A stretch of 64,000 nucleotides of DNA from Natribacillus halophilus. Its GTDB lineage: Bacteria > Bacillota > Bacilli > Bacillales > Marinococcaceae. The DNA lies in contig NZ_FNEN01000001.1 of assembly GCF_900100185.1 (NCBI RefSeq), positions 124,001 through 188,000 of the forward strand, in the 5' to 3' direction. Below are positions 1-64,000 of the stretch, piece by piece (positions within the stretch are counted from its first letter, which is position 1; each line of letters starts with the position of its first letter). Under the pieces are notes generated by a model. That model ran no database searches. It was given only the letters and a program-made list of their open reading frames with translations, and had not been told where the DNA came from. A program made the position numbers and the translations under genes.

Positions 1-1
1 T

Positions 2-1465
<1,464 letters not shown>

Positions 1466-1471
1466 CGACAA

Positions 1472-1507
1472 GCGGCGCACCACTATTAAAGTGATGCGCC
1501 GCTTTTT
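1472..1507 (+). terminator. Intrinsic terminator of ponA
   Basis: A 13-bp stem (1472-1484 with 1490-1502, one mismatch) with loop ATTAA is followed by TTTTTC. It starts 7 bases after the ponA stop and ends at the dynamin stop codon. The minus-strand side has a poorer U-run (TTGTC), so it may serve both convergent genes but is better for ponA. Confidence 0.85.
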
Positions 1508-4500
1508 CATTTATCAGCGGTTTTTAACGCCTCGATTTCTTTTTTGATCACCGCAATATCTGGCTGTACAGCACGCGCTTCTTTTCTCTCGCGAATCAGT
1601 TCGAGGCGCTCTTCCTTGATTTTTCGCATTTCGTTGCCTGCGGCCGCAATCCTCTTTTGTACATGATCGTCCAATAATGAAAATACTTCTGCCTTGAAGG
1701 CATCCAACTTCTTTATTTTCACCAACGGTTCCAGAGATGATAGCGACAAGTTAAATGCGACGTCTGGATTCATGTCATGAAAGCTCTCGCTTCCTGCTTG
1801 CTCCCGGAGCGATTCCCGTATGTGCCGGGTAAAGGCATCCATCTCTTTTTGCCATTGTTCTTCACATTGATACAGGAATTCCGTCAAAGCGTCTTTCAAC
1901 TGCTTGTGCCGTTCGGCTTTATCCTTGCCGTTCACAGCTCCCACATGAACGGTCGCTGTAAAAGCGTCGTCCAACGCCAGTAACATTCTGCGCCCGGCAT
2001 AGGCTTCCCAAACTTCTACGTCTGAATCATCCACTGTGAGGGTGTCCATCTGTGTGACGCTCTCTTTTTCCTGTTCCGGCGGCGAATCCGTTGCCGTTGT
2101 GAGTTCGGCAATAAGCTGCTCCGTGCGTGTCTCGATATCCCGGGACGTTTTCACCTGCAGTGACGGTACGGTGACGTTCTGCAAAAGATAAAGCAGATCT
2201 GAAAATCCCTGGTCACCGTCTGAGGACAGGGCCCGTTTACTTGAGAGCGTCATCGTTTGCGTTTCCTTACAACCGGCTTGTTTAACCTGTGTATCCACAT
2301 AATTCGATACATGTGCTGCCTCCCGTTCATCTTTCGCGAGATCGGCGGCATTGATGACCATATACTCCGGTTCCCGGACGTTGGTGACTTGCCTGATAAA
2401 CGCCTGATCAGCGTATGAAAAAGCGTGGTGATAATACGTTAAATAAATAAAGGCATCCGCTTGCGCTATCTTTTCCATCGCCATTCTCGTGTGGCGTTCA
2501 TTTACCGATTGAACGCCGGGTGTATCCACAAAAGACCAGCCCATACCGGTCATCTCCGATTGAAAATAGACGGTAGACGTTTCGATAAGACAGGCATGGT
2601 CTTCTTTGGCCGCAATGGTTTGCCACTGCTCGAGCGTCATATCATACGTTTTTCCATACGAATATTGCTCTTTCTTTACAGCTGTCTGTAAGGCACGTAA
2701 ATATTCGAGATGCTGCTTTTCCTTCAGCGTATCGGTTTTCATAAGCGAGAGGCCTTCTGCCCTTTTCAGTCGTGAGAGATCAAAAGCGTATCCGCATTCA
2801 TATGCCACCGCCTGGATTTCCGCATCCAACACGGCCGCGGATTTTAAGCGTATTGATACATCCCCGTGACGATGGCGGCCTTCCGGAGCGCGGACGATTG
2901 TGAATGAAGCAGTCAGCGGATGTGGGGAGACAGGCATGATCTCCGCCTCAATGAGCGCGTTTATAAACGTTGATTTACCGGAACTGAAGGCACCGGCCAT
3001 GACGAGTGTATAAGCATCATGTTTTCTTTTTTCAATCGCCGCCAGCAACTGTTGTCGCCTGGTTTCGGCATAGGGTTGATCTGTGTAGGCACGTAGCGTC
3101 TCTTCCAATGCTTGCCGATCGATTCTATCCGACGCCTCAAGCACCGGCTGTGCAGGCAGGGGAGGCATCTCCGGCTGTGTCGGCATTGACTCCTCCCGTT
3201 CACTTACCTCAATATCGATCTCTACACCGGCCAATCGGGGTGAATGCGTCATACAGTCAGCCATCATCTCTTCCAGACGACGGTCCCCGCCGGTTGTCTC
3301 TAAATAGGCGTTGACCCGGTCGATCTCCTCATCGAGAGTGTACAGCGCTGACTCGTTGTCAGCTTCAATATCGGCAATTTCCGACAAATGGTTGACCCTT
3401 TCCGCAAGTTCAGCACGCTCACGTTCGGTTTGTTGTTCGAAATCGGCGAGAATGTCGGCCTGCAATGGCTCCATCGTTTTCTTTACAGACTGGAGAAGGG
3501 CATGATTCCATTGTGACGTCAATTGATAAATGTACTGGTTATTTTTCTCCCCGTCGGTAATAAACGAGCGCAGCCAGCCGGGTTCCGCAGCGGGAAACGG
3601 CATCTCCTGGATAGCTGTTTGTACTTGCCGGTTAAGCGTTGCAGACAGGGGTTGTTTTTTTAATTGTTCCCGTAAATATAAGCAGACTTCCGTCTCCCAG
3701 CGTTTTTTCAATGCTTCAATGAGAGCTGTTTCCCGTCTTTCCTGTTCTTTTTCTTTTTTCTTTGCGGAGGTAAACATCCCGATTTTAAAGGACGGTTTCA
3801 GGGATTCCACCCACGTTTTTGCGAGCTCCGTCAGCTCATGGGGAAACAGATACGTCTGTTTAAAAAATTCATGTAAACGATTTCGCAGGTTTTCTTCTGC
3901 TTCCCATTTTTCAGTATCCAACCGCCGCAGGCGTTCCCGGGTTTGCAGTAACTGCTGATGATCGGCCTTGCTGTAGCCGCGCGCATGTAACGTTTCCTCC
4001 AGCGCTTTTTCTCCCTGTTCACGGTCGATGTACAATCGTTCCCGTAAGGCGGTTGCGGCGCTGTGCACCATCCTCGCCTCAGAATGGTCCCGGAGAGTTT
4101 CACCATGATAAAGCCAGGAACGCATATCGCTGATCCAGTTCGTGAGCTCGTTGTAAGGATGATCGAGCTTATGGCAAGACGTAAAATAAAGGCCAGCCGG
4201 CTCGATACCAAACCGATACAGCATATCCCGCAGCCCATGGGCAAATATAGAAAAGGGCAATTCTTCCTCATCGTGTTTGTCGATTTGGTTCACGACGAGG
4301 ACGACAGGTTTGTTTTCCCGTTGCATTTGCCTTAAAAAACGGAGGTTCGTTTCGGAACGCACGTGATTGTAATCGGTGACATAGATCACCGCATCGGTCG
4401 TTAGCAGTTCGGCTCCCGTATACTTTCCATGGGTCTCATCCGTTGAATCCACCCCGGGCGTATCCGCGAGAGTGACGCCGGCCGGGAGGAACGGGAGGGG

Positions 4501-4869
4501 AAGGGACAATTTAATCTCATGAATGCCCTTGCCGTCAAGGGCAAAACTTTGTAACTCGTCCCAGGGAATATGGCCGCTGAACGAACGCTCTTCTCCATCA
4601 TTCGTAAATGCCGTTAGGCCGGGCGCTCCGCTCACGACCGTCATGATATTGGCCGTGGTCGGAATCGGGCTTGCAGGCAACAGCTCAGCTCCTAAGAGCT
4701 CGTTTAAGAGCGTTGATTTTCCCGCGGAAAAATGCCCGCCTACGATCACCGAATAGGGAGAGTCATGGGCGATCTTTGCCTCAAGCTTTTCCAGCCTTGC
4801 GCGTTCTGCTTCGCCAAAAGGAAGCTGTCGTTTCAGTTCCTTAACGGGGTTGAGAGTTTCTATCGGCAT
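1507..4869 (-). CDS. dynA: Dynamin-family GTPase with two tandem dynamin modules (DynA-like)
   Basis: Large bacterial dynamin of 1120 residues, close in size to B. subtilis DynA (YpbR), a membrane-fusing protein linked to phage and membrane-stress tolerance. The N-terminal module has a P-loop G-x-F-S-A-G-K-S at residues 44-52, a D-T-P-G switch and an N-Q-I-D base-specificity motif. A second complete module begins near residue 620 with G-A-F-S-S-G-K-S, a second D-T-P-G, and N-A-A-D in place of NKxD. Long helical, charged stretches follow each G domain. The fused arrangement is typical of Bacillota DynA and differs from the paired genes of other bacteria. The gene ends at the ponA terminator and lies 31 bases after nth, so it may be co-transcribed with it. 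The assignment rests on motifs, length and domain duplication; the cellular role is inferred from the family. Confidence 0.88.
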   Translation of the reverse strand: MPIETLNPVKELKRQLPFGEAERARLEKLEAKIAHDSPYSVIVGGHFSAGKSTLLNELLGAELLPASPIPTTANIMTVVSGAPGLTAFTNDGEERSFSGHIPWDELQSFALDGKGIHEIKLSLPLPFLPAGVTLADTPGVDSTDETHGKYTGAELLTTDAVIYVTDYNHVRSETNLRFLRQMQRENKPVVLVVNQIDKHDEEELPFSIFAHGLRDMLYRFGIEPAGLYFTSCHKLDHPYNELTNWISDMRSWLYHGETLRDHSEARMVHSAATALRERLYIDREQGEKALEETLHARGYSKADHQQLLQTRERLRRLDTEKWEAEENLRNRLHEFFKQTYLFPHELTELAKTWVESLKPSFKIGMFTSAKKKEKEQERRETALIEALKKRWETEVCLYLREQLKKQPLSATLNRQVQTAIQEMPFPAAEPGWLRSFITDGEKNNQYIYQLTSQWNHALLQSVKKTMEPLQADILADFEQQTERERAELAERVNHLSEIADIEADNESALYTLDEEIDRVNAYLETTGGDRRLEEMMADCMTHSPRLAGVEIDIEVSEREESMPTQPEMPPLPAQPVLEASDRIDRQALEETLRAYTDQPYAETRRQQLLAAIEKRKHDAYTLVMAGAFSSGKSTFINALIEAEIMPVSPHPLTASFTIVRAPEGRHRHGDVSIRLKSAAVLDAEIQAVAYECGYAFDLSRLKRAEGLSLMKTDTLKEKQHLEYLRALQTAVKKEQYSYGKTYDMTLEQWQTIAAKEDHACLIETSTVYFQSEMTGMGWSFVDTPGVQSVNERHTRMAMEKIAQADAFIYLTYYHHAFSYADQAFIRQVTNVREPEYMVINAADLAKDEREAAHVSNYVDTQVKQAGCKETQTMTLSSKRALSSDGDQGFSDLLYLLQNVTVPSLQVKTSRDIETRTEQLIAELTTATDSPPEQEKESVTQMDTLTVDDSDVEVWEAYAGRRMLLALDDAFTATVHVGAVNGKDKAERHKQLKDALTEFLYQCEEQWQKEMDAFTRHIRESLREQAGSESFHDMNPDVAFNLSLSSLEPLVKIKKLDAFKAEVFSLLDDHVQKRIAAAGNEMRKIKEERLELIRERKEARAVQPDIAVIKKEIEALKTADK

Positions 4870-4900
4870 GCCTTGCTCCTTCCTTTACAAACCAGCAAAC

Positions 4901-5563
4901 TCATCCTGTGTCCATCTCCCGATTTTTCATTCGTTTTTGCCCTTCCCGGCATTTTGACAACAATGGGCACTCCGGGCACTGCGGATTTCGGGATTTACAG
5001 TGGTAACGACCAAAAAAAATGAGCAGATGATGACTCTTTGACCATTTTTCCTCCGGTAGTTTGTCCATGAGCGTTTTCTCTACTTCCAGGACACTATCCT
5101 TCCAGCGACAAATGCCGAGTCGTTTTGACACTCTTTCTACGTGGGTATCCACCGCGATCGCCGGAAAATCGAAGGCGACGGATGAGACCACATTTGCGGT
5201 TTTACGGCCGACACCGGCGAGTGTCATCAATTCATCGCGGTCTGCAGGTACTTCCCCGTCGTATTGGGTAATGAGGGAATGGCTCATTTTTTGTAAATTT
5301 TTTGCTTTGCTTCTGAAAAGCCCGATCGTGCGTATATCCTGTTCCAGCTCTTCCTGTTCGACGGCAACAATATCTTCAGGCCCCATGTATTTTTCGAATA
5401 AACCCGGGGTCACTTTATTGATAAGAGCGTCTGTACTTTGGGCAGAAAGAATAACGGCCACGAGCAATTCAAAAGCGTTCCTGTGCCAAAGTTCGCATTT
5501 GGCTTCGGGAAACATCTCTTCCATCGTCTCGATCGCGTTAACGGTATCTCGTTTTGATAACAT
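4901..5563 (-). CDS. nth: Endonuclease III (DNA glycosylase/AP lyase)
   Basis: Base-excision repair enzyme that removes oxidised pyrimidines and nicks the abasic site. The helix-hairpin-helix G-V-G-R-K-T carries the catalytic lysine (K121), and the second catalytic residue is D139 in V-D-T-H. The C-terminal 4Fe-4S ligands follow the family spacing C189-x6-C196-x2-C199-x5-C205. At 220 residues it has the usual length. The ATG at 5563 was chosen because it is preceded by AAAGGTGG; the open frame extends 63 codons further upstream but there overlaps dnaD in another frame. It lies 22 bases after dnaD in the conserved dnaD-nth pair. Confidence 0.95.
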   Translation of the reverse strand: MLSKRDTVNAIETMEEMFPEAKCELWHRNAFELLVAVILSAQSTDALINKVTPGLFEKYMGPEDIVAVEQEELEQDIRTIGLFRSKAKNLQKMSHSLITQYDGEVPADRDELMTLAGVGRKTANVVSSVAFDFPAIAVDTHVERVSKRLGICRWKDSVLEVEKTLMDKLPEEKWSKSHHLLIFFGRYHCKSRNPQCPECPLLSKCREGQKRMKNREMDTG

Positions 5564-5585
5564 GGCCCATCGTGCCACCTTTTTC

Positions 5586-6290
5586 CTAATCAGACTCCAG
5601 CCAATTGTAGTTGGGATACGGAGGGGCTGACTGTTTTGAGGTCTCTTTGTCTTTTCCCTTTTTTTGCTTTTGCCGGAATTTTTCACTGTAGGCATTGGCT
5701 TCTTCCGGCGTTTTGATGCCATTTTTTTGCCATTCAAACAGGATGGCATCAATATAGCGCAAGTTCAATTTTCCGGAAATAACGGCTTCCCGCAAAGCCG
5801 CTTTTATCAATGTATACGTATATTTATCCTGATCCACCCACATGGCGAGGGTCTCTCCCTCCATCGGCGATAGCGGACGGCCGAATTCATTCTCGAATAA
5901 ACGGTAAAGTTCGCCGGCATCCTGGTCCCTCGTATCGTCTTGCGGTGCATACTCAGCTTCGAGATGCGTCACGATCTTTTCATAAAAAGGCTTTAAACTA
6001 TACGTTTCAAACATAATGCCGTTATCATCTTCATTTTGTTCAAGCCTGAGAACACCTCGCTTCAGCAACCGGCCGATCGCCTGTTGACAACTGTTGACGG
6101 TGAGCGTCATTTTTTGCGCCAGTTGTTCGGGGGTCGGAAAAGTATGGCCTTGCTGAATGTAGCGATGGAGGTGAAGCAACAGCATCATATCTTTTTCATC
6201 AAGGCCAAACGCATCGTAATAGTCAAGGAATACGACAGGAATCGATACATAACCTTTTTCCAATAGATGGATAACCACGTCCCGTTCCAT
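5586..6290 (-). CDS. dnaD: Primosomal replication-initiation protein DnaD
   Basis: DnaD helps load the replicative helicase with DnaB and DnaI during initiation and restart. The 234-residue protein has an N-terminal winged-helix part (about 1-100), a DnaD/DnaB2 helical domain (about 125-200), a Lys/Gln-rich linker and the C-terminal Y-N-W-L-E signature typical of the family. The ATG at 6290 follows GGAAGGAG with 7 bases of spacing; a longer frame exists upstream without a ribosome-binding site. It lies between asnS and nth exactly as in B. subtilis. Confidence 0.93.
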   Translation of the reverse strand: MERDVVIHLLEKGYVSIPVVFLDYYDAFGLDEKDMMLLLHLHRYIQQGHTFPTPEQLAQKMTLTVNSCQQAIGRLLKRGVLRLEQNEDDNGIMFETYSLKPFYEKIVTHLEAEYAPQDDTRDQDAGELYRLFENEFGRPLSPMEGETLAMWVDQDKYTYTLIKAALREAVISGKLNLRYIDAILFEWQKNGIKTPEEANAYSEKFRQKQKKGKDKETSKQSAPPYPNYNWLESD

Positions 6291-6330
6291 GCGTATTCTC
6301 CTTCCTTCTGCCAACAAATACTGCTGACAG

Positions 6331-7620
6331 TCATGGATATAAGCGGTTTAAGAGCCGCGGAAACGGAATCGTCTCCCGTACGTGTTCCGTACCGCTCAGC
6401 CAGGCAACCGTGCGTTCCAGACCCAATCCAAAACCTGAGTGAGGAACACTGCCATATTGTCTTAACTCCAAATACCATTGATAGGCTTCTTCCGATAACT
6501 GATGTTCCTTAAATCGCTCCGCCAGTAATTCATAATCGTCGATTCGTTCACTGCCGCCGATAATTTCTCCGTATCCTTCCGGGGCAATCAGATCGGCGCA
6601 AAGGGCCACATCCGGGTTACCCGGTTCCGGTTTCATGTAAAAAGCCTTGATCGCTTGCGGGTAATGGGTGATAAACACCGGTTTCTCGAACTGGCTGGCG
6701 ATTTCCGTCTCATGAGGCGCGCCCAGATCCTCGCCCCAGGAGATGTCAAACCCTTTCTTTTGCAAGCGCTCGATCGCTTCATCATAACGAATGCGCGGAA
6801 ATGGCGCCTGTATGTTTTCCAGCGGGGCCAAGTCCCTTCCGAGCGTTTGCAACTCCGCTTTCGCTTCTTCCAGTACCGCCTGCGTGATCGCCACGACGTA
6901 GGCCTCCTGAATGTCCAGGCTTTCTTCATGATCACAAAAGGCCATTTCCGGTTCAATCATCCAAAACTCGATCAAGTGACGTCGGGTCTTTGACTTCTCC
7001 GCACGAAAGGTAGGCCCGAAGGAAAACACCCGTTTAAAGGCGAGCGCGGCGGCTTCCAGATACAATTGACCGGACTGGGATAAAAAGGCATCTTCATCAA
7101 AGTACTTCGTATGAAAAAGATTCGTCGTCCCTTCTGCGGAATTGGCCGTTAGAATCGGGGGATCAATCTTCGTAAACCCGTTTTCCTTAAAAAACCGATA
7201 CGTGGCCTGGATAATCACATCGCGGATCTTTAAAATCGCGTGCTGGCGGCTGGAACGTATCCAGAGATGGCGATGATCCATGAGAAACTCCGTGCCATGT
7301 TCTTTCGGTGTAATCGGATAGTCCTGTGTATCCTGAATGATCTCCACATCATGAACGGTAAGTTCATAACCGGAGGGAGCGCGATCATCGGCACGCACTT
7401 CACCGGTTACATACAACGAGCTTTCCTGGCCCATATCCTTGGCCTGTTGAAAATCGCTTTCCCCGATTTCATCTTTAGCGACAACCCCCTGGATATAGCC
7501 GGTACCATCCCGCAATTGCAAAAAAGCAATTTTTCCGCTCGAGCGTTTATTCGCAAGCCAACAGCCGAGTGTTACCGTTTGTCCTTCATACTGTCCAATC
7601 GTGTTTATCGTTGCCCGCAA
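6331..7620 (-). CDS. asnS: Asparaginyl-tRNA synthetase, TTG start
   Basis: Class IIb synthetase that charges tRNA-Asn in the cytoplasm. An N-terminal OB-fold anticodon-binding domain (about 1-115) precedes the catalytic core with motif 2 (F-R-A-E with nearby arginines) and motif 3 (G-F-G-L-G-L-E-R) near the C terminus. The TTG at 7620 was chosen: it is preceded by AAAGGAG at 9 bases, gives 429 residues (B. subtilis about 430) and begins L-R-A-T-I-N, matching the family N terminus; no in-frame ATG fits. It starts one base after the aspB stop, so the two are translationally coupled and there is no room for a T-box leader. Confidence 0.95.
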
Positions 7621-7621
7621 C

Positions 7622-8824
7622 TCACTGGACTCCTTTCCTGGCAGCACTCGTCCGCTTGATAAAGTGACCGATCCTTTGCAGCGCTTCCTCCAGGAGCGAA
7701 AGGGAGGTCGCGTATGACAGCCGGATATTATCCGGCGCGCCAAACCCGGCACCGGGGACGACCGCTACTTTTTCCTCATCCAGTAAAGCGCCGGCCCATT
7801 CGTCCACAGTCGCAAAACCGCCGGCCTCTGCAGCTTCTTTAACGTTCGGAAACAAATAAAAGGCCCCTTTAGGTTTGACGCAACTGACACCCGGTAATTG
7901 AATGAGTTGCTCATACGCCTTCTCTAAACGTGATTCGAAGGCTTGTCGCATCTCTTCAACCATGGCCTGATCCGATTGATAAGCGGCGATGGCACCGTAT
8001 TGCGCGGGCGTTGTCGGGTTCGATGTCGAATGACTCGCCAGGTCGGTCATCGCTTTAATCAGCGCTTTATCACCAGCTGCGTAACCTATACGCCAGCCGG
8101 TCATGGAATAAGCCTTCGATACACCGTTCACAATAACCGTACGCTTTTTGAGCTCATCGGAAAGGCTCGCGATGGAATGATGCTCGACATCACCGTAGAT
8201 CAGTTTTTCGTATATTTCATCGGAGATGATCATGACATCATGTTCCGTCGCCACTTCTCCGAGCGCCTGCAGTTCTTCTTTCGTATACAAACCTCCCGTG
8301 GGATTGCTCGGAGAATTAACAATAAAGGCCTTCGTTTTGGAGGTTATAGCGGCTGATAATGCGTCTTTACTGATTTTAAAGTCATCTGCTTCTTTCGCCT
8401 GTAAAAAGATGGGTTCACCACCCGCGAGTTTGATCTGTTCCGGATAACTCACCCAATAAGGGGCAGGGACGATCACTTCATCCCCTTCATCCAAAAGAGC
8501 CTGAAAAATGGTGTACAAGGCGTGTTTCGCACCTGAAGCGACCATGATTTCCTCTTGAATGTATGTAAGCTGCTGATCTTGTTTGAACTTGTCGATAATC
8601 GCATCCTTGAGCGTCGTCAAACCGCCGGAGGGGGTATATTTCGTCTCTCCTTCTTTCATGGAAAGCGTGGCCGCTTCAATGATGTGCTCCGGGGTATTAA
8701 AGTCCGGTTCCCCGGCGCCCAAACCGATGACATCATGGCCAGCCGCTTTTAACGCTTTTGCCTTCGCGGTAATGGCCAATGTCGATGATGGGGTAATGTT
8801 TTGCACTCGTTTCGACAGTTGCAT
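7622..8824 (-). CDS. aspB: Aspartate aminotransferase (class I/II)
   Basis: PLP enzyme interconverting aspartate/2-oxoglutarate with oxaloacetate/glutamate. The Schiff-base lysine is K237 in [11 protein letters not shown]202 (S-D-E-I-Y-E) pairs with the pyridine nitrogen, and N-P-S-N-P-T-G is present around 171-177. The 400-residue length is standard. The ATG at 8824 has AAAGGAG upstream with normal spacing; the open frame extends about 90 codons further through a repeat-rich intergenic stretch that is not expected to be translated. Together with asnS it forms the conserved aspB-asnS pair. Confidence 0.95.
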
Positions 8825-8898
8825 ATGTTCTCCTTTCTGGAAGTGGGAGTGGGAGTGAGAGTAAGTGAAACGCCATTTGGCCAACTTCCTGTCATTTA

Positions 8899-8928
8899 AG
8901 TGTACGACAATCAAAAGATGAACTGCAA
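8899..8928 (-). promoter_or_regulatory. Sigma-A-type promoter for aspB-asnS
   Basis: On the minus strand TTGCAG (8928-8923) and TACACT (8904-8899) are separated by 18 bases, about 75 bases before the aspB start. It is a reasonable vegetative promoter and the best candidate in the aspB upstream region. Confidence 0.5.
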
Positions 8929-8940
8929 GGGTTATACTAG

Positions 8941-8968
8941 AGGTGAGAAGTGAGAGGTGGAGGTAAGA
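8941..8968. repeat. Purine-rich GTGAGAGGT-type intergenic repeat
   Basis: A degenerate purine-rich stretch built from GAGGTGAGAAGTGAGAGGT-like units. Related stretches occur in the intergenic gaps at 51563-51588 and 53278-53349. Confidence 0.55.
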
Positions 8969-8971
8969 AAA

Positions 8972-9077
8972 GCGCCCGGTTGGAACACTTTTTTTGGCCT
9001 CGCACCACGACTCACGCTCCAACGGGCGCGATTGGAATACTTTTTCCGGCCTCACACCGCGACTCACGTTCCTATGA
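8972..9077. repeat. Two-unit ~53-bp tandem repeat with hairpin arms
   Basis: Two imperfect copies of a 52-54 bp unit lie head to tail (8972-9025 and 9026-9077). Each holds a T-rich core, GGCCTC and CGACTCACG. The first copy is flanked by an inverted pair, GCGCCCGGTTGGA (8972-8984) and TCCAACGGGCGC (9018-9029), which could fold. On the minus strand the outer arm is followed by TTTTC, so the hairpin might also end ypmB transcription. Confidence 0.7.
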
Positions 9078-9105
9078 AGGGCGGCGCACAGCGCCACCCG
9101 GCCCG

Positions 9106-9588
9106 CTATGATGCCGTTATACGGTATTGCTTCAGGGATTCACCGTCCGCGGCTGTATAATAATCATAATAAAGATTGTCTTCCGGGTCTGTGTAAACCA
9201 ATTCATAAACGAGGGTGTCCTCTTCGTACCCGACACGCACGTCACGAATCGCGATATCCCCCTGCTCGGAACGGACCTCGTCAACGATGGTTTCCTCGTT
9301 TTCCAGATCGGCAAAGGCAGCGTTTCCGATCCGTTCATAATCATCGTCGTAAAGCCAATAATATTGCTCCCCGTCATCGTGTGTAACGGTGGCGACATAT
9401 ATGGTTTCCATGCCGAAGAATAACTGAAAGTCATCCATAGACGCCACATCGTCTTCCGCCAAAACAAGGGAGGCCACCGCTTCTGCTTCGTCTTCTTTCG
9501 GCGCTTCGACCGCCTGGAAAAAAACATAACCACCGAGGGCCAACACAATAACCGCTATTACAATGCCTAAAATGAGCCAACTGCGCAT
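9106..9588 (-). CDS. ypmB: YpmB-like membrane-anchored protein with PepSY-type fold
   Basis: Protein of 160 residues with a single N-terminal membrane anchor (about residues 4-26) and an extracellular, acidic C-terminal domain. It matches YpmB by position (upstream of aspB-asnS) and by composition; the family has a propeptide/PepSY-like fold and no established role. The ATG at 9588 has AGGAGG upstream at 6-7 bases. In B. subtilis ypmA lies between dinG and ypmB; here that place holds a deaminase gene. Function is unknown. Confidence 0.75.
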   Translation of the reverse strand: MRSWLILGIVIAVIVLALGGYVFFQAVEAPKEDEAEAVASLVLAEDDVASMDDFQLFFGMETIYVATVTHDDGEQYYWLYDDDYERIGNAAFADLENEETIVDEVRSEQGDIAIRDVRVGYEEDTLVYELVYTDPEDNLYYDYYTAADGESLKQYRITAS

Positions 9589-9719
9589 AACGTTCCTCCT
9601 CATACCCCACTCCCGGCACACTGTCTCGATTGCCGAGATTTTCTACGTAAACCGAAAGCTTAAAGCGGACATAATAAAATTACTCTCTGCCAGGGAGATA
9701 ATCAATACACGCCCGCACA

Positions 9720-9753
9720 TGGAAGGCTGTTACCGATCAGCCTTCCATTTTTT
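9720..9753 (+). terminator. Terminator-like hairpin over the mtaD stop, U-run on the plus strand
   Basis: A perfect 10-bp stem (9720-9729 with 9738-9747) is followed on the plus strand by TTTTTT. No plus-strand gene ends here; on the minus strand the hairpin overlaps the end of mtaD and has no U-run. The A-rich codons at the mtaD end provide the plus-strand U-run, so this may be a minus-strand hairpin with an accidental plus-strand terminator look. Confidence 0.5.
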
Positions 9754-11031
9754 CTGAGCGTTTATCGCTTCATGACATACTTTTTCCTCATCGATCGTAA
9801 GGAGTTCTCCGCGACGCATCAACGCACGCCCTTCGACAAAAACATCTGTGACATCCTGTCCCGAAGCCGCATAAACAAGGCTGCCATAATCGTTTACACG
9901 CGGAATTAAGTGCGGCTTCCCTGTATCGATTAAAATAAAATCAGCGTCATATCCTTCCTCAATCAAGCCGGTCCCGGGAAAACCAAGCGTTCGCGCACCA
10001 TTAACGGTCGCCATTTCCACTACCGACTGCGCGCTCGTCACCTCAGCCGCTTGTTCCGTTCCTTTATGAATCATCGCCGCCTGCCGCATTTCATCGAAAA
10101 GATCGAGCGTGTTGTTTGAGGCGGCACTGTCTGTGCCAAGGGAAACGGGAATGTGTTCGTTTAACAGGCGCGGAAGCGGGGCGATTCCCGAGCCCAGTTT
10201 TAAGTTGCTTTGCGGATTATGGGAGACGTGAACGCCCTTTTCTTTCATCCCGGTAATATCCGTTTCATTCACATGAACGGCATGAACAGCCAGCGACCCC
10301 TCAGCTAGAATGCCCGCTTCCAGTAGATGAGTGACGGGCGTTTGTCCGTATGTCGCTTCATGTTTCCTTACCTCCTGGCGCGTTTCCGCAATATGAATAT
10401 GCAAAGGAAGTGAAGCGTCATCTGCAGCGGTTTTAGCTGCGTGTAAAAAATCCGGCGGACACGTATAAGGCGCGTGCGGAAAGATAGCACCTCGCAGGCG
10501 TCCGCTCGGTGCGTTTTCACACGCATTTGCATAGGCCACTGCGGCGTTTAGTTTTTCTTTTTGCTCCGTTTTCGTCGACCCCAGCACGATCATCCCCCGT
10601 GCGAGTGAAGCCTTTAATCCCGTCTCCTCCGTGATACGCGCAGCACCTTCCCGGTTGAGGTGATACATATCCGCAAAACAAGTCGTACCCGAGCGCAACA
10701 TCTCCACGATGGCAAGAGCTGTGCCGGCGGCAGCGCTCTCTTCATCCAATGTCGCCTCTGCCGGCCAAATTTTTTCCCGCAACCAACGATCAAGCGGCAA
10801 ATCGTCACTGATGCCCCTGAGCAATGTCATGGGCGTATGGCCATGTGTGTTGACAAGCCCGGGCATGAGGATTTTCCCTCGTCCGTCGATGCGCTCATAG
10901 CCATCTGTCTCCAATTCCCCGCTCCTGGCAACCGCAACGATTTTTTTGCCCTTCACCTTAACAGCGGCGTCGGAAAAAATGCGCGTCGCGTCCATGACGG
11001 TCACATTTTCCACGATAGATCGCTGAGTCAT
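9730..11031 (-). CDS. mtaD: 5'-methylthioadenosine/S-adenosylhomocysteine deaminase (amidohydrolase)
   Basis: Metal-dependent amidohydrolase of 433 residues that most likely deaminates MTA and/or SAH to the inosine forms, an alternative to the MTA/SAH nucleosidase route. The metal ligands are visible: H63 and H65 in N-T-H-G-H, later histidines in H-I-H-I-A-E-T and A-V-H-A-V-H, and the aspartate in G-T-D-S-A-A-S-N. The start ATG overlaps the dinG stop by four bases (ATGA), so it is translationally coupled to dinG. B. subtilis has no gene of this family at this place. Related TRZ/ATZ chlorohydrolase-family enzymes act on other purines or triazines, so the substrate is an inference. Confidence 0.85.
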   Translation of the reverse strand: MTQRSIVENVTVMDATRIFSDAAVKVKGKKIVAVARSGELETDGYERIDGRGKILMPGLVNTHGHTPMTLLRGISDDLPLDRWLREKIWPAEATLDEESAAAGTALAIVEMLRSGTTCFADMYHLNREGAARITEETGLKASLARGMIVLGSTKTEQKEKLNAAVAYANACENAPSGRLRGAIFPHAPYTCPPDFLHAAKTAADDASLPLHIHIAETRQEVRKHEATYGQTPVTHLLEAGILAEGSLAVHAVHVNETDITGMKEKGVHVSHNPQSNLKLGSGIAPLPRLLNEHIPVSLGTDSAASNNTLDLFDEMRQAAMIHKGTEQAAEVTSAQSVVEMATVNGARTLGFPGTGLIEEGYDADFILIDTGKPHLIPRVNDYGSLVYAASGQDVTDVFVEGRALMRRGELLTIDEEKVCHEAINAQKKWKADR

Positions 11032-13826
11032 TCGCCTTCACCTCGCTCGTAAAAGTCTGCAGCTCGAGCGAGCAATTCGTGGCCGTCAGCATAAAACGTA
11101 GGCACCTCCGGCAAAGAACGCAAAAACACCTTTCCGTAACGCGCCTTGATCAAGCGCTTGTCCAATACGAAAATCAGCCCGCGGTCATTTTTCGTGCGAA
11201 TGAGGCGTCCGAATCCTTGTTTAAAGCGAAGAACTGCCTGGGGTAAGGCCAATTGGCTAAAAGCGCTCCCGCCGTTTGCTTCGATCTCTTCGGCTTTCGC
11301 TGTATAGACAGGGTCATCCGGTGGCGTAAAGGGCAAGCGCACGATAACGAGCGCGCGAACGTCATCTCCGGGCAGATCGACCCCTTCCCAGAAAGTATTC
11401 GTTCCCAGCAATATGGAACGTTCAAGGCTTCGAAACTGTTTCATGAGTTTAGCGCGATTGTCGCCGCTCACCCCTTGTGCCAGGAGGGTGTAATCCAGAG
11501 CGTCCATGTACGGTTTTAACATTCGATAGGCATTTTTTAACATTTGGTAAGACGTAAACAAGACGAGGATGCGACCGCTGACAATCGGGCTCAGCTGAGC
11601 GATGAAACGCGTCGCTTCCTCTGTAAAACGCTCTTCGCCATCCGCACGGACTTCCGGGAAATCTTTCGGGACGAGCAATTGCGCTTGTTTCTCGTGTTGA
11701 AAAGGAGACGCCAATTGTAAACAGTCCGTCTCTTCATCACCGAGGCCCAGTTGCTCCAGCAGATAGTGAAAAGAGCCTTTGACGGTTAACGTGGCCGAAG
11801 TGAAGACAATGCTTTTGGCTGTCGGGAAAAAATCGTCAGCGAGCTGCTCCCGTATATTCAGCGGTCGCCGGTAAAGTCGCAGGCGATCGGGGCGTTGCTC
11901 GGCATCACTCTCGGCCCAATACACTTGCTGCGCGTCTTCCTGTTCGACAAGAAGGGACGCAAGAGCATTATGCGCCTCTTCCATGTCGTTACAAAGGGTT
12001 TTCACTTTCTGCAATAACGGTTCCTCATGGGTACCGAACCCTTCTTTTCTTGCGACATCTACAAAGTTACGCCAGGCGCGCACCAACTCCTTGCCACCCA
12101 TTTCAACCCGTTTCCACTGCTCGTGGATAAGGTCGTCGAGAATATCTTTAGGATGGTACATATAACTTTTCCGTTGGTTTGATTTTTTAACGAGGGCCGT
12201 TTGCAAAGCGTTAAACAACTGCTGCCACTCCTGTTGTAACGACTGCAACTCTCCTTTTCGCTCGCGCAACCATTCCGTCGAAAACGCGTCCGCATGCGTT
12301 TCGATGAACACTTCAAGATTGGAAAATAACCCTGCGCTTTCCTGAACGCCAAAACGATTGTACAAACGCATGAAATGTTGGTAACTACTGCTCGTGCCCA
12401 GGTGACGTCCCGCGGCTTCTTCGAGATGATGGGCTTCATCGGCGATTACATAGTCATAGGCCGGAAGGATCCGGGTGTCCTGGAAATGATCGGTGAACAG
12501 CTGGGCGTGATTCGTAATAATCATGTCCGCCCCTCGCGCGTTTGCTTTCGCACGAGGATAAAAACAGTGGGGGAAAAACGAACAATTCCCCTGTGTACAG
12601 GATTCGGGATCGCTTTTTAAATCCTCCCACAGCTTGTAACCGCCGTTAGGGAGATTAAGCTCTTCTACATCCCCGGTTTCCGTATCCGTCAACCACACGA
12701 GAATCTGGGCGGCCGTTAATTGCTCATCGTAGGAAGCAGGTAATTGCTTTTCCATAAAATGTTTGAACTTGTGCAAACATAAATAATGACGACGTCCTTT
12801 GAGGACGGTCGCTTCAATGACCGTGTCGAGTGCCTTTTCCAGCAAGGGAACATCCCGCGCTTTAATTTGTTGCTGCAAGGCAATCGTCTCGGTGGCAATC
12901 ACGACCGGGCGCCGGGTTTTCCGGCTCTTGGCTACAGCCGGAAATAAATAAGCCAGGGTTTTGCCGGTACCGGTGGCCGCCTCTACCAAAAGGTATTTTT
13001 CCTCGGCAAAAACCTCCCCGACTTTCTGAGCCATTTCCACCTGGCTGGTGCGCTCTTCAAAAGAAGGTGAGGCATTTGCCAACGCCCCGTCGCTACCGAA
13101 AAATTCCTCCGTGGTCAGCGAGATACCTTCCCGGGCTGGCGGCGGCGGTTGCTCTTTTTGTTTTTTCAGGGCAAGTCCGCGATAAATATCATAATCGTCA
13201 TCGTTTTTTTGATGGCGCTGCCTTTTCGCTTTCATCGTTTCATACACATAAAAATGCAATCCCTCGCGCATATAAGCGGTGTACGGTTCGAGTTGTTCCA
13301 GTGTTATAGCAGGTAATGCCTGGATCTTTTCCATCATGCGGATCATCAAGCGGGCGGTAGCTTCGGCATCGCTGCCGGCGCGATGCGCCTGCGCGTGGGA
13401 GATATTAAAATGTTCGGCCAACGATGGCAGACGATAATCGGCGAGGGTAGGAAGGAGCATCCGCGCCATTTCGACTGTATCCAAAACAGGGCCTTGAAAT
13501 GCCCCGTAACCCGCGCGGTCAAACTCATTGTTTAAAAATTGTAAATCAAAATCGATATTATGAGCCACCAAAAACGCGCCATCCAAATCGTGCAAAAGCT
13601 CAGGAGCAAGGTCCTCAAATGTGGGAGCTTCGCTGAGTTCTTTTTCCGTGATCCCGGTAAGGCGGGCAATAAATGCGGGAATTTCCTGTTCGTATTGCAC
13701 TAAAGAGGAACGCGTTTTTGTGACTTGCATATCCTCTACGATCGCCACCCCGATCTCTATGACACGATCATGGTGGCGCGGACGATTTCCGGTCGTTTCC
13801 ACATCGACAACGACGAATCGGTTCAT
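11028..13826 (-). CDS. dinG: DinG-family protein: DEDDh 3'-5' exonuclease fused to superfamily 2 helicase
   Basis: Protein of 932 residues. The N-terminal DEDDh exonuclease begins V-D-V-E-T-T-G (D8, E10), followed by an XPD/DinG-type helicase with the P-loop T-G-T-G-K-T near residue 286 and D-E-A-H near 463. Four cysteines, near 351, 409, 414 and 420, sit where DinG/XPD proteins bind a 4Fe-4S cluster, so a cluster is possible. The exonuclease fusion is the usual Bacillota form. The ATG at 13826 was preferred over GTG at 13835 because AAAGAAGTGATC, almost a full anti-SD complement, lies at normal distance. It heads the dinG-mtaD pair; its role in repair or R-loop removal is inferred from the family. 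Confidence 0.92.
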   Translation of the reverse strand: MNRFVVVDVETTGNRPRHHDRVIEIGVAIVEDMQVTKTRSSLVQYEQEIPAFIARLTGITEKELSEAPTFEDLAPELLHDLDGAFLVAHNIDFDLQFLNNEFDRAGYGAFQGPVLDTVEMARMLLPTLADYRLPSLAEHFNISHAQAHRAGSDAEATARLMIRMMEKIQALPAITLEQLEPYTAYMREGLHFYVYETMKAKRQRHQKNDDDYDIYRGLALKKQKEQPPPPAREGISLTTEEFFGSDGALANASPSFEERTSQVEMAQKVGEVFAEEKYLLVEAATGTGKTLAYLFPAVAKSRKTRRPVVIATETIALQQQIKARDVPLLEKALDTVIEATVLKGRRHYLCLHKFKHFMEKQLPASYDEQLTAAQILVWLTDTETGDVEELNLPNGGYKLWEDLKSDPESCTQGNCSFFPHCFYPRAKANARGADMIITNHAQLFTDHFQDTRILPAYDYVIADEAHHLEEAAGRHLGTSSSYQHFMRLYNRFGVQESAGLFSNLEVFIETHADAFSTEWLRERKGELQSLQQEWQQLFNALQTALVKKSNQRKSYMYHPKDILDDLIHEQWKRVEMGGKELVRAWRNFVDVARKEGFGTHEEPLLQKVKTLCNDMEEAHNALASLLVEQEDAQQVYWAESDAEQRPDRLRLYRRPLNIREQLADDFFPTAKSIVFTSATLTVKGSFHYLLEQLGLGDEETDCLQLASPFQHEKQAQLLVPKDFPEVRADGEERFTEEATRFIAQLSPIVSGRILVLFTSYQMLKNAYRMLKPYMDALDYTLLAQGVSGDNRAKLMKQFRSLERSILLGTNTFWEGVDLPGDDVRALVIVRLPFTPPDDPVYTAKAEEIEANGGSAFSQLALPQAVLRFKQGFGRLIRTKNDRGLIFVLDKRLIKARYGKVFLRSLPEVPTFYADGHELLARAADFYERGEGE

Positions 13827-13891
13827 GCTGATCACTTCTTTTTGGTCTGTTCACTCTGACCTTTTCATTTTAGCATAATCCGCCTCAAGCG

Positions 13892-14743
13892 TCATGACCG
13901 CGCAAAAATAATATTATCGATCAACCGCGCTTTTGGATAACGAACAGCGACAGCGAGAATCAGTTGATCATCGGTATCATTGGTTGCTACGGGCTCCAGG
14001 CTCGGATAGGTTACAAGTTCCACGTACTCGATTGATGCGCTTAACTGTTCGGACAGCCATGTGGTTACATCGTGTTCCACGTCCCGGGCGTCTGCCTCTT
14101 GCAAACGACATTGTTCGACTCCCATTTTTAAACCTTCATATATCTTCGGGGCTTCCGCGCGTTCTTTTTCGCTCAAAAATACGTTTCGCGATGAGAGAGC
14201 AAGGCCATCTTCCTCGCGGACCGTTTCTCCGCCGACAACCGTTACGTTCATATGCAAATCTTCACACATACGCGTTAAGATCGCGAGCTGTTGCCCGTCT
14301 TTTCTGCCAAAATAAGCAGCATCCGGACGCACAAGCTGCAAAAATTTCATGACAACGGTGGCGACGCCGTCGAAATGGCCGGGACGATGTCTCCCGCAGA
14401 GCCGATCACTCATGTTTCCAACCTGCAGTGTCACTTCCGGTTCGCGCGGGTAGATATCCTCAACACCCGGTATCCACAGTACATCAACCCCTGCTGCGCG
14501 CGCCTTCTCGATATCCGCTTCTTCTGCGCGCGGATAGCTTTCGTAATCCTCCCCTTCCCCGAATTGTAAAGGATTAACAAAAATCGTCATTACCACTTGT
14601 TCATACTCGTTTCTCGCCTGCTCCGCCAGCTGCAAATGTCCTTGATGCAAGGCCCCCATCGTCGGCACGAGAGCGATCGAGCCGTCCGAATCCATTTGTG
14701 TCCGGCAGTCCTCGAATTCTTTTTTCGTTCGACATATACGCAT
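13892..14743 (-). CDS. panC: Pantothenate synthetase
   Basis: Condenses pantoate and beta-alanine with ATP to give pantothenate for coenzyme A. The 283-residue protein shows P-T-M-G-A-L-H-Q-G-H (residues 27-36, with the H-x-G-H nucleotide-binding pair), F-V-N-P-x-Q-F and S-S-R-N. The ATG has GAGGGGGG upstream. In B. subtilis panB, panC and panD form one operon next to birA and dinG; here panC stands alone, with only 18 bases to birA and 65 to dinG, so panB and panD are absent from this locus. Confidence 0.95.
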   Translation of the reverse strand: MRICRTKKEFEDCRTQMDSDGSIALVPTMGALHQGHLQLAEQARNEYEQVVMTIFVNPLQFGEGEDYESYPRAEEADIEKARAAGVDVLWIPGVEDIYPREPEVTLQVGNMSDRLCGRHRPGHFDGVATVVMKFLQLVRPDAAYFGRKDGQQLAILTRMCEDLHMNVTVVGGETVREEDGLALSSRNVFLSEKERAEAPKIYEGLKMGVEQCRLQEADARDVEHDVTTWLSEQLSASIEYVELVTYPSLEPVATNDTDDQLILAVAVRYPKARLIDNIIFARS

Positions 14744-14761
14744 GCTGCCGCCCCCCTCTCG

Positions 14762-15727
14762 TCACGATTCCAGATCTCCGCTGTAAATAGCGTGGACTTC
14801 TCCGTCTTGATCCTGCAGTTGCAAAATGCCTTCGTTATCGATGCCTAACATGTGACCGTGAATGGACTTATTTCCCTGCACGACCTTGATCGGCTTCTTA
14901 TAAAGTAAAGCATACGCATCCCAGGCTGTGCGAATATCCTTAAAACCGTTCGCCAGCCAGCGCCCGTACCACTTTTCAAAAGAAACAAACAGGGCCTGCA
15001 AGATGTTTGCCCGCGACCATTCTCTGCCGCTTTCCATACGCAACGACGTTGCTTTTTCCTGCAAATCGCCGGGGAAATGATCTTTCCTTTGATTAATATT
15101 TAAACCGATACCGACGATCATCATCTGCATCCTGTCGGATTCGGCTTGCATCTCCGTTAAAACGCCCGCCACTTTGCGGTCGTTGATATAAATATCATTG
15201 GGCCACTTAATCTGGGCAGAAAGTTCGGTCACCTCCGCCAAGGCTTCCGCCACCGCCACCGCAGCCACTAAGGTTAACTGCGGGGCCTCTGATATCGAAA
15301 TATCCGGTTTGACAATGATCGAAACGCTGATACTCGTATGATCGGGAGATTGCCACAATCGTTCCATCCGGCCGCGGCCTCCCGACTGTTCACTGGCTAC
15401 GACGGCGGTTCCGTGCGGCGTTCCTGCCCGATAAGCTTCTTTGGCAACGCTTTGCGTTGAGGTAACCGTCGGTTTATAGATCGTTGTCTGACCGATGCTC
15501 TTCGTGGGAAGACCGGCCTTTATTTCCGCTTCACTTAATGTGTTCGGCCGTTCTTTAAGCTGATAGCCTTTGCGGGGAACGGCATCGATCACATAGCCTT
15601 CCCGGCGCAAATCTTCCATGTGTTTCCATACAGCCGTTCGGCTTACCCCCAGCCGTTCGCTTAACTGTTGGCCGGAAACGTAAGTATCCTTCATTTCGAT
15701 CAATATACGCAATAATTCATGTTTCAA
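14762..15727 (-). CDS. birA: Biotin--protein ligase / biotin operon repressor (BirA), TTG start
   Basis: Attaches biotin to carboxylase domains through biotinyl-AMP and, with its DNA-binding domain, represses biotin genes. An N-terminal helix-turn-helix (about 17-38) is followed by the ligase core with G-G-R-G-R (116-120), K-W-P-N-D and the C-terminal SH3-like domain. The TTG at 15727 has GGAGG at 7 bases, gives 321 residues and overlaps the cca stop by four bases (TTGA), a coupled start. The protein is the bifunctional group II type. Its operators were not found in this window. Confidence 0.93.
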   Translation of the reverse strand: MKHELLRILIEMKDTYVSGQQLSERLGVSRTAVWKHMEDLRREGYVIDAVPRKGYQLKERPNTLSEAEIKAGLPTKSIGQTTIYKPTVTSTQSVAKEAYRAGTPHGTAVVASEQSGGRGRMERLWQSPDHTSISVSIIVKPDISISEAPQLTLVAAVAVAEALAEVTELSAQIKWPNDIYINDRKVAGVLTEMQAESDRMQMMIVGIGLNINQRKDHFPGDLQEKATSLRMESGREWSRANILQALFVSFEKWYGRWLANGFKDIRTAWDAYALLYKKPIKVVQGNKSIHGHMLGIDNEGILQLQDQDGEVHAIYSGDLES

Positions 15728-16860
15728 GAAATCACCTCCTCCACCCAAGCGAGTATTGCCGCACGCTCATTGCTGACCTCTCCGTCAACAACCGCCTTCT
15801 CCAGCTCTTGCAGAACTTCTCCGAGCCACGCGTCCGGCTCGCGATCGATATACGTACTGATCTCAAGGGGATGTACAGCCAAGTCCTGACGACTTGAAAT
15901 AGGCAATGCTGCGATCTGCCGACAAACATCGATCCGTCCTCCAGGTACATTGCCGGAAAGGGCATGAGCCGTTTTTTCCGCGGCCACCGCCAGGGCTTGT
16001 CCTGCTTCATACAGCCTCTGGCGGCTCCAGCCTGATTTCAGTCGTTTCCTCGTGTAAAAAAACAAGCGCTCCACGTTCTTGATCAACCTTTCCGAGCGCC
16101 GCCATTTTCGCAAGCTGGTGCGTATGTGTTCCTCTCCAAGCTGAAAGAAAAAAACGACCCATTTTTCCGTCAAGGTGTCCACCATGTCCAGGGCAGAAAA
16201 CGTAAAGGATGTATCCGGGGTTCCCGGGGATAAGACCGCGATAATGTCTTGTTCCGCCAACCATTGAAACCCTTTAGACGCATGCTCGGTATAAAGCAGA
16301 CGGTTTAATTCGTCGCCGACTCTTTCCCCGGGCACCCTGGTCAGACGATAACGATAGGTTTTACAGGCATTCACAGTCGCCTCATCGACCAGGAACTGAT
16401 CATTCGCCATGAGCCGTGCCGCGCGTAAGATACGCAACGGGTCCACAGCTATCGCTTCATCGTGGAGCAAGCGAAGCACACGCGCATGCACATCTTTTTG
16501 CCCATGAAAAGGGTCGATGACTGCTCCTTTTGCGTTTACGGCAATCGCGTTCACGGTAAAATCTCTTGCTGCTAAATTTTCCTCGAGGGACTCACCCTTT
16601 AATGCGCTGATATCCACGCGCACACTCTCTTTCTTCATGGTCAAAAGCGGAACGCTCGTTTCAATCACGGTCGCTTCCGGGAGAATATCCGCTATTTCAG
16701 CCAATGGGGCCGAAGTCACGATATCTAGATCCTCGGCCGGTTTTTGCAAAAGCCAATTGCGGACAGCCCCACCGACGATATAAGCTTCGTGATTATAGTC
16801 ATTCAATACGTTTAACAGCGAGGATGCCACCCGCCACTCATCTGTTGTTTTCATAACCAT
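15724..16860 (-). CDS. cca: CCA-adding tRNA nucleotidyltransferase
   Basis: Adds or repairs the 3' CCA of tRNAs. The class II nucleotidyltransferase head shows G-G-A-V-R (30-34) and the metal-binding D-L-D (44-46), followed by R-D-F-T-V-N-A-I and the E-D-x-x-R-like neck motif. At 378 residues it is slightly shorter than B. subtilis Cca (397). The ATG at 16860 lies 20 bases inside bshA and has GGAGA upstream; a second ATG two codons on is possible. It overlaps birA by four bases. Confidence 0.93.
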   Translation of the reverse strand: MVMKTTDEWRVASSLLNVLNDYNHEAYIVGGAVRNWLLQKPAEDLDIVTSAPLAEIADILPEATVIETSVPLLTMKKESVRVDISALKGESLEENLAARDFTVNAIAVNAKGAVIDPFHGQKDVHARVLRLLHDEAIAVDPLRILRAARLMANDQFLVDEATVNACKTYRYRLTRVPGERVGDELNRLLYTEHASKGFQWLAEQDIIAVLSPGTPDTSFTFSALDMVDTLTEKWVVFFFQLGEEHIRTSLRKWRRSERLIKNVERLFFYTRKRLKSGWSRQRLYEAGQALAVAAEKTAHALSGNVPGGRIDVCRQIAALPISSRQDLAVHPLEISTYIDREPDAWLGEVLQELEKAVVDGEVSNERAAILAWVEEVIS

Positions 16861-17980
16861 TCAGCATCTCCGCATAAAGCTGTTCGTATTCAGCGACGAT
16901 CGTGTCACTGTTAAACTTCGAGAACGCACGTGCTTTCGCCGCGCTTGCCATTCGCTGGTGCATCGCTTCATCCCTGAGAATGGCCAAAGCAGCCAGCGCC
17001 GCTGCTTCATAGTCGTACACCGGACAGATCAGGCCCGTTTCCCGGTCGTTAATCACCTCGGGAATGCCGCCGACATCGGTGCCGACGACCGGCACACCGA
17101 CGGCCATGGCTTCCAGGGCGGTAAGGCCGAAACTTTCCTTTTCCGACAGCAAAAGCATCAAGTCCGCAAGAGCGAGCAATTCATAGATTTGGTTCTGGCT
17201 CCCGAGAAATAAAACGTCCTGTTCGAGGCTACATTCATGGACGAGTTTTTCCAACGAATGACGTTCCGGCCCATCTCCGATCAAAAGCAGCTTGCTTTTG
17301 CGTTCTCTTCGGATAAGTTTGAAAGCGCGAATGACATCTTCAACCCTTTTTACGGGACGGAAGTTCGACATATGTACGATCACATCTTCATCGTTATCGA
17401 TTCCGTATCCTTGTCGCAGTGCCTGTTGGTCATGCGCCAATGTCACGTTTGGAGGTACAAAATTATGAATCGGCTCCATGGGTCGGGAGATGCCAAGTTG
17501 TTCCCGCGTCTGTTCGATGAGAAAATGGGAAACGCCCGTGACCTTATCGGAGCGATCAATCCCGTAACGAATGATGTTCTGCAAGGAAGGGTCGTAGGCG
17601 AGCACGGTAATATCTGTGCCGTGCAAGGTGGTCATCACTTTGACCCGCCCGCCGCTCATATCCTTGGCCAAAGCAGCGGACACGGCGTGGGGAATCGCAT
17701 AATGGACATGTAAAATGTCCAGGTCATACATGTTGACTACATCGGCCATTTTGCTTGCCAGCGTCAGATCATACGGCGGATATTGAAAAACCTGGTATTG
17801 GTTCACTTTCACTTCATGGAAGCGAATATTCGGATAGACGCGCTGTAATCGAAAAGGCAAGCTCGACGTTATAAAATGGATCTCATGTCCCTTTTCCGCC
17901 AGTCGCTTACCAAGCTCCGTGGCTACGATGCCGGAACCGCCAACGGTTGGATAGCACGTGATTCCAATCTTTAAGGACAT
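16838..17980 (-). CDS. bshA: N-acetyl-alpha-D-glucosaminyl-L-malate synthase (bacillithiol)
   Basis: GT4-family glycosyltransferase that joins N-acetylglucosamine to L-malate, the first step of bacillithiol synthesis. The 380-residue protein starts with the family G-I-T-C-Y-P-T-V-G-G-S-G motif and ends with the GT4 E-x7-E region (E-K-E-S-F-G-L-T-A-L-E). Its SD AAAGGGTGA is good. It overlaps cca. In B. subtilis the deacetylase gene bshB1 lies between mgsA and bshA; here only 36 bases separate them, so the deacetylase must be encoded elsewhere. Confidence 0.93.
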   Translation of the reverse strand: MSLKIGITCYPTVGGSGIVATELGKRLAEKGHEIHFITSSLPFRLQRVYPNIRFHEVKVNQYQVFQYPPYDLTLASKMADVVNMYDLDILHVHYAIPHAVSAALAKDMSGGRVKVMTTLHGTDITVLAYDPSLQNIIRYGIDRSDKVTGVSHFLIEQTREQLGISRPMEPIHNFVPPNVTLAHDQQALRQGYGIDNDEDVIVHMSNFRPVKRVEDVIRAFKLIRRERKSKLLLIGDGPERHSLEKLVHECSLEQDVLFLGSQNQIYELLALADLMLLLSEKESFGLTALEAMAVGVPVVGTDVGGIPEVINDRETGLICPVYDYEAAALAALAILRDEAMHQRMASAAKARAFSKFNSDTIVAEYEQLYAEMLNGYENNR

Positions 17981-18016
17981 TCACCCTTTACTTCCTTTCT
18001 TTCCTGTATTCGATCT

Positions 18017-18436
18017 TCACTCGTTACCCTCATTGTCCGACGCTTTCGCGACATGACGAAACTCGAACGCCCCCGCATGCAAACCGGCCAACAGGACTTC
18101 CGCCGTCCCCATATTCGTGGCGATCGGCACATTGTGCACGTCACAAAGGCGAATGAGCGCACTGATATCCGGTTCATGGGGTTGCGCCTGCAAGGGATCC
18201 CGGAAAAACAACACGAGGTCGAGTTCCCCCGTGGCCACACGTGCCCCCAGTTGTTGATCACCTCCGAGGGGGCCGGATAAAAAACGGGTTACCGTTAATC
18301 CCGTCGCTTCAGAAATACGCGCGCCGGTCGTTCCGGTGGCGAAGAGAGCGTGGCGAGCGATGGTGTCCTGATAGGCGAGCACAAAATCGACGAGTTCATC
18401 TTTCTTGCGGTCGTGGGCGATAAGCGCAATATTCAT
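18017..18436 (-). CDS. mgsA: Methylglyoxal synthase
   Basis: Converts dihydroxyacetone phosphate to methylglyoxal, a bypass of lower glycolysis. The 139-residue protein carries the family signature G-P-L-G-G-D-Q-Q (D60 catalytic), an early A-H-D, and T-G-T-T-G in the phosphate site. It starts 4 bases after the dapB stop, with GTGGAG in the dapB end as its SD. Bacillithiol, made by the next gene bshA, takes part in methylglyoxal detoxification, so the linkage makes sense. Confidence 0.94.
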
Positions 18437-18440
18437 GTGC

Positions 18441-19232
18441 TTACTCCACGATCTGCTCGAGCCCGTAAACGAGCGTTTTGACTGACATCACCGTCTCCAC
18501 CGCCAGCTTCACACCTGGCATAAAAGACCCTCGGTCGATGGAATCGTGACGAATCGTTAACGTCTGTCCACTGCCGCCGAAGATAACTTCCTGATGAGCG
18601 ACGAGGCCGGGTAAACGGACGCTATGAATCGGCATACCGTCCACCTGCCCTCCTCTTGCACCATCGAGGGTTTCCGCTTCGTTGGGATGGCCCTGGTTTT
18701 TTGCCACGCGCTCTTCAGATATGAGATCCGCGGTTTTTAAAGCCGTTCCCGAAGGGGCGTCGAGCTTATTGTCATGATGACGTTCGATAATTTCCACATC
18801 ATCGAAATAACGCGCTGCCATTTGCGAGAATTTCATCATCAAGACAGCGCCGATGGCAAAGTTCGGGACAATCATGGTCCCCAAACCCTTCTCCTCGGTC
18901 TTGTCACGAAGACGAGCAATCTCTTCATCCGTAAAACCCGTCGTGCCGATCACCGGCCGAACATGGTGATCAAGTGCGGTTTCCAGATTTATTTTTGCTG
19001 CCTCCGGGGTCGTTAAATCAAGGAATACATCCGTCTCTACTTCGGAAAAGCACCGGGCGGCATCCGTGTAAACCGGACGTTCTTCATCCGTAAATCCCGT
19101 CTCGTCTGTCGTCTTGCTGTCAAGGTAAGCAACGAGCTGAAAATGCGCGGTGTGGGCAATGAGGTCACGGGCCGCCGTTCCCATTTTCCCGCGGGGCCCC
19201 GCCAAAATAATTCGAATATCACGATTAGCCAT
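18441..19232 (-). CDS. dapB: 4-hydroxy-tetrahydrodipicolinate reductase
   Basis: NAD(P)H-dependent enzyme of the lysine/diaminopimelate pathway, which also leads to dipicolinate in spores. The N-terminal Rossmann motif reads G-P-R-G-K-M-G, the catalytic E-R-H-H-D-N-K is near the middle and the substrate motif is D-A-P-S-G-T-A. The second ATG (19232) is preferred over the one at 19238 because AAAGGAAG lies at proper distance. It gives 263 residues, and the start overlaps the ypjD stop by eight bases. Confidence 0.95.
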
Positions 19233-19578
19233 CGTCATCTTCCTTTCCTTCCCGGATCGGTGTCCACCGGTCCCGGTCTCTATCGTTAAACTTATTCATA
19301 ACCGTGTCAAAACTCTCGTTTAAATCAATACCCTGGGCATTGGCGAAGCAGATGAGAACGAATAACACGTCTCCCAGTTCTTCTTCTATGTTTTTCTCAT
19401 TCTCCGTGCTTTTTTTCGGTTTCTCGCCGTAAGTGTGATTGACTTCTCTCGCCAGTTCCCCGACTTCCTCCGACATGCGCGCGAGCATGGATAGCGGAGA
19501 AAAGTAGCCTTCCCTGAACTGGCTGATATAGTCATCGACTTCTCTTTGCGCGGTTTTAAGCGTTAGCTCTTTCGTCAT
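19225..19578 (-). CDS. ypjD: MazG-family nucleotide pyrophosphohydrolase YpjD
   Basis: Small all-alpha NTP pyrophosphohydrolase of 117 residues, probably cleaning modified nucleotides. The metal-binding E-E-x-x-E (S-E-E-V-G-E-L) and E-E-L-G-D motifs are visible. The ATG at 19578 was chosen because GGAGGGAG precedes it. The gene heads the ypjD-dapB-mgsA-bshA-cca-birA-panC run, in which most genes overlap or nearly touch. The real substrate is not known for this family member. Confidence 0.85.
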
Positions 19579-19608
19579 GGGCTCTCCCTCCACTTTTCAA
19601 GTAAACAT

Positions 19609-19637
19609 TTGCGCACTCCTCCATGTTTAGCTATAAT
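19609..19637 (+). promoter_or_regulatory. Sigma-A-type promoter for ypjC
   Basis: TTGCGC (19609-19614) and a perfect TATAAT (19632-19637) are 17 bases apart, about 30 bases before the ypjC start. Confidence 0.7.
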
Positions 19638-19666
19638 ATGTACGCCATGATAGAGGAGGTATGATC

Positions 19667-20539
19667 TTGGTACATGTTCTGCAACACGCCAAACGTGTTT
19701 TCTTTGTGCTGTTAGGGTGCGCACTTATGTCGTTCGGTATCGTCTATTTTAACATGGAAAACAATCTTGCCGACGGAGGATTTACCGGAATTACTCTTAT
19801 TCTATTTTTCATTTTCTCGATTGACCCTGCCCTTTCCAATATTGTCCTCAATATTCCCATGTTTTTCATCGGCTACCGGATTCTGGGGCGAACGCTTTTC
19901 ATTTATACATTAATCGGAACGTTCGGGCTTTCCCTGTTTCTTTGGTTTTTTCAAGCCTATCGCATGATCGATGTACCCCTTCAGGATGATTTGACCCTGG
20001 CCGCGCTGTTCGCGGGCGTTTTTATCGGAGCGGGTTTGGGGATGGTCTTTCGGTTCGGCGGTACGACCGGCGGCGCCGACATCATCGCTAAACTTATGTT
20101 CAAGTATTTCGGTGTGACCATCGGCCGCTCGCTTTTTGTTATCGACGCCATTGTCATCACCTCTTCGCTCGTCTATTTAAATTATCGGGAAGCGATGTAT
20201 ACGCTCGTCGCCGTCTTCGTCGCCTCGCGGGTTGTCGACTTTATCCAGCAGGGCGCCTATTCCGGGAAAGCTGCCTTCATTGTATCAGAAAACAGCGGGG
20301 CGATTGCAGATGCCGTCCTGCTGGAAATGGATCGGGGGGCCACCTTATTGAGCGGGCGCGGGTCTTTTACCGGCTCGGATAAGGAAATTCTTTATTGTGT
20401 CGTCAGCCGACACGAAATCAATCGTTTAAAGGGCATTATTGAAAAGGTCGACCCCCTCGCGTTTATATCCATTTCCAACGTCCAGGACGTAGCCGGAGAA
20501 GGATTCACTTTCGATAACGAACAAAAACCGCTGCAATAA
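19667..20539 (+). CDS. ypjC: YitT-family membrane protein (YpjC), probable TTG start
   Basis: Integral membrane protein of about 290 residues: five to six hydrophobic segments (residues 1-180), including G-x-T-x-G-x-x-x-I-x-x-K after the fourth segment, then a cytoplasmic DUF2179 domain (about 200-285). This is the YitT/YpjC family, whose transport substrate is not known. Two starts compete: ATG at 19661 lies only one base from AGGAGG, whereas TTG at 19667 has the normal 7-base gap, so TTG is preferred. It is divergent from ypjD and convergent with the YugP-type protease gene. Confidence 0.82.
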   Translation: MVHVLQHAKRVFFVLLGCALMSFGIVYFNMENNLADGGFTGITLILFFIFSIDPALSNIVLNIPMFFIGYRILGRTLFIYTLIGTFGLSLFLWFFQAYRMIDVPLQDDLTLAALFAGVFIGAGLGMVFRFGGTTGGADIIAKLMFKYFGVTIGRSLFVIDAIVITSSLVYLNYREAMYTLVAVFVASRVVDFIQQGAYSGKAAFIVSENSGAIADAVLLEMDRGATLLSGRGSFTGSDKEILYCVVSRHEINRLKGIIEKVDPLAFISISNVQDVAGEGFTFDNEQKPLQ

Positions 20540-20664
20540 CCGGAAGTCAGATTGCAGAGGCCAGAATTCAGACGACAGAAAACGGAAGCCAGAGGTCGGA
20601 AAATGCCTTTTCAGGAAGCAGAGAATGACCTTCTGACTTCCGGCTTCCGATGTCTGACTTCCGG
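20540..20664. repeat. Inverted CCGGAAGTCAGA repeat between convergent genes
   Basis: CCGGAAGTCAGA at 20540-20551 is repeated in inverse at 20653-20664, with several degenerate copies (GGAAGCCAGAGGTCGG and similar) in between. It starts directly after the ypjC stop. Related stretches lie at 55371-55416 and, more weakly, at 47577-47605. Confidence 0.75.
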
Positions 20665-20696
20665 AATAGCATACCCAGGCACTTGCCTGAAAATGA

Positions 20697-21380
20697 TTAG
20701 TCGTTGTTCATCATCACGTACATCAGGATAAAACGGACGAGTTCGAGCACAGCTACGAGCGCGCCTGCCACATACGTGAGTGCCGCGGCGTTCAATACTT
20801 TTTTCGATTCTTTCTCCTCATCGTTGCGAATGACACCGCTGGAGACGAGTTGCGTCATCGCGCGGTTGCTGGCGTTAAACTCCACCGGCAAGGTGACGAG
20901 TTGGAACAACACGGCAGCAGCCATCGCGAAAATGCCGACGAGCATCAATCCGCTAAATTGCAGCAGCATCCCGCCGATGATCAGAAAGATCGCCGCGTTC
21001 GATCCGAAGCTCGCGACAGGCACGAGGGAGGATCGAAGGCGCATAAAGCTGTAATCTTCCGCATCCTGGATAACGTGACCCACTTCGTGGGCGGCGACCG
21101 ATGTGCCGGCCACAGATGTGCCATAATAGTTATCCTCGGATAAGCGCACCGTTTTGGAACGCGGGTCGTAATGATCGGTAAGCTGACCCTTTACGGGCTC
21201 CACGTTTACATCATAAATCCCGTTATCCTGCATGATCTTCGTCGCTACTTGCGCCCCGGTCATTCCCGTACTGTTACTTATTTGTGAATACTTGTTGTAG
21301 GTCGATTTCACACGCATCTGCGCGTAAATGGGAATGATCATGATCAGGGCAAAATAAATCAATAGTGTCATTAAATCCAT
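20697..21380 (-). CDS. YugP-type membrane zinc metallopeptidase
   Basis: Protein of 227 residues with an N-terminal membrane segment, the zinc motif H-E-V-G-H (98-102) and two or three further membrane segments. This matches the neutral zinc metallopeptidase family of B. subtilis YugP, whose substrates are not known. The ATG has GGAGGTG upstream, and a promoter overlaps the end of ypjB. It is inserted between ypjC and ypjB, which are adjacent in B. subtilis. Confidence 0.85.
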   Translation of the reverse strand: MDLMTLLIYFALIMIIPIYAQMRVKSTYNKYSQISNSTGMTGAQVATKIMQDNGIYDVNVEPVKGQLTDHYDPRSKTVRLSEDNYYGTSVAGTSVAAHEVGHVIQDAEDYSFMRLRSSLVPVASFGSNAAIFLIIGGMLLQFSGLMLVGIFAMAAAVLFQLVTLPVEFNASNRAMTQLVSSGVIRNDEEKESKKVLNAAALTYVAGALVAVLELVRFILMYVMMNND

Positions 21381-21410
21381 GATTTCACCTCCAAAACCTC
21401 TCCTATCATT

Positions 21411-21439
21411 ATTTTATTGAATATATGAGTATCCGTCAA
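21411..21439 (-). promoter_or_regulatory. Sigma-A-type promoter for the YugP-like gene
   Basis: On the minus strand TTGACG (21439-21434) and TAAAAT (21416-21411) are 17 bases apart. The -35 box overlaps the last codon region of ypjB, so the protease gene has its own promoter. Confidence 0.65.
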
Positions 21440-22215
21440 CGATCACGCCTTCGGCGTTCCCGCCTTTGTTCTCCTCTGTATTTTTTCCACCCGGCATAGG
21501 ATAAAGCGAGTACAATCGTGCCGCCAACCGTAAAGATCACGATAAGTAAGGATGGATCATCCGCTTCGATGTCTTCATTATATAAGCGATCGATTTGATA
21601 TTCCAGGGCATTGAAAAACGGGCGGGCATCTTCTTCATCTTTTAAACGCTGCCGATGTTCTTCCATAAAAGTCATGAGCGAGCGAAGCTCTTCCCGTTCA
21701 GATGGGGACATGCGCAAAGTCGCTGCGGGATGAATGGTTTCAAACGTACGTTTCCAATCATTCCAGGCCTGCTCAAACGTCTGGCCGCCTGCAGAGGCAG
21801 AGGTTCGCAAATGTTGCACCTGCTCCTTGACCTCATTTTCCGTCTCTTTCCATTTTGGTTCTTCCGGGTGAACGACCGCATCGATGACATAGTGAAAACG
21901 ATAGGCAGCGTTAAGACGTTCAGCATCGGCAAGAGATACATCTGTTAGCGCTCCCTGCAAGCGTTCATAACTCATTATAATCGTGCCCATGTCATGGACA
22001 TCCAATCCCATGGCTTCATAGTCCGCACCTGTCAGGTCATCGGCGAGTTCATTTAAAAGGGTTCGCCCCTCTTCGTAATTTTCGGCTTGTACAAGTGACA
22101 CGATTTCTTCAGTCTCGGCACTGATATCTTCCCATTCTTCCCGCTGTTCACCTTGTTCGGCAGCGAATCCGAATAAAAAAATTCCAGCCATGATTAATAC
22201 TAACCAGCCACGCAC
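21436..22215 (-). CDS. ypjB: Sporulation-associated membrane protein YpjB, GTG start
   Basis: Protein of 259 residues with an N-terminal signal or anchor (about 3-19), a long alpha-helical acidic middle (about 25-210), one C-terminal membrane segment (about 222-243) and a short Arg-rich tail. Position (between ypjA and ypjC homologues) and topology match YpjB, annotated in Bacillus as a sporulation protein without a known mechanism. The GTG at 22215 follows a G-rich SD (GGGAGGGGGG). Confidence 0.78.
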   Translation of the reverse strand: MRGWLVLIMAGIFLFGFAAEQGEQREEWEDISAETEEIVSLVQAENYEEGRTLLNELADDLTGADYEAMGLDVHDMGTIIMSYERLQGALTDVSLADAERLNAAYRFHYVIDAVVHPEEPKWKETENEVKEQVQHLRTSASAGGQTFEQAWNDWKRTFETIHPAATLRMSPSEREELRSLMTFMEEHRQRLKDEEDARPFFNALEYQIDRLYNEDIEADDPSLLIVIFTVGGTIVLALSYAGWKKYRGEQRRERRRRDR

Positions 22216-22304
22216 CGGAGACCCCCCTCCCTTGTCCTCTTACCAAATCGTATGAGGACAAGGCCAAGAGTAGACCACCGATGACGTTCCACAGGCAAAA
22301 GAAA

Positions 22305-22342
22305 GCCGGTGAATCTCCGCTTTGAAAGGAGAAAGCACCGAC
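22305..22342 (-). terminator. Terminator-like hairpin after ypjA
   Basis: On the minus strand GTCGGTG...CTCC pairs with GGAG...CACCGGC with internal mismatches and is followed by TTTCTTTTG. It lies just after the ypjA stop and separates ypjA from ypjB. Confidence 0.6.
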
Positions 22343-22350
22343 TTAACGAC

Positions 22351-22950
22351 TCAGCGCGGCAAAGTTAGACGATAGCGGTCATGCCGGATATTGAAAAAGT
22401 ACACGATGGCAATCGCTACAAGGCCGAGCCAAAAGGTAAAGTAGCCGATATGGTCGATATAGGGCAACATGGCCGGACTCACCCATGGATGCATCCCGAA
22501 AACGTAATCGATGATATCGTTATGTACCGTCCAGATACCTACGACGACGAGGTGCCACGGTTTTATACGGTAATAAGGCAAGAATAACACCGCTTGCAGT
22601 GCCATGCCGAAATGAGAAGCGACCAGCATGTAATTTTGCCAGTTCACCGGCCCGCCCATTATATCGGCACCCAGGTTCATGACAACAGCCCAGATCCCGT
22701 ACTTGATGAGTGTGACCGCCGCGAACGCTTCCAGTAACCCGATATGTTTCCGCAAAAGAAACGCAGCCAGCACCCCGGTGAAAAACAGACTGGCTGTAGG
22801 GCTATCGGGCACAAAGGGAACAAAGATAACAGGCGTTTGCGCAAGTTGGTCTTCATACCAGTAAAATCCATATAGTGTCCCGCCCCCGTTAATCAACAGC
22901 AATACCCACAACATCGGTGGACGGGCCAAAAAACCAATAAGTATTCGCAA
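22351..22950 (-). CDS. ypjA: DUF1405 membrane protein YpjA, probable TTG start
   Basis: Polytopic membrane protein of about 199 residues with five to six hydrophobic segments, matching the DUF1405/YpjA family by position next to qcrC and by the N-terminal pattern L-L-x-I-N-x-x-G-x-x-Y-G-F-Y-W-Y. Function is unknown; the constant linkage to qcrABC suggests a link to respiration. TTG at 22950 has GAGGAG at 7 bases; GTG at 22959 overlaps the SD and is less likely. A copy of the dispersed hairpin repeat lies just upstream. Confidence 0.8.
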   Translation of the reverse strand: MRILIGFLARPPMLWVLLLINGGGTLYGFYWYEDQLAQTPVIFVPFVPDSPTASLFFTGVLAAFLLRKHIGLLEAFAAVTLIKYGIWAVVMNLGADIMGGPVNWQNYMLVASHFGMALQAVLFLPYYRIKPWHLVVVGIWTVHNDIIDYVFGMHPWVSPAMLPYIDHIGYFTFWLGLVAIAIVYFFNIRHDRYRLTLPR

Positions 22951-22983
22951 ACCAGCCACTCCTCATCCGCTAACCAGGTGTTA

Positions 22984-23069
22984 GAAAACTTGGCTTTTCG
23001 CCAAGACTGGCGAAAGCCTTAGTTGCACTTATGCAGGATAAGAAAGTGGTTTATACTTTCTTACCTGCT
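22984..23069 (+). repeat. Dispersed multi-hairpin repeat, copy A
   Basis: An 86-bp copy of the TTGGCTTATCGCCAA-type element: CTTGGC...GCCAAG, then GGCGAAAGCC (GNRA-type hairpin), then TTAGTTGCACTTATGCA, then an AAGAAAGT...ACTTTCTT hairpin. It is nearly identical to copy D (63581-63671) over its right half. It lies between the qcrC terminator and ypjA. Confidence 0.9.
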
Positions 23070-23070
23070 G

Positions 23071-23098
23071 AAAAAAGCTGACCGATGTCAGCTTTTTT
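23071..23098 (-). terminator. Bidirectional-looking intrinsic terminator of qcrABC
   Basis: A perfect 12-bp stem (23071-23082 with 23087-23098), loop of 4, A/T-rich base giving U-runs on both strands. It lies 6 bases after the qcrC stop. Confidence 0.88.
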
Positions 23099-23104
23099 CA
23101 ACCG

Positions 23105-23992
23105 CTATTGTGCTTCTTCTTCCGCGTCATCTTCATCATCTTCTTCTCCCAAATCCGAGGCGTCATCAGCGTCAACCTCATCTTCATCCAGGTACTCCAA
23201 CTCTTCGTTTACGCCCCCGCCGTCAGCAACATACTCGGAGAGGATCTGTAATTCTTCTTCCGAGCCGTCAAACATATCCGGCGGCATTTCTCCGATTCCA
23301 TCTACGGAAATTTCCGCGACGCCTTCAGCGTCGTAAGGGAGTTCATAAAGATCAGGTCCCCGCACGCCCGGGTTTCCTTCCATATTATCGCCGTGACAGG
23401 AAATACAGCCCTGGGCCTGGTATATTTCATAACCCTCGATATCTTCTTCGACTTCTAAAATATCCTCTTCGCCCATCGCGGCTTGTTCTGCATCGGCTTC
23501 CCAGTCATGTTGGTCGGCGGATTCCCACGTCAGATAAACGACAGACATGACGGCAAGGATCATCATCGACGTCGCGATCGGCCGTTTGGATAGGTTTCGT
23601 TCCGGGCCTTTATCCAACCACGGGGCCAACATTAACGCGCCAAAGGCAAGGCCGGGTAACACGACCGTCCCGATGACAACGTAATCCCCCGCGGCAAATT
23701 GGTATTTCAGGAGCTGATACAAAAACAGGAAAAACCAGTCAGGCAACGGAATATAACTCGAGTCCATAGGGTCAGCTTCCCGTTCAAGCGGTGCCGGGTG
23801 AGCGACCGTTAAACAGAGAAAGCCGATTAGAAATACGGCACCGACAACCCATTCTTTCAGCAAATAGTTCGGGAAAAAAGCTTCTGTCTTGCCGGGGTAT
23901 TCCGAGTAATCTTTAGGTATATTTTCCATTCGATGTTCGCGTTCCTTAATTCTGGAATCAGTAACGAACCTCATTCCTTTTCCTCGATGCAT
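23105..23992 (-). CDS. qcrC: Menaquinol:cytochrome c reductase, cytochrome b/c subunit
   Basis: Fusion of the cytochrome b C-terminal half (subunit IV-like, three membrane segments in about 45-175) to a c-type cytochrome domain with the haem motif C-I-S-C-H near residues 195-199. It transfers electrons from menaquinol in the bc complex. The N terminus M-H-R-G-K-G-M matches the B. subtilis protein, which fixes the start at 23992 (SD GGAGGGG). The last about 35 residues are nearly all Asp/Glu, an extension beyond the 255-residue B. subtilis protein that fits a halophile. It is the last gene of qcrABC. Confidence 0.95.
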   Translation of the reverse strand: MHRGKGMRFVTDSRIKEREHRMENIPKDYSEYPGKTEAFFPNYLLKEWVVGAVFLIGFLCLTVAHPAPLEREADPMDSSYIPLPDWFFLFLYQLLKYQFAAGDYVVIGTVVLPGLAFGALMLAPWLDKGPERNLSKRPIATSMMILAVMSVVYLTWESADQHDWEADAEQAAMGEEDILEVEEDIEGYEIYQAQGCISCHGDNMEGNPGVRGPDLYELPYDAEGVAEISVDGIGEMPPDMFDGSEEELQILSEYVADGGGVNEELEYLDEDEVDADDASDLGEEDDEDDAEEEAQ

Positions 23993-24083
23993 CGGTTCCC
24001 CTCCTCAAGCGTTTGGAAAAAACCGGCCTTCACTATGGCCATCATTTTCTTTCAATGCTAATACTATCATCTCAGGCCATCTC

Positions 24084-24755
24084 CTAGAGCGGACCGGAGA
24101 TACCTTGTCTACGAATCATAATAAAGTGAATCGCAATCAGACCGAGCAATGCTCCCGGCAAAAAGAATACGTGGATGGCGAAGAAACGGGTGAGCGTCTG
24201 CGCACCAATAAATTCTCCCCCAGCCAGCAAATTGCTGAGCAGGTCTCCGACAACGGGCACGGTTTCGGCGATTTCCAGTCCGACTTGCGTGGCAAAATAC
24301 GCTTTCATGTCCCACGGGAGAAGATAGCCGGTAAACCCAAGGCCTAAAATAATGAAAAATAGCAGGACGCCGACGACCCAGTTAATTTCACGGGGTTTTT
24401 TATATGAGCCGGTAAAAAATACACGTAATGTATGTAAAAACACCATGACGATTACGACACTCGCGCCCCAATGGTGCATCCCGCGCACGATCATTCCAAA
24501 AGCGACATCACTTTGTAAATACTCCACGGACGCGTGGGCATTCACGATATCAGGTACATAATACATCGTCAAAAACATGCCGGATAATATTTGAATGACG
24601 ACGGTGAAAAACGTCAAGCCCCCAAAGCAGTATACAAAGGCCGAGAAATGGTGCCCGGGATTCACGTGTTCAGGCACCTCGTGATCAGCTACATCCCGCC
24701 ATAATGGGGTGACATCTACACGATCGTCGATCCAGTCGTAGATACGTTGTAACAT
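24084..24755 (-). CDS. qcrB: Menaquinol:cytochrome c reductase, cytochrome b subunit
   Basis: Cytochrome b6-type protein of 223 residues with four membrane segments. Haem-ligating histidines are visible in G-M-H-H-W-G-A-S with H-T-L-R, and in A-I-H-V-F-F-L-P with the later A-I-H-F. It forms the quinone sites of the bc complex. The start has CTAGGAGGGG upstream. It lies between the Rieske gene and qcrC. Confidence 0.96.
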   Translation of the reverse strand: MLQRIYDWIDDRVDVTPLWRDVADHEVPEHVNPGHHFSAFVYCFGGLTFFTVVIQILSGMFLTMYYVPDIVNAHASVEYLQSDVAFGMIVRGMHHWGASVVIVMVFLHTLRVFFTGSYKKPREINWVVGVLLFFIILGLGFTGYLLPWDMKAYFATQVGLEIAETVPVVGDLLSNLLAGGEFIGAQTLTRFFAIHVFFLPGALLGLIAIHFIMIRRQGISGPL

Positions 24756-24769
24756 TCTAAATGCCCCTC

Positions 24770-25270
24770 CTAGATTTGTGGTGATGGGTTCGTCCCTAGA
24801 AAGACCCTGCCATCCCGGACTTCATGCTCATAACGATGAAGCGGTTCCGTCGGTGGTGTGCCTTGAACATTCGTACCGTCCCTTTCAAATCTGCCAAAGT
24901 GGCAAGGGCAAAAAAATTGTTCCGGATTATCCGGGTCCGTTCCCCAATTTACCGTGCACCCTAAGTGCGTACAGGTCGGAGACAAAGCGACGACCTCATC
25001 CCCCTCCATATGAATCCACACCGTTTCCGTCACTTGTTCTACATGCCAGCCATGATCCTGTTCATATTCCATATCGAAAGCCTGCGGTACATCGGTTAAA
25101 TCATCGACCGCCGCGACATCGACCATGTCATCTTCGGCATCGGCTTGCAATATGGGATCAACGCCGAAACGAACCATCGGCATAATCACACCTGCGGCCA
25201 TAAAACCGCCGGTGCCCAGTAATGCGTATGTTAAAAACTGTCGTCTTGATACATTGTGGTCCTTCTCCAC
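24770..25270 (-). CDS. qcrA: Rieske iron-sulfur subunit of menaquinol:cytochrome c reductase, GTG start
   Basis: Protein of 166 residues with a twin-arginine leader (S-R-R-Q-F-L) and an N-terminal anchor, then the Rieske 2Fe-2S boxes C-T-H-L-G-C and C-P-C-H-F-G. It takes electrons from menaquinol on the outer face of the membrane. The GTG at 25270 follows GGGGGGAG. Its about 150-base leader contains a full copy of the dispersed hairpin repeat. Confidence 0.95.
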   Translation of the reverse strand: MEKDHNVSRRQFLTYALLGTGGFMAAGVIMPMVRFGVDPILQADAEDDMVDVAAVDDLTDVPQAFDMEYEQDHGWHVEQVTETVWIHMEGDEVVALSPTCTHLGCTVNWGTDPDNPEQFFCPCHFGRFERDGTNVQGTPPTEPLHRYEHEVRDGRVFLGTNPSPQI

Positions 25271-25312
25271 GGAATACTCCCCCCTACGTGCTTGAAACCT
25301 TTCCCTATTTTT

Positions 25313-25393
25313 GCAGCTAAGAAAGTATAAACTTTCTTAGCTTGCATAAGTGCAACTAAGGCTTTCGCCATGCTTGGCGATAAGCCAAGTTTT
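25313..25393 (-). repeat. Dispersed multi-hairpin repeat, copy B, in the qcrA leader
   Basis: An 81-bp copy in minus orientation with all parts: CTTGGC-TTAT-CGCCAAG, TGGCGAAAGCC, TTAGTTGCACTTATGCA and AAGAAAGT-TTAT-ACTTTCTT. It lies between the predicted qcr promoter and the qcrA start, so it should be transcribed in the mRNA leader. Confidence 0.9.
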
Positions 25394-25427
25394 CTTTACG
25401 CTAAAGCCGTTTGACAAAGACATCCTC

Positions 25428-25457
25428 ATCATAGCCCAGCGATTCAAGGCATGTCAA
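25428..25457 (-). promoter_or_regulatory. Sigma-A-type promoter of qcrABC
   Basis: On the minus strand TTGACA (25457-25452) and TATGAT (25433-25428) are 18 bases apart. The start site would be near 25421, leaving an about 150-base leader before qcrA. Confidence 0.75.
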
Positions 25458-25484
25458 TCTTTAAATGGCTCTTTTGCATGTGTT

Positions 25485-25955
25485 TCATAACCCTTTTTCC
25501 TGTTGCCATTCTTTCATAACCTGAGGCAGGATCTCTTTCATCTGATCATTTAAGGTTTTTTGTTGTAATTTCTTGTCCATGTGTTCGATGGGTAAGTGAG
25601 GAAGCCATAACAAAAGGCCGGGAAGGTCATTTTCAACTTTTTTCCATGACGGGTCGGCCGTTACCCAAATGATGTGGTTTTTGCCGTTCGATTTTAGTTC
25701 ATCCGCCCAGGCATCCACATGCTGCAGAAGCGTCTCCTGCGACTCATTCTGCGGATAAACGAGCGGTGGCAACTGTAACACTCTGCCGCGAAACTGCTTT
25801 TCCATTTCCATCGAAATGAGTGATATGTACTCCCCCATCGCTACGGCACTCTTCATCTCCTCTCCGAGTGAAACGGATAAAAGCGGGATGAGGGCCGTAT
25901 CGACATACGATTGGGATTGTTGATACGTATCAATATCTGCTGTTTGCCATTGCAT
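25485..25955 (-). CDS. ypiF: YpiF family protein (DUF2487)
   Basis: Soluble protein of 156 residues matching YpiF by position directly upstream of qcrA and by the N-terminal M-x-W-x-x-x-D-I-D-x-Y pattern. Function is unknown. The SD AAGGGAG precedes the ATG. In B. subtilis ypiB lies between ypiF and ypiA; here the gap to ypiA is only 86 bases, so ypiB is absent. Confidence 0.75.
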   Translation of the reverse strand: MQWQTADIDTYQQSQSYVDTALIPLLSVSLGEEMKSAVAMGEYISLISMEMEKQFRGRVLQLPPLVYPQNESQETLLQHVDAWADELKSNGKNHIIWVTADPSWKKVENDLPGLLLWLPHLPIEHMDKKLQQKTLNDQMKEILPQVMKEWQQEKGL

Positions 25956-26041
25956 TATGGAAACTCCCTTATCGAAAATCGCCTGCCTCTCATTATAAAG
26001 GAATCCCTTTAAAAAATGCCAGTCCGAAACAGGAAAACATT

Positions 26042-27316
26042 CTATTGTTCACGAGATTGTAACTCTTCGACGAACATAGCCAGCTCATGGTTGTCCGGCT
26101 GCAGTTGCATGGCGCGGGTCAAAATGGCAAGCGCATCCTCACGGCGTCCGTTTTCCAAAAGTAATTGGCCATACTCTTCCAAGGCTTCCCCATCTGTTTC
26201 CAGATATGCAGTGATACGCTCATAAATTGGTAATGCTTCCTCTACTTCATCATTAAGATAATAAGCTTTCCCTTCATAATAAGTGAGTAAAGGGTCTTCT
26301 TCACCCGTCTCGCGCAGTTGCCCGATGAGCGTTTGTAAATCCTCGACGCGTTCATCTTCGGCATACATGCGTAGAAGTCCGGCGCTGGCCGCCATGTTGC
26401 CGGGATGATAGGCGAGGGCTTGTGCAAAGGATTGCTCTGCCTCCTCCCGTTGACCGAGGGTTTGTTGCAGACGTCCCGCTTCAGCATATAGATGCTCGTT
26501 GTGGGCGTCGACGCTCAACCCGGCTTTCGCCGTTTTCAGGGCATTCTCATATTGGTGATCCGCCTCATACGCTTCGATTAACGGGGCATAGAGGCTCGTG
26601 TATTCAGGATCCATCGCTTGCAAACTTTCCAGCTGCTCCGTCGCTGTTTTCATATCGCCGAGTTGCAAGGCCGTAAAACCGTATCCAAACAGGGCGCGCG
26701 GTTCTTCTTGCTCGGCAAGGGCTTCCTCATAATAAGAAACCGCCGTTTCAAAAGCGCCTGTGTTGCTGTATGCCTCGGCCAGAAGCAGGGAAAGATTCGT
26801 ATCTTCAGCAGCAAAACCTTGTTGAAGCGCTTGTTTTAAGTAAGGGATCGCGCTCTGGTAATTGCCCTGCTCCACGTAGTAACTTCCGATTCCCGCCAGT
26901 AAAACCGGCTCGTCCGGTGCCTGTTCGAGGGCGAGAAACAACTTTCTTTCCGCGACTTCTTCCAAACCCTGGATATGATAAAGATCAGCCAGTAACATCT
27001 GCGCTTCCAGGAATGCTTCATCATTAACGGCGATTGTCTCCAACACATCGATGGCATCTTCTTCCCGGTCCAGGTCAATGGCCGCCTCCGCTTTCAATGT
27101 CAACAGACTCCCTTCAAGCGGATACGTCGCCAGCAGCTGATCGACGAGGCGCAGTACTTCCTGTGGATGGCCAAGCGATTGATAAGCGGTCGCCAGTTCA
27201 AATAATTGCTCGTCGTCGGCGTTCGTCTCGATCGTATTCAGCCTTTGCAGACCGCTTTGCACGTCTCCACGCTCGATCAGATCAATGGCTTGTTCAACAT
27301 CCGTGCGCACAAACAT
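26042..27316 (-). CDS. ypiA: Tetratricopeptide-repeat protein YpiA
   Basis: Cytoplasmic protein of 424 residues built almost wholly from TPR units (about ten helix-turn-helix repeats of 34 residues), a protein-protein interaction scaffold. Position between ypiF and aroA matches YpiA, whose partner is not established. The start was set at ATG 27316 after AGAGAGGA; the SD is very close, and the GTG two codons downstream (27310) fits the spacing better and is an alternative. Confidence 0.8.
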   Translation of the reverse strand: MFVRTDVEQAIDLIERGDVQSGLQRLNTIETNADDEQLFELATAYQSLGHPQEVLRLVDQLLATYPLEGSLLTLKAEAAIDLDREEDAIDVLETIAVNDEAFLEAQMLLADLYHIQGLEEVAERKLFLALEQAPDEPVLLAGIGSYYVEQGNYQSAIPYLKQALQQGFAAEDTNLSLLLAEAYSNTGAFETAVSYYEEALAEQEEPRALFGYGFTALQLGDMKTATEQLESLQAMDPEYTSLYAPLIEAYEADHQYENALKTAKAGLSVDAHNEHLYAEAGRLQQTLGQREEAEQSFAQALAYHPGNMAASAGLLRMYAEDERVEDLQTLIGQLRETGEEDPLLTYYEGKAYYLNDEVEEALPIYERITAYLETDGEALEEYGQLLLENGRREDALAILTRAMQLQPDNHELAMFVEELQSREQ

Positions 27317-27382
27317 CTTCCTCTCTTTTAAATAGGCTCTTTGCGGGGCTAAGCCTTCTTTAGTATAGCAAATAACAGACAT

Positions 27383-27428
27383 AAAAAAAACCTGAATGCA
27401 TCGCGAGAAAACGCTTACATTTCAGGTT
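27383..27428 (-). terminator. Terminator of the aro/trp supraoperon
   Basis: On the minus strand AACCTGAA (27428-27421) pairs with TTCAGGTT (27396-27389), with a loop of about 24 bases, followed by eight T. It lies about 150 bases after aroA. Confidence 0.65.
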
Positions 27429-27529
27429 GAGCAAAAATATGCCCTTAGATTATGGATAGGAGTGGAGAGAAACCATACGCTGATTCTTATTATAAATGAA
27501 TTCATCGGATTGTCAATGATTTTTCACTA

Positions 27530-27550
27530 GAAAATTTGGCTTATCGCCAA
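27530..27550 (+). repeat. Fragment E of the dispersed hairpin repeat
   Basis: Only the first hairpin (TTGGCTTATCGCCAA) remains. It lies in the gap between aroA and its terminator. Confidence 0.6.
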
Positions 27551-27574
27551 TAACCGGTTTTCTCCACATCCTTT

Positions 27575-28873
27575 TTATGGGGTGCTTAAAGCACGGACGG
27601 CTTCATAAAAGCCCGGAAAGGAAATCTCGTTTGCTTGCGATCCATGTATGGTCGTGCTTCCTTTTGCGATTAATCCCGCGATCGTAAATGCCATGCCGAT
27701 CCGATGATCGTTAAAACTATGGACTTCAGCACCGGAAAGTGGCGTCGGACCCTCGATCACCATACCGTCTTCGGTGGCTTCTACATTCGCTCCCAACCGC
27801 CGTAATTGCTCTACGGTCGTTTCAATCCGGTTCGTTTCCTTATATTTGAGTTCGGTAGCATCTGTAATTACCGTTTGTCCCTCGGCCTGGGTCGCGACGA
27901 CCGCGAGGACGGGAAGCTCGTCGATAAGACGCGGAATCAATGCTCCGGAAATCGTCGTGCCACGCAACGGCTTTTCGCTGATGACAATGTCAGCCACCGG
28001 CTCACCGCTTACGAGACGTTCATTTTCCAACGTTATATCGGCCCCCATCGCCACAAGCGCATCGAGGACGCCTGCGCGCGTCGGATTGACACCAATGTTA
28101 CTGACGCGCAGATGACTGTTTTTCACGATCGCAGCAGCAGCGAGCAGGAAAGCGGCCGACGAGATATCTCCCGGGATATCGACGTGCCTGCCCTGTAAAG
28201 ACGGTCCCCCGGTGATGGAGACAGCGTGACCGTCGATGTTTACATCAACGCCAAAAGCCTGCAGCATTCGTTCGGTGTGATCCCGCGAACGCGTTTCTTC
28301 CCGTACCGTCGTCGTTCCCTCTGCCTGCAAACCGGCAAGGAGAAGCGCGCTTTTCACCTGAGCACTCGCGACTGGCAGCTCATAATCGATACCGTTGAGT
28401 TTTGTACCCCCATTGACCGCTATCGGTGTGTATGTGGCATCATCTCGACCATAAATAGCCGCACCCATTTTTTTTAACGGATCTGTAATTCTCGCCATCG
28501 GACGTTTCGCAATGGATTCGTCACCCCCGATGACCGAAAAGAACGGGCGCCCTGCCAAAATCCCCAACATAAGACGTATCGTCGTTCCGGAATTACCAAC
28601 ATCCAACCATTGTGACGGGACATGAAGCCCTTCCAGTCCTCTGCTTTCGATCGTGACCTTCCCCTGTTCCCGGTCATGCTGAATGTGGACACCCATGTTT
28701 TGAAAACATTTGATCGTTTGCCTACAGTCTTCTCCGTCCAAAAAACCGTCCACCGTCGTCCGGCCATGGGCCATCGCCCCGAACATAACCGCGCGATGGG
28801 AAATGGATTTATCTCCGGGTACGGTTATATTTCCACGCAACGGTTCCGAGGGAATCATCGTTTCTGTATCCAT
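27575..28873 (-). CDS. aroA: 3-phosphoshikimate 1-carboxyvinyltransferase (EPSP synthase)
   Basis: Sixth step of the shikimate pathway, joining phosphoenolpyruvate to shikimate-3-phosphate (aroE in older B. subtilis naming). The 432-residue protein shows the N-terminal G-D-K-S-I-S-H-R-A, G-N-S-G-T-T and the central E-T-R-S-R-D-H-T-E. The ATG at 28873 has AGGGGA upstream; it is 13 bases after tyrA. It is the last gene of the aromatic supraoperon. Confidence 0.96.
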   Translation of the reverse strand: MDTETMIPSEPLRGNITVPGDKSISHRAVMFGAMAHGRTTVDGFLDGEDCRQTIKCFQNMGVHIQHDREQGKVTIESRGLEGLHVPSQWLDVGNSGTTIRLMLGILAGRPFFSVIGGDESIAKRPMARITDPLKKMGAAIYGRDDATYTPIAVNGGTKLNGIDYELPVASAQVKSALLLAGLQAEGTTTVREETRSRDHTERMLQAFGVDVNIDGHAVSITGGPSLQGRHVDIPGDISSAAFLLAAAAIVKNSHLRVSNIGVNPTRAGVLDALVAMGADITLENERLVSGEPVADIVISEKPLRGTTISGALIPRLIDELPVLAVVATQAEGQTVITDATELKYKETNRIETTVEQLRRLGANVEATEDGMVIEGPTPLSGAEVHSFNDHRIGMAFTIAGLIAKGSTTIHGSQANEISFPGFYEAVRALSTP

Positions 28874-28886
28874 GCAAATCTTCCCC

Positions 28887-30020
28887 TTATTCACTGATAT
28901 AGGTGTTAAATTGTTCGGCTTCCAGACAATCGAGCCCCCGTTGACGGTCCGCTTCCTTACGAAAGCTCAAGCGGAGCACGCCCATGATGTCCTCGCGCGT
29001 TTCCATAATGCGGATGTTCGTAATGCTGATGTCATGGTCGGCGAGAATACCCGTCACTTCCGAAATCACACCCGGATGGTCAGGGACATCGACGAATAAA
29101 TCATAAAAAGCGGGAATCGCCCCTTTCTTTTTCGCCGGCAATTCATCCCGATGCCGTTTGGCTTCCGAAAAAAACTGTTGCAAACGGTCATCGTCGCCTT
29201 CTTCGATCAAGTTTTGCACCGTTTGCATATCCGCTTGCCAACGCTCCATCATCGGGATGAGTACATGTTTGTTGTGCACTAAAATGTCACGCCACATGAT
29301 GGGATTGGCTGAAGCGATGCGGGTAATATCCCGGAATCCACCGGCAGCCAGATCGCTTAGAACAGGGTGATGCTGCTTTAAATCGATTAACTGGTGCACG
29401 AGTGACGCCGCCACGATGTGCGGAAGATGGCTGACACTACCCGCAAGCAAATCATGCTGCTCGGCCTCCAATTCAATAAAACGGGCATTCGTGCCGATCA
29501 ACCAGCGTTTCAAACGTTCCACGGCAAACGTATCCACATTTTTTCCCGGCGTTAAAATATAGAAAGCATTTTCGAATAGATCGGGCCGCGAACCCTGTAC
29601 GCCGCTTTTGTGCGACCCCGCCATAGGGTGCCCGCCGATAAATGTGACCTCGTGCTCGTTGAACAAGCGCTCACTTTCGGTCACAACCGTTTCCTTCGTG
29701 CTTCCGACATCCGTAATCATCATGCCGACTTTTAGCGGGTGACGCGCCAGTGACGCCAGCAGCTCCATCGTTTTGGAGACAGGGGTGGCGATCACGATGA
29801 GATCCGCGTCCTGAACGGTCGTTGATATCGATGTATGTCCCTCGTCGATGATGTCCAGCGATTTGGCCATCTGTAACGATGGCTCATGTATATCGATGCC
29901 GATGATATGTACATGATGGGAAGCACGAATGGCAAGGGCCACTGAGCCGCCGATGAGGCCCAGGCCAATAATGATAACTTTGGGAGGATCGTGCGAATGT
30001 GAGGAGGCGCGCTTCGTCAT
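28887..30020 (-). CDS. tyrA: Prephenate dehydrogenase with C-terminal ACT domain
   Basis: Oxidatively decarboxylates prephenate to 4-hydroxyphenylpyruvate for tyrosine. Rossmann motif G-L-G-L-I-G-G-S is at residues 19-26, with the helical dimerisation domain in the middle and an ACT domain from about residue 300 (D-V-P-D-H-P-G-V), so it is probably feedback-regulated by an aromatic amino acid. It lies 10 bases after hisC. Confidence 0.95.
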   Translation of the reverse strand: MTKRASSHSHDPPKVIIIGLGLIGGSVALAIRASHHVHIIGIDIHEPSLQMAKSLDIIDEGHTSISTTVQDADLIVIATPVSKTMELLASLARHPLKVGMMITDVGSTKETVVTESERLFNEHEVTFIGGHPMAGSHKSGVQGSRPDLFENAFYILTPGKNVDTFAVERLKRWLIGTNARFIELEAEQHDLLAGSVSHLPHIVAASLVHQLIDLKQHHPVLSDLAAGGFRDITRIASANPIMWRDILVHNKHVLIPMMERWQADMQTVQNLIEEGDDDRLQQFFSEAKRHRDELPAKKKGAIPAFYDLFVDVPDHPGVISEVTGILADHDISITNIRIMETREDIMGVLRLSFRKEADRQRGLDCLEAEQFNTYISE

Positions 30021-30030
30021 ATCGTTTCAC

Positions 30031-31134
30031 CTATACTTTCATTTTGCCATGCGCATTCCACTCGGCAAAAGCGGTCATGAGTTGTTCGTTTTCGTTTTCT
30101 GTTCCAATCGAGATGCGAATACAGTGAGGAAAGCCGAGCGCTTCTCCGGAACGAACGATAATGCCCCGGCGAATGAGCGCCTGAAAAACATCATCGCCGC
30201 TTACGCCTACATCCACGAGGATAAAATTCGTCTCGCTCGGATAACAGTAGCAGTCCTGATCTCGAAAAAAACTCTCGAGCTTCTTCTTTTCATGGAGATT
30301 GTTGCGATGGCAATCAGCGACGAATGTTTGCGTCTCAAGAGCGGTGATAGCCGCTGTTTGCGCGAGCGTTGTCGTGTTAAACGGCGGTCTGAGCGGTTCG
30401 ACTTTGGAGACGAAATCCTTTACGCCGACGCCGTATCCAATCCTTAAACCGGCAAGGCCATACATTTTGGAAAACGTACGTAAAATAAATAAATTATCAT
30501 AAGACTTAAGCAGCGAGAGCGTGTCGGGATAATCGTCCGCCTCTACATATTCCGCATAGGCTTCATCGCTCACGACGAGGACATCACTTGGTACCCGTTC
30601 CATAAACGCGGAAAAATCGTCGGCATTGTTATAGGTGCCGGAAGGATTATTGGGATTGCACACCCAGACGATACGCGTTTTCTCATCGATAGCCTCGGCC
30701 ATGGCCGGCAGGTCATGAAAGCCGTCTTTAAGCGGGACTTCAATAATCTCAGCCCCTTCGATGAGGGCATTATGCTTATACTGGGAAAACGTCGGTGTCG
30801 CCATCACGGTGTTCGTATCCTCCGTCAGCATCGCCCGGCAGAGGAGTAAAATCACTTCGTCAGAGCCGGCTCCGAAGAGCAGCTGTCCCTCTTCCACCTG
30901 CAGGTGATTGGCGACCGCCCGACGCAAGACGCTCGCGTGTCCATCCGGGTAGAGTTGTGGCGTACTCGCCTCTGTCAGCCGTTTTTGCACGGCTTGAGAA
31001 GAACCATATGGATTTTCATTGGAAGCCAGTTTTATCACTTTATCCAGCCCGTACTCCGCTTTGACATCTTCGATCGGTTTTCCCGGTTCATACGGACGGA
31101 GTTGGTTAACGACAGGTTTCATTTTCATTTTCAT
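30031..31134 (-). CDS. hisC: Histidinol-phosphate / aromatic aminotransferase
   Basis: PLP aminotransferase of 367 residues; in Bacillus this enzyme serves both histidine synthesis and the transamination of phenylpyruvate/hydroxyphenylpyruvate, which explains its place in the aromatic operon. Motifs: L-A-S-N-E-N-P-Y-G near the N terminus, N-P-N-N-P-S-G-T, and the PLP lysine in F-S-K-M-Y-G-L-A-G-L-R. The start M-K-M-K-M-K has three in-frame ATGs; the first (31134) follows AAGGAG. Confidence 0.93.
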   Translation of the reverse strand: MKMKMKPVVNQLRPYEPGKPIEDVKAEYGLDKVIKLASNENPYGSSQAVQKRLTEASTPQLYPDGHASVLRRAVANHLQVEEGQLLFGAGSDEVILLLCRAMLTEDTNTVMATPTFSQYKHNALIEGAEIIEVPLKDGFHDLPAMAEAIDEKTRIVWVCNPNNPSGTYNNADDFSAFMERVPSDVLVVSDEAYAEYVEADDYPDTLSLLKSYDNLFILRTFSKMYGLAGLRIGYGVGVKDFVSKVEPLRPPFNTTTLAQTAAITALETQTFVADCHRNNLHEKKKLESFFRDQDCYCYPSETNFILVDVGVSGDDVFQALIRRGIIVRSGEALGFPHCIRISIGTENENEQLMTAFAEWNAHGKMKV

Positions 31135-31168
31135 AAAACGCGAATCTCCTTTTCTTTCTCCCCCAATT

Positions 31169-31969
31169 TTATGACGAAACGAGCGTTTCCACAAAGGATT
31201 TGATGTCCTCGAGTGCTTGCGGCCGTGAATGCTCATGGCGCAGGGCCTCTTTTCGCTTACCGATTTCCCGCACGATGGCACTGCCCACAATCGCTCCATA
31301 CCCTCGCGCTTGTATCGCCTCTACTTGTTGGCTGCTGGAAACGCCAAAGCCGATGGCGAGCGGCACTTGACTATAAGCCCTCGCTTCCTGCAAAAAGGAA
31401 TCAATCCCTTCGGCAAACGCATTCCTCACACCGGTGACGCCCAGGCTTGAAACACAATAGAGGAAACCTTCCGCCTGGCTCGCAATGCTTTGAATCCGTT
31501 TTTCGGATGTGGGGGCGACGAGGGAAACCAAAGCCAGATCATTTCGGCGACAACTTGCGCGCACGTCTTCATTTTCTTCAAACGGAAGATCCGGAATCAA
31601 CCAACCGTCTGCCCCGGCCCGGGCAGCAGCTTCAGCGCCGGCGTCGATGCCGAAACGAAGCAACGGGTTCACATAGCAGAAAAGAACGATCGGGATGGTG
31701 ACGCCGCGTTCGCGCATGGCGACGACGAGTGAAAATGTTTGTGTGAGGGTCATGCCTTCGTCCAGGGCCCGGTGGCTCGCTTCCTGAATCACCGGCCCGT
31801 CAGCTAAAGGATCGGTATAAGGAACGCCCAGCTCCAGAATATGAGCACCGGCTGCTTCAAGCTGCAGAGCAATTTCGACAGAAGCGTCGAATGAAGGGTC
31901 TCCAGCCATCATATAGGGAATAAACAACTGATCTTCGGCGGCACGTGCGGCTTGTTCAACGCTGTTCAT
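31169..31969 (-). CDS. trpA: Tryptophan synthase alpha chain
   Basis: Cleaves indole-3-glycerol phosphate and channels indole to TrpB. TIM barrel of 266 residues with the catalytic E ([11 protein letters not shown]-x-A-D-G-P) and G-V-S-S phosphate-binding loop. The ATG at 31969 lies 14 bases inside trpB and has GAGAGGGGAA upstream. Confidence 0.95.
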
Positions 31970-33158
31970 CGTCGTTCCCCTCTCCGTCCCATTCATGTCT
32001 TATCGTTTCTACATCCTTATCGCCGCGTCCTGACAAACAGACGAGCAATTTATCTGCCGGGGACATCCATTTGGCTTTACGCAGCGCCAGTGCAAGGGCG
32101 TGCGCGCTTTCAAGCGCAGGGAGGATACCTTCCGTTTTTGTTAGCAGTGAGAGGGCCTGCAGCGCTTCTTCATCGCTAATCGCTTCGTATGTCACGCGCT
32201 TGGTTTCGGACAAATGGGCATGTTCCGGGCCGATGCCGGGATAATCCAGTCCGGCCGAAATCGAATAAGGTTCGGTGATTTGCCCGGCCTCATCCTGGAG
32301 CAAAGACGTAAAGGCCCCGTGAATCACCCCGGGGATCCCTTTCGTGAGACTCGCGGCATGTTCCTCCGTATCCAGTCCGCGCCCGGCTGCTTCTGCCCCG
32401 TATAAGCTTACGTTTTCATCTTCAAGAAACGCACTGAACATACCGATCGCGTTACTCCCGCCGCCCACACAGGCGACGACAGCGGCAGGTGACTCTTCTA
32501 TCTGCGCTTTCGCCTCTTCGCCGATGACGCGCTGAAATTCCCGCACCATCTGCGGATAGGGATGGGGACCAACGACGGAACCGATCAAATAGACGGTATC
32601 TTCGACATTCGCCACCCAGTAGCGAATCGCTTCATTCGTCGCGTCCTTAAGCGTCTGGCTCCCGCTTTCCGCGGGGATCACCTCCGCGCCTAACAGTTCC
32701 ATCCGAAACACATTCAGACGTTGTCTTTCCATGTCCTTGGCGCCCATAAAAATTTTGCATTCGAGCCCATATTTGGCAGCAGCGGTGGCCGCGGCGACAC
32801 CGTGCTGGCCTGCGCCCGTCTCCGCGACAATTTTTTTCTTGCCCATCCGAACGGCAAGGAGCGCCTGGCCGATGGCATTATTGATTTTATGCGCTCCGGT
32901 ATGCAAGAGGTCTTCCCTTTTTAAATAGATGCTCGCACCGCCCGTATGCTGCGAGAGACGTTCTGCATACGTAAGTGGCGTTTGTCTGCCCGCGTAATCG
33001 CGGAGGACGTCTCGGAAAGAGGTCATAAAAGCAGGATCGGCGATAGCCTCCTGAAAACCGGCTTCCAACTCTTCGAGGGCGGCCATGACCGTCTCGGGGA
33101 CATATTTCCCGCCGAACTTCCCATAACGGCCGCGGGCATCAGGATAAGACACGGTCAT
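31956..33158 (-). CDS. trpB: Tryptophan synthase beta chain
   Basis: PLP enzyme that joins indole and serine. The PLP lysine is K91 in T-G-A-H-K-I-N-N, with G-G-G-S-N-A as the phosphate loop. It has 400 residues. The start overlaps trpF by 20 bases, with AGGTGA as SD. Confidence 0.96.
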
Positions 33159-33789
33159 CTGCACTCACCTGCTTTACGATCGCTTCCATTTTGTTCACGT
33201 CTTTTCGTTTTTCCTTTTCGATTCCGCTGGCAATATCAATCCCGTCAGGATGATGAGCGAGCAGCCCTGCTATATTGTCCGGCGAGATACCGCCCGCGAT
33301 CCAAAGCGGTCGGTTCAGTTGCCTCGCAAAATGCACATAGATGGGAACGGCCTTCCAGTCAAAACGTCTGCCGGTTCCTCCCCTTTGCGCTTTCGTCCCC
33401 GCGTCTAGGAGAAAGCCGTCAACGACAGGTGCAAACGCGGAAAGCTGATCCAATGTCCCTTTTTGATGCCGAAAAGCTTTAATGACTCTTTTACCTGTCT
33501 TTGCTTTCACTTCCTTTAAAAACTGGGGGGGTTCATCCCCGTGAAATTGCAACGTATCCAATGGAGCGATGTCGATGATGGCAGCTACATCGGCGTGGTC
33601 CGGGTTCACGCATACAGCTACCGTTTGCTGGTCATGCAGCGAAACGCTCTCGAGCCACGCATTCACAGCCTCAGGAGCTACCTGGCGCTTGCTGTCCGCA
33701 AACACGAAACCGAGCGCGCTCGCGCCTGCCGCAACGGCGTTTTGCACATCTTCTTCCGATTGTAATCCGCAAAATTTTATGTCTGTCAC
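33139..33789 (-). CDS. trpF: Phosphoribosylanthranilate isomerase, GTG start
   Basis: Third-branch enzyme of tryptophan synthesis, a TIM barrel of 216 residues beginning V-T-D-I-K-F-C-G-L, with Q-F-H-G-D-E and A-G-G-I-S-P-D-N. The GTG at 33789 follows AAAGGAG at 9 bases and starts one base after the trpC stop. Confidence 0.93.
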
Positions 33790-33790
33790 T

Positions 33791-34555
33791 CTAGCGTGCT
33801 CCTTTCTTAAGATCCGGGATCGTCGTTTCAGGGTCCTCGTCTGCGACAAGTCTTTCCCCGATTAACATCGCTTTGGCACCTGCACGGGCGATCACGCCGA
33901 CATCATCGGCGCTGTGGATCCCGCTCTCGCTCACGATCAGACTTTGGGTCGGAATCGTTTCGGAGATGGTCACCGTCTGATTGATATCTGTCGCAAAAGT
34001 CTGCAAGTCACGGTTATTTATCCCGACCAACGGAGGCTCATATACTTCAAGCAACGCATTAGTTTCCTCTTCTGTATGCACTTCCACGAGCGTTTCCAAT
34101 CCAAGCGCATGTGCCATTTTCGCCATATCTTTCAGGTGATCGGGATCGAGAATGGACGCGATTAACAATACCGCATCGGCACCGATGCGTGCACTCTCTT
34201 CGATTTGCCGATCATCAATGATAAAATCTTTTCGCAAGACGGGTACGTTTACCGCTTGTTTGACGTTGATCAAATCCGTTATCGACCCCTGAAAATAAGG
34301 ACCGTCGGTCAGCACCGATATCGCATCGGCGCCACCGGCCTCATAAGCTTTCGCCCTCGCGACAACATCGAGATTTTCAGCCAACGGGCCTTTTGACGGA
34401 GACGCCCGTTTAACTTCCGCGATTAAACCGATCCCGTCATGATTCGCCGCGAAGGCAAGCGCTTTTTCCAATGAATGATGTTCCATTTCTTCCCGACGAG
34501 GGAGTCGGAAAAATTTCAAGTCTTCCTGTTTGCGATCGACGATCTCTCTAAGCAT
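33791..34555 (-). CDS. trpC: Indole-3-glycerol phosphate synthase
   Basis: Ring-closing decarboxylase of tryptophan synthesis, a TIM barrel of 254 residues with E-V-K-R-A-S-P-S-K-G, L-R-K-D-F-I-I-D and G-I-N-N-R-D-L. The ATG at 34555 overlaps the trpD stop by eight bases. The upstream SD is weak, so re-initiation after trpD is likely. Confidence 0.95.
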   Translation of the reverse strand: MLREIVDRKQEDLKFFRLPRREEMEHHSLEKALAFAANHDGIGLIAEVKRASPSKGPLAENLDVVARAKAYEAGGADAISVLTDGPYFQGSITDLINVKQAVNVPVLRKDFIIDDRQIEESARIGADAVLLIASILDPDHLKDMAKMAHALGLETLVEVHTEEETNALLEVYEPPLVGINNRDLQTFATDINQTVTISETIPTQSLIVSESGIHSADDVGVIARAGAKAMLIGERLVADEDPETTIPDLKKGAR

Positions 34556-35573
34556 GAATTTTTCCGGCCTTTCTTTGCAGTTGTTGAAAATGCGCGAGAA
34601 TCGTACCATCCTTCAACGCATGGTACGCGCGTTCATAAGCGTCAGTCCAGCTTTTTTCTTCATCGCTCACATATAAACCTGCCGCTATGTTGAGTAAAAA
34701 GACTTGCTTCGCACTTTCAGAGGCATGGTTATAGAATATATTATGGATCATCGTCGCGCTTTCGGCAACTGAAGTCGCTTGTATGTCCGGGAGCGATCCT
34801 CTCTGAATGCCGAACATTTCCGGTTCGATCGTATACGAACTTATTCTGTCCCCATCCAACTCGGTCACATATGTTTTCCCGGTGATCGTCATTTCGTCAA
34901 TGCCTTCTTCCCCGGTAACGAACAGCGCTCGCTTCGTGCCCAGGCGTCGTAGTACCTCGGCCATCATTTTTCCATAGTTTCGATCGAACACTCCTACAAC
35001 CTGAACATCCGCGCGTGCCGGGTTCGTCAATGGGCCGAGGAGGTTGAATATCGACCGAAAGCCTAATGCCTTGCGGGCTTTCGCCACATGTTTCATCGCG
35101 CTATTGTACACCGGCGCGAACAGAAAAAACAGGCCCTGTTCAGCAATCGTCGTATCTAAATCCGCCGGGTTCTTGTCAATGGGAAGGTTCAATTGTTCCA
35201 ATACATCAGCACTGCCACTGTTCGAAGAAACAAAGCGGTTGCCATGTTTGGCTACGGCAATGCCGCAGGCACTCACACCAATCGCCGCCGCTGTTGAAAT
35301 ATTAAAAGTGGAAAGCTGATCGCCGCCGGTTCCGCACGTATCAAGCAATGTTCGGTGGGATGGGCGAGGGACGGGCGTGGTATGCGCTCGCATCGCACGC
35401 ACGAATCCCGTTAATTCCGCGACCGTTTCTCCGCGATAGCGAAGGAGCGTTAACAAGCTGCCGATTTGGCTTTCCTCTGCTTCTCCGTTCATAAGCTCAT
35501 GCATCACCGCTTCCGCGGTTTCTTCCGAGAGGGTGTGCCCCTCAATAAGCGATTGTAATACGTCTTTGATCAT
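34548..35573 (-). CDS. trpD: Anthranilate phosphoribosyltransferase
   Basis: Transfers phosphoribosyl to anthranilate. The 341-residue protein has the family K-H-G-N-R and C-G-T-G-G-D motifs (PRPP/Mg binding). It overlaps trpE by four bases (ATGA), coupling the two. Confidence 0.96.
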   Translation of the reverse strand: MIKDVLQSLIEGHTLSEETAEAVMHELMNGEAEESQIGSLLTLLRYRGETVAELTGFVRAMRAHTTPVPRPSHRTLLDTCGTGGDQLSTFNISTAAAIGVSACGIAVAKHGNRFVSSNSGSADVLEQLNLPIDKNPADLDTTIAEQGLFFLFAPVYNSAMKHVAKARKALGFRSIFNLLGPLTNPARADVQVVGVFDRNYGKMMAEVLRRLGTKRALFVTGEEGIDEMTITGKTYVTELDGDRISSYTIEPEMFGIQRGSLPDIQATSVAESATMIHNIFYNHASESAKQVFLLNIAAGLYVSDEEKSWTDAYERAYHALKDGTILAHFQQLQRKAGKIHA

Positions 35574-37072
35574 TTCTGACTCATCTCCTCTTTGCTCATC
35601 TCTTCTGCAGTTTCGATCGCGCTAAAAAGGGCGGATGCCTTATTGATCGTCTCTTCATATTCCTCTTCCGGGACGGAATCCGCGACGATTCCGGCTCCGG
35701 CCTGGACGCGGACTTTTGTATCCTCCACGACCATCGTGCGAATCGCGATGCAAGAATCAATATGGCCGTTATAGGCGATATAGCCGATCCCGCCCGCGTA
35801 AATGCCCCGGTTCGTCGGCTCCAGTTCCTGAAGAATCTCCATTGCCCGCACTTTCGGTGCTCCTGATAACGTACCCGCCGGAAACCCGGCCAGTAAAGCC
35901 GCCCACGGATGAATGTCCGGTGTTAATTCGCCGGCAACTTTGGAAACGATATGCATCACATGCGAAAATTTCCCGACGTCCATAAAAACCGGCGTTCGCA
36001 CTGTCCCGTAGCGCGCGACTCGGCCGACATCGTTTCGCGCCAGATCCACGAGCATTTGGTGTTCGGCCCGCTCCTTCGGAGAAGAGAGCATTTCTTCGGC
36101 GATCTTATCATCTTCATGAGGGTCCTGACTCCGTTTTCTCGTGCCGGCAATCGGATGAATCTCCACTCGGCCTTCTTTCACTTCCACAAGACGTTCCGGC
36201 GAACTCCCCACAATCTCTTTTCCGTCAAGTCTAAGAAAAAACATATAGGGAGATGGATTTAAACGACGTAAGACGCGATAGATCATAAAGGCCGATGTCC
36301 GAACCTCACATTCGAAGCGCTGGGAAAGGACGGCTTGAAAAACATCCCCTTGCTCAATATAGGCTTTGATCTTCTCAACAGCGGCAAGAAACTGCTCACG
36401 GCTGTAATTGGAAGTCACGTTTTTAAAAGAGGGCGCCTTTTTTTCCGACATTTCGCCGGAAAAAGCGTCATTCTCCCGCTTCTTTTGCATGCGGGCAACG
36501 AGCGCTTCCACATCCGCAACCCCTTCACGATAAGCGTCCGCCACCACCTGCTCGTCGCAATCCTTATAATGAACGACCGTCAGTGTCGCCTGTTCATGAT
36601 CAAAAGCGATGATCGTCTCACAAAACAGAAAATGTACCGGTTCAAGCGTCTCTTCTTTCGGTTTGTTGATCCGCTGTTCCTGATGACGAATCGCGTCATA
36701 AGGAAGGACGCCAACCGCTCCGCCGGGAAAGGGAACACCACTTTCAGAAGCCGGAGAAGGGTTTAACACCTGAAAGGCTTCCTGGAAAACGGTAGGCAAA
36801 TCAGAGGCGCTGACAAGAGATTCTCCCGCGGATGTCACCAACTCAAAGCCTGACTCTGTTTCTTTTAACCGGTAAGGCGCATTTAAGCCGATGAATGAAA
36901 AACGCGACCACTGAGAAGAGGTATCATTGCTCTCGAGCAAACAAACCGCCTCCGTCTGTAATTGCCTGAAAATCTCAATCGGTGTGGTTGTATCCGCGAA
37001 CATGCGCTTTACAATCGGCACGAGACGATACTGCTCCGCCTCTTTTCGAAAAAAATCAAAGGATGTGATCAT
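35570..37072 (-). CDS. trpE: Anthranilate synthase component I
   Basis: Chorismate-using large subunit of 500 residues. The chorismate-binding core is visible from about 240 (G-D-V-F-Q-A-V-L-S-Q-R-F, G-S-S-P-E-R, P-I-A-G-T-R). The glutaminase subunit is not encoded in the operon, so a pabA/trpG-type gene elsewhere must supply it, as in B. subtilis. The ATG at 37072 follows GAGAGGTGAG, which is the 3' arm of an SD-blocking hairpin. Expression is controlled by a TRAP attenuator. Confidence 0.95.
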   Translation of the reverse strand: MITSFDFFRKEAEQYRLVPIVKRMFADTTTPIEIFRQLQTEAVCLLESNDTSSQWSRFSFIGLNAPYRLKETESGFELVTSAGESLVSASDLPTVFQEAFQVLNPSPASESGVPFPGGAVGVLPYDAIRHQEQRINKPKEETLEPVHFLFCETIIAFDHEQATLTVVHYKDCDEQVVADAYREGVADVEALVARMQKKRENDAFSGEMSEKKAPSFKNVTSNYSREQFLAAVEKIKAYIEQGDVFQAVLSQRFECEVRTSAFMIYRVLRRLNPSPYMFFLRLDGKEIVGSSPERLVEVKEGRVEIHPIAGTRKRSQDPHEDDKIAEEMLSSPKERAEHQMLVDLARNDVGRVARYGTVRTPVFMDVGKFSHVMHIVSKVAGELTPDIHPWAALLAGFPAGTLSGAPKVRAMEILQELEPTNRGIYAGGIGYIAYNGHIDSCIAIRTMVVEDTKVRVQAGAGIVADSVPEEEYEETINKASALFSAIETAEEMSKEEMSQK

Positions 37073-37082
37073 ACTTTGCTCA

Positions 37083-37102
37083 CCTCTCATCTTGATGAGA
37101 AG
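37083..37102 (-). promoter_or_regulatory. Hairpin sequestering the trpE Shine-Dalgarno
   Basis: On the minus strand CTTCTCATC (37102-37094) can pair with GATGAGAGG (37091-37083). The 3' arm contains the GAGAGG of the trpE ribosome-binding site. In B. subtilis a similar hairpin mediates TRAP-dependent translational control of trpE. Confidence 0.65.
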
Positions 37103-37130
37103 CGTGGGGAATAAGCGGGAAGACCCGTCA

Positions 37131-37161
37131 TATAAAAACTCATCCCAAAATCGGGATGAGT
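37131..37161 (-). terminator. trp operon attenuator (intrinsic terminator)
   Basis: On the minus strand ACTCATCCC (37161-37153) pairs with GGGATGAGT (37146-37138), loop of 6, followed by TTTTTATA. Its 5' arm overlaps TCCACTCA (37164-37157), which can instead pair with TGAGTGGA (37218-37211) in the triplet row to form an antiterminator. Confidence 0.9.
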
Positions 37162-37185
37162 GGATAGGTCACATACATACGTAGC

Positions 37186-37232
37186 CTCGGCTCTTCTCTC
37201 CTTACTCTTCTCCACTCAACTCAACTATACTC
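37186..37232 (-). promoter_or_regulatory. TRAP-binding site in the trp leader
   Basis: On the minus strand a row of about ten (G/U)AG-type triplets is spaced regularly by about 5 bases: GAG at 37232, TAG at 37227, GAG at 37222, 37217, 37212 and 37207, AAG (37202) or GAG (37200), then GAG at 37198, 37193 and 37188. TRAP 11-mers bind such a row when loaded with tryptophan. The TRAP gene mtrB is in this window at 47.3-47.6 kb. Confidence 0.9.
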
Positions 37233-37265
37233 AATTCATGAAACGCTTATATTCAATTACTTCTA

Positions 37266-37295
37266 AGCATAAGCCTCACCGGCTTGTTTTGTCAA
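37266..37295 (-). promoter_or_regulatory. trp operon promoter within the end of aroH
   Basis: On the minus strand TTGACA (37295-37290) and TATGCT (37271-37266) are 18 bases apart. The -35 box lies inside the 3' end of aroH. The start site would be about 30 bases before the TRAP triplets. Confidence 0.65.
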
Positions 37296-37656
37296 CAGCA
37301 CTTAAATCTGTGCGAAGCTGTACCGCGTCTTCCCTGAAAATATGCCGAATCGTCTCGGGGCGTGCCTCGGTATTTACGGTCATCATGATGCGGATGCAGC
37401 GCGGCAAACTGTCCGGCACCGGAATCTCCCGGGCGCACATAACCGGGACATACGTCCAATCCCCCGGCAACATGCGCGTCGCTTTCGCGGGAAAGGCGGC
37501 ATCGATATCGTCGGTCACGGTAAACCAAATATGGACGACCTGAGCGGGGTCAACCTCGTTTTTTTCAGTCATTTCCGTCAATAATTCTTTCGTCCGCTCC
37601 CGTATATGTTCGGCTTCATTGCGATCAACGGTCGTCGCTCCGCGAATGCCTCTCAT
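37276..37656 (-). CDS. aroH: Chorismate mutase, AroH type
   Basis: Monofunctional trimeric chorismate mutase of 126 residues making prephenate. It starts M-R-G-I-R-G-A-T-T-V, the family N terminus, and has C-I-R-x-M and the catalytic arginine region. It overlaps aroB by four bases (ATGA). SD AAGGAGATGG. Confidence 0.95.
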   Translation of the reverse strand: MRGIRGATTVDRNEAEHIRERTKELLTEMTEKNEVDPAQVVHIWFTVTDDIDAAFPAKATRMLPGDWTYVPVMCAREIPVPDSLPRCIRIMMTVNTEARPETIRHIFREDAVQLRTDLSAVDKTSR

Positions 37657-38732
37657 GTGAACTCCATCTCCTTCTTGAACGATTCCAGCAACGATAATAA
37701 TTCTTCATCGGATATCGTAACGATGATCGGTTGTTGAGCCTCGGCAAGTATGACATAACGGATCGTCCCGGACCGTGTTTTCTTGTCTTTTTTCATTCCC
37801 TGCAAGATGCGGGTCGGGTCCATTTGCCGTAGCGGCTTAAAAGAATATCCGAATGTACGCAGCCACTGCAATTCTTCCAGTGGTTCAGGTCCGGCGTAAC
37901 CAAGTTGGCGGCCGACGTACATGGCAAACACCATGCCGTTGACGACTGCTTCCCCATGTGTCAGCACGCCGTAACCGGCTGTCTTTTCCAATGCGTGCGC
38001 GAGTGTATGGCCAAAATTCAAATGGGCGCGGATGCCGTGCTCGCGTTCATCCTCGTTGACGATGTCTTTTTTAACCTCGATCGAAGCGGCGAGGAGTTGG
38101 TCGCTGATCGTAAAAGGACCGGTTTGCCTGACCTCTTCAAGCACACGGGAATCGGCGATATACCCGTGCTTGATCACCTCCCCAAACCCGCACAACCATT
38201 CCTCCGCAGGTAAACTGTCAAGCATATCAACATCGTAAAGGACGGCGTCGGGTTGGTGAAAGGCCCCGATCATATTCTTGCCGTCCGGATGGTTAATCCC
38301 CGTTTTCCCTCCGACGCTGCTGTCATGGGCGAGCAAGGTTGTCGGCATTTGAATAAAGGAAATACCGCGCATATATGTGGCCGCCGCGAATCCGGCCAAA
38401 TCACCCATCACGCCACCTCCAAGGGCTACGATGGCGCTGTCACGATCAAGACCGGCACGAAGACAGGCGCTCGTAGCCTGTTCATATCCCGAAAACGATT
38501 TTGAGCCTTCGCCGGCGGGTAGGACATACGTATCGACCGGCAACTGCTCGGCGTAGGCCGCGTATACTTCGTCTAAATACAAAGAAGCCACACGCTCATC
38601 GGTTAGGATCAACAGACGATTGCTGCCCCGGGCCCAGTCTGTCGGTAAATAAGCGTACGGCTTCTTCCGCAGACGGCTCCCGATGGTAATGGTGTAAGAA
38701 CGGGAAGGGGCCGTTACGTCAACGGTTTGCAT
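37653..38732 (-). CDS. aroB: 3-dehydroquinate synthase
   Basis: NAD- and metal-dependent second step of the shikimate pathway. The 359-residue protein has G-G-G-V-M-G-D-L-A-G-F, P-T-T-L-L-A-H-D-S-S-V-G-G-K and G-H-T-L-A-H-A. It shares one base with the aroC stop (TAATG). SD GAGGAA. Confidence 0.96.
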   Translation of the reverse strand: MQTVDVTAPSRSYTITIGSRLRKKPYAYLPTDWARGSNRLLILTDERVASLYLDEVYAAYAEQLPVDTYVLPAGEGSKSFSGYEQATSACLRAGLDRDSAIVALGGGVMGDLAGFAAATYMRGISFIQMPTTLLAHDSSVGGKTGINHPDGKNMIGAFHQPDAVLYDVDMLDSLPAEEWLCGFGEVIKHGYIADSRVLEEVRQTGPFTISDQLLAASIEVKKDIVNEDEREHGIRAHLNFGHTLAHALEKTAGYGVLTHGEAVVNGMVFAMYVGRQLGYAGPEPLEELQWLRTFGYSFKPLRQMDPTRILQGMKKDKKTRSGTIRYVILAEAQQPIIVTISDEELLSLLESFKKEMEFT

Positions 38733-39904
38733 TAAAAGTTCCTCGCTTCCGCACGATGGTGCGCAATCGCTTCCTGAATACGATCGAAACGGTCATGGCC
38801 GAACATATCCACGATGGCGTCCGCAAGTTCAAACGCGATCACATTTTCACAGACGACGGCGGCCGCCGGAACCGCACAACTGTCTGAACGCTCGATGGAA
38901 GCGGAGAACGCCTCTTTCGACTCAATATCCACGCTTTGCAGCGGTTTATACAGGGTGGGAATCGGCTTCATAACCCCGTTGATCTTGAGAGGCATACCGT
39001 TGGTCATCCCGCCTTCAAAGCCGCCGAGACGATTGCTTTTCCGGTGGTATCCCTGTTCTTCATCCCAGGCGATTTCATCATGAACCTGGCTGCCGGGAAG
39101 GTTCGCAGCCTCAAAGCCGATGCCCACCTCGACCCCTTTAAAGGCATTGATGCTCATCACCGCTCCCGCCAGCTTTCCATCCAGCTTGCGATCATAATGA
39201 ACATGACTGCCGAGACCGATCGGAACCCCTTCGACGACGACCTGCACGATGCCGCCGATGGAATCGCCGTTCTTTTTCGCTTCATCGATGGCTACTTTCA
39301 TCTTTTCGCCGGCCGCCGAATCCACACAACGGACATCGGAGGCCTCCGCCCGTTCGATTAAATCGTGCACATTTTCGTAGTCGGCTTCCGCTTCTACCCC
39401 GCCGATATTGAGCACGTGAACACCGACGGTAATGTCGAGCGATTTTAACAGTTTTTTTGCCACGCTCCCGGCCGCTACCCGCATCGTCGTCTCCCGGGCC
39501 GACGACCGTTCGAGCACATTGCGCATGTCGCGATGATTGTACTTGATCGCACCGTTCAAATCGGCGTGCCCGGGACGCGGGCGGGAGATGGTCTTGTTTC
39601 GGACTTGTTTTTCATCTTCGGCGTGGAGGGCATCGATGCCCATCACCTTTGCCCAGTGCACAAAATCATCATTCGTCACCGTGAGCGCAATGGGCGCCCC
39701 CGTCGTTTTTCCGTGGCGAACGCCGCTCATAATCTCGACGAGATCTTTCTCGATTTTCATGCGTCGGCCGCGGCCATATCCGCCTTGCCGACGTTTTAAT
39801 TCATCATTGATATCCGTTTGTGACAGCGTAAGATGGGCGGGCACCCCTTCGATAATCGTCGTTAGCCCGGGACCATGAGATTCACCAGCTGTTAGAAAGC
39901 GCAT
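38732..39904 (-). CDS. aroC: Chorismate synthase
   Basis: FMN-dependent last step to chorismate (aroF in older Bacillus naming). The 390-residue protein begins [12 protein letters not shown] and carries the R-G-R-R-M and R-P-G-H-A-D motifs of the family. The ATG at 39904 follows GGGGGAA. It heads the aroC-aroB-aroH part of the supraoperon and is preceded by a long palindrome. Confidence 0.96.
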
Positions 39905-39939
39905 GTTGTTCCCCCTGTCTATAGGCGCGTTACTTTTGT

Positions 39940-40032
39940 ATGAAAACAACCATTATTGGAGCAGCGCAAACCAATCAGTATAACCAACATATGTCACGAT
40001 TATACTTTTTGCGCTAAATCAGTTGTTTTCAT
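39940..40032. repeat. Nested 93-bp interrupted palindrome upstream of aroC
   Basis: Three inverted pairs are nested: ATGAAAACAAC (39940-39950) with GTTGTTTTCAT (40022-40032); AGCGCAAA (39963-39970) with TTTGCGCT (40008-40015); GTATAA with TTATAC around the centre CATATG (39989-39994). No gene is inside. It could be a small non-autonomous element, a structured leader or a symmetrical promoter/operator; TATAAT-like boxes occur on both strands near its centre. Confidence 0.8.
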
Positions 40033-40041
40033 GATAGATGG

Positions 40042-40062
40042 TGGCGGTATGCTCAGCCGCCA
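40042..40062. repeat. GC-rich hairpin downstream of cheR
   Basis: TGGCGG (40042-40047) and CCGCCA (40057-40062) form a 6-bp stem with a 9-base loop between the palindrome and repeat copy C. No clear U-run follows on either strand. Confidence 0.5.
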
Positions 40063-40068
40063 TGATGG

Positions 40069-40130
40069 TTTCTTATCATGCATAAGTGCAACTAAGGCTT
40101 TCGCCAGGCTTGGCGATAAGCCAAGTTTTC
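40069..40130 (-). repeat. Dispersed multi-hairpin repeat, copy C, 3'-truncated
   Basis: Minus-strand copy with CTTGGC-TTAT-CGCCAAG, TGGCGAAAGCC and TTAGTTGCACTTATGCA, ending after GATAAGAAA so that the last hairpin is lost. It lies between cheR and aroC. Confidence 0.85.
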
Positions 40131-40164
40131 TTTAGTGCTTTTATGCAGTAAATTTTATCATAAG

Positions 40165-40962
40165 TCACCACAATCGTGAAGATGAATGCCTTTTACGATA
40201 AAAAAAGTTGCCGACATGTTCAAATCCGTAGGTTTCCGGCGAAAAAAGTTGCTCCGTGCTGCCGACGAATAAAAAACCGCCGCTCTTAAGCGACTGGTTT
40301 AAACGATGATAAATCTGTTCCTTCGCCGCATTGGTAAAATAAATCAGGGCGTTTCGGCAAATGATCAGATCTTGCTCACGAGGGTAAGGATCCGCCAACA
40401 AATTATGTCGTTTGAAGCGGATCGTATCCCTGAACATCGGTTTGACCCGATAGTGATTCCCTTCTTCGTCGAAACAGCGTTTGCGCTCGGCAGGAACGAC
40501 TTCGCGTACCGATTTCTCTTGATAGCGACCGGCTTTCGCCCTCTGCAAAGCTTCTCTATCAATATCTGTCGCCAAAATGGAGACGTCCGTAAGCGCTCGA
40601 TATTTACTCGTGATCATCGCAGCCGTGTACGCTTCTTCACCCGATGAACAAGCGGCGGACCACAATTGCAGCTTTCCCCGCGTTTCCAATAACTGCGGAA
40701 GGATGTCAAATTCGAAGCGTTCCCACCGCTTTTTGTTTCGATAAAACTCCGAAACGTTGATCGTCATTTTATCAAAAAACGCTTGCCAGAGGGCGGGATC
40801 GTTTTGCAAGCCCCTTTGAAAAAAGGAGCGAAAAGAATAAAAATGGTGCTGTTTATAGAGCGTTTCCAGTCGTCGCTTCATTTGCCGCTCTTTATAAGCG
40901 GATAAATCAATGCCTGTTTGTCGCAAGATCGCGGTTTTGAAAAAACTGTAATCATCCTGCAT
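40165..40962 (-). CDS. cheR: CheR chemotaxis methyltransferase
   Basis: SAM-dependent glutamate O-methyltransferase acting on chemoreceptors. It has 265 residues: an N-terminal helical domain (about 1-75) and a Rossmann methyltransferase domain with L-W-S-A-A-C-S-S-G-E-E-A-Y-T, D-I-D and N-A-L-I-Y-F. The ATG at 40962 follows AGGGTGG. It lies 15 bases after ndk, as in B. subtilis. Confidence 0.93.
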   Translation of the reverse strand: MQDDYSFFKTAILRQTGIDLSAYKERQMKRRLETLYKQHHFYSFRSFFQRGLQNDPALWQAFFDKMTINVSEFYRNKKRWERFEFDILPQLLETRGKLQLWSAACSSGEEAYTAAMITSKYRALTDVSILATDIDREALQRAKAGRYQEKSVREVVPAERKRCFDEEGNHYRVKPMFRDTIRFKRHNLLADPYPREQDLIICRNALIYFTNAAKEQIYHRLNQSLKSGGFLFVGSTEQLFSPETYGFEHVGNFFYRKRHSSSRLW

Positions 40963-40977
40963 GAGCACCACCCTGCT

Positions 40978-41373
40978 CTAGAAGAATAAAGCGATTTCCC
41001 GTTCGGCGCTTTCCGGAGAGTCAGATCCGTGGATGATATTTTCGCCGACATCCGTCGCATAGTCACCGCGGATCGAGCCCGGGGCGGCCTCTTTTGGATT
41101 CGTTGGCCCCATCATGGTACGGGCATTTTCAACCACATTTTCGCCTTCCCAAACCATGGCGAAGACTTGTCCGGACGTAATAAATTGAACGAGGTCTCCG
41201 AAAAAAGGTTTATCGCGATGTTCACCATAGTGTTCTTCCGCCAAGTCACGGGGAATGGTCATCACTTTTGCATCCCGCAATGTATACCCGCGTCTTTCAA
41301 ACCGGGAAACGATGTCTCCGATTAACTGTTTCCTGACACCATCCGGCTTAACCATGACAAATGTTTGTTCCAT
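40978..41373 (-). CDS. ndk: Nucleoside diphosphate kinase
   Basis: Balances nucleoside triphosphates by a phosphohistidine mechanism. The catalytic histidine is H115 in N-I-I-H-G-S-D-S; the 131-residue length and [11 protein letters not shown] are standard. Confidence 0.96.
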
Positions 41374-41417
41374 CCTGTTCCACTCCTCTTTCGTCAGTTG
41401 TAGCTGTCCACGAGCTT

Positions 41418-41446
41418 AGTATACCATCTCTTTCTCTGTTTGTGAA
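41418..41446 (-). promoter_or_regulatory. Sigma-A-type promoter of ndk-cheR
   Basis: On the minus strand TTCACA (41446-41441) and TATACT (41423-41418) are 17 bases apart, about 45 bases before ndk. Confidence 0.65.
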
Positions 41447-41536
41447 AATACCCGCCGGGACTGTTCTCAAGTAAGCGTGGGCACGGACATCTATGATATG
41501 GTGGCAGAGGATGGAAAATGCCAGCGAGGTGACAAC

Positions 41537-42114
41537 ATGAGCAGCCGTTTAACGAGTAAGGCAGCTAATTTTATATCCGCTCATTTGGGCTTTTTTGACG
41601 ATCATCCTATTCATACTGTCTCCGGACATGGATCAATTGGTCAGTGAAGAAGGCCAGGTTGAAGTCCCTCCGGATTACCCAACGGAACAATTTGAACAAT
41701 TGATCGGCGAGCATGACGGTTTTGTCGGTGAAGAAGTGATCATCGCCTACTACGACGAAGAAGGCGTTTCCCGGCAACAGGCGAATGAAATCGAACGGCA
41801 GTTGTCATCGCTGCAGGAAGATCTTATCGCGTTGTGCGTGCTCTTTCGTTCGCTTATCATGCCGCTTTATGTCTTGTTTTCACTGGTAGCCACCTACTTT
41901 GGAACCGCTGCGCTTAACGAGTTGATCTTCACGAATTTAATCGGGTGCCTCGGGCGTGCTCACCCTTCTACAGATCAGTACGCTTGTCGTCCTCGGCTTA
42001 CTCTTTTACTCGTTCGTTTTACTGCCTCTTTTCGTTCCGGCGGTGGCAACGCTTCTAGGTCCATCTGGTGGCCGTTATAAAAAGACTAGCACGGCCACGC
42101 ATTTGGGATATTAA
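41537..42114 (+). pseudogene. Decayed MMPL/RND-family transporter
   Basis: Remnant of an MMPL-type (YdfJ-like) membrane exporter, normally about 700 residues or more. ATG at 41537 (SD GAGGTGA) gives 18 codons, then the frame is lost at the T6 run 41591-41596; the next frame gives L-T-I-I-L-F-I-L-S and a fragment of the outer domain. It then jumps directly into a late membrane segment (V-L-F-R-S-L-I-M-P-L-Y), so an internal part is missing. After about 41950 the frame changes again, and the true C terminus reads L-L-F-Y-S-F-V-L-L-P-L-F-V-P-A in another frame to the stop at 42112-42114. At least two frameshifts and a large internal deletion make function impossible. The plus orientation within a minus-strand block suggests an insertion relative to B. 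subtilis. Confidence 0.82.
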
Positions 42115-42120
42115 GTCGAG

Positions 42121-42380
42121 GTTGGCGACCTAACCGCTTTCGCATTCCCACGTTAGGGCACCATCATACTCCGTTGACGACCTAACCGCTTCCGCATTCC
42201 CACGTTAGGGCACCATCATACTCCGTTGACGACCTAACCGCTTCCGCCGATCCCACGTTAGGGCGCCGTCCTACTCCGTTGACGACCTAACCGCTTACAC
42301 AATCCCACGTTAGGGGTACCATCCTTCTCCGTTGACGACCTAACCGCTTTCGCGATCCCACGTTAGGGCGCCATCATCCA
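42121..42380. repeat. Five-copy tandem repeat, 52-53 bp unit, hairpin in each copy
   Basis: Units start at 42121, 42173, 42225, 42278 and 42331 (lengths 52, 52, 53, 53 and a partial last one). Each opens with GTTGACGACCTAACCGCTT, carries a variable 8-10-base centre and then CCCACGTTAGGG, so that CCTAAC and GTTAGG form a 6-bp stem. This fills the gap between the MMPL remnant and hepT; no open reading frame of note is present. Confidence 0.93.
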
Positions 42381-42420
42381 GTGACGGCGAAAAAGCCTGC
42401 CCACCGCTCTGCCCCAGTAC

Positions 42421-42455
42421 AAAAAGATCGAGCATGAAGGGTTTCCCTCATGCTC
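42421..42455 (-). terminator. Terminator of the folE-to-hepT operon
   Basis: GAGCATG (42430-42436) pairs with CATGCTC (42449-42455), extended by AGGG/CCCT; on the minus strand GATCTTTTTG follows. It lies directly after the hepT stop. Confidence 0.8.
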
Positions 42456-42456
42456 A

Positions 42457-43428
42457 TTAATGGTCGCGTTCGCCAATATAGTTGGCAATTTCAAATAGAG
42501 AGCGGCGCGCAGGAATATCCGGTAACGTCTCCAGCGTTTGATACGCTTTGTTTAAATAACGATTATTAATCGCTCGGGCGTATTCAACTCCACCGCTTTC
42601 CTTGATTTGTTCCAGTAAATGCGCCATTTTTTCCCGGGAGGGCAGACTTTCGGCAAAGGTCTGGAGCAGCTCCGTTTTCAGTGCGGAATCTTTTTCCATG
42701 GCATAAATGACAGGGAGAGTGATATTCCCCTGTAACAAATCGCCACCGGCCGGTTTTCCGAGCGCTTCTTCCGAGCTTGTAAAATCCAGAATATCATCGG
42801 TGATCTGAAAAGCCAGTCCGACGTAATAGCCAAATTGATAAAGCCCCTTCTGCACCTGTGGGGATACACCGGCCACCTGGGCGCCCATTTTACAACTGCC
42901 CGCGATTAAAACCGCCGTTTTACGCCTGATTCTTCGCAAGTACGTTCTGATGTTCTGCTCCCATTCATATTGTAAACGAATTTGTTCGATTTCACCGACG
43001 GCCATTTCATGCATCACCCACGCCATCGTTTCGTGAATGCCGACTTCCTCAAAGTTGGCGACACGGGCAATCGCTTTCCCGAACATATAATCGCCCGTGT
43101 ACATGGCGACGCGATTGTCCCATTTTGCCTTAACGGTTAATTTGCCGCGACGCAAATCCGAGTTATCGATGACATCGTCATGAACGAGGGATGCCATATG
43201 GACGAACTCCAGCGCCACACCGATGTGTTTAAGCGCTTGCGTATCATAGTTTCCGAATTTGGCACTCAATAATGTAAAAACAGGCCGAATGCGTTTTCCG
43301 CCTGCCTGAAGCAACTGCAACGTCGCTTCCTGAAGAACGGGATGGGCTTTGGAAACCGCTTGTTCCATCTCTTTTTCGATGCGATGTATATCACCGCGTA
43401 AATACATGTAGTGGTCGATTAGTTTCAT
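42457..43428 (-). CDS. hepT: Heptaprenyl diphosphate synthase component II
   Basis: Trans-prenyltransferase subunit that, with HepS, makes the C35 tail of menaquinone-7. The 323-residue protein has both aspartate-rich motifs, D-D-V-I-D (84-88) and D-D-I-L-D in the second half, and G-G-K-R-I-R-P. The ATG at 43428 follows GAAGGAG. In B. subtilis hepT directly follows menH (menG); here three genes lie between them. Confidence 0.94.
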   Translation of the reverse strand: MKLIDHYMYLRGDIHRIEKEMEQAVSKAHPVLQEATLQLLQAGGKRIRPVFTLLSAKFGNYDTQALKHIGVALEFVHMASLVHDDVIDNSDLRRGKLTVKAKWDNRVAMYTGDYMFGKAIARVANFEEVGIHETMAWVMHEMAVGEIEQIRLQYEWEQNIRTYLRRIRRKTAVLIAGSCKMGAQVAGVSPQVQKGLYQFGYYVGLAFQITDDILDFTSSEEALGKPAGGDLLQGNITLPVIYAMEKDSALKTELLQTFAESLPSREKMAHLLEQIKESGGVEYARAINNRYLNKAYQTLETLPDIPARRSLFEIANYIGERDH

Positions 43429-43442
43429 GACCGGTGGCTCCT

Positions 43443-44300
43443 TCAATGTATGGAGTGAATGCCCATGCCAATATCCCAAACACTTAGACGATCGACATGA
43501 TTCGGCAAGTACCCTTCTTCATGGGCCAATCGGTAAAAATGAAGAAGGCCGCGTTGTTCAACACGTGTAAATTGATGTTGCAATGTCTTAAAATAGTCTT
43601 GCCAAAAAGGAATGTTTCCGCCGTGATCAGCCACAACGGCGTGGGCCAGCTCTTCATATCCGTCCGCACGTGCGCGCTCCTCGCTCTTTTTCCAATCATC
43701 ATGAAGCGCTTGTAAAGCTTGAGGTTCTTCGGCAAGGGATTGCTTTCTCATCGCGAATACGGCGAAAGTCATTGGCATCCTCGTGAAATGATACCATCTT
43801 TCTCCTAAATCATAAACATACATTTGTTCATGTTCGCGCCAATTCGCCTGGATCGCGTCATCCCCGATCAACAGGCAAGCATCATGGTTCTCAAGCATAT
43901 CCTGGTAGACGGGAGCCATCGTGGTATAATCGATGTTTCTGTGACCGTAAAACCGCCTGAGGATAATCTTCAAAAGATGGCTGGACGTCGCTGAGCTATG
44001 CGTAAGTGCAATGCTTTTACCATCCAAATCTTCGATGGGGGCCCTGGAAAACAAGAAAATCGACCCCACCGGCCCATGGGAAGCAACCGCCAAATTGGGC
44101 ATCAGGATCAAATCCTCGTATTGTTTCCCGTAAGCAAACGAAGAAATCGCGCCGACGTCGATCTCCCCGTTGGCCATCGCATCATTCAACCGGGCGGGAA
44201 TACTGGGGATGAAACGGCTGTGGGCGCTTAATGCTTCCCGGTCCATGTAAAAAAAGAAAGGGTGGACATTCGTATACAGGATCTCGCCGACACGTACCAT
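43443..44300 (-). CDS. mqnA: Chorismate dehydratase MqnA (futalosine menaquinone pathway)
   Basis: Protein of 285 residues of the MqnA/MqnD periplasmic-binding-like fold; it most likely converts chorismate to 3-enolpyruvylbenzoate, the first step of the futalosine route. Visible family features are N-V-H-P-F near the N terminus, the D-x-G-A-I-S-S-F segment, S-S-A-T-S-S-H-L-L-K and L-L-I-G-D-D-A. It is closer to MqnA than to MqnD because of the S-S-x-T-S motif and its starting pattern V-G-x-I-x-Y-x-N. It starts directly after the UbiX-like stop (TAAATG). MqnB, MqnC, MqnE and MqnD are not in this window. Confidence 0.82.
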   Translation of the reverse strand: MVRVGEILYTNVHPFFFYMDREALSAHSRFIPSIPARLNDAMANGEIDVGAISSFAYGKQYEDLILMPNLAVASHGPVGSIFLFSRAPIEDLDGKSIALTHSSATSSHLLKIILRRFYGHRNIDYTTMAPVYQDMLENHDACLLIGDDAIQANWREHEQMYVYDLGERWYHFTRMPMTFAVFAMRKQSLAEEPQALQALHDDWKKSEERARADGYEELAHAVVADHGGNIPFWQDYFKTLQHQFTRVEQRGLLHFYRLAHEEGYLPNHVDRLSVWDIGMGIHSIH

Positions 44301-44897
44301 TTACTCATCCCCCCAGCGTGTAAAGAGCTGATGATCGACATCGAGGCGATCCAAAATTTTTCCCACGACAAAATCGACGAGATCATCAACGGTTTCGGGT
44401 CTATGATAAAACCCGGGCATCGCCGGTATAATTGTGGCTCCCGCGTCGGCCATCGTTTTCATATTGTGGAGGTGAATGCTGTGCAACGGGGTCTCACGCG
44501 GAACGATTACCAGTTGTCGCCCTTCCTTGAGGGCTACATCCGCGCTGCGTTCCAGCAAACTCCCGGAGTTGCCGTTTGCGATTTTTGATAACGTCCCCAT
44601 GGAGCAAGGCACAACAACCATCCCGTCAGTGCGGTAAGAACCGCTGGCGACAGGAGCCGAAAAATTTTGCAAGCCATGAATATGCAAATCCCCTTCCGGA
44701 AACAAGGTGTGTAAACACGCCTCCTGGTCCGAAGTGTCCAGCTCAAGCTCCTGTTCAAACACTTGCCATGCAGCGCCGGACATGAGGAAATGGACTTTCA
44801 CCCCGCGTTTTAACAAGCCCTGCACGAGTCGAACACCGTAAATCGCACCACTCGCTCCGGTCATGGCCACTGTGTAGATCAGCTGTCTATCTGTCAT
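44301..44897 (-). CDS. UbiX-like flavin prenyltransferase, probably for menaquinone synthesis
   Basis: Makes the prenylated FMN cofactor needed by UbiD-type decarboxylases. The 198-residue protein has G-A-S-G-A-I-Y-G, C-S-M-G-T-L-S-K-I-A and P-R-E-T-P-L, all typical of UbiX/Pad1. It overlaps the UbiA-like gene by four bases (ATGA) and abuts mqnA, so it probably serves the late decarboxylation of prenylated dihydroxynaphthoate. The partner UbiD-like decarboxylase is not in this window. Confidence 0.88.
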   Translation of the reverse strand: MTDRQLIYTVAMTGASGAIYGVRLVQGLLKRGVKVHFLMSGAAWQVFEQELELDTSDQEACLHTLFPEGDLHIHGLQNFSAPVASGSYRTDGMVVVPCSMGTLSKIANGNSGSLLERSADVALKEGRQLVIVPRETPLHSIHLHNMKTMADAGATIIPAMPGFYHRPETVDDLVDFVVGKILDRLDVDHQLFTRWGDE

Positions 44898-45757
44898 ATC
44901 ATAAAATCTCCAATCGTGAACGCGAGCATGACCATGCTCACAATCCCATTCATCGTAAAAAAAGCAACGTTGACATTCGAAAGATCACTCGCGGAGACGA
45001 GTGAATGCTCATAGATCATGATCGCTGCTGATATACAAGCTCCGATGAAATAAATGATGCCTAATTCGGATACGAAAAAAAGCGAAAAAAGCGCGACAAT
45101 GCTCACGACATGACTACTTCTGGCTACTTGCAGGGCGCGTTTAACACCAAAACGGGCAGGTATGGAATACAAGCCGACTTCCTGATCATGATCGGCATCC
45201 TGGCTCGCGTAAATAATATCAAAACCTGCAGTCCAGAACATCACGACAAAAAAGAGCAAAAAGGCTTCCGGATGCAAGCCCCCCGTTGCTGCGACCCATC
45301 CTCCCATAGGCGCGATGGCAATCGTCATCCCGAGAATGAAATGACACAGCCATGTAAACCTCTTCGTATAGGAATAGATAACGAGAAAGAACACCGCCAC
45401 CGGCAGTAAATAAACGGCAAGCATATTCAATTGAAAGGCGGCTGTGAATAATAACACTAATGATACGAAAATAAAGAGGATAATTTCAAGGTAGGAAATA
45501 AGTCCAGCCGGTATCGCCCGCTCAGCGGTGCGGGGATTACGTTTATCAATCTCTGCATCGATCAGACGGTTTAGGCTCATGGCCGCGCTTCTCGCCCCGA
45601 ACATGGCCACCGTCACCCAGATCCATTGCGAAAACGTCGGCCATTGCCCCGTGATTTCAAAGCTTCCGAGAATCATCCCTAAAAAGGCAAACGGCAGCGC
45701 AAAAATCGTATGTTCAAACTTGATCATTTCGAGTATAATTCTGATTTTCCGTATCAC
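44894..45757 (-). CDS. mqnP: UbiA-family prenyltransferase, probable MqnP, GTG start
   Basis: Membrane prenyltransferase of 287 residues with eight or so hydrophobic segments. The first polyprenyl-binding motif is N-R-L-I-D-A-E-I-D and the second D-x-x-Y-A-x-Q-D-x-x-x-D. It is more like UbiA (4-hydroxybenzoate type) than MenA, and with mqnA next to it the acceptor is probably 1,4-dihydroxy-6-naphthoate. The GTG at 45757 lies one base after menG with SD GAGAGGG. Confidence 0.82.
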   Translation of the reverse strand: MIRKIRIILEMIKFEHTIFALPFAFLGMILGSFEITGQWPTFSQWIWVTVAMFGARSAAMSLNRLIDAEIDKRNPRTAERAIPAGLISYLEIILFIFVSLVLLFTAAFQLNMLAVYLLPVAVFFLVIYSYTKRFTWLCHFILGMTIAIAPMGGWVAATGGLHPEAFLLFFVVMFWTAGFDIIYASQDADHDQEVGLYSIPARFGVKRALQVARSSHVVSIVALFSLFFVSELGIIYFIGACISAAIMIYEHSLVSASDLSNVNVAFFTMNGIVSMVMLAFTIGDFMI

Positions 45758-45758
45758 A

Positions 45759-46481
45759 TCATTCCCTCTCTTCTTTCACGGGCATCGGTTTAAATCCCCA
45801 ATGCCCGGCCGCTGCCCCGGCAGCGTAACTGCAATAGTTCACCTCTTCAAATCCGGCATCCTCGAACCAGCGGGCAAGCTTTTGCTTGTTCGGAAAGTGA
45901 ACAGTCGATTCGTTGAGCCATTCGTATTTATCCGTACCCGTGAACCATTTCCCAAGTTTGGGCATCACGCGTTGAAAATAGACGCTGTATACAGGCTTGA
46001 TGAAAACGTTATCAGGTCGGGACGTCTCCAGACAAAGGGCTTGTCCCCCGGGTTTAAGCACACGGTTCATCTCTTTGAGCGTCAAGTGCGGCTCCGGGAC
46101 ATTCCGTAGGCCAAACCCGATCGTAACGATATCAAACGTTTCGGCCGCAAACGGTAATTCGCCGGCATTTCCATGAATTAAACGGGCATTGCTCACGCCG
46201 GCCTTCCGGATTTTTTCCCGCCCTACTTCCAGCATCCGCTCGCTGAAATCAAGTCCGATCACCTCTCCGCCTTGAAGATGTTGGGCACTCGCGATCGTCC
46301 AGTCAGCGGTCCCCGCACATACGTCGAGCACATTTGCGTTCGCCTGAAAATCGATGCGTTTCATCATATCTTTTCTCCATAAGGTGTGCATCTTCAGGCT
46401 AATCACACCGTTCATGCGATCATATCGGCCTGAAATCGACTCAAATACGTCGTGGACGTGTTGTTCTTTTCTTTTATTCAT
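45759..46481 (-). CDS. menG: Demethylmenaquinone methyltransferase
   Basis: SAM-dependent C-methyltransferase (UbiE/MenG family) doing the last step of menaquinone synthesis. The 240-residue protein has the SAM motif L-D-V-C-A-G-T-A-D, the D-F-S-E-R-M-L motif and G-F-G-L-R-N-V-P. It lies between hepS and the UbiA-like gene. Confidence 0.95.
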   Translation of the reverse strand: MNKRKEQHVHDVFESISGRYDRMNGVISLKMHTLWRKDMMKRIDFQANANVLDVCAGTADWTIASAQHLQGGEVIGLDFSERMLEVGREKIRKAGVSNARLIHGNAGELPFAAETFDIVTIGFGLRNVPEPHLTLKEMNRVLKPGGQALCLETSRPDNVFIKPVYSVYFQRVMPKLGKWFTGTDKYEWLNESTVHFPNKQKLARWFEDAGFEEVNYCSYAAGAAAGHWGFKPMPVKEERE

Positions 46482-46511
46482 TTGGATTCACCTTTTTATA
46501 TTTCGCACCTT

Positions 46512-47300
46512 TCAGGCGTCGATAACCGTCTGAACACGGTCCGCGAGGGAGGAGGGGATGGTGCTGTTGAAATTCGCCAAGGCTTCTCGCAGTTTCGTCT
46601 GTTGGCTTACAACCGTCTCCCGGAGACGTTTCTTTAAAAGATACTTTTCTTCATCAGCGCATCTATCTGTCGGCCTGCTCGACACGAGCGGCGCAAGCAG
46701 GGATGATCCCCAGCTTTCCGTGCCTTGCTCCAGTAAGTGTAACATTTCCTTCAATTTCCTTAGCCCCAAAAAATAGGGAACGATTTGCTGGATCGCCTGC
46801 TGCTGATAAAAATCGGCAAGACCAGCGATCAACGTCGCCTCCATATCCGAGATTAATCGCTCCAATTCAGCAGCCGTGTGCCAGTCACCGGCATGTAAAC
46901 GCACCTTGGCGTTGTTCATCGTCTGGGTCGACTCGCTGAACAAACGAATGAGGGGAATGTCCGCCAGTTCCGCCAGTCTTTTATAGTACATACTGCTGTA
47001 TAAATCGCCGGCGAGCACCGTTAATTGTTCGTATGTGCCATCAGACGTCCGGTCACTATGTAAGGAAATATGGTGATGGACGGTAAGGGCGGCATCGAGG
47101 AGCATCGCGGATATCACCCGTTCCAGTTTCGCTCGTTCATCAAGCGTTTCGGTTTGTATCGCGTGCAATAAAAAACAAGTCTTGTCTTCATCACACGGGG
47201 GACTCATCCCATATCTCTTCAGAAAATAATGATGACTAAGGTCGTTGAATTCAGAGATGACCGATTTGAGCTGTTGCTGTTCTGTCGTCATACTCTCCAT
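46512..47300 (-). CDS. hepS: Heptaprenyl diphosphate synthase component I
   Basis: Non-catalytic partner of HepT, 262 residues, largely alpha-helical, matching HepS by position between mtrB and menG and by D-A-A-L-x-V-H-H-x-I-S-L, L-A-G-D-L-Y-S-S-x-Y-Y and L-A-x-x-x-D-I-P-L-I-R. The ATG at 47300 follows GGAGGAA. Confidence 0.88.
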   Translation of the reverse strand: MESMTTEQQQLKSVISEFNDLSHHYFLKRYGMSPPCDEDKTCFLLHAIQTETLDERAKLERVISAMLLDAALTVHHHISLHSDRTSDGTYEQLTVLAGDLYSSMYYKRLAELADIPLIRLFSESTQTMNNAKVRLHAGDWHTAAELERLISDMEATLIAGLADFYQQQAIQQIVPYFLGLRKLKEMLHLLEQGTESWGSSLLAPLVSSRPTDRCADEEKYLLKKRLRETVVSQQTKLREALANFNSTIPSSLADRVQTVIDA

Positions 47301-47333
47301 ATTTGTTCCTCCAGGTTCTTTTGGAGCCAAGAT

Positions 47334-47555
47334 TCAGGACTCTTCTTCCGTTTTCATTTCACCATGGGCTGTTTGAATGACCGCCTTGCCGCGCACTTTG
47401 ACGGCAGACGTATGTTCTGTGAACTGGGCGATCATCGTTTCGCCTTTGTCGAGTTTTTCGGTATGGTGAAAACGAGTCGTATTTCCTCTCGTCAATCCGA
47501 TAACGTTCACGCCATCTTCCTGTGCCTTGATAACAAAAAAATCATTTTCCCGCAC
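47334..47555 (-). CDS. mtrB: TRAP, tryptophan RNA-binding attenuation protein, GTG start
   Basis: 73-residue subunit of the 11-mer ring that binds tryptophan and then (G/U)AG triplets in the trp leader. It is nearly colinear with the B. subtilis protein; the RNA-contacting lysine and arginine pairs are kept (K34 in E-K-L-D-K, K53 and R55 in V-K-V-R-G), as is the T-R-G loop. The GTG at 47555 follows a full AAAGGAGGT at 9 bases. It follows folE as in the mtrAB operon. Its target is the trpE leader at 37.2 kb. Confidence 0.96.
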
Positions 47556-47633
47556 GGGTTACACACCTCCTTTGCCGGAGATCAGATGTCAGAGGCCGGA
47601 AGGTGACCGACCTATTTTGTTCAGCTAAATCCT

Positions 47634-48197
47634 TCAATTTATGAGTGCCAACACTTCAGAACGCGAAGCAGGATCCTTTTCCAGGGCGCCGCGTACCGCG
47701 GAAGTCACGGTGGTACTTCCCGGTTTTTTAATACCGCGCATCGTCATGCACATATGTTCAGCTTCCACGACCACCATCACCCCATGGGGTTCGAGCGTTT
47801 TCACAAGGGCATTGGCGACCTCAGACGTAATTCTTTCCTGCAGTTGCGGTCTGCGCGCCACCGTTTCCACCGCACGGGCAAGCTTGCTCAACCCTGTGAC
47901 CCTTCCGTTTTTAGGGATATAGCCTATATGCGCCTTTCCAAAAAAAGGTAAAAGGTGATGTTCACACATGGAGTAAAAAGGTATATCTTTTACGAGGACA
48001 AGTTCTTCATGCTCCTCCCCGAAAATCGTTCGCAAATGTTCTTCCGGCTCGTCATTCAGGCCGCTGAAAATTTCTTCATACATACGCGCCACACGCGCAG
48101 GTGTTTCTGTAATGCCTTCGCGGTCCGGATTCTCGCCGATTGCTTCCAACAATTGCCGCACCGCTGCTTCCAATTTATCATGGTCAAATGTATTCAA
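47634..48197 (-). CDS. folE: GTP cyclohydrolase I (MtrA), TTG start
   Basis: First enzyme of folate synthesis, 187 residues with C-E-H-H zinc ligand region, H-G-V-M-V-V-V-E-A-x-H-M-C-M-x-x-R-G and V-T-S-A. ATG at 48212 has no SD, while TTG at 48197 has GGAGG at 8 bases and gives an N terminus aligned with B. subtilis FolE, so TTG is preferred. It opens the folE-mtrB-hepS-menG-mqnP-UbiX-mqnA-hepT operon. Confidence 0.94.
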
Positions 48198-48234
48198 CGT
48201 TGGGTCCTCCATTATGTATGTTTAATCGCTAGAG

Positions 48235-48263
48235 ATTTTAGCACAGCCCCCGCGTAAAAGCAA
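48235..48263 (-). promoter_or_regulatory. Sigma-A-type promoter of the folE-mtrB-hepS operon
   Basis: On the minus strand TTGCTT (48263-48258) and TAAAAT (48240-48235) are 17 bases apart, about 40 bases before the folE TTG start. Confidence 0.65.
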
Positions 48264-48313
48264 TCCACTTGCGACTGTCTTGATTATAACACTTACAGGG
48301 GCAAGATGATAAA

Positions 48314-48348
48314 GAAAAAAAATGCACCCCCGATGAACGGAGGTACAT
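48314..48348 (-). terminator. Terminator of spoIVA
   Basis: On the minus strand ATGTACCTCCG (48348-48338) pairs with CGGGGGTGCAT (48332-48322) through 11 pairs including two G-U, loop of 5, followed by eight T. It is right after the spoIVA stop. Confidence 0.8.
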
Positions 48349-48350
48349 CA

Positions 48351-49832
48351 CTAAAGGATAATCGCGATCAATCCGCCTGACCCTTCATTTATAATACGTT
48401 CAAGCGTTTCTTTTAATTTATAGCGGGCATTTTCCGGCATCAGTGATATTTTTGCCTGGATGCCCTCTCTGACGATGGAATTGAGTGACCTGCCAAAAAT
48501 GTCGGAATTCCAGATCGAAAGCGGATCATCTTCAAAGTCTTGCATGAGGTAGCGGACGAGTTCCTCGCTCTGCTTTTCCGTACCGATGATCGGTGCGAAT
48601 TCGGATTCCACATCCACTTTGATCATATGAATCGAAGGGGCCACAGCCCGCAAGCGCACGCCGAAGCGAGATCCTTGCTTGATGATTTCCGGTTCATCCA
48701 GGCTCATATCGGGAAGAGCAGGCGCCGCGATGCCATATCCGGTTTGTTTCACCATTTTTAAAGCATCGGAGACTTGATCGTATTCACTTTTGGCATGGGA
48801 AAATTCCTGCATCAACTGCAAAAGATGATCTTTTCCGCGGATCTCGACACCGACGACTTCTTTGAGAATGCGATCGTAAAGATCATTGGGGGCGTACAGA
48901 TCGATATCCGCGACGCCTAAGCCCATTTCGATGCCGGCCAGGGAAGCGGAGTCGATAAATTCGAAGTCCTCGCTAAAGTGGCCGACGACACGATCAACGT
49001 CGCGAAGCCTTTTAATATCACGCACCGTTTCCTTGACTGATTCTTCATATTCCGTGCGTAGCCAATGGTCATCATTGAGCACCATAACCCAACTGGGCAA
49101 GTTGACGTTAACTTCATGCACCGGAAATTCAAAGAGCACTTCTCTGAGCACGCGGTAAATATCATGTTCCGACATCGTCTCTACACTTAAAGGCAGGACC
49201 GGCACATCATGGGTTTCCTCCAGATGGCGCTGCAGTTCTTTCGTATCCTCGTGATAGGGCCGGACCGAATTCACAATTACGATAAATGGTTTGCCGACTT
49301 CTTTCAATTCCTCGATAACACGTTCCTCGGCTTCCACGTACTCTTCACGGGCAAGTTCCCCGAACGATCCATCTGAGGTCACGACCACACCGAGGGTGGA
49401 ATGTTCCTGAATGACCTTGCGCGTACCAATTTCTGAGGCTTCCTGAAACGGGATCGGTTCTTCATACCAGGGCGTATTGATCATGCGTGGCCCATGCTCA
49501 TCTTCATATCCTTTCGCACCGGACACCGCGTAGCCGACACAGTCCACGAATCTTACGTTCACATCGAGGCCTTCATCGACATGCAGTTCCACAGCCGTAT
49601 TCGGTACAAATTTAGGCTCGGTCGTCATGATCGTTTTTCCCGCTGCGCTTTGCGGCAATTCATCCTGGGCGCGTATCCGGTCGGTTTCTGCATCCATGTG
49701 CGGAAGCACAGCCAGTTCCATGAACTTCTTGATAAAGGTCGACTTCCCCGTGCGCACAGCACCGACGACGCCTAAGTAAATATCCCCTCCTGTGCGTTCC
49801 GCGATATCCTTAAAGATATCCACTTTTTCCAC
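48351..49832 (-). CDS. spoIVA: Stage IV sporulation protein A (coat morphogenetic ATPase), GTG start
   Basis: Forms the basement layer of the spore coat on the forespore surface. The 493-residue protein has the Walker A G-A-V-R-T-G-K-S (24-31), a Walker B-like F-V-D-C-V-G-Y and the conserved hydrophobic C terminus G-G-L-I-A-I-I-L. The GTG at 49832 follows GGAGGGG. A sigma-E-like promoter is upstream. The hbs gene, which lies between spoIVA and mtrA in B. subtilis, is absent from the short gap here. Confidence 0.97.
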   Translation of the reverse strand: MEKVDIFKDIAERTGGDIYLGVVGAVRTGKSTFIKKFMELAVLPHMDAETDRIRAQDELPQSAAGKTIMTTEPKFVPNTAVELHVDEGLDVNVRFVDCVGYAVSGAKGYEDEHGPRMINTPWYEEPIPFQEASEIGTRKVIQEHSTLGVVVTSDGSFGELAREEYVEAEERVIEELKEVGKPFIVIVNSVRPYHEDTKELQRHLEETHDVPVLPLSVETMSEHDIYRVLREVLFEFPVHEVNVNLPSWVMVLNDDHWLRTEYEESVKETVRDIKRLRDVDRVVGHFSEDFEFIDSASLAGIEMGLGVADIDLYAPNDLYDRILKEVVGVEIRGKDHLLQLMQEFSHAKSEYDQVSDALKMVKQTGYGIAAPALPDMSLDEPEIIKQGSRFGVRLRAVAPSIHMIKVDVESEFAPIIGTEKQSEELVRYLMQDFEDDPLSIWNSDIFGRSLNSIVREGIQAKISLMPENARYKLKETLERIINEGSGGLIAIIL

Positions 49833-49895
49833 GTGATCCCCTCCGTTCTAAAATATACGCTGCTTCCGTTCTACGAAATCTGTGATCGCTACTCC

Positions 49896-49925
49896 ATCGT
49901 ATGATGTTGTCCATCCCTTTATGAC
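49896..49925 (-). promoter_or_regulatory. Sigma-E-type promoter of spoIVA
   Basis: On the minus strand GTCATAAA (49925-49918) and CATACGAT (49903-49896) are 14 bases apart, close to the sigma-E pattern, about 60 bases before the spoIVA start. Sigma-E control of spoIVA is established in B. subtilis. Confidence 0.65.
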
Positions 49926-50007
49926 GTTCTTCATTAATTTCTCAAGGCTTATGCCTTCATGTTTTATTTTCATCCCCTCACAGTAAAGGGATCATCACCG
50001 GCCATAG

Positions 50008-50052
50008 AAAAAACCCCTTTCTCTCTATATATAGATAGAAAGAAAGAGGTTT
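50008..50052 (-). terminator. Terminator of yphF
   Basis: On the minus strand AAACCTCTTTC...TCTAT pairs with ATAGA...GAAAGGGGTTT in a long stem, followed by TTTTTTC. It is right after yphF and upstream of the spoIVA promoter. Confidence 0.8.
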
Positions 50053-50064
50053 AGAACAATACCT

Positions 50065-50802
50065 TTAATCTCTTTTATCATTAAATGCCGGTTCGCCGTC
50101 TTCAATCGTATACGGTCTTGATAAAACAGGGGCAACGGCGAATTCATCCGTCAAAATCGGACGAATATCCTCCTCGTCTTCGATATTCGGATCCCCTTCC
50201 TGAAGGAGACGATTCAAGTCGCTGCTGTAATCGATGATCACATCGCCATTTTCATCGAGGTACAACGGAAGGCTCATGGCATGATAGGGGCTTTCCACCG
50301 TCGGTTGCTCCTCGTAGCCTAAACGCTCATAATCCAGTGAGAATACGCCCGGCCCCACCATGTCGTCAATAGGCGGAAATTCGTTGGCACGCATGTATTC
50401 GCGGATATCGCGTTCAAATTCCCGCGCTTCATGTAAAATGTTCGCGTTAATCACCCGAACTTCCGGGTCTTCTTCAACATCGATCAATGTATAGTAAAAA
50501 TCGCCGCCATTCTCATACGCGCTCGCGGGCACATCCTGCATATAGGCGGGGATGAGAGCTTGAAAATCAACCTGATAACGTTCATATAGATTCGTGTCGC
50601 CTTCAAAATCCTCGATCGGAGGGACGCCGTGCTCGGCTTGATATTCGTCTACCGCCGTTTGTACGGATTGCAGCTGTTCCCCGTGTGGCTGATTCTGTGA
50701 CGGTGAAGTGCCGGTATCGGTATTTTCCTGCGGATAGAAACAACCCGTGGCCAAAAGCATAAGCGTACCGAGGATGACACTTAACCCCGGATGTCGTGAC
50801 AC
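50065..50802 (-). CDS. yphF: YphF-like lipoprotein, GTG start
   Basis: 245-residue lipoprotein: a short positive N terminus, a hydrophobic stretch and the lipobox L-A-T-G-C with the lipidated cysteine at residue 21, then an acidic extracellular domain. Position (upstream of spoIVA) and topology match YphF, of unknown function. The GTG at 50802 follows GGAGGTG; the open frame begins five codons earlier at TTG inside the SD. Confidence 0.78.
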   Translation of the reverse strand: MSRHPGLSVILGTLMLLATGCFYPQENTDTGTSPSQNQPHGEQLQSVQTAVDEYQAEHGVPPIEDFEGDTNLYERYQVDFQALIPAYMQDVPASAYENGGDFYYTLIDVEEDPEVRVINANILHEAREFERDIREYMRANEFPPIDDMVGPGVFSLDYERLGYEEQPTVESPYHAMSLPLYLDENGDVIIDYSSDLNRLLQEGDPNIEDEEDIRPILTDEFAVAPVLSRPYTIEDGEPAFNDKRD

Positions 50803-50828
50803 ATGTAACACCTCCAAGACCTGTCCAT

Positions 50829-51029
50829 CTATAGATCAGCCCTCGAACCCGGTAAGACCACAATAAGCATAATAATGCCTGCAATCACCAAGCAAGTAAA
50901 GGAAAACGAAAGAACGGTAAACCTGAAAAAACCTCTCAGTTTCTCGCGACCCAGCAGTGCGGTGGCAGCGGAGACAAACATAAGAAATAAACCAAAAAAA
51001 GACAGCCACATGGCATCCAGTGCACTCAC
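50829..51029 (-). CDS. yphE: Small membrane protein YphE, GTG start
   Basis: 66-residue protein with two hydrophobic segments, matching B. subtilis YphE by size and position between gpsA and yphF. Function unknown. The GTG at 51029 follows a full AAAGGAGGT; a longer frame upstream crosses the promoter and is not used. Confidence 0.72.
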   Translation of the reverse strand: MSALDAMWLSFFGLFLMFVSAATALLGREKLRGFFRFTVLSFSFTCLVIAGIIMLIVVLPGSRADL

Positions 51030-51054
51030 AGAATGACCTCCTTTAACCATTGTC

Positions 51055-51083
51055 ATTATAGCATAGTGATCCATTTTTGCGAA
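51055..51083 (-). promoter_or_regulatory. Sigma-A-type promoter of yphE-yphF
   Basis: On the minus strand TTCGCA (51083-51078) and a perfect TATAAT (51060-51055) are 17 bases apart, about 25 bases before yphE. Confidence 0.7.
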
Positions 51084-51127
51084 TGGGTGGGGGTAGTGAC
51101 AAATCAACAAACAGGGCTGTTCGAAGA

Positions 51128-51154
51128 CAATAACCGGAGACGAATCATCTCCGG
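51128..51154. terminator. Hairpin after spoVIF
   Basis: A 9-bp stem AACCGGAGA/TCTCCGGTT with a loop of about 7 lies in the gap between yphE and spoVIF. U-runs are weak on both strands, so it is a poor terminator; a second hairpin (GGATAT/ATATCC) is at about 51193-51214. Confidence 0.45.
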
Positions 51155-51261
51155 TTGACTAAACCTTTCTTCCAAAAAGGCGGTTCCTTTTTAGGATATG
51201 GTTCTCGATATCCTATGCGCCACTTCCCCGTAGCGCGCTTGGCGGCGGCCCAGCAGAACAA

Positions 51262-51516
51262 CTAGTCTCTGAATAATTGATTTAACGATGCGAAATCAAG
51301 CGGGACCTGGTTATTGATAATCGCATGAACCAAATAATCTTCTTTTTCCCTTGAAACGCGGGTACCGGCCATTCTGGCCACCTCATTTATGAGTTGTCTG
51401 ACCATAGCTTCATCCTGAAAGTTCACACCTTCAGCGGCGTTGGCCATTTTTTGCAAATCATTTGGGTCGACGTTGGTTTGATTCTGAATACGATCAAAGA
51501 AATCATCATGATGCAT
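51262..51516 (-). CDS. spoVIF: Stage VI sporulation protein F-like protein
   Basis: 84-residue soluble protein with F-F-D-x-I-Q-x-x-T-x-V, F-x-D-E-x-x-V-R-Q-L-I and N-N-x-x-P-x-D-F, the pattern of the SpoVIF (YjcC) family, a forespore/coat factor. ATG at 51516 has AAAGGGATG upstream; ATG at 51549 (95 residues) has no SD. In B. subtilis the named spoVIF is elsewhere, so this could be a paralogue at the gpsA locus. Confidence 0.75.
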   Translation of the reverse strand: MHHDDFFDRIQNQTNVDPNDLQKMANAAEGVNFQDEAMVRQLINEVARMAGTRVSREKEDYLVHAIINNQVPLDFASLNQLFRD

Positions 51517-51562
51517 GAGTTTTTCATCCCTTTCCCATTCATTACTCATACATAGTGTATGC

Positions 51563-51588
51563 AGTTTAGAGGTGGGAAGTGAGAGGTG
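51563..51588. repeat. Purine-rich GTGAGAGGT-type intergenic repeat
   Basis: GAGGTGGGAAGTGAGAGGTG-like stretch just after the gpsA stop, related to the ones at 8941-8968 and 53278-53349. Confidence 0.5.
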
Positions 51589-51591
51589 GGA

Positions 51592-52605
51592 TTAGTGTTC
51601 CGTTTCATGCTTGGGGACTCTGTCCATAAGTTGTTTGCCGGCCTGGACCGGTGACTGGTCATTGAACAGGACATCATAGATCGCCGTTGTGATCGGGACT
51701 TCGATGCCCTCTCGTTCGGCGAGCTGCGAGACTGCTCGTGTCGTTTTCACCCCTTCAACGACCATGCCCATCTGGTCGAGCACCTGATCGAGGGGGGCGC
51801 CTTCTCCCAGTTGATAACCTGCGCGCCAATTACGGCTATGTTGGCTCGTACACGTTACGATTAAATCTCCAAGCCCTGACAAACCTGCAAACGTTAAGGG
51901 ATCAGCGCCGACCTTTGTACCGAGACGAGTCATTTCAGCAATCCCTCTCGTCATGATAGCCGCTCTCGCATTGTCTCCATAGCCTAAGCCCGCGGCCAGG
52001 CCTACGCCGAGGGCCATCACATTTTTTAAGGCCCCTCCCAGCTCAACGCCAACCATATCCCGACTCGTATACACGCGAAAATTCGGGTTCATGAACAAAT
52101 TCTGGGCACTATCTGCGGCTTCACTTCTTTCAGATGATACGGTTACAGTCGTCGGCTGACGCTTTGCTACTTCTTCAGCGTGACTCGGACCCGACAATAC
52201 GACAACATTTGCCGTCAAGGCATACAAGCCTTCTTCGGCCATCATTTCCGAAACCCGCAAAAGCGTATCCGGTTCAATCCCTTTTGTTGCATGTACGACG
52301 AGCGGGATGCTCACTTCTGCCCGGATTAACTGACGTGTCGTTTCCCGAATGCCTGATGTCGGGACACTGATGATAACCGCATCACAATCGGCAAGGGCTT
52401 CGTTGAAATCCGTCGTCACATGAATACGATCAGGAAGTGTGATATCCTTTAAGTACTGTTCATTTGATTTTCGTTCATTCATTTCCCGTGCCTTTGCAGC
52501 GCGACGCGTCCACATAGTGACATCGTGCCCGTTGTCCGCGAGCACCATCGCGAGAGCTGTTCCCCAGCTTCCCGCGCCGAGCATGGCAATCTTTTTGCTC
52601 CCCAT
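51592..52605 (-). CDS. gpsA: NAD(P)+-dependent glycerol-3-phosphate dehydrogenase
   Basis: Makes sn-glycerol-3-phosphate from dihydroxyacetone phosphate for phospholipids. The 337-residue protein has G-A-G-S-W-G-T-A (10-17), the catalytic lysine in G-G-A-L-K-N-V and G-L-G-D-L. It lies 14 bases after plsY, the next enzyme in the pathway. Confidence 0.96.
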   Translation of the reverse strand: MGSKKIAMLGAGSWGTALAMVLADNGHDVTMWTRRAAKAREMNERKSNEQYLKDITLPDRIHVTTDFNEALADCDAVIISVPTSGIRETTRQLIRAEVSIPLVVHATKGIEPDTLLRVSEMMAEEGLYALTANVVVLSGPSHAEEVAKRQPTTVTVSSERSEAADSAQNLFMNPNFRVYTSRDMVGVELGGALKNVMALGVGLAAGLGYGDNARAAIMTRGIAEMTRLGTKVGADPLTFAGLSGLGDLIVTCTSQHSRNWRAGYQLGEGAPLDQVLDQMGMVVEGVKTTRAVSQLAEREGIEVPITTAIYDVLFNDQSPVQAGKQLMDRVPKHETEH

Positions 52606-52619
52606 TTATGAGTCCCCCT

Positions 52620-53255
52620 TTATTGCCCCAGTTTACTTTCATTGCCCCTGACTAACCTTTGCATATTCGTTCTGTGCCGCCACAATGACATCACGCCCAC
52701 GACGCAGGCAAGATAAAAATAGGGCCAGGGATGGTCGTAGTAATCCATTGTGAAAAAAACGAGGAAAGGGGTTCCGGCAGCGAAAATAATCGAGCCGAGT
52801 GACACATAACGGGTTAGCACAACAGCTAAAATTGCAACAATTCCTACATAGACGGCCGGGAAAAAAATGAGCGCTGCAATGACCCCGATCGTCGTGGCCA
52901 CTCCCTTACCACCGCGAAATCGATGAAATATCGGCCAATTATGGCCGAATATGGCCAATAAACCACAAATGGCAGGGGCCCATCCCGGATATCCTTCGAA
53001 AAGGGAAAGGCCAGTGCCCATAAATACCGCTTCTGCTCCGTGACCGAACCAAACGGCTAGAATACCCTTGATACAGTCGAGGGCGAGCACAAGAATCGCC
53101 GGGCCTTTTCCCAATACCCGCAAGGTATTCGTGGCTCCTGCGTTTCCGCTTCCATATTGACGAATGTCCACTTTTTTGACCTTCTGGGTAATAATATAGC
53201 TGAAACTTAATGACCCGAGCAAATAGGCCATCACTCCGGCAATGAGTACATCCAT
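52620..53255 (-). CDS. plsY: Acyl-phosphate:glycerol-3-phosphate acyltransferase
   Basis: Membrane enzyme that makes lysophosphatidic acid from acyl-phosphate and glycerol-3-phosphate. The 211-residue protein has five hydrophobic segments and the three family motifs G-S-G-N-A-G-A-T-N, G-H-N-W-P-I-F...G-G-K-G-V-A-T and the third loop before the C terminus. In B. subtilis plsY is not at this locus; here it is joined to gpsA, which supplies its substrate. Confidence 0.95.
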   Translation of the reverse strand: MDVLIAGVMAYLLGSLSFSYIITQKVKKVDIRQYGSGNAGATNTLRVLGKGPAILVLALDCIKGILAVWFGHGAEAVFMGTGLSLFEGYPGWAPAICGLLAIFGHNWPIFHRFRGGKGVATTIGVIAALIFFPAVYVGIVAILAVVLTRYVSLGSIIFAAGTPFLVFFTMDYYDHPWPYFYLACVVGVMSLWRHRTNMQRLVRGNESKLGQ

Positions 53256-53277
53256 CGTCGTGGCTCCCTCCCATTCT

Positions 53278-53349
53278 GGAGGTGAGAGGTTGGATGTGAG
53301 AGGTTGGAGAAAATCCCCCTCTTCTTATCTCCTCTTCTTACCTCCAATG
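53278..53349. repeat. Direct and inverted GTGAGAGGTTGGA repeats between der and plsY
   Basis: Two direct copies of GTGAGAGGTTGGA are followed by the pyrimidine-rich CTCTTCTTATCTCC twice, so that GGAGGT and ACCTCC can pair at the ends. It may act as a weak terminator or be a member of the purine-rich repeat group. Confidence 0.6.
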
Positions 53350-53350
53350 A

Positions 53351-54667
53351 CTAGCGGTCACTTTTTTTCCGTGCGAGCACTTTCAAAGGCGATCCCTCAA
53401 ATGTAAATGCTTCCCTTAAGCTATTTTCCAAAAAACGACGATAGGAAAAGTGCATAAGTTCCGGGTCATTGACGAAGATGACAAACGTTGGCGGCCCAAC
53501 GGCTACTTGCGTCGCGTAATTTATCCGCAACCGTTTCGTCCCGGAGGTCGGGGTCGGATTCATCGACACCGCATCCATAATGACATCATTGATCACGTGG
53601 GTGGGCACCCGCGTCTGGTGGTTCTCCGCTACCCGATGAACAACGGGAAGGAGGTTTTGAATCCGCTGATTTGTTTTGGCCGACACGAATAAAATCGGGG
53701 CATAGGCAAGAAAGGCAAAGCCCTTGCGGATCTTCTCCGTAAATTCGTTCATCGTTTTGTCGTCTTTAGCTACGGCGTCCCATTTGTTGACGACAATGAT
53801 GACGCCGCGACCCGCTTCGTGGGCGTAGCCGGCAATTTTTTTGTCCTGTTCAATGATTCCTTCTTCCCCGTCGATAACCACAAGGACGACGTTCGCGCGT
53901 TCCAATGCTCTTTGGGCACGCAATACGCTGTACTTCTCCGTATTTTCGTATACTTTTCCCCGCTTTCTCATCCCGGCGGTATCTACGATGCGATATTTTT
54001 GCTCATCCTTGACAAAGCCGGTGTCGATGGCATCCCTGGTCGTCCCCGGGTGTTCACTGACGATGACCCGCTCCTCTCCAAGGATGGCATTGACGAGCGA
54101 GGATTTGCCAACGTTTGGACGGCCGATCACGGCAAAATGAATCGAGTCAGGATCGTGCTCATCTTCCCGGACAGCGGGAAAATATGTAAAAACTTCATCC
54201 AGCATATCGCCGATGCCGCGACCGTGAGAACCGGAAATCGGAAAGGGCTCCCCAAACCCCAATCGGTAAAAATCATAAATTTGCTCGTGCATCTCCGGGT
54301 TATCAACCTTGTTCACACCGATGACGACCGGCTTTTTTGAGCGATACAAAATATTGGTTACATCTTCATCGGCGGCTGTTACGCCATCACGTCCGTTCAC
54401 GAGTAGAATGATAATATCCGCTTCATCGATAGCGATCTCCGCCTGTAGTCGCATTTGTTCCCGTAACGGTTCATTGTCGAAAGCGATTCCGCCTGTATCG
54501 ATTAAACTGAATGCACGATTCAGCCACTCCCCCTCACCGTATATACGATCGCGTGTAAGGCCCGGGATATCTTCAACGATCGCGATCCTTTCACCGACAA
54601 TACGATTGAAAATCGTTGATTTCCCTACATTTGGGCGACCAACAATAGCAACGACTGGTCTCGACAT
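53351..54667 (-). CDS. der: Ribosome-associated GTPase Der (EngA)
   Basis: Essential tandem GTPase in 50S assembly. Two G domains are seen, each with G-R-P-N-V-G-K-S (first at residues 10-17, second near 180), D-T-G-G/D-T-A-G switches, N-K-V-D and N-K-W-D, then the KH-like C terminus. The second ATG (54667) is preferred, because the first is one base from AGGAGG; it gives 438 residues beginning [10 protein letters not shown] as in B. subtilis. Confidence 0.97.
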
Positions 54668-54705
54668 GTTTGGCATGCCTCCTATCTGTCAATCTCTGTT
54701 ACAAG

Positions 54706-55314
54706 CTATAAAGATAGCCGCCCGGGTGAATGCCTGGAAGGCGTACGGGTACCGGTCAATTTATATGCCCATACTTCCAGGGCGTGCCAAGCCACGATTA
54801 GCATGAGCACAGCGGTCAAAACATTGTAAAAAAACGTGTCCGCCAGATATAATCCCCCTGTTAAAGGCATAACGGTGATGGCGCCGATCAGTTCGCCAAA
54901 ACAAAACGCCAGCAGAATCAACGGATAGCGGCCCTCGGCATAACTACAAATAAACACCGTCAGAAACGCGAGCACAACAGCAGACAACCACACCTCCCCC
55001 AATAAAAAGAAGGCAGGATTATACCAAATCATGAGCTGAAAACTCGCGTATAAAAACATCAAGGCTACCGCAGACAGAAAAAATTTCCACTTGTGTCGTA
55101 CACCGAGAGAACCTGCCCAACCGCAGGCGAGCAGCATAACAATCCCGTATGCGGCCGACATTTGCAAAGGCCCTTCTGTAAAAGTCATAGGTGCGCAAAT
55201 AATGGTCGCTAATATGGTAGCGGCAAGAAGCCCCTGACCCGCGGAAGTTCGCATAAAAAAGGCAACGATGATCCATAGCATCCAGGCTAACCAAAAAAAT
55301 AGCGCATAGTCCAT
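54706..55314 (-). CDS. yphA: YphA-like membrane protein
   Basis: Polytopic membrane protein of 202 residues with six or seven hydrophobic segments. The match to YphA rests on position directly upstream of der, length and topology; function is unknown. ATG 55314 follows AGGAGGG at 7 bases. Confidence 0.7.
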   Translation of the reverse strand: MDYALFFWLAWMLWIIVAFFMRTSAGQGLLAATILATIICAPMTFTEGPLQMSAAYGIVMLLACGWAGSLGVRHKWKFFLSAVALMFLYASFQLMIWYNPAFFLLGEVWLSAVVLAFLTVFICSYAEGRYPLILLAFCFGELIGAITVMPLTGGLYLADTFFYNVLTAVLMLIVAWHALEVWAYKLTGTRTPSRHSPGRLSL

Positions 55315-55370
55315 ATGTGAACCCTCCTGTCCGGACATCCACAGTATAGACAAGACTATAGATTCATATT

Positions 55371-55416
55371 CCGGAAGTCAGACATCGGAAACCGGAAATC
55401 CGAGCTCCGGAAAAGC
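55371..55416. repeat. CCGGAAGTCAGA-type degenerate repeat
   Basis: Starts CCGGAAGTCAGACATCGGAA and continues with degenerate CCGGAAA units, as in the repeat after ypjC. It lies between yphA and the rpsA terminator. Confidence 0.6.
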
Positions 55417-55452
55417 GGAAAACAATCGGCGAATCCAGCGATTCGCCGATTG
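55414..55452 (-). terminator. Terminator of the rpsA-like gene
   Basis: A perfect 13-bp stem (55423-55435 with 55440-55452) with loop of 4; on the minus strand TTTTCCGCTTTTCC follows. It lies 15 bases after the stop. Confidence 0.85.
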
Positions 55453-55467
55453 TATCATCTGTTGAAA

Positions 55468-56622
55468 CTATTGACGGTATTTATCCAATTGATCGCCGAT
55501 CATATCTCCAAAAGAGAAACCTGAGTGGTCTTCTTCCGGAGCTTCGGCTTCCCTCTGTACTTTATTTTCCGAGGTAGCCTCGTCTTCCAGCTCCCGAATG
55601 CTCAGAGAGATTCTTTGCTCGGAGGGATTAATGTCAAGGACTTTTGCCTGCACCGCTTGTCCTTCTTCCAGCACTTCTTCGGGTGTGCCGATATGACGGT
55701 TGGCAATCTGGGAAATATGAACAAGTCCTTCCACGCCCGGAGCCACTTCTACGAATGCGCCGAAGGATACGAGTCGCTTGACTTGTCCATCGATCACATC
55801 ACCCGGTTGAAATTGACCTTCAATCAATGTCCAGGGACCGGGAAGGGTTTCCTTAATCGACAGAGAAATGCGTTCTTTATCCGGGTCAACGGCGAGGATT
55901 TTTACATTGATATCTTCGCCTTCCTTAACGATCTCTCCGGGCGATTCCACACGATGATGGGCCATTTGCGAAATGTGCACCAAACCATCAACCCCGCCGA
56001 CATCGACGAATGCACCGAAGGATGTTAAGCGCTGAACCGTTCCGGTCACTTCCGAACCGACTTCGAGGTTCTCAAGTACGTCCCGCTTTTTGTATTCTGC
56101 TTCTTCGTCAAGGACGGCTCTTCTCGAGAGAATCAACTTGTTGTCATCCGGATCGATTTCGATGATTTTCAGTTCCAGTTGCTTGCCCTTGTAATCAGAG
56201 AAGTCCTCAACAAAATGCTGTTCGACGAGCGAAGCCGGGATAAAACCGCGTACACCGACATCGACGACGAGGCCTCCCTTGACAATTTCGGCCACTTCCG
56301 CTTCGATATGATCTCCAGCCTCGAAGGTTTCCTGCAAGGATTCCCAGGCTTTATCCGCACGAGCGCCGCGAAGGGAGAGTACAAGCTCATCATCTTCCAC
56401 TTTGTTCACCTTGAGCTCCACTTCATCGCCTTCACTTAATACATCCGATACTTTCTCCACGTGCAGGCTGGATATTTCACTGATCGGGATAATGCCGTCC
56501 ACTTTGTAACCAGCGTCGACAAAAGCTTGTTTCTCTTCCACTTTCGTTACTTTTCCACTGACGATATCATCCACGTGGAATTCTTTTACATTGGCCATTT
56601 CATTGTTCATCTCTTCAACCAT
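55468..56622 (-). CDS. ypfD: Ribosomal protein S1 homologue with four S1 domains (YpfD)
   Basis: RNA-binding protein of 384 residues with four S1 domains at roughly 18-88, 103-172, 190-260 and 275-345 and an acidic C-terminal tail. Repeats of G-A-F-V-D/E-V and G-L-V-H-I-S-Q are clear. This is the shorter Bacillota S1-like protein; whether it binds the ribosome like the six-domain E. coli S1 is uncertain. The ATG at 56622 follows AAGGAGG. Confidence 0.93.
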   Translation of the reverse strand: MVEEMNNEMANVKEFHVDDIVSGKVTKVEEKQAFVDAGYKVDGIIPISEISSLHVEKVSDVLSEGDEVELKVNKVEDDELVLSLRGARADKAWESLQETFEAGDHIEAEVAEIVKGGLVVDVGVRGFIPASLVEQHFVEDFSDYKGKQLELKIIEIDPDDNKLILSRRAVLDEEAEYKKRDVLENLEVGSEVTGTVQRLTSFGAFVDVGGVDGLVHISQMAHHRVESPGEIVKEGEDINVKILAVDPDKERISLSIKETLPGPWTLIEGQFQPGDVIDGQVKRLVSFGAFVEVAPGVEGLVHISQIANRHIGTPEEVLEEGQAVQAKVLDINPSEQRISLSIRELEDEATSENKVQREAEAPEEDHSGFSFGDMIGDQLDKYRQ

Positions 56623-56667
56623 TGCCCATTTTCCTCCTTACCCTTGGCGGGAACAATAACTCTTTTT

Positions 56668-56698
56668 CAACTAAAGCTTGGCGATAAGCCAAGTTTTT
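56668..56698 (-). repeat. Fragment F of the dispersed hairpin repeat
   Basis: Minus-strand CTTGGC-TTAT-CGCCAAG followed directly by TTTAGTTG, as if the GNRA hairpin had been deleted. It lies between plsC and the rpsA-like gene. Confidence 0.65.
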
Positions 56699-56705
56699 AG
56701 TGTTG

Positions 56706-57299
56706 TTACCGGTTTTTCGGTTTTTGTGCTTCATCCTTGAGCTTTTGAATGTGAGACATAATATGGTCGGTCACTTCACGGGATGAAGCCTGATTTTTTC
56801 GTAAACCTTCCAGGGAAATCGGCGAACCGTAGCGAAGGGCCACTCTGCGAAAAGGTTTATATTTCCCCTGTATATAAGCGGGAATAACCGTTGCCTCACT
56901 TTTTAGTGCGAAAAAACCCACGCCGGTAAGCCCTTCCCTGATTTCTCCGGTTTCACTGCGGGTTCCTTCCGGAAACAACAGCAACATCTCTCCATTTGCA
57001 AGCACGTTGATGCCTTTCCGTAACGCCCCTCGATCACTCCCCCCTCTTTTCACCGGGAAGGCCCCCAGTTTTTGGATTAAGGGACCGAACCATTTCGATG
57101 TAAACAGTTCTTCCTTGGCCATGAACCTTAGCGGACGCTTAATATATGAGCCAAGCAAAGGGGGGTCGAAATAGCTTCTGTGATTGCTGCAAATAATTAC
57201 GGGGCCATCGACTGGTATATTCTCTTTTCCCTCAATTTTGGCGAAAAAAACAAGCGATAATACGATTCGGCTAATAAGTTTTCCTATCTTGTAGATCAT
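56706..57299 (-). CDS. plsC: 1-acyl-sn-glycerol-3-phosphate acyltransferase
   Basis: Makes phosphatidic acid from lysophosphatidic acid at the membrane. The 197-residue protein has an N-terminal membrane helix, the catalytic N-H-x4-D (H40, D45), P-E-G-T-R-S and V-P-A. It overlaps cmk by four bases (ATGA); the longer frame upstream is within cmk. With gpsA and plsY it completes phosphatidate synthesis in this window. Confidence 0.94.
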   Translation of the reverse strand: MIYKIGKLISRIVLSLVFFAKIEGKENIPVDGPVIICSNHRSYFDPPLLGSYIKRPLRFMAKEELFTSKWFGPLIQKLGAFPVKRGGSDRGALRKGINVLANGEMLLLFPEGTRSETGEIREGLTGVGFFALKSEATVIPAYIQGKYKPFRRVALRYGSPISLEGLRKNQASSREVTDHIMSHIQKLKDEAQKPKNR

Positions 57300-57982
57300 G
57301 AGCCCTCGGTCTCCTTCTCCCGGGCTATGCGACAAATGCGTGCAACCACTTCTTCGCTCGTTAAATCCGTCGTATCGATAGGCACAGCATCCTTTGCCTG
57401 TTTCAGGGGAGCGATGCTTCGTTCCCGGTCGAGATGATCACGACGCTGAAGTTCTTCCCTGGTGGCTAGTATATCAGATGGACGACCATTTGCAATATTT
57501 TCTAAATGCCTTCGCTTTGTTCTTTCATCAACAGAGGCATACAGGTATATTTTCAATTCAGCACCGGGGAGAACAAATGTGCCAATATCCCTGCCATCGA
57601 GAACAACCCCTTTTTGCTCTGCTATTTTCTGTTGTCTTGCCACCATTTCTTCCCGAATCTTTCCGTGAGCGGAAACTTCGGAAACTTTTCCGGTGACCGC
57701 CTGGGAGCGGATTTCCTCTCCGAGAAGCTGTCCGTTGACAAATACCTGGACCTGCGCCTCTTTTTCTCCATGTTTAAGGGTAATATCCATATCCGTCAAC
57801 AGCCGGAGAAGGCTGTCTTCATCCTGTTCGGATATGTTGGCCTGTAACGCGCGGAAGGTCAGCGAGCGATACATCGCGCCTGTATCAATATATAAATAAG
57901 ATAAATGTGCAGCGGTTTCTTTCGCGACTGTGCTCTTGCCCGAACCGGCAGGCCCGTCGATGGCGATATTGATCTTGTGCAT
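57296..57982 (-). CDS. cmk: Cytidylate kinase
   Basis: Phosphorylates CMP and dCMP. The 228-residue protein has the P-loop G-P-A-G-S-G-K-S-T (10-18), Y-I-D-T-G-A-M-Y-R and G-R-D-I-G-T. SD GGGGTG. It heads the cmk-plsC-rpsA-like run, conserved in Bacillus. Confidence 0.96.
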   Translation of the reverse strand: MHKINIAIDGPAGSGKSTVAKETAAHLSYLYIDTGAMYRSLTFRALQANISEQDEDSLLRLLTDMDITLKHGEKEAQVQVFVNGQLLGEEIRSQAVTGKVSEVSAHGKIREEMVARQQKIAEQKGVVLDGRDIGTFVLPGAELKIYLYASVDERTKRRHLENIANGRPSDILATREELQRRDHLDRERSIAPLKQAKDAVPIDTTDLTSEEVVARICRIAREKETEGS

Positions 57983-58092
57983 ATTACACCCCGTATGTAG
58001 AAGCTAAAAATCGATATGTCGGGGCGACCCGAACACTGTCTCAAGCTTATCATACAACGGTTTACAAGACAAACGATTCAGTCTTGTCAGCC

Positions 58093-58144
58093 GGAAAAAA
58101 AGATGGCCCGCAAGGCTCCCTTACATTTCGCGGGAACCTTGCGG
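58093..58144 (-). terminator. Terminator of sleB-ypeB
   Basis: On the minus strand CCGCAAGGTTCCC (58144-58132) pairs with GGGAGCCTTGCGG (58120-58108), one mismatch, followed by GCCATCTTTTTTTCC. It is directly after ypeB. Confidence 0.85.
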
Positions 58145-58151
58145 ACGCTTG

Positions 58152-59501
58152 CTACTGATCATATACAGGCTCAGCACCCTGCATTCGTTTGACCTCTTCT
58201 TCCTTGCCATCTTCAGCGTTCATATAGAGACGATACGTATCATCGTTCATCGTGCCGTACAATTCATATACCAATTGTTCTTCGCCTTCCTGATTTTCGA
58301 TCACTGCCAGGTGTTCCTCTCTCACTTCAAGGTTCTCGTGAACCTCGTCCTCGATCTCTTCAAGATCCAATTCCGGCTCCACGTCGTGACGCTCGCGATG
58401 GTTGGCCACATAATCGGCTCCCTTGTAACTGACGACATCACCATCATCGAGAGCCACTTCCATCAGGATGGCATCGGGATACAAGCGAACGTCATTGATC
58501 GTTGGCGCAAATTGGAAGGTGCCGGTGGAATTGTATTGTTTGCTGTCGACGAGCTCCAGGTCTTCAAACCCTTTCGATTCCAGAAAATCGGCCGCGATCT
58601 CGGATGCTTCGTTTAAGCTGATGTTCACATCATTTAAGGGGCGGTCCTGCATCGCCCAGATCGGCAAACCACCGTTCACCGTCATATCCATCATGTAATT
58701 GCCTTCTCCCTCGGGATCCTGTATCGCGATGTGATAACCTTCAAAAGGCACTCCCTCGCCGAGAGATTCCACTTGCGCCTCCGCATCATCCGGAAGGTTC
58801 ATAAAGTCACGCGCCCGCTCGACAGCTTCCTCTTCGTCGAAGGCGTCCTTATCTTCGACCACGTTTGCGATTCTTTCATTCACATCCCCGGGAAAACCGG
58901 CATCATCATTCCAGTTGTTCTCGGAAAACCCTTTCGCCTTTTCATCGACGCCCTGAATCCCATCGATGGCTGTTCCTTCACCGGGATCGGTGTTGTTGAC
59001 GAGTTCAGCTTCAATGTCTGTCCAGCGAATGTCATTCGAAAGTGTATTGGCCTGAACCGCCCGTAAATCATGGGCCATTTCTCCTGCCTGTTCATAGTAG
59101 GTCTCCAATTGTTCATACTCATCATCTGTTAATGGCTCTTCTGCCCGATCCCTTATCGCGACATCATGGGTAAATTCAGCTACGTTTGTTAAATATTGTT
59201 CCGTTTCACCGACAGGGACAAGTCCCAGCGGCAGTCCGCCCATATCGGAACGTGCCGACGATGATATCCGCCACACCTCAGCGAGTGAACCGGTCATGTT
59301 GTCATTGCCATTCATGGCTAAAGAGGCTCCCAACTCATCTTGCATTTGGTCTAAATCGAAAGCCAATTGGTTAAACGCTTTTTGATAATTATTTTCATGG
59401 CTCATGGCCAAATCTTCTTTTTCCTGATGTTCATTATAGGCAAACACCCCTGTGCCGATCAACGCGACGGACAATACGGCAATGGTAATTGCTCGAATCA
59501 A
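58152..59501 (-). CDS. ypeB: Germination protein YpeB, TTG start
   Basis: Partner of the cortex-lytic enzyme SleB, needed for its stability and placement in the spore. The 449-residue protein has an N-terminal signal-like anchor, a helical N-terminal domain and PepSY-type repeats in the C-terminal half. TTG at 59501 has AGGAGG at 8 bases; the open frame begins three codons earlier at a GTG inside the SD. It lies 15 bases after sleB. Confidence 0.93.
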   Translation of the reverse strand: MIRAITIAVLSVALIGTGVFAYNEHQEKEDLAMSHENNYQKAFNQLAFDLDQMQDELGASLAMNGNDNMTGSLAEVWRISSSARSDMGGLPLGLVPVGETEQYLTNVAEFTHDVAIRDRAEEPLTDDEYEQLETYYEQAGEMAHDLRAVQANTLSNDIRWTDIEAELVNNTDPGEGTAIDGIQGVDEKAKGFSENNWNDDAGFPGDVNERIANVVEDKDAFDEEEAVERARDFMNLPDDAEAQVESLGEGVPFEGYHIAIQDPEGEGNYMMDMTVNGGLPIWAMQDRPLNDVNISLNEASEIAADFLESKGFEDLELVDSKQYNSTGTFQFAPTINDVRLYPDAILMEVALDDGDVVSYKGADYVANHRERHDVEPELDLEEIEDEVHENLEVREEHLAVIENQEGEEQLVYELYGTMNDDTYRLYMNAEDGKEEEVKRMQGAEPVYDQ

Positions 59502-59516
59502 GTAAATCACCTCCTG

Positions 59517-60440
59517 TTAGTCTGCAAACACGTGTTTACCAATTTCTGTGTGCACATCACGGCTAAAGATCCATTCGGAAGTCGCGGTTACCGGGTTGTA
59601 ATAATAAGCCGCACCGTTCGAAGGGTCCTGGCCATTAATCGCATCAAGCACGGCCTCGCGTGCTTCTTCATCCGGCTCCAGATAAATTTGCCCATCTGCA
59701 ACCGCCGTAAAGGCTCGCGGTTCAAAAACGACCTCGTTCGCCGTGTCGGGAAATTCAGGGTCATCCGTACGGTTAATAATGACCGCCGCGACGGCTACTT
59801 TCCCTTCGTAAGGCTCACCCCTGGCCTCGCCGTGAACGGCGTTCGCCATAATCTGGATATCGTTATCCGAATACCCGTCCGGCACATTCATCGCTTCTCC
59901 TATATCTGCCTGATTGTCCTGTCCTTCCTCGGGCTCTTCGCCACCTGTCTCCGGCTGATCACCTTCTTGGGCCGGGGCTTCTTCGCCCTCATCCGGAGCG
60001 GGTGTTTCTTCCTCCTCTTCGGGAGCGGGCTGCTCCTCTGCTTCTCCCTCTGGTTGCGCTTCACCTTCCCGGGGATTCGGGCCGTAATGGGTGAACTCGT
60101 CATCGCTTCGCAATGCATTTTGAACGTATTCTTCATCATACTCCGTTGTCTCATATAATCTTTGTTTCGTCTCATCCCCGACGAGTCCATTCACTTCCAT
60201 GCCAAATGCTTCTTGATACTCACGGACGCCCCAATAAGTCCCCCAGCCAAATACGCCGTCAATGGTTTGATCAAAATAACCGATGTATTGAAGTCTGGCC
60301 TGCAATTCCACAACATCATCGCCTGTAGCACCTTGCTGGATCACTTGCTCACTAAAAGCTTCACCGTTTTTAGTAGCAAAACCAAGCACGCCACACGATA
60401 CAATCATGGTTGCAAGTAAGTATCGGACGCTTACCTTCAA
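59517..60440 (-). CDS. sleB: Spore cortex-lytic enzyme SleB, TTG start
   Basis: Lytic transglycosylase that degrades the muramic-lactam cortex during germination. 307 residues: signal peptide (1-29), peptidoglycan-binding domain (about 35-95), an unusual Glu/Pro-rich linker of about 70 residues (about 118-190) and a Hydrolase_2 catalytic domain (about 205-307) with N-A-V-H-G-E-A-R-G-E and its catalytic glutamate. The linker is acidic and repetitive, unlike the shorter one in B. subtilis. TTG at 60440 follows AAGGAGGT at 8 bases. Expression in the forespore under sigma-G is expected, but no convincing promoter was seen. Confidence 0.94.
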   Translation of the reverse strand: MKVSVRYLLATMIVSCGVLGFATKNGEAFSEQVIQQGATGDDVVELQARLQYIGYFDQTIDGVFGWGTYWGVREYQEAFGMEVNGLVGDETKQRLYETTEYDEEYVQNALRSDDEFTHYGPNPREGEAQPEGEAEEQPAPEEEEETPAPDEGEEAPAQEGDQPETGGEEPEEGQDNQADIGEAMNVPDGYSDNDIQIMANAVHGEARGEPYEGKVAVAAVIINRTDDPEFPDTANEVVFEPRAFTAVADGQIYLEPDEEAREAVLDAINGQDPSNGAAYYYNPVTATSEWIFSRDVHTEIGKHVFAD

Positions 60441-60526
60441 TTGCCTTACCTCCTTCTGATGCAGTTCAAATTGAAAGGATTAACTTTCATTGCCTATATT
60501 TTTCGATGTACACCGGAAATTATGCG

Positions 60527-60559
60527 TAAAAAAAGAAAAAGTCTACCGGGTGGGTAGAC
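60527..60559 (-). terminator. Terminator of metI-yitJ
   Basis: GTCTACC (60541-60547) pairs with GGTAGAC (60553-60559); on the minus strand TTTTTCTTTTTTT follows. It is 18 bases after the yitJ stop. Confidence 0.88.
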
Positions 60560-60576
60560 TCATTGAAAAAGTATGT

Positions 60577-62409
60577 TTATACCGATGATCTTTGCGAAGA
60601 GTGGGCCTTCGCCTCGTTCGTTAATGCGGCCGTGATATGGAAACGTAAAAACGGGGTAATCAAGTAAATCCGACCAAACAGATCAAGGGCCGCCGCCTGT
60701 AAATCCCGGGCAATGGCCATCCCCTCTTCTTCGCCTTTTTGCACATCCTTTCCACAAGCTGACATTCTCTGACGCACCTCGTCCGTGAGGTGGATGCCGG
60801 GCACTTCATTATGGAGAAACTCCGCGTTCCTTCCGTTGATCAAGGGCATAAGACCGATATAAATCGGAATGTCCAGGTGGGCGGTCGCTTCCTTTACGCG
60901 TTCCATCGTCTCGATATCATAAATCGGTTGCGTCATGATGAAGTCCGCGCCGGCGACGATTTTTTTCTCCAGGCGCTTCGCCGCCTTATCCATTGAACTG
61001 ACATTCGGATTAAAGGCGGCCCCGACCTTGAACTGGGTTTCCAGCCCCAATGGGCGTCCGGAATGACTGAACCCTTCATTCATCGTCTTAATCAGACGGA
61101 TGAGATCAAAAGAGGTAAAGTCATACACGGATGTTGCCCCCGGGAAATCCCCCACTTTTGTCGGGTCGCCCGTGATCGCGAGAACGTCGCGGATACCAAG
61201 GGCGTGCAGACCGAGGAGATGCGACTGCATACCAATTAAGTTCCGGTCCCGACACGCGATATGCAGTAAGGGATGAGCCCCTGTTTGTTGCTTCATCAAT
61301 GTCGCAGCGGCGAGGTTATCGATACGCGAAGTGGCAAGGGAATTATCCGCCAGGGTCACTGCATCCGCACCTGCATCGTGAAGCGCCTCGGCCCCTTGTA
61401 AAAATTTATCCATTTTAGTGAGGGATTTCGGCGGATCAAGTTCCACGATCATCGATGATTCTTTTTTATGAAGGTCAATGGTTTCACCAATATCTGCCGC
61501 CTGTTGCTGCCAGGCAGCGGAAACCTTTGCCCGGGGCTTTCGGAGCGGTGATAGATGTTGTAATTTTTCCCGAAAAGAACGGATATGATCGGGCGTTGTT
61601 CCGCAACATCCGCCGAGAAGGTGCACACCTTGCTCTCGGAAGGCACTCGCCTGGCTTTTGAAATATTCCGGATTGGATTGATAGACGAGGCGGCCATCCT
61701 GAATGCCGGGCAAACTCGCGTTTGGATAGGCGGATAGAAAAACCCCCTCCGGCAGAGAGACCTCTTCCAGCGAAGCAATCGTCTGGGCGGGGCCCATGCG
61801 GCAATTGATACCGACGACATCCGCCCCTTCGTTGGCTAGACGTAAAAGCGCATCATTAATCGGAATGCCGCCATGCAACACGCCGACATCTCCGAGGGAA
61901 ATATTGCTAATCACCGGTATATGCGGGGACAAACGCTTAATAATCCGCAGTGCCTGTACAAGTTCATGCAGGTCATAATACGTTTCCAGAAGGATCGCGT
62001 CCGGATGTTCCGATAAAAGGGCTTCCGCCTGTGTTTCTGTAGTTGTCTTGACTTCATCGTTACTGAAATGACTGGCTCTGCCATCGCGAATGCCTCCGAT
62101 CGTACCTGCGACAAAGACATCTTCCCCGATCGCCGCCTGTTTGGCGAGCCGTACGCCCTCGGCGTTGATGGTTGTTACCTGCTTTGCCAAACCGTAATTG
62201 TCCAGCTTTAATGCGTTAGCTGCATATGTGTTCGACTGAATGACTTGAGCTCCTGCTGCGATATACTCTTTATGAGCGGAAATAACCATCTCTTTTTCAT
62301 GGCGATTGGCATCCTCGATGGATCCGCTTATTCCCCGCGCGTACAACAGGGTGCCGATCGCGCCATCGCCGAGCATAATCTCATCCTGCAATCTTTCCAG
62401 AAACGTCAT
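60577..62409 (-). CDS. yitJ: Bifunctional homocysteine S-methyltransferase / 5,10-methylenetetrahydrofolate reductase
   Basis: 610-residue fusion of the YitJ type. The N-terminal half (about 1-295) is a zinc-dependent homocysteine methyltransferase with the first zinc cysteine in G-I-N-C-R and the pair in G-G-C-C-G-T-T-P. The C-terminal half (about 315-600) is a FAD-dependent methylenetetrahydrofolate reductase with V-E-L-D-P-P and T-Q-P-I-Y-D. Together they provide methyl groups for methionine. It overlaps metI by four bases (ATGA) and is controlled by the upstream SAM riboswitch. Confidence 0.94.
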   Translation of the reverse strand: MTFLERLQDEIMLGDGAIGTLLYARGISGSIEDANRHEKEMVISAHKEYIAAGAQVIQSNTYAANALKLDNYGLAKQVTTINAEGVRLAKQAAIGEDVFVAGTIGGIRDGRASHFSNDEVKTTTETQAEALLSEHPDAILLETYYDLHELVQALRIIKRLSPHIPVISNISLGDVGVLHGGIPINDALLRLANEGADVVGINCRMGPAQTIASLEEVSLPEGVFLSAYPNASLPGIQDGRLVYQSNPEYFKSQASAFREQGVHLLGGCCGTTPDHIRSFREKLQHLSPLRKPRAKVSAAWQQQAADIGETIDLHKKESSMIVELDPPKSLTKMDKFLQGAEALHDAGADAVTLADNSLATSRIDNLAAATLMKQQTGAHPLLHIACRDRNLIGMQSHLLGLHALGIRDVLAITGDPTKVGDFPGATSVYDFTSFDLIRLIKTMNEGFSHSGRPLGLETQFKVGAAFNPNVSSMDKAAKRLEKKIVAGADFIMTQPIYDIETMERVKEATAHLDIPIYIGLMPLINGRNAEFLHNEVPGIHLTDEVRQRMSACGKDVQKGEEEGMAIARDLQAAALDLFGRIYLITPFLRFHITAALTNEAKAHSSQRSSV

Positions 62410-63545
62410 GTATATCGCTCCTCTCGTCCTGCTATTTGTTTTTCAGCCGCTTCCAGTGCCTGTGTAATGTCAGCACTGATATCCTGCTCGTTTTCAATCC
62501 CGCACGATAAACGCAGCAAGTCATTGGTCACACCATTTTTGACGCGCACTTCCTCGGGGATGTCCGCGTGGGTTTGGACACTTGGGTACGTCATTAAACT
62601 TTCGACGCCTCCCAGACTTTCGGCAAATGTGACGAGCTGCAGGTGGCGAAGCAAAGGATCGACGAGGCGTTCATCGTGAACTTTAAACGACAGCATACCG
62701 CCCTGGCCAGGATAAAGGACCTCTGTGATTAAAGGATGGGACCCGAGCATTTTACAGACAGCGGCAGCATTTTGTTGATGCTTTTCCATTCTGAGAGACA
62801 ACGTTTTCATCCCGCGCACGAGCAGCCAGGCATCAAAAGCGCCGAGGGTCATCCCGATGCCATTTTGAATATTGAAAAGCCGGGTTCCCAATTCATCATC
62901 ATCTGCAACGATCAGGCCTGCGACGACATCGTTATGTCCCCCCAGATATTTGGTCGCGCTGTGAATGACGATGTCAGCACCGGATTCAAGGGGTCTTTGC
63001 AATAAAGGTGTGTAAAAGGTGTTATCGACGATTAAAAGCAAATCATGTTTGCGCGCGATCTCGCCGAGAGCCTGTAAGTCCGCTTCCTGCATGAGCGGAT
63101 TCGTCGGCGTTTCAATAAACAATGCCCTCGTGTTGGTTTTAACCGCGCTCTCCACGGATTGCAGGTCCCGCGGGTCGACATAGCGAACATCCACCCCCCA
63201 TTGCGGCCAATATTCCCGAAACAAGCGATATGTACCGCCGTACAAGTCCAGGGAAGCGATGATATCATCCCCCTGGGAGAATAAGCTAAGCACCGCCTGG
63301 ATGGCTGCCATACCGGAACTGCAGGCAAAACCGTAGCGACCGCCCTCCAAGTCGGCAATCGTCTCTTCCAACACTTCCCTCGTGGGGTTACCCGTGCGGG
63401 CATAGTCATACCCTGTAGACTCCCCGACACCCGTATGTTCAAAAGCGGTACTCATATAAATCGGCGCATTGACAGCACCCGTGCGGTCATCCTTGCGATT
63501 GCTCGCCTGAACGAGCCTCGTCTCTTTCGTATACCTTCGTTCCAT
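62406..63545 (-). CDS. metI: Cystathionine gamma-synthase / O-acetylhomoserine thiolyase
   Basis: PLP enzyme of the Cys/Met metabolism family, 379 residues. The PLP lysine is K199 in S-A-T-K-Y-L-G-G-H, with Y-x-R (48-50) and D-N-T-F-x-T-P. In Bacillus, MetI uses acylhomoserine with cysteine or sulfide. The SAM riboswitch and co-transcription with yitJ support a role in methionine supply. The ATG follows GGAGGAGGAG. Confidence 0.92.
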   Translation of the reverse strand: MERRYTKETRLVQASNRKDDRTGAVNAPIYMSTAFEHTGVGESTGYDYARTGNPTREVLEETIADLEGGRYGFACSSGMAAIQAVLSLFSQGDDIIASLDLYGGTYRLFREYWPQWGVDVRYVDPRDLQSVESAVKTNTRALFIETPTNPLMQEADLQALGEIARKHDLLLIVDNTFYTPLLQRPLESGADIVIHSATKYLGGHNDVVAGLIVADDDELGTRLFNIQNGIGMTLGAFDAWLLVRGMKTLSLRMEKHQQNAAAVCKMLGSHPLITEVLYPGQGGMLSFKVHDERLVDPLLRHLQLVTFAESLGGVESLMTYPSVQTHADIPEEVRVKNGVTNDLLRLSCGIENEQDISADITQALEAAEKQIAGREERYT

Positions 63546-63580
63546 GAGATCTCCTCCTCCAAGATGTGACCTGAAATAAA

Positions 63581-63671
63581 GAAAACTTGGCTTATCGCCA
63601 AGCCTTTAAGGCGATAAGCCTTAGTTGCACTTATGCAGGATAAGAAAGTGGTTTATACTTTCTTACCTGCT
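63581..63671 (+). repeat. Dispersed multi-hairpin repeat, copy D, in the metI leader
   Basis: A 91-bp copy with the first hairpin, a variant centre (CTTTAAGGCGATAAGCC in place of TGGCGAAAGCC), TTAGTTGCACTTATGCA and the AAGAAAGTGG...ACTTTCTT hairpin. The last 50 bases are identical to copy A, ending in TTACCTGCT next to a terminator A-run. It sits between the riboswitch terminator and metI. Confidence 0.9.
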
Positions 63672-63707
63672 AAAAAAGCCTTCTCCTTATGATGATAAGA
63701 AGAAAGC
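63672..63707 (-). terminator. Riboswitch-controlled terminator before metI
   Basis: On the minus strand GCTTTCTTCTTAT (63707-63695) pairs with ATAAGGAGAAGGC (63690-63678), 13 pairs with two G-U, then TTTTTT. Its 5' arm overlaps the antiterminator partner at 63694-63709. Confidence 0.9.
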
Positions 63708-63831
63708 ATCGCTCCCGAATGCCTTCTCTTATCTTTCGGAACCATGGTCGTTCCGAAGGAAGTAGCACCTGACTCGAAAGAGCTGGTTGCTGAGACATCT
63801 TCGGGCCTTTCCCTCCGTCTCTCTTGATAAG
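63694..63831 (-). promoter_or_regulatory. SAM-I (S-box) riboswitch
   Basis: The minus strand carries the S-box core: CTTATCAAGAGAGACGGAG from 63831, then GGGAAAGGCCC, CAGCAACC and the closing P1 strand GATAAGAG near 63733-63726. The antiterminator pairs GATAAGAGAAGGCAT (63733-63719) with ATGCTTTCTTCTTATC (63709-63694). SAM binding would hold P1 and let the terminator form, turning metI-yitJ off when SAM is plentiful. Confidence 0.95.
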
Positions 63832-63864
63832 AAAAGTATGTTTATTATCCATTACTTGAGTTAA

Positions 63865-63893
63865 ACCATACAGGAAAATATACAATTATGCAA
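63865..63893 (-). promoter_or_regulatory. Sigma-A-type promoter of metI-yitJ
   Basis: On the minus strand TTGCAT (63893-63888) and TATGGT (63870-63865) are 17 bases apart, about 30 bases before the riboswitch P1. Nothing recognisable lies between it and the window end (63894-64000). Confidence 0.75.
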
Positions 63894-64000
63894 GCGATTC
63901 TAGCAGCGGGAGAAGGGCATCGTCAAAGTCAATATAATCACTTATGTCCGGAAGTGTAGAAACGGAAAATACCAATTCCCTCCGTTTGAGGGATTACTTC

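Follow-up and report, generated by a model that had tools for sequence, protein, structure and literature searches.

The filled or empty state of the menG-hepT slot follows the menaquinone pathway in Bacilli

In the window, a 64,000-nucleotide stretch of Natribacillus halophilus DNA, the gap between menG and hepT holds three genes, an mqnP-like UbiA gene, a UbiX (mqnM) gene, and mqnA, lying head to tail on the minus strand at positions 43443 to 45757. The flanking genes and their order on both sides are those of the B. subtilis supraoperon, which we take to read mtrAB-hepS-menG-hepT-ndk-cheR-aro-trp, and a TRAP-type leader likewise precedes trpE; unlike in B. subtilis, however, mqnP-mqnM-mqnA separates menG from hepT. 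The locus thus raises the question of whether futalosine-type genes were inserted into a conserved operon, as the initial annotation proposed, or whether the B. subtilis junction is the altered one.

The first slot gene (44894 to 45757, minus strand, GTG start) encodes a predicted mqnP-like UbiA prenyltransferase, which scored 321.6 bits against TIGR01475 (cut-off, 180.8) and 347.4, 271.9, and 233.2 bits against three MqnP-named models, below their cut-offs of 430, 420, and 375. The second (44301 to 44897, minus strand) is a putative mqnM/UbiX flavin prenyltransferase gene (TIGR00421, 208.6 bits; cut-off, 108.9), whose product would be expected to provide a UbiD decarboxylase with prenyl-FMN. 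The third, mqnA (43443 to 44300, minus strand; PF02621, 212.5 bits; cut-off, 26), encodes a predicted chorismate dehydratase that resembles the solved chorismate dehydratases 2nxo and 7ahr (E about 2e-31) and would catalyze the entry step of the futalosine pathway. The mqnP-like and UbiX genes share a 4-base ATGA overlap (44894 to 44897), and the UbiX/mqnA junction reads TAAATG (44298 to 44303). Coordinates, strand, gene families, and both tight junctions therefore agree with the initial annotation, and since the arrangement is seen again in dozens of genomes, it is not due to chance.

The futalosine (Mqn) pathway comprises mqnABCDE together with MqnP, MqnM, and MqnL, and is known in Streptomyces, Thermus, and Helicobacter types. 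In the N. halophilus genome, we found MqnB, the futalosine hydrolase (L001; TIGR03664, 221.5 bits; cut-off, 124.7), MqnC, the cyclic dehypoxanthinyl futalosine synthase (L003; TIGR03699, 475.6 bits; cut-off, 428.1), and MqnE, the aminofutalosine synthase (L004; TIGR03700, 455.8 bits; cut-off, 434.55). The second of the two PF02621 matches in this genome (241.2 bits) adjoins mqnB and was assigned to MqnD, the 1,4-dihydroxy-6-naphthoate synthase, rather than to MqnA on the basis of that neighbor and of the same pairing in relatives. Two UbiD genes are present, the better of which reaches 363.6 bits against TIGR03701 (MqnL; cut-off, 495.9). For the late prenylation and decarboxylation steps, UbiX and UbiA exceed their subfamily cut-offs and the MqnP-named and MqnL models stay below theirs. 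MenD, the sole Men enzyme searched, gave a best match of E 2.2e-20 and none at 1e-60. Given mqnB-mqnD, mqnC, mqnE, both UbiD genes, and the lack of any MenD match close to the cut-off, predicted gene content gives good support to menaquinone synthesis of the futalosine type. The genome thus resembles known futalosine systems in its mqnA, -B, -C, -D, and -E families and its UbiX/UbiA pair, in the absence of MenD, but differs in that the genes lie on four contigs, three of them within the TRAP/heptaprenyl operon, and in that the MqnL assignment is weak. The set anticipated by the initial annotation was hence recovered; the opposite outcome that it had named, a Men set without mqnC or mqnD, was not seen as far as the searches were run, with MenD representing the Men enzymes.

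Across the order, the state of the slot follows the pathway. Among 199 genomes, 159 carry MenD above the cut-off and 39 are futalosine type, none of which has both pathways; the PF02621 count was lowered from 41 to 39 by dropping two weak matches, G016 (2.7e-9, above the Pfam cut-off) and G189 (4.9e-5), and both of these genomes carry MenD (1.3e-149 and 8.6e-152). One genome, G180, which is 87% complete, has neither MqnA nor MenD. The slot holds mqnP and mqnA in 38 of the 39 futalosine-type genomes sampled, the window counted among them. In all 39 men-type regions (38 with MenD, plus G180), menG directly precedes hepT, and no cassette gene lies between menG/hepS and hepT. Of 100 named loci, the best 80 were examined, and 78 of these likewise have the order menG-mqnA-hepT, with Brevibacillus and Thermoactinomyces represented and the slot also filled in Alkalihalophilus pseudofirmus OF4 (L235), although these loci share species with the other genome sets and the counts are not independent.

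The same holds outside the order. In 20 families picked for having MqnA, mqnA occupies the slot in every case, joined by mqnM in 19 and by mqnP in 16; one further futalosine-type family (f70, of 21) was left out because its match lies at a contig start. Some of these families hold bigger blocks that include mqnL, mqnE, and mqnC as well. Locus L310 reads menG-mqnL-mqnM-mqnE-mqnA-mqnC-hepT, with mqnL, mqnE, and mqnC above their cut-offs, and the order mqnE-mqnA-mqnC recurs in the slots of L312, L315 (where the mqnE match is just 26% identical), L320, and L322. HepT was sought in 26 men-type genomes outside the order, of which G357 gave no match and G284 and G271 no detectable neighbors; in the 23 readable loci, menG directly precedes hepT in 22, and cassette genes between menG/hepS and hepT are absent from all 23. 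The 62 men-type loci yielded one weak match to a cassette gene (E 0.008; 26% over 72 residues), and because of its weakness we claim no cassette remnant. Among 398 genomes of the class, which its named relatives indicate to be Bacilli, 123 have MqnA (E ≤ 1e-20), 216 have MenD (E ≤ 1e-60), and none has both; the B. subtilis control genome has MenD and no PF02621 match. An intermediate state carrying both pathways is ruled against by this lack of co-occurrence in the 199 order and 398 class genomes. Both slot states nevertheless occur within each of the families f1, f46, f54, and f60, and genus g111 contains MqnA (G211, G262, and G276) as well as MenD (G248).

Exclusivity of the Men and futalosine pathways and multiple switches between them across Bacteria are already published, with worked cases from Actinomycetota and the former Deltaproteobacteria (mSystems 2026, PMC13386864), and the same article, in the part at hand, treats as open which of the two is older and what makes lineages trade one for the other. 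That part neither analyzes gene order nor includes a case from Bacilli, whereas the present data link the switch to a single slot of constant position. The available parts of two other articles describe mqnABCD in the close relative Alkalihalobacillus (PMC8543038) and an mqnEAC operon in Pelotomaculum, Syntrophomonas, and others (PMC4746308); the latter has the E-A-C order of the five larger slots mentioned above, but neither source, to that extent, locates them in the menG-hepT interval. Titles and abstract beginnings in the open-license literature searched gave no description of the menG-hepT slot.

The pathway state has changed several times. All trees were quick trees, in which the supports called starred below are less trustworthy. 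The flank-gene tree (104 rows; 17 genomes dropped) implies 13 state changes, 9 of them forced by starred branches, and a single men clade was rejected (AU P = 1.9e-8). The tree of spoIVA, aroC, ndk, and mtrB (81 rows; 16 genomes dropped) implies 5 changes, 4 of them forced. An AU test on rpoB gave moderate evidence (P = 0.016) that the futalosine-type genomes of the order do not form a single clade. Weak branches were collapsed with the root fixed between the two starred halves. Fitch parsimony left the root state undecided, so that any direction of change must be drawn from positional homology and congruence.

With regard to congruence, distances in 38 genomes correlate with those of rpoB at r = 0.775 for MqnA, 0.79 for HepT, and 0.795 for MenG, and less closely for MqnP (r = 0.659). 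Against the flanks, the values inside the order are 0.839 for MqnA (27 rows) and 0.485 for MenD (21 rows). Outside the order, the trend is the reverse, with 0.815 for MenD (17 rows, some with long MenD branches) and 0.67 for MqnA (19 rows), which counts against the explanation that we favor.

Together with the presence of mqnA in the slot of 20 out of 20 outside families and with the larger blocks found there, the divergence of MqnA in step with rpoB and the flanks argues that the empty junction is more likely the derived one. The insertion proposed in the initial annotation, and the pathway swap that takes B. subtilis as its point of reference, consequently find no support. We consider it likely that the filled slot is ancestral in Bacilli and was emptied repeatedly as lineages went over to the Men pathway. 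The mtrB-hepS-menG-hepT frame would encode the steps shared by both routes, namely, the C35 tail (hepS and hepT) and the last methylation (menG, which both menaquinone pathways require). The slot would add futalosine-specific steps, prenyl transfer by MqnP, provision of prenyl-FMN for the UbiD decarboxylase by MqnM, and conversion of chorismate to 3-enolpyruvylbenzoate by MqnA, with mqnB-mqnD, mqnC, and mqnE located elsewhere in the genome; all of these activities are predicted from sequence. Most likely, the slot of the Bacilli ancestor held a larger block, some combination of mqnL, mqnP, mqnM, mqnE, mqnA, and mqnC, and gain of the Men pathway would have been followed, many times, by loss of the block, so that menG and hepT became adjacent, the arrangement of B. 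subtilis. We also lean, with less assurance, toward the fuller version in which the slot is the relic of a futalosine operon that the ancestor of Bacilli possessed. It would have lost its contents in at least 7 to 15 independent events, all of them bringing menG and hepT together, when Men genes obtained by horizontal transfer displaced it.

The converse, an original B. subtilis junction into which futalosine genes were inserted, could draw on the men-type majority in the order and on the several changes of state, but it would need one set of genes to have entered this junction many separate times with an identical order, also in the 20 outside families; as larger blocks occupy this slot too and MqnA diverges alongside rpoB and HepT, we regard insertion as highly improbable. 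Exchange of filled and empty alleles by homologous recombination through menG and hepT, with a direction that varies by case, would account for the many state changes and for the mixed families and genus, and MenD does seem to have crossed orders: in a tree of 40 men-type genomes (G107 not among them), MenD of G259 (f54, outside the order) has as its partner that of G062, a genome of the order (95, starred), whereas menG-hepT-ndk of G259 stay within its own family, next to a futalosine-type genome (100, starred). In the switched genomes G107, G245, G259, and G248, however, the flanks remain with those of their own families. Moreover, the mqnA+mqnP+mqnM tree separates the order from the rest (99, starred) and puts neither Fictibacillus nor G034 within another family, although both fall outside the group of 27 rows (91) formed by the remaining cassettes of the order. 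We regard allele exchange as rather unlikely. This cassette tree has 51 rows, 8 near-duplicates having been dropped and the mqnP matches of G211, G218, G232, and G298 and the mqnM match of G232 having been removed beforehand because the slots of those genomes have no such gene; in it, f26 joins f1 (97, starred), but in the rpoB tree (77 of 78 genomes, G033 having no row because its match was in pieces) it joins f29 (92), a mismatch that counts against the explanation we favor.

It is also conceivable that the slot genes serve another pathway, for example, one built on a phenolic-acid UbiX/UbiD pair and a substrate-binding-like protein, and that menaquinone is made otherwise. The UbiX and UbiA families are versatile, the MqnP-named models score below their cut-offs, and the genome has a second UbiX-UbiD pair. 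Set against mqnB-mqnD, mqnC, and mqnE without MenD, the likeness of MqnA to solved chorismate dehydratases, and zero co-occurrence of MqnA and MenD in the 398 genomes, this reading is barely credible.

If repeated emptying is correct, the operon shown in textbooks for B. subtilis would represent the scar left by a deletion, and menaquinone synthesis in the class would go back to the futalosine route, which cautions against reading B. subtilis gene order as ancestral. A single locus that is easy to align and reveals the pathway by being filled or empty would provide many replicate switches within one class, permitting tests of direction, of Men gene donors, and of ecological causes, and would be an inexpensive indicator of probable sensitivity to inhibitors of the futalosine pathway.

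The conserved frame that the initial annotation had described from folE and mtrB through to hepT was recovered with its gene families in order, as spoIVA, folE-mtrB-hepS-menG-[three genes]-hepT, ndk, cheR, aroC-aroB, and trpE (PF04715 and PF00425). On the minus strand, it begins with folE, for GTP cyclohydrolase I (47634 to 48212; NF006826, 305.2 bits; cut-off, 162), followed by mtrB, for the trp RNA-binding attenuation protein, TRAP (47334 to 47555; NF009724, 136.4 bits; cut-off, 117; also PF02081), and hepS, for heptaprenyl diphosphate synthase component I (46512 to 47330; PF07307, 139.6 bits; cut-off, 30). The left wall of the slot is menG, for demethylmenaquinone methyltransferase (45759 to 46481; NF001243, 305.7 bits; cut-off, 235), which scores 296.1 bits against the heptaprenyl-type model TIGR02752, below its cut-off of 419.85. 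The right wall is hepT, for component II (42457 to 43479; TIGR02748, 469.4 bits; cut-off, 456.55); by eye, a hepT start near 43428 has a better ribosome-binding-site fit. A promoter-like site (48283 to 48312, minus strand; 10 of 12 matches, with TG) lies 5' of folE, in a region whose 17 such sites are no excess over the 14.8 in shuffles, and a terminator-like hairpin (42429 to 42456, minus strand; 12 pairs, 6 of them GC; a consensus match only) directly 3' of hepT is the probable operon end. The claim that the chorismate entry step shares a promoter with TRAP accordingly stands as a prediction rather than an observation, in that these two sites suggest co-transcription of the slot genes with mtrB.

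TRAP control of mqnA was ruled against by a strict scan of the whole window for GAG/TAG triplets 2 to 3 bases apart in runs of 4 or more, which gave zero runs near the slot genes. Of just two runs in the window, one (1391 to 1429) falls within an Asp/Glu-rich coding repeat, and the other, in the trpE leader (37205 to 37232, minus strand, extending by eye to about 37190), is followed by a terminator-like hairpin (37161 to 37138, minus strand) and is the credible TRAP-binding candidate.

In the window, the minus strand carries spoIVA, folE, mtrB, hepS, menG, a UbiA gene, a UbiX gene, mqnA, hepT, ndk, cheR, aroC, aroB and trpE, with genes beyond trpE named by eye only. The three futalosine-type genes that the initial annotation placed between menG and hepT (43443-45757) are seen in the sequence with the overlaps it described, and profile matches back their names. 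The UbiA protein scored 347.4, 271.9, and 233.2 bits against three MqnP-specific models, all below the model cut-offs, so that we call it MqnP-like. By sequence comparison with solved structures, the window's MqnA is best matched by a protein from Streptomyces (2nxo, SCO4506), together with chorismate dehydratases (7ahr) that equal it in length and score (E about 2e-31).

The window's genome holds two PF02621 proteins, this MqnA and a second one adjoining the futalosine hydrolase (mqnB-mqnD), while MqnC and MqnE exceed their cut-offs at two further places. A search for MenD found nothing near the cut-off (best E, 2.2e-20). Thus the futalosine reading, which a complete Men set without mqnC and mqnD would contradict, held up: mqnC and mqnD are present and MenD, the one Men enzyme searched for, is absent. 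Of the two UbiD proteins, the better one reaches 363.6 bits on the MqnL model against a cut-off of 495.9, which makes its role in the pathway likely. The solitary UbiD (locus L005, 631-2448) has 605 amino acids and lies below the MqnL cut-off; the slot mqnL proteins of two relatives are shorter (485 and 486 amino acids), and it is perhaps a divergent replacement of mqnL. A second UbiX-UbiD pair (locus L006, 1039-3529) adjoins an isochorismatase-family gene (PF00857) and possibly represents a separate aromatic-acid decarboxylase system.

Across the genomes sampled, the state of the slot between menG and hepT, filled with mqn genes or empty, reports the pathway. PF02621 matched in 41 of 199 genomes of the window's order, and setting aside two weak matches left 39 futalosine-type genomes; MenD was above cut-off in 159. 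Compared by eye, the list of 39 and the list of 159 share no genome, and one genome (G180) had neither MqnA nor MenD. Both mqnP and mqnA lie between menG and hepT in 38 of the 39 futalosine-type genomes, window included, joined by mqnM in 34, whereas in 39 men-type regions (38 with MenD, plus G180) hepT directly follows menG with no cassette gene between. The exception among the 39, the single-contig genome G145, keeps only mqnP in the slot.

In G145 (L098, 6183-8938; L070), mqnM and mqnA are gone from the slot and mqnB-mqnD are kept; no MqnA was found elsewhere in the genome and MenD was below cut-off, which would point to a chorismate dehydratase that escaped recognition or else to a pathway that no longer works. 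The slot lacks mqnM in G087, G069, G130, and G156 (L049, 3674-4235; L064, L067, L071); in G087 a 575-base stretch, in which a short coding-like motif recurs, takes its place.

The same holds in the class (Bacilli, as judged from named relatives). Among 398 class genomes, MqnA (E ≤ 1e-20) occurred in 123 and MenD (E ≤ 1e-60) in 216, never both in one genome. MqnA was seen in 21 families outside the order, and 20 of these were represented by one futalosine-type genome each. All 20 have hepT bounding the mqn block, five of them with mqnC separating hepT from mqnA, and 19 have menG at the opposite end. Their slots hold mqnA in 20, mqnM in 19, mqnP in 16, and a UbiD gene in five; mqnE- and mqnC-like genes flank mqnA in five, the mqnE match of G218 being only 26% identical. 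The order menG-mqnL-mqnM-mqnE-mqnA-mqnC-hepT was read at locus L310, where mqnL (660.8 bits), mqnE (499.2), and mqnC (502.3) all exceed their cut-offs, as does the slot UbiD of L307 on the MqnL model (661.6 bits). For 26 men-type genomes outside the order, the hepT locus was readable in 23; menG lies immediately 5' of hepT in 22 (none was detected in G288), and no cassette gene separates them in any of the 23. Among named genomes scanned with an MqnA alignment, 100 relatives were confirmed, and 78 of the best 80 of 100 show menG, mqnA, and hepT in sequence, including Brevibacillus, Thermoactinomyces, Baia, Fictibacillus, Evansella, and Alkalihalophilus pseudofirmus OF4. Of the two exceptions, L243 stops at a contig end and L250 (Ammoniphilus) shows no menG or mqnP. 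As menG was not detected in the operons of G231, G288, and Ammoniphilus resinae (L319, L333, L250), the gene that bounds the slot on the left can itself disappear or change place.

Earlier papers already report mutual exclusivity and frequent switching of the two pathways (PMC13386864), tabulate both in Firmicutes (PMC3914697), and describe futalosine genes in Alkalihalobacillus (PMC8543038). No title or abstract opening in a partial library described the menG-hepT slot. Of interest is the pattern of filled and empty slots across the class; the window locus is an ordinary example of the filled arrangement.

The slot has changed state repeatedly. All trees are quick trees with SH-aLRT support, whose starred branches deserve caution. 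On the rpoB tree (77 order genomes), the pathway label needs four changes, three forced by starred branches, and a single futalosine-type clade is rejected (p-AU 0.016); a spoIVA+aroC+ndk+mtrB tree (81 genomes) needs five, four of them forced. The menG+hepT+ndk tree (104 class genomes) needs 13, nine forced, and rejects a single men clade (p-AU 1.9e-8); some men-type genomes coded outside the order (G200, G206, G208, G230, G346) are placed on it with the men rows of the order. Assuming a filled ancestor and a root between its two starred halves, this tree implies at least 15 emptyings, nine with only branches of ≥95 and seven with only those of ≥99. Independently of these trees, both pathways occur within four tool-assigned families (f1, f46, f54, f60) and within a single genus (g111). 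One men-type genome from the same family as the window, G107, has an empty slot and groups within the futalosine-type clade in both the rpoB (98 and 95, starred) and menG+hepT (97 and 97, starred) trees.

As to direction, parsimony alone leaves the root state undecided. The initial annotation had the genes inserted into a B. subtilis-type junction; we abandon this wording, the slot being filled in 38 of 39 futalosine-type order genomes and 20 of 20 outside families, and take the filled state as ancestral, which we consider quite probable. It is unlikely that one set of genes, always in one order, was inserted time after time into a single junction. The mqnEAC operon reported from other Bacillota (PMC4746308) has the gene order of the larger slots here. 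Distances also argue for a filled ancestor: across 38 genomes, MqnA correlates with rpoB (r = 0.775) much as HepT (0.79) and MenG (0.795) do, with MqnP weaker (0.659). An mqnA+mqnP+mqnM tree separates the order from other orders (99, starred) and places Fictibacillus and G034 outside the order's other cassettes (91), not within another family, although f26 joins f1 there (97, starred) and f29 in the rpoB tree (92). Inside the order, MenD follows its hosts' flanking genes less closely (r = 0.485, 21 rows) than MqnA (0.839, 27 rows); outside it the reverse holds (0.815, 17 rows, versus 0.67, 19 rows), where long MenD branches (G200, G227, G230) may drive the high MenD value. One MenD transfer is suggested by its sequence in G259 (f54), which pairs with that of G062 from the order (95, starred), while the flanks of G259 group with those of futalosine-type G205, also f54 (100, starred).

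HepS and HepT make the C35 tail and MenG performs the last methylation in both routes. MqnA dehydrates chorismate, a UbiD decarboxylase uses what UbiX makes, and the tail is joined on by a UbiA enzyme. The frame would thus hold the steps that stay, and the slot those made useless when Men enzymes supply 1,4-dihydroxy-2-naphthoate and MenA, which would explain why the slot, not the frame, disappears.

The claim that mqnA shares a promoter with TRAP fared less clearly. A consensus scan predicts a promoter-like site 5' of folE and a terminator-like site 3' of hepT, which would fit one transcript, but promoter-like sites are not in excess in the region (17 versus 14.8 in shuffles). TRAP probably controls trpE, in whose leader a run of GAG/TAG triplets is followed by a terminator-like hairpin; the window scan for such runs gave no sign of TRAP binding near mqnA. 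A further run at 1391-1429, perfect and seven GAG triplets long, was rejected as a false TRAP-site match, reflecting codon repetition in an Asp/Glu-rich coding tail.

Opposite the operon, on the plus strand, lies a 161-amino-acid open frame (41595-42080) with no Pfam match at E 0.01. Between hepT and ndk (42094-42368) are five imperfect copies of a ~52-base unit (GACCTAACCGCTT...CCCACGTTAGGG), whose core matches four times in the window, always inside this array.
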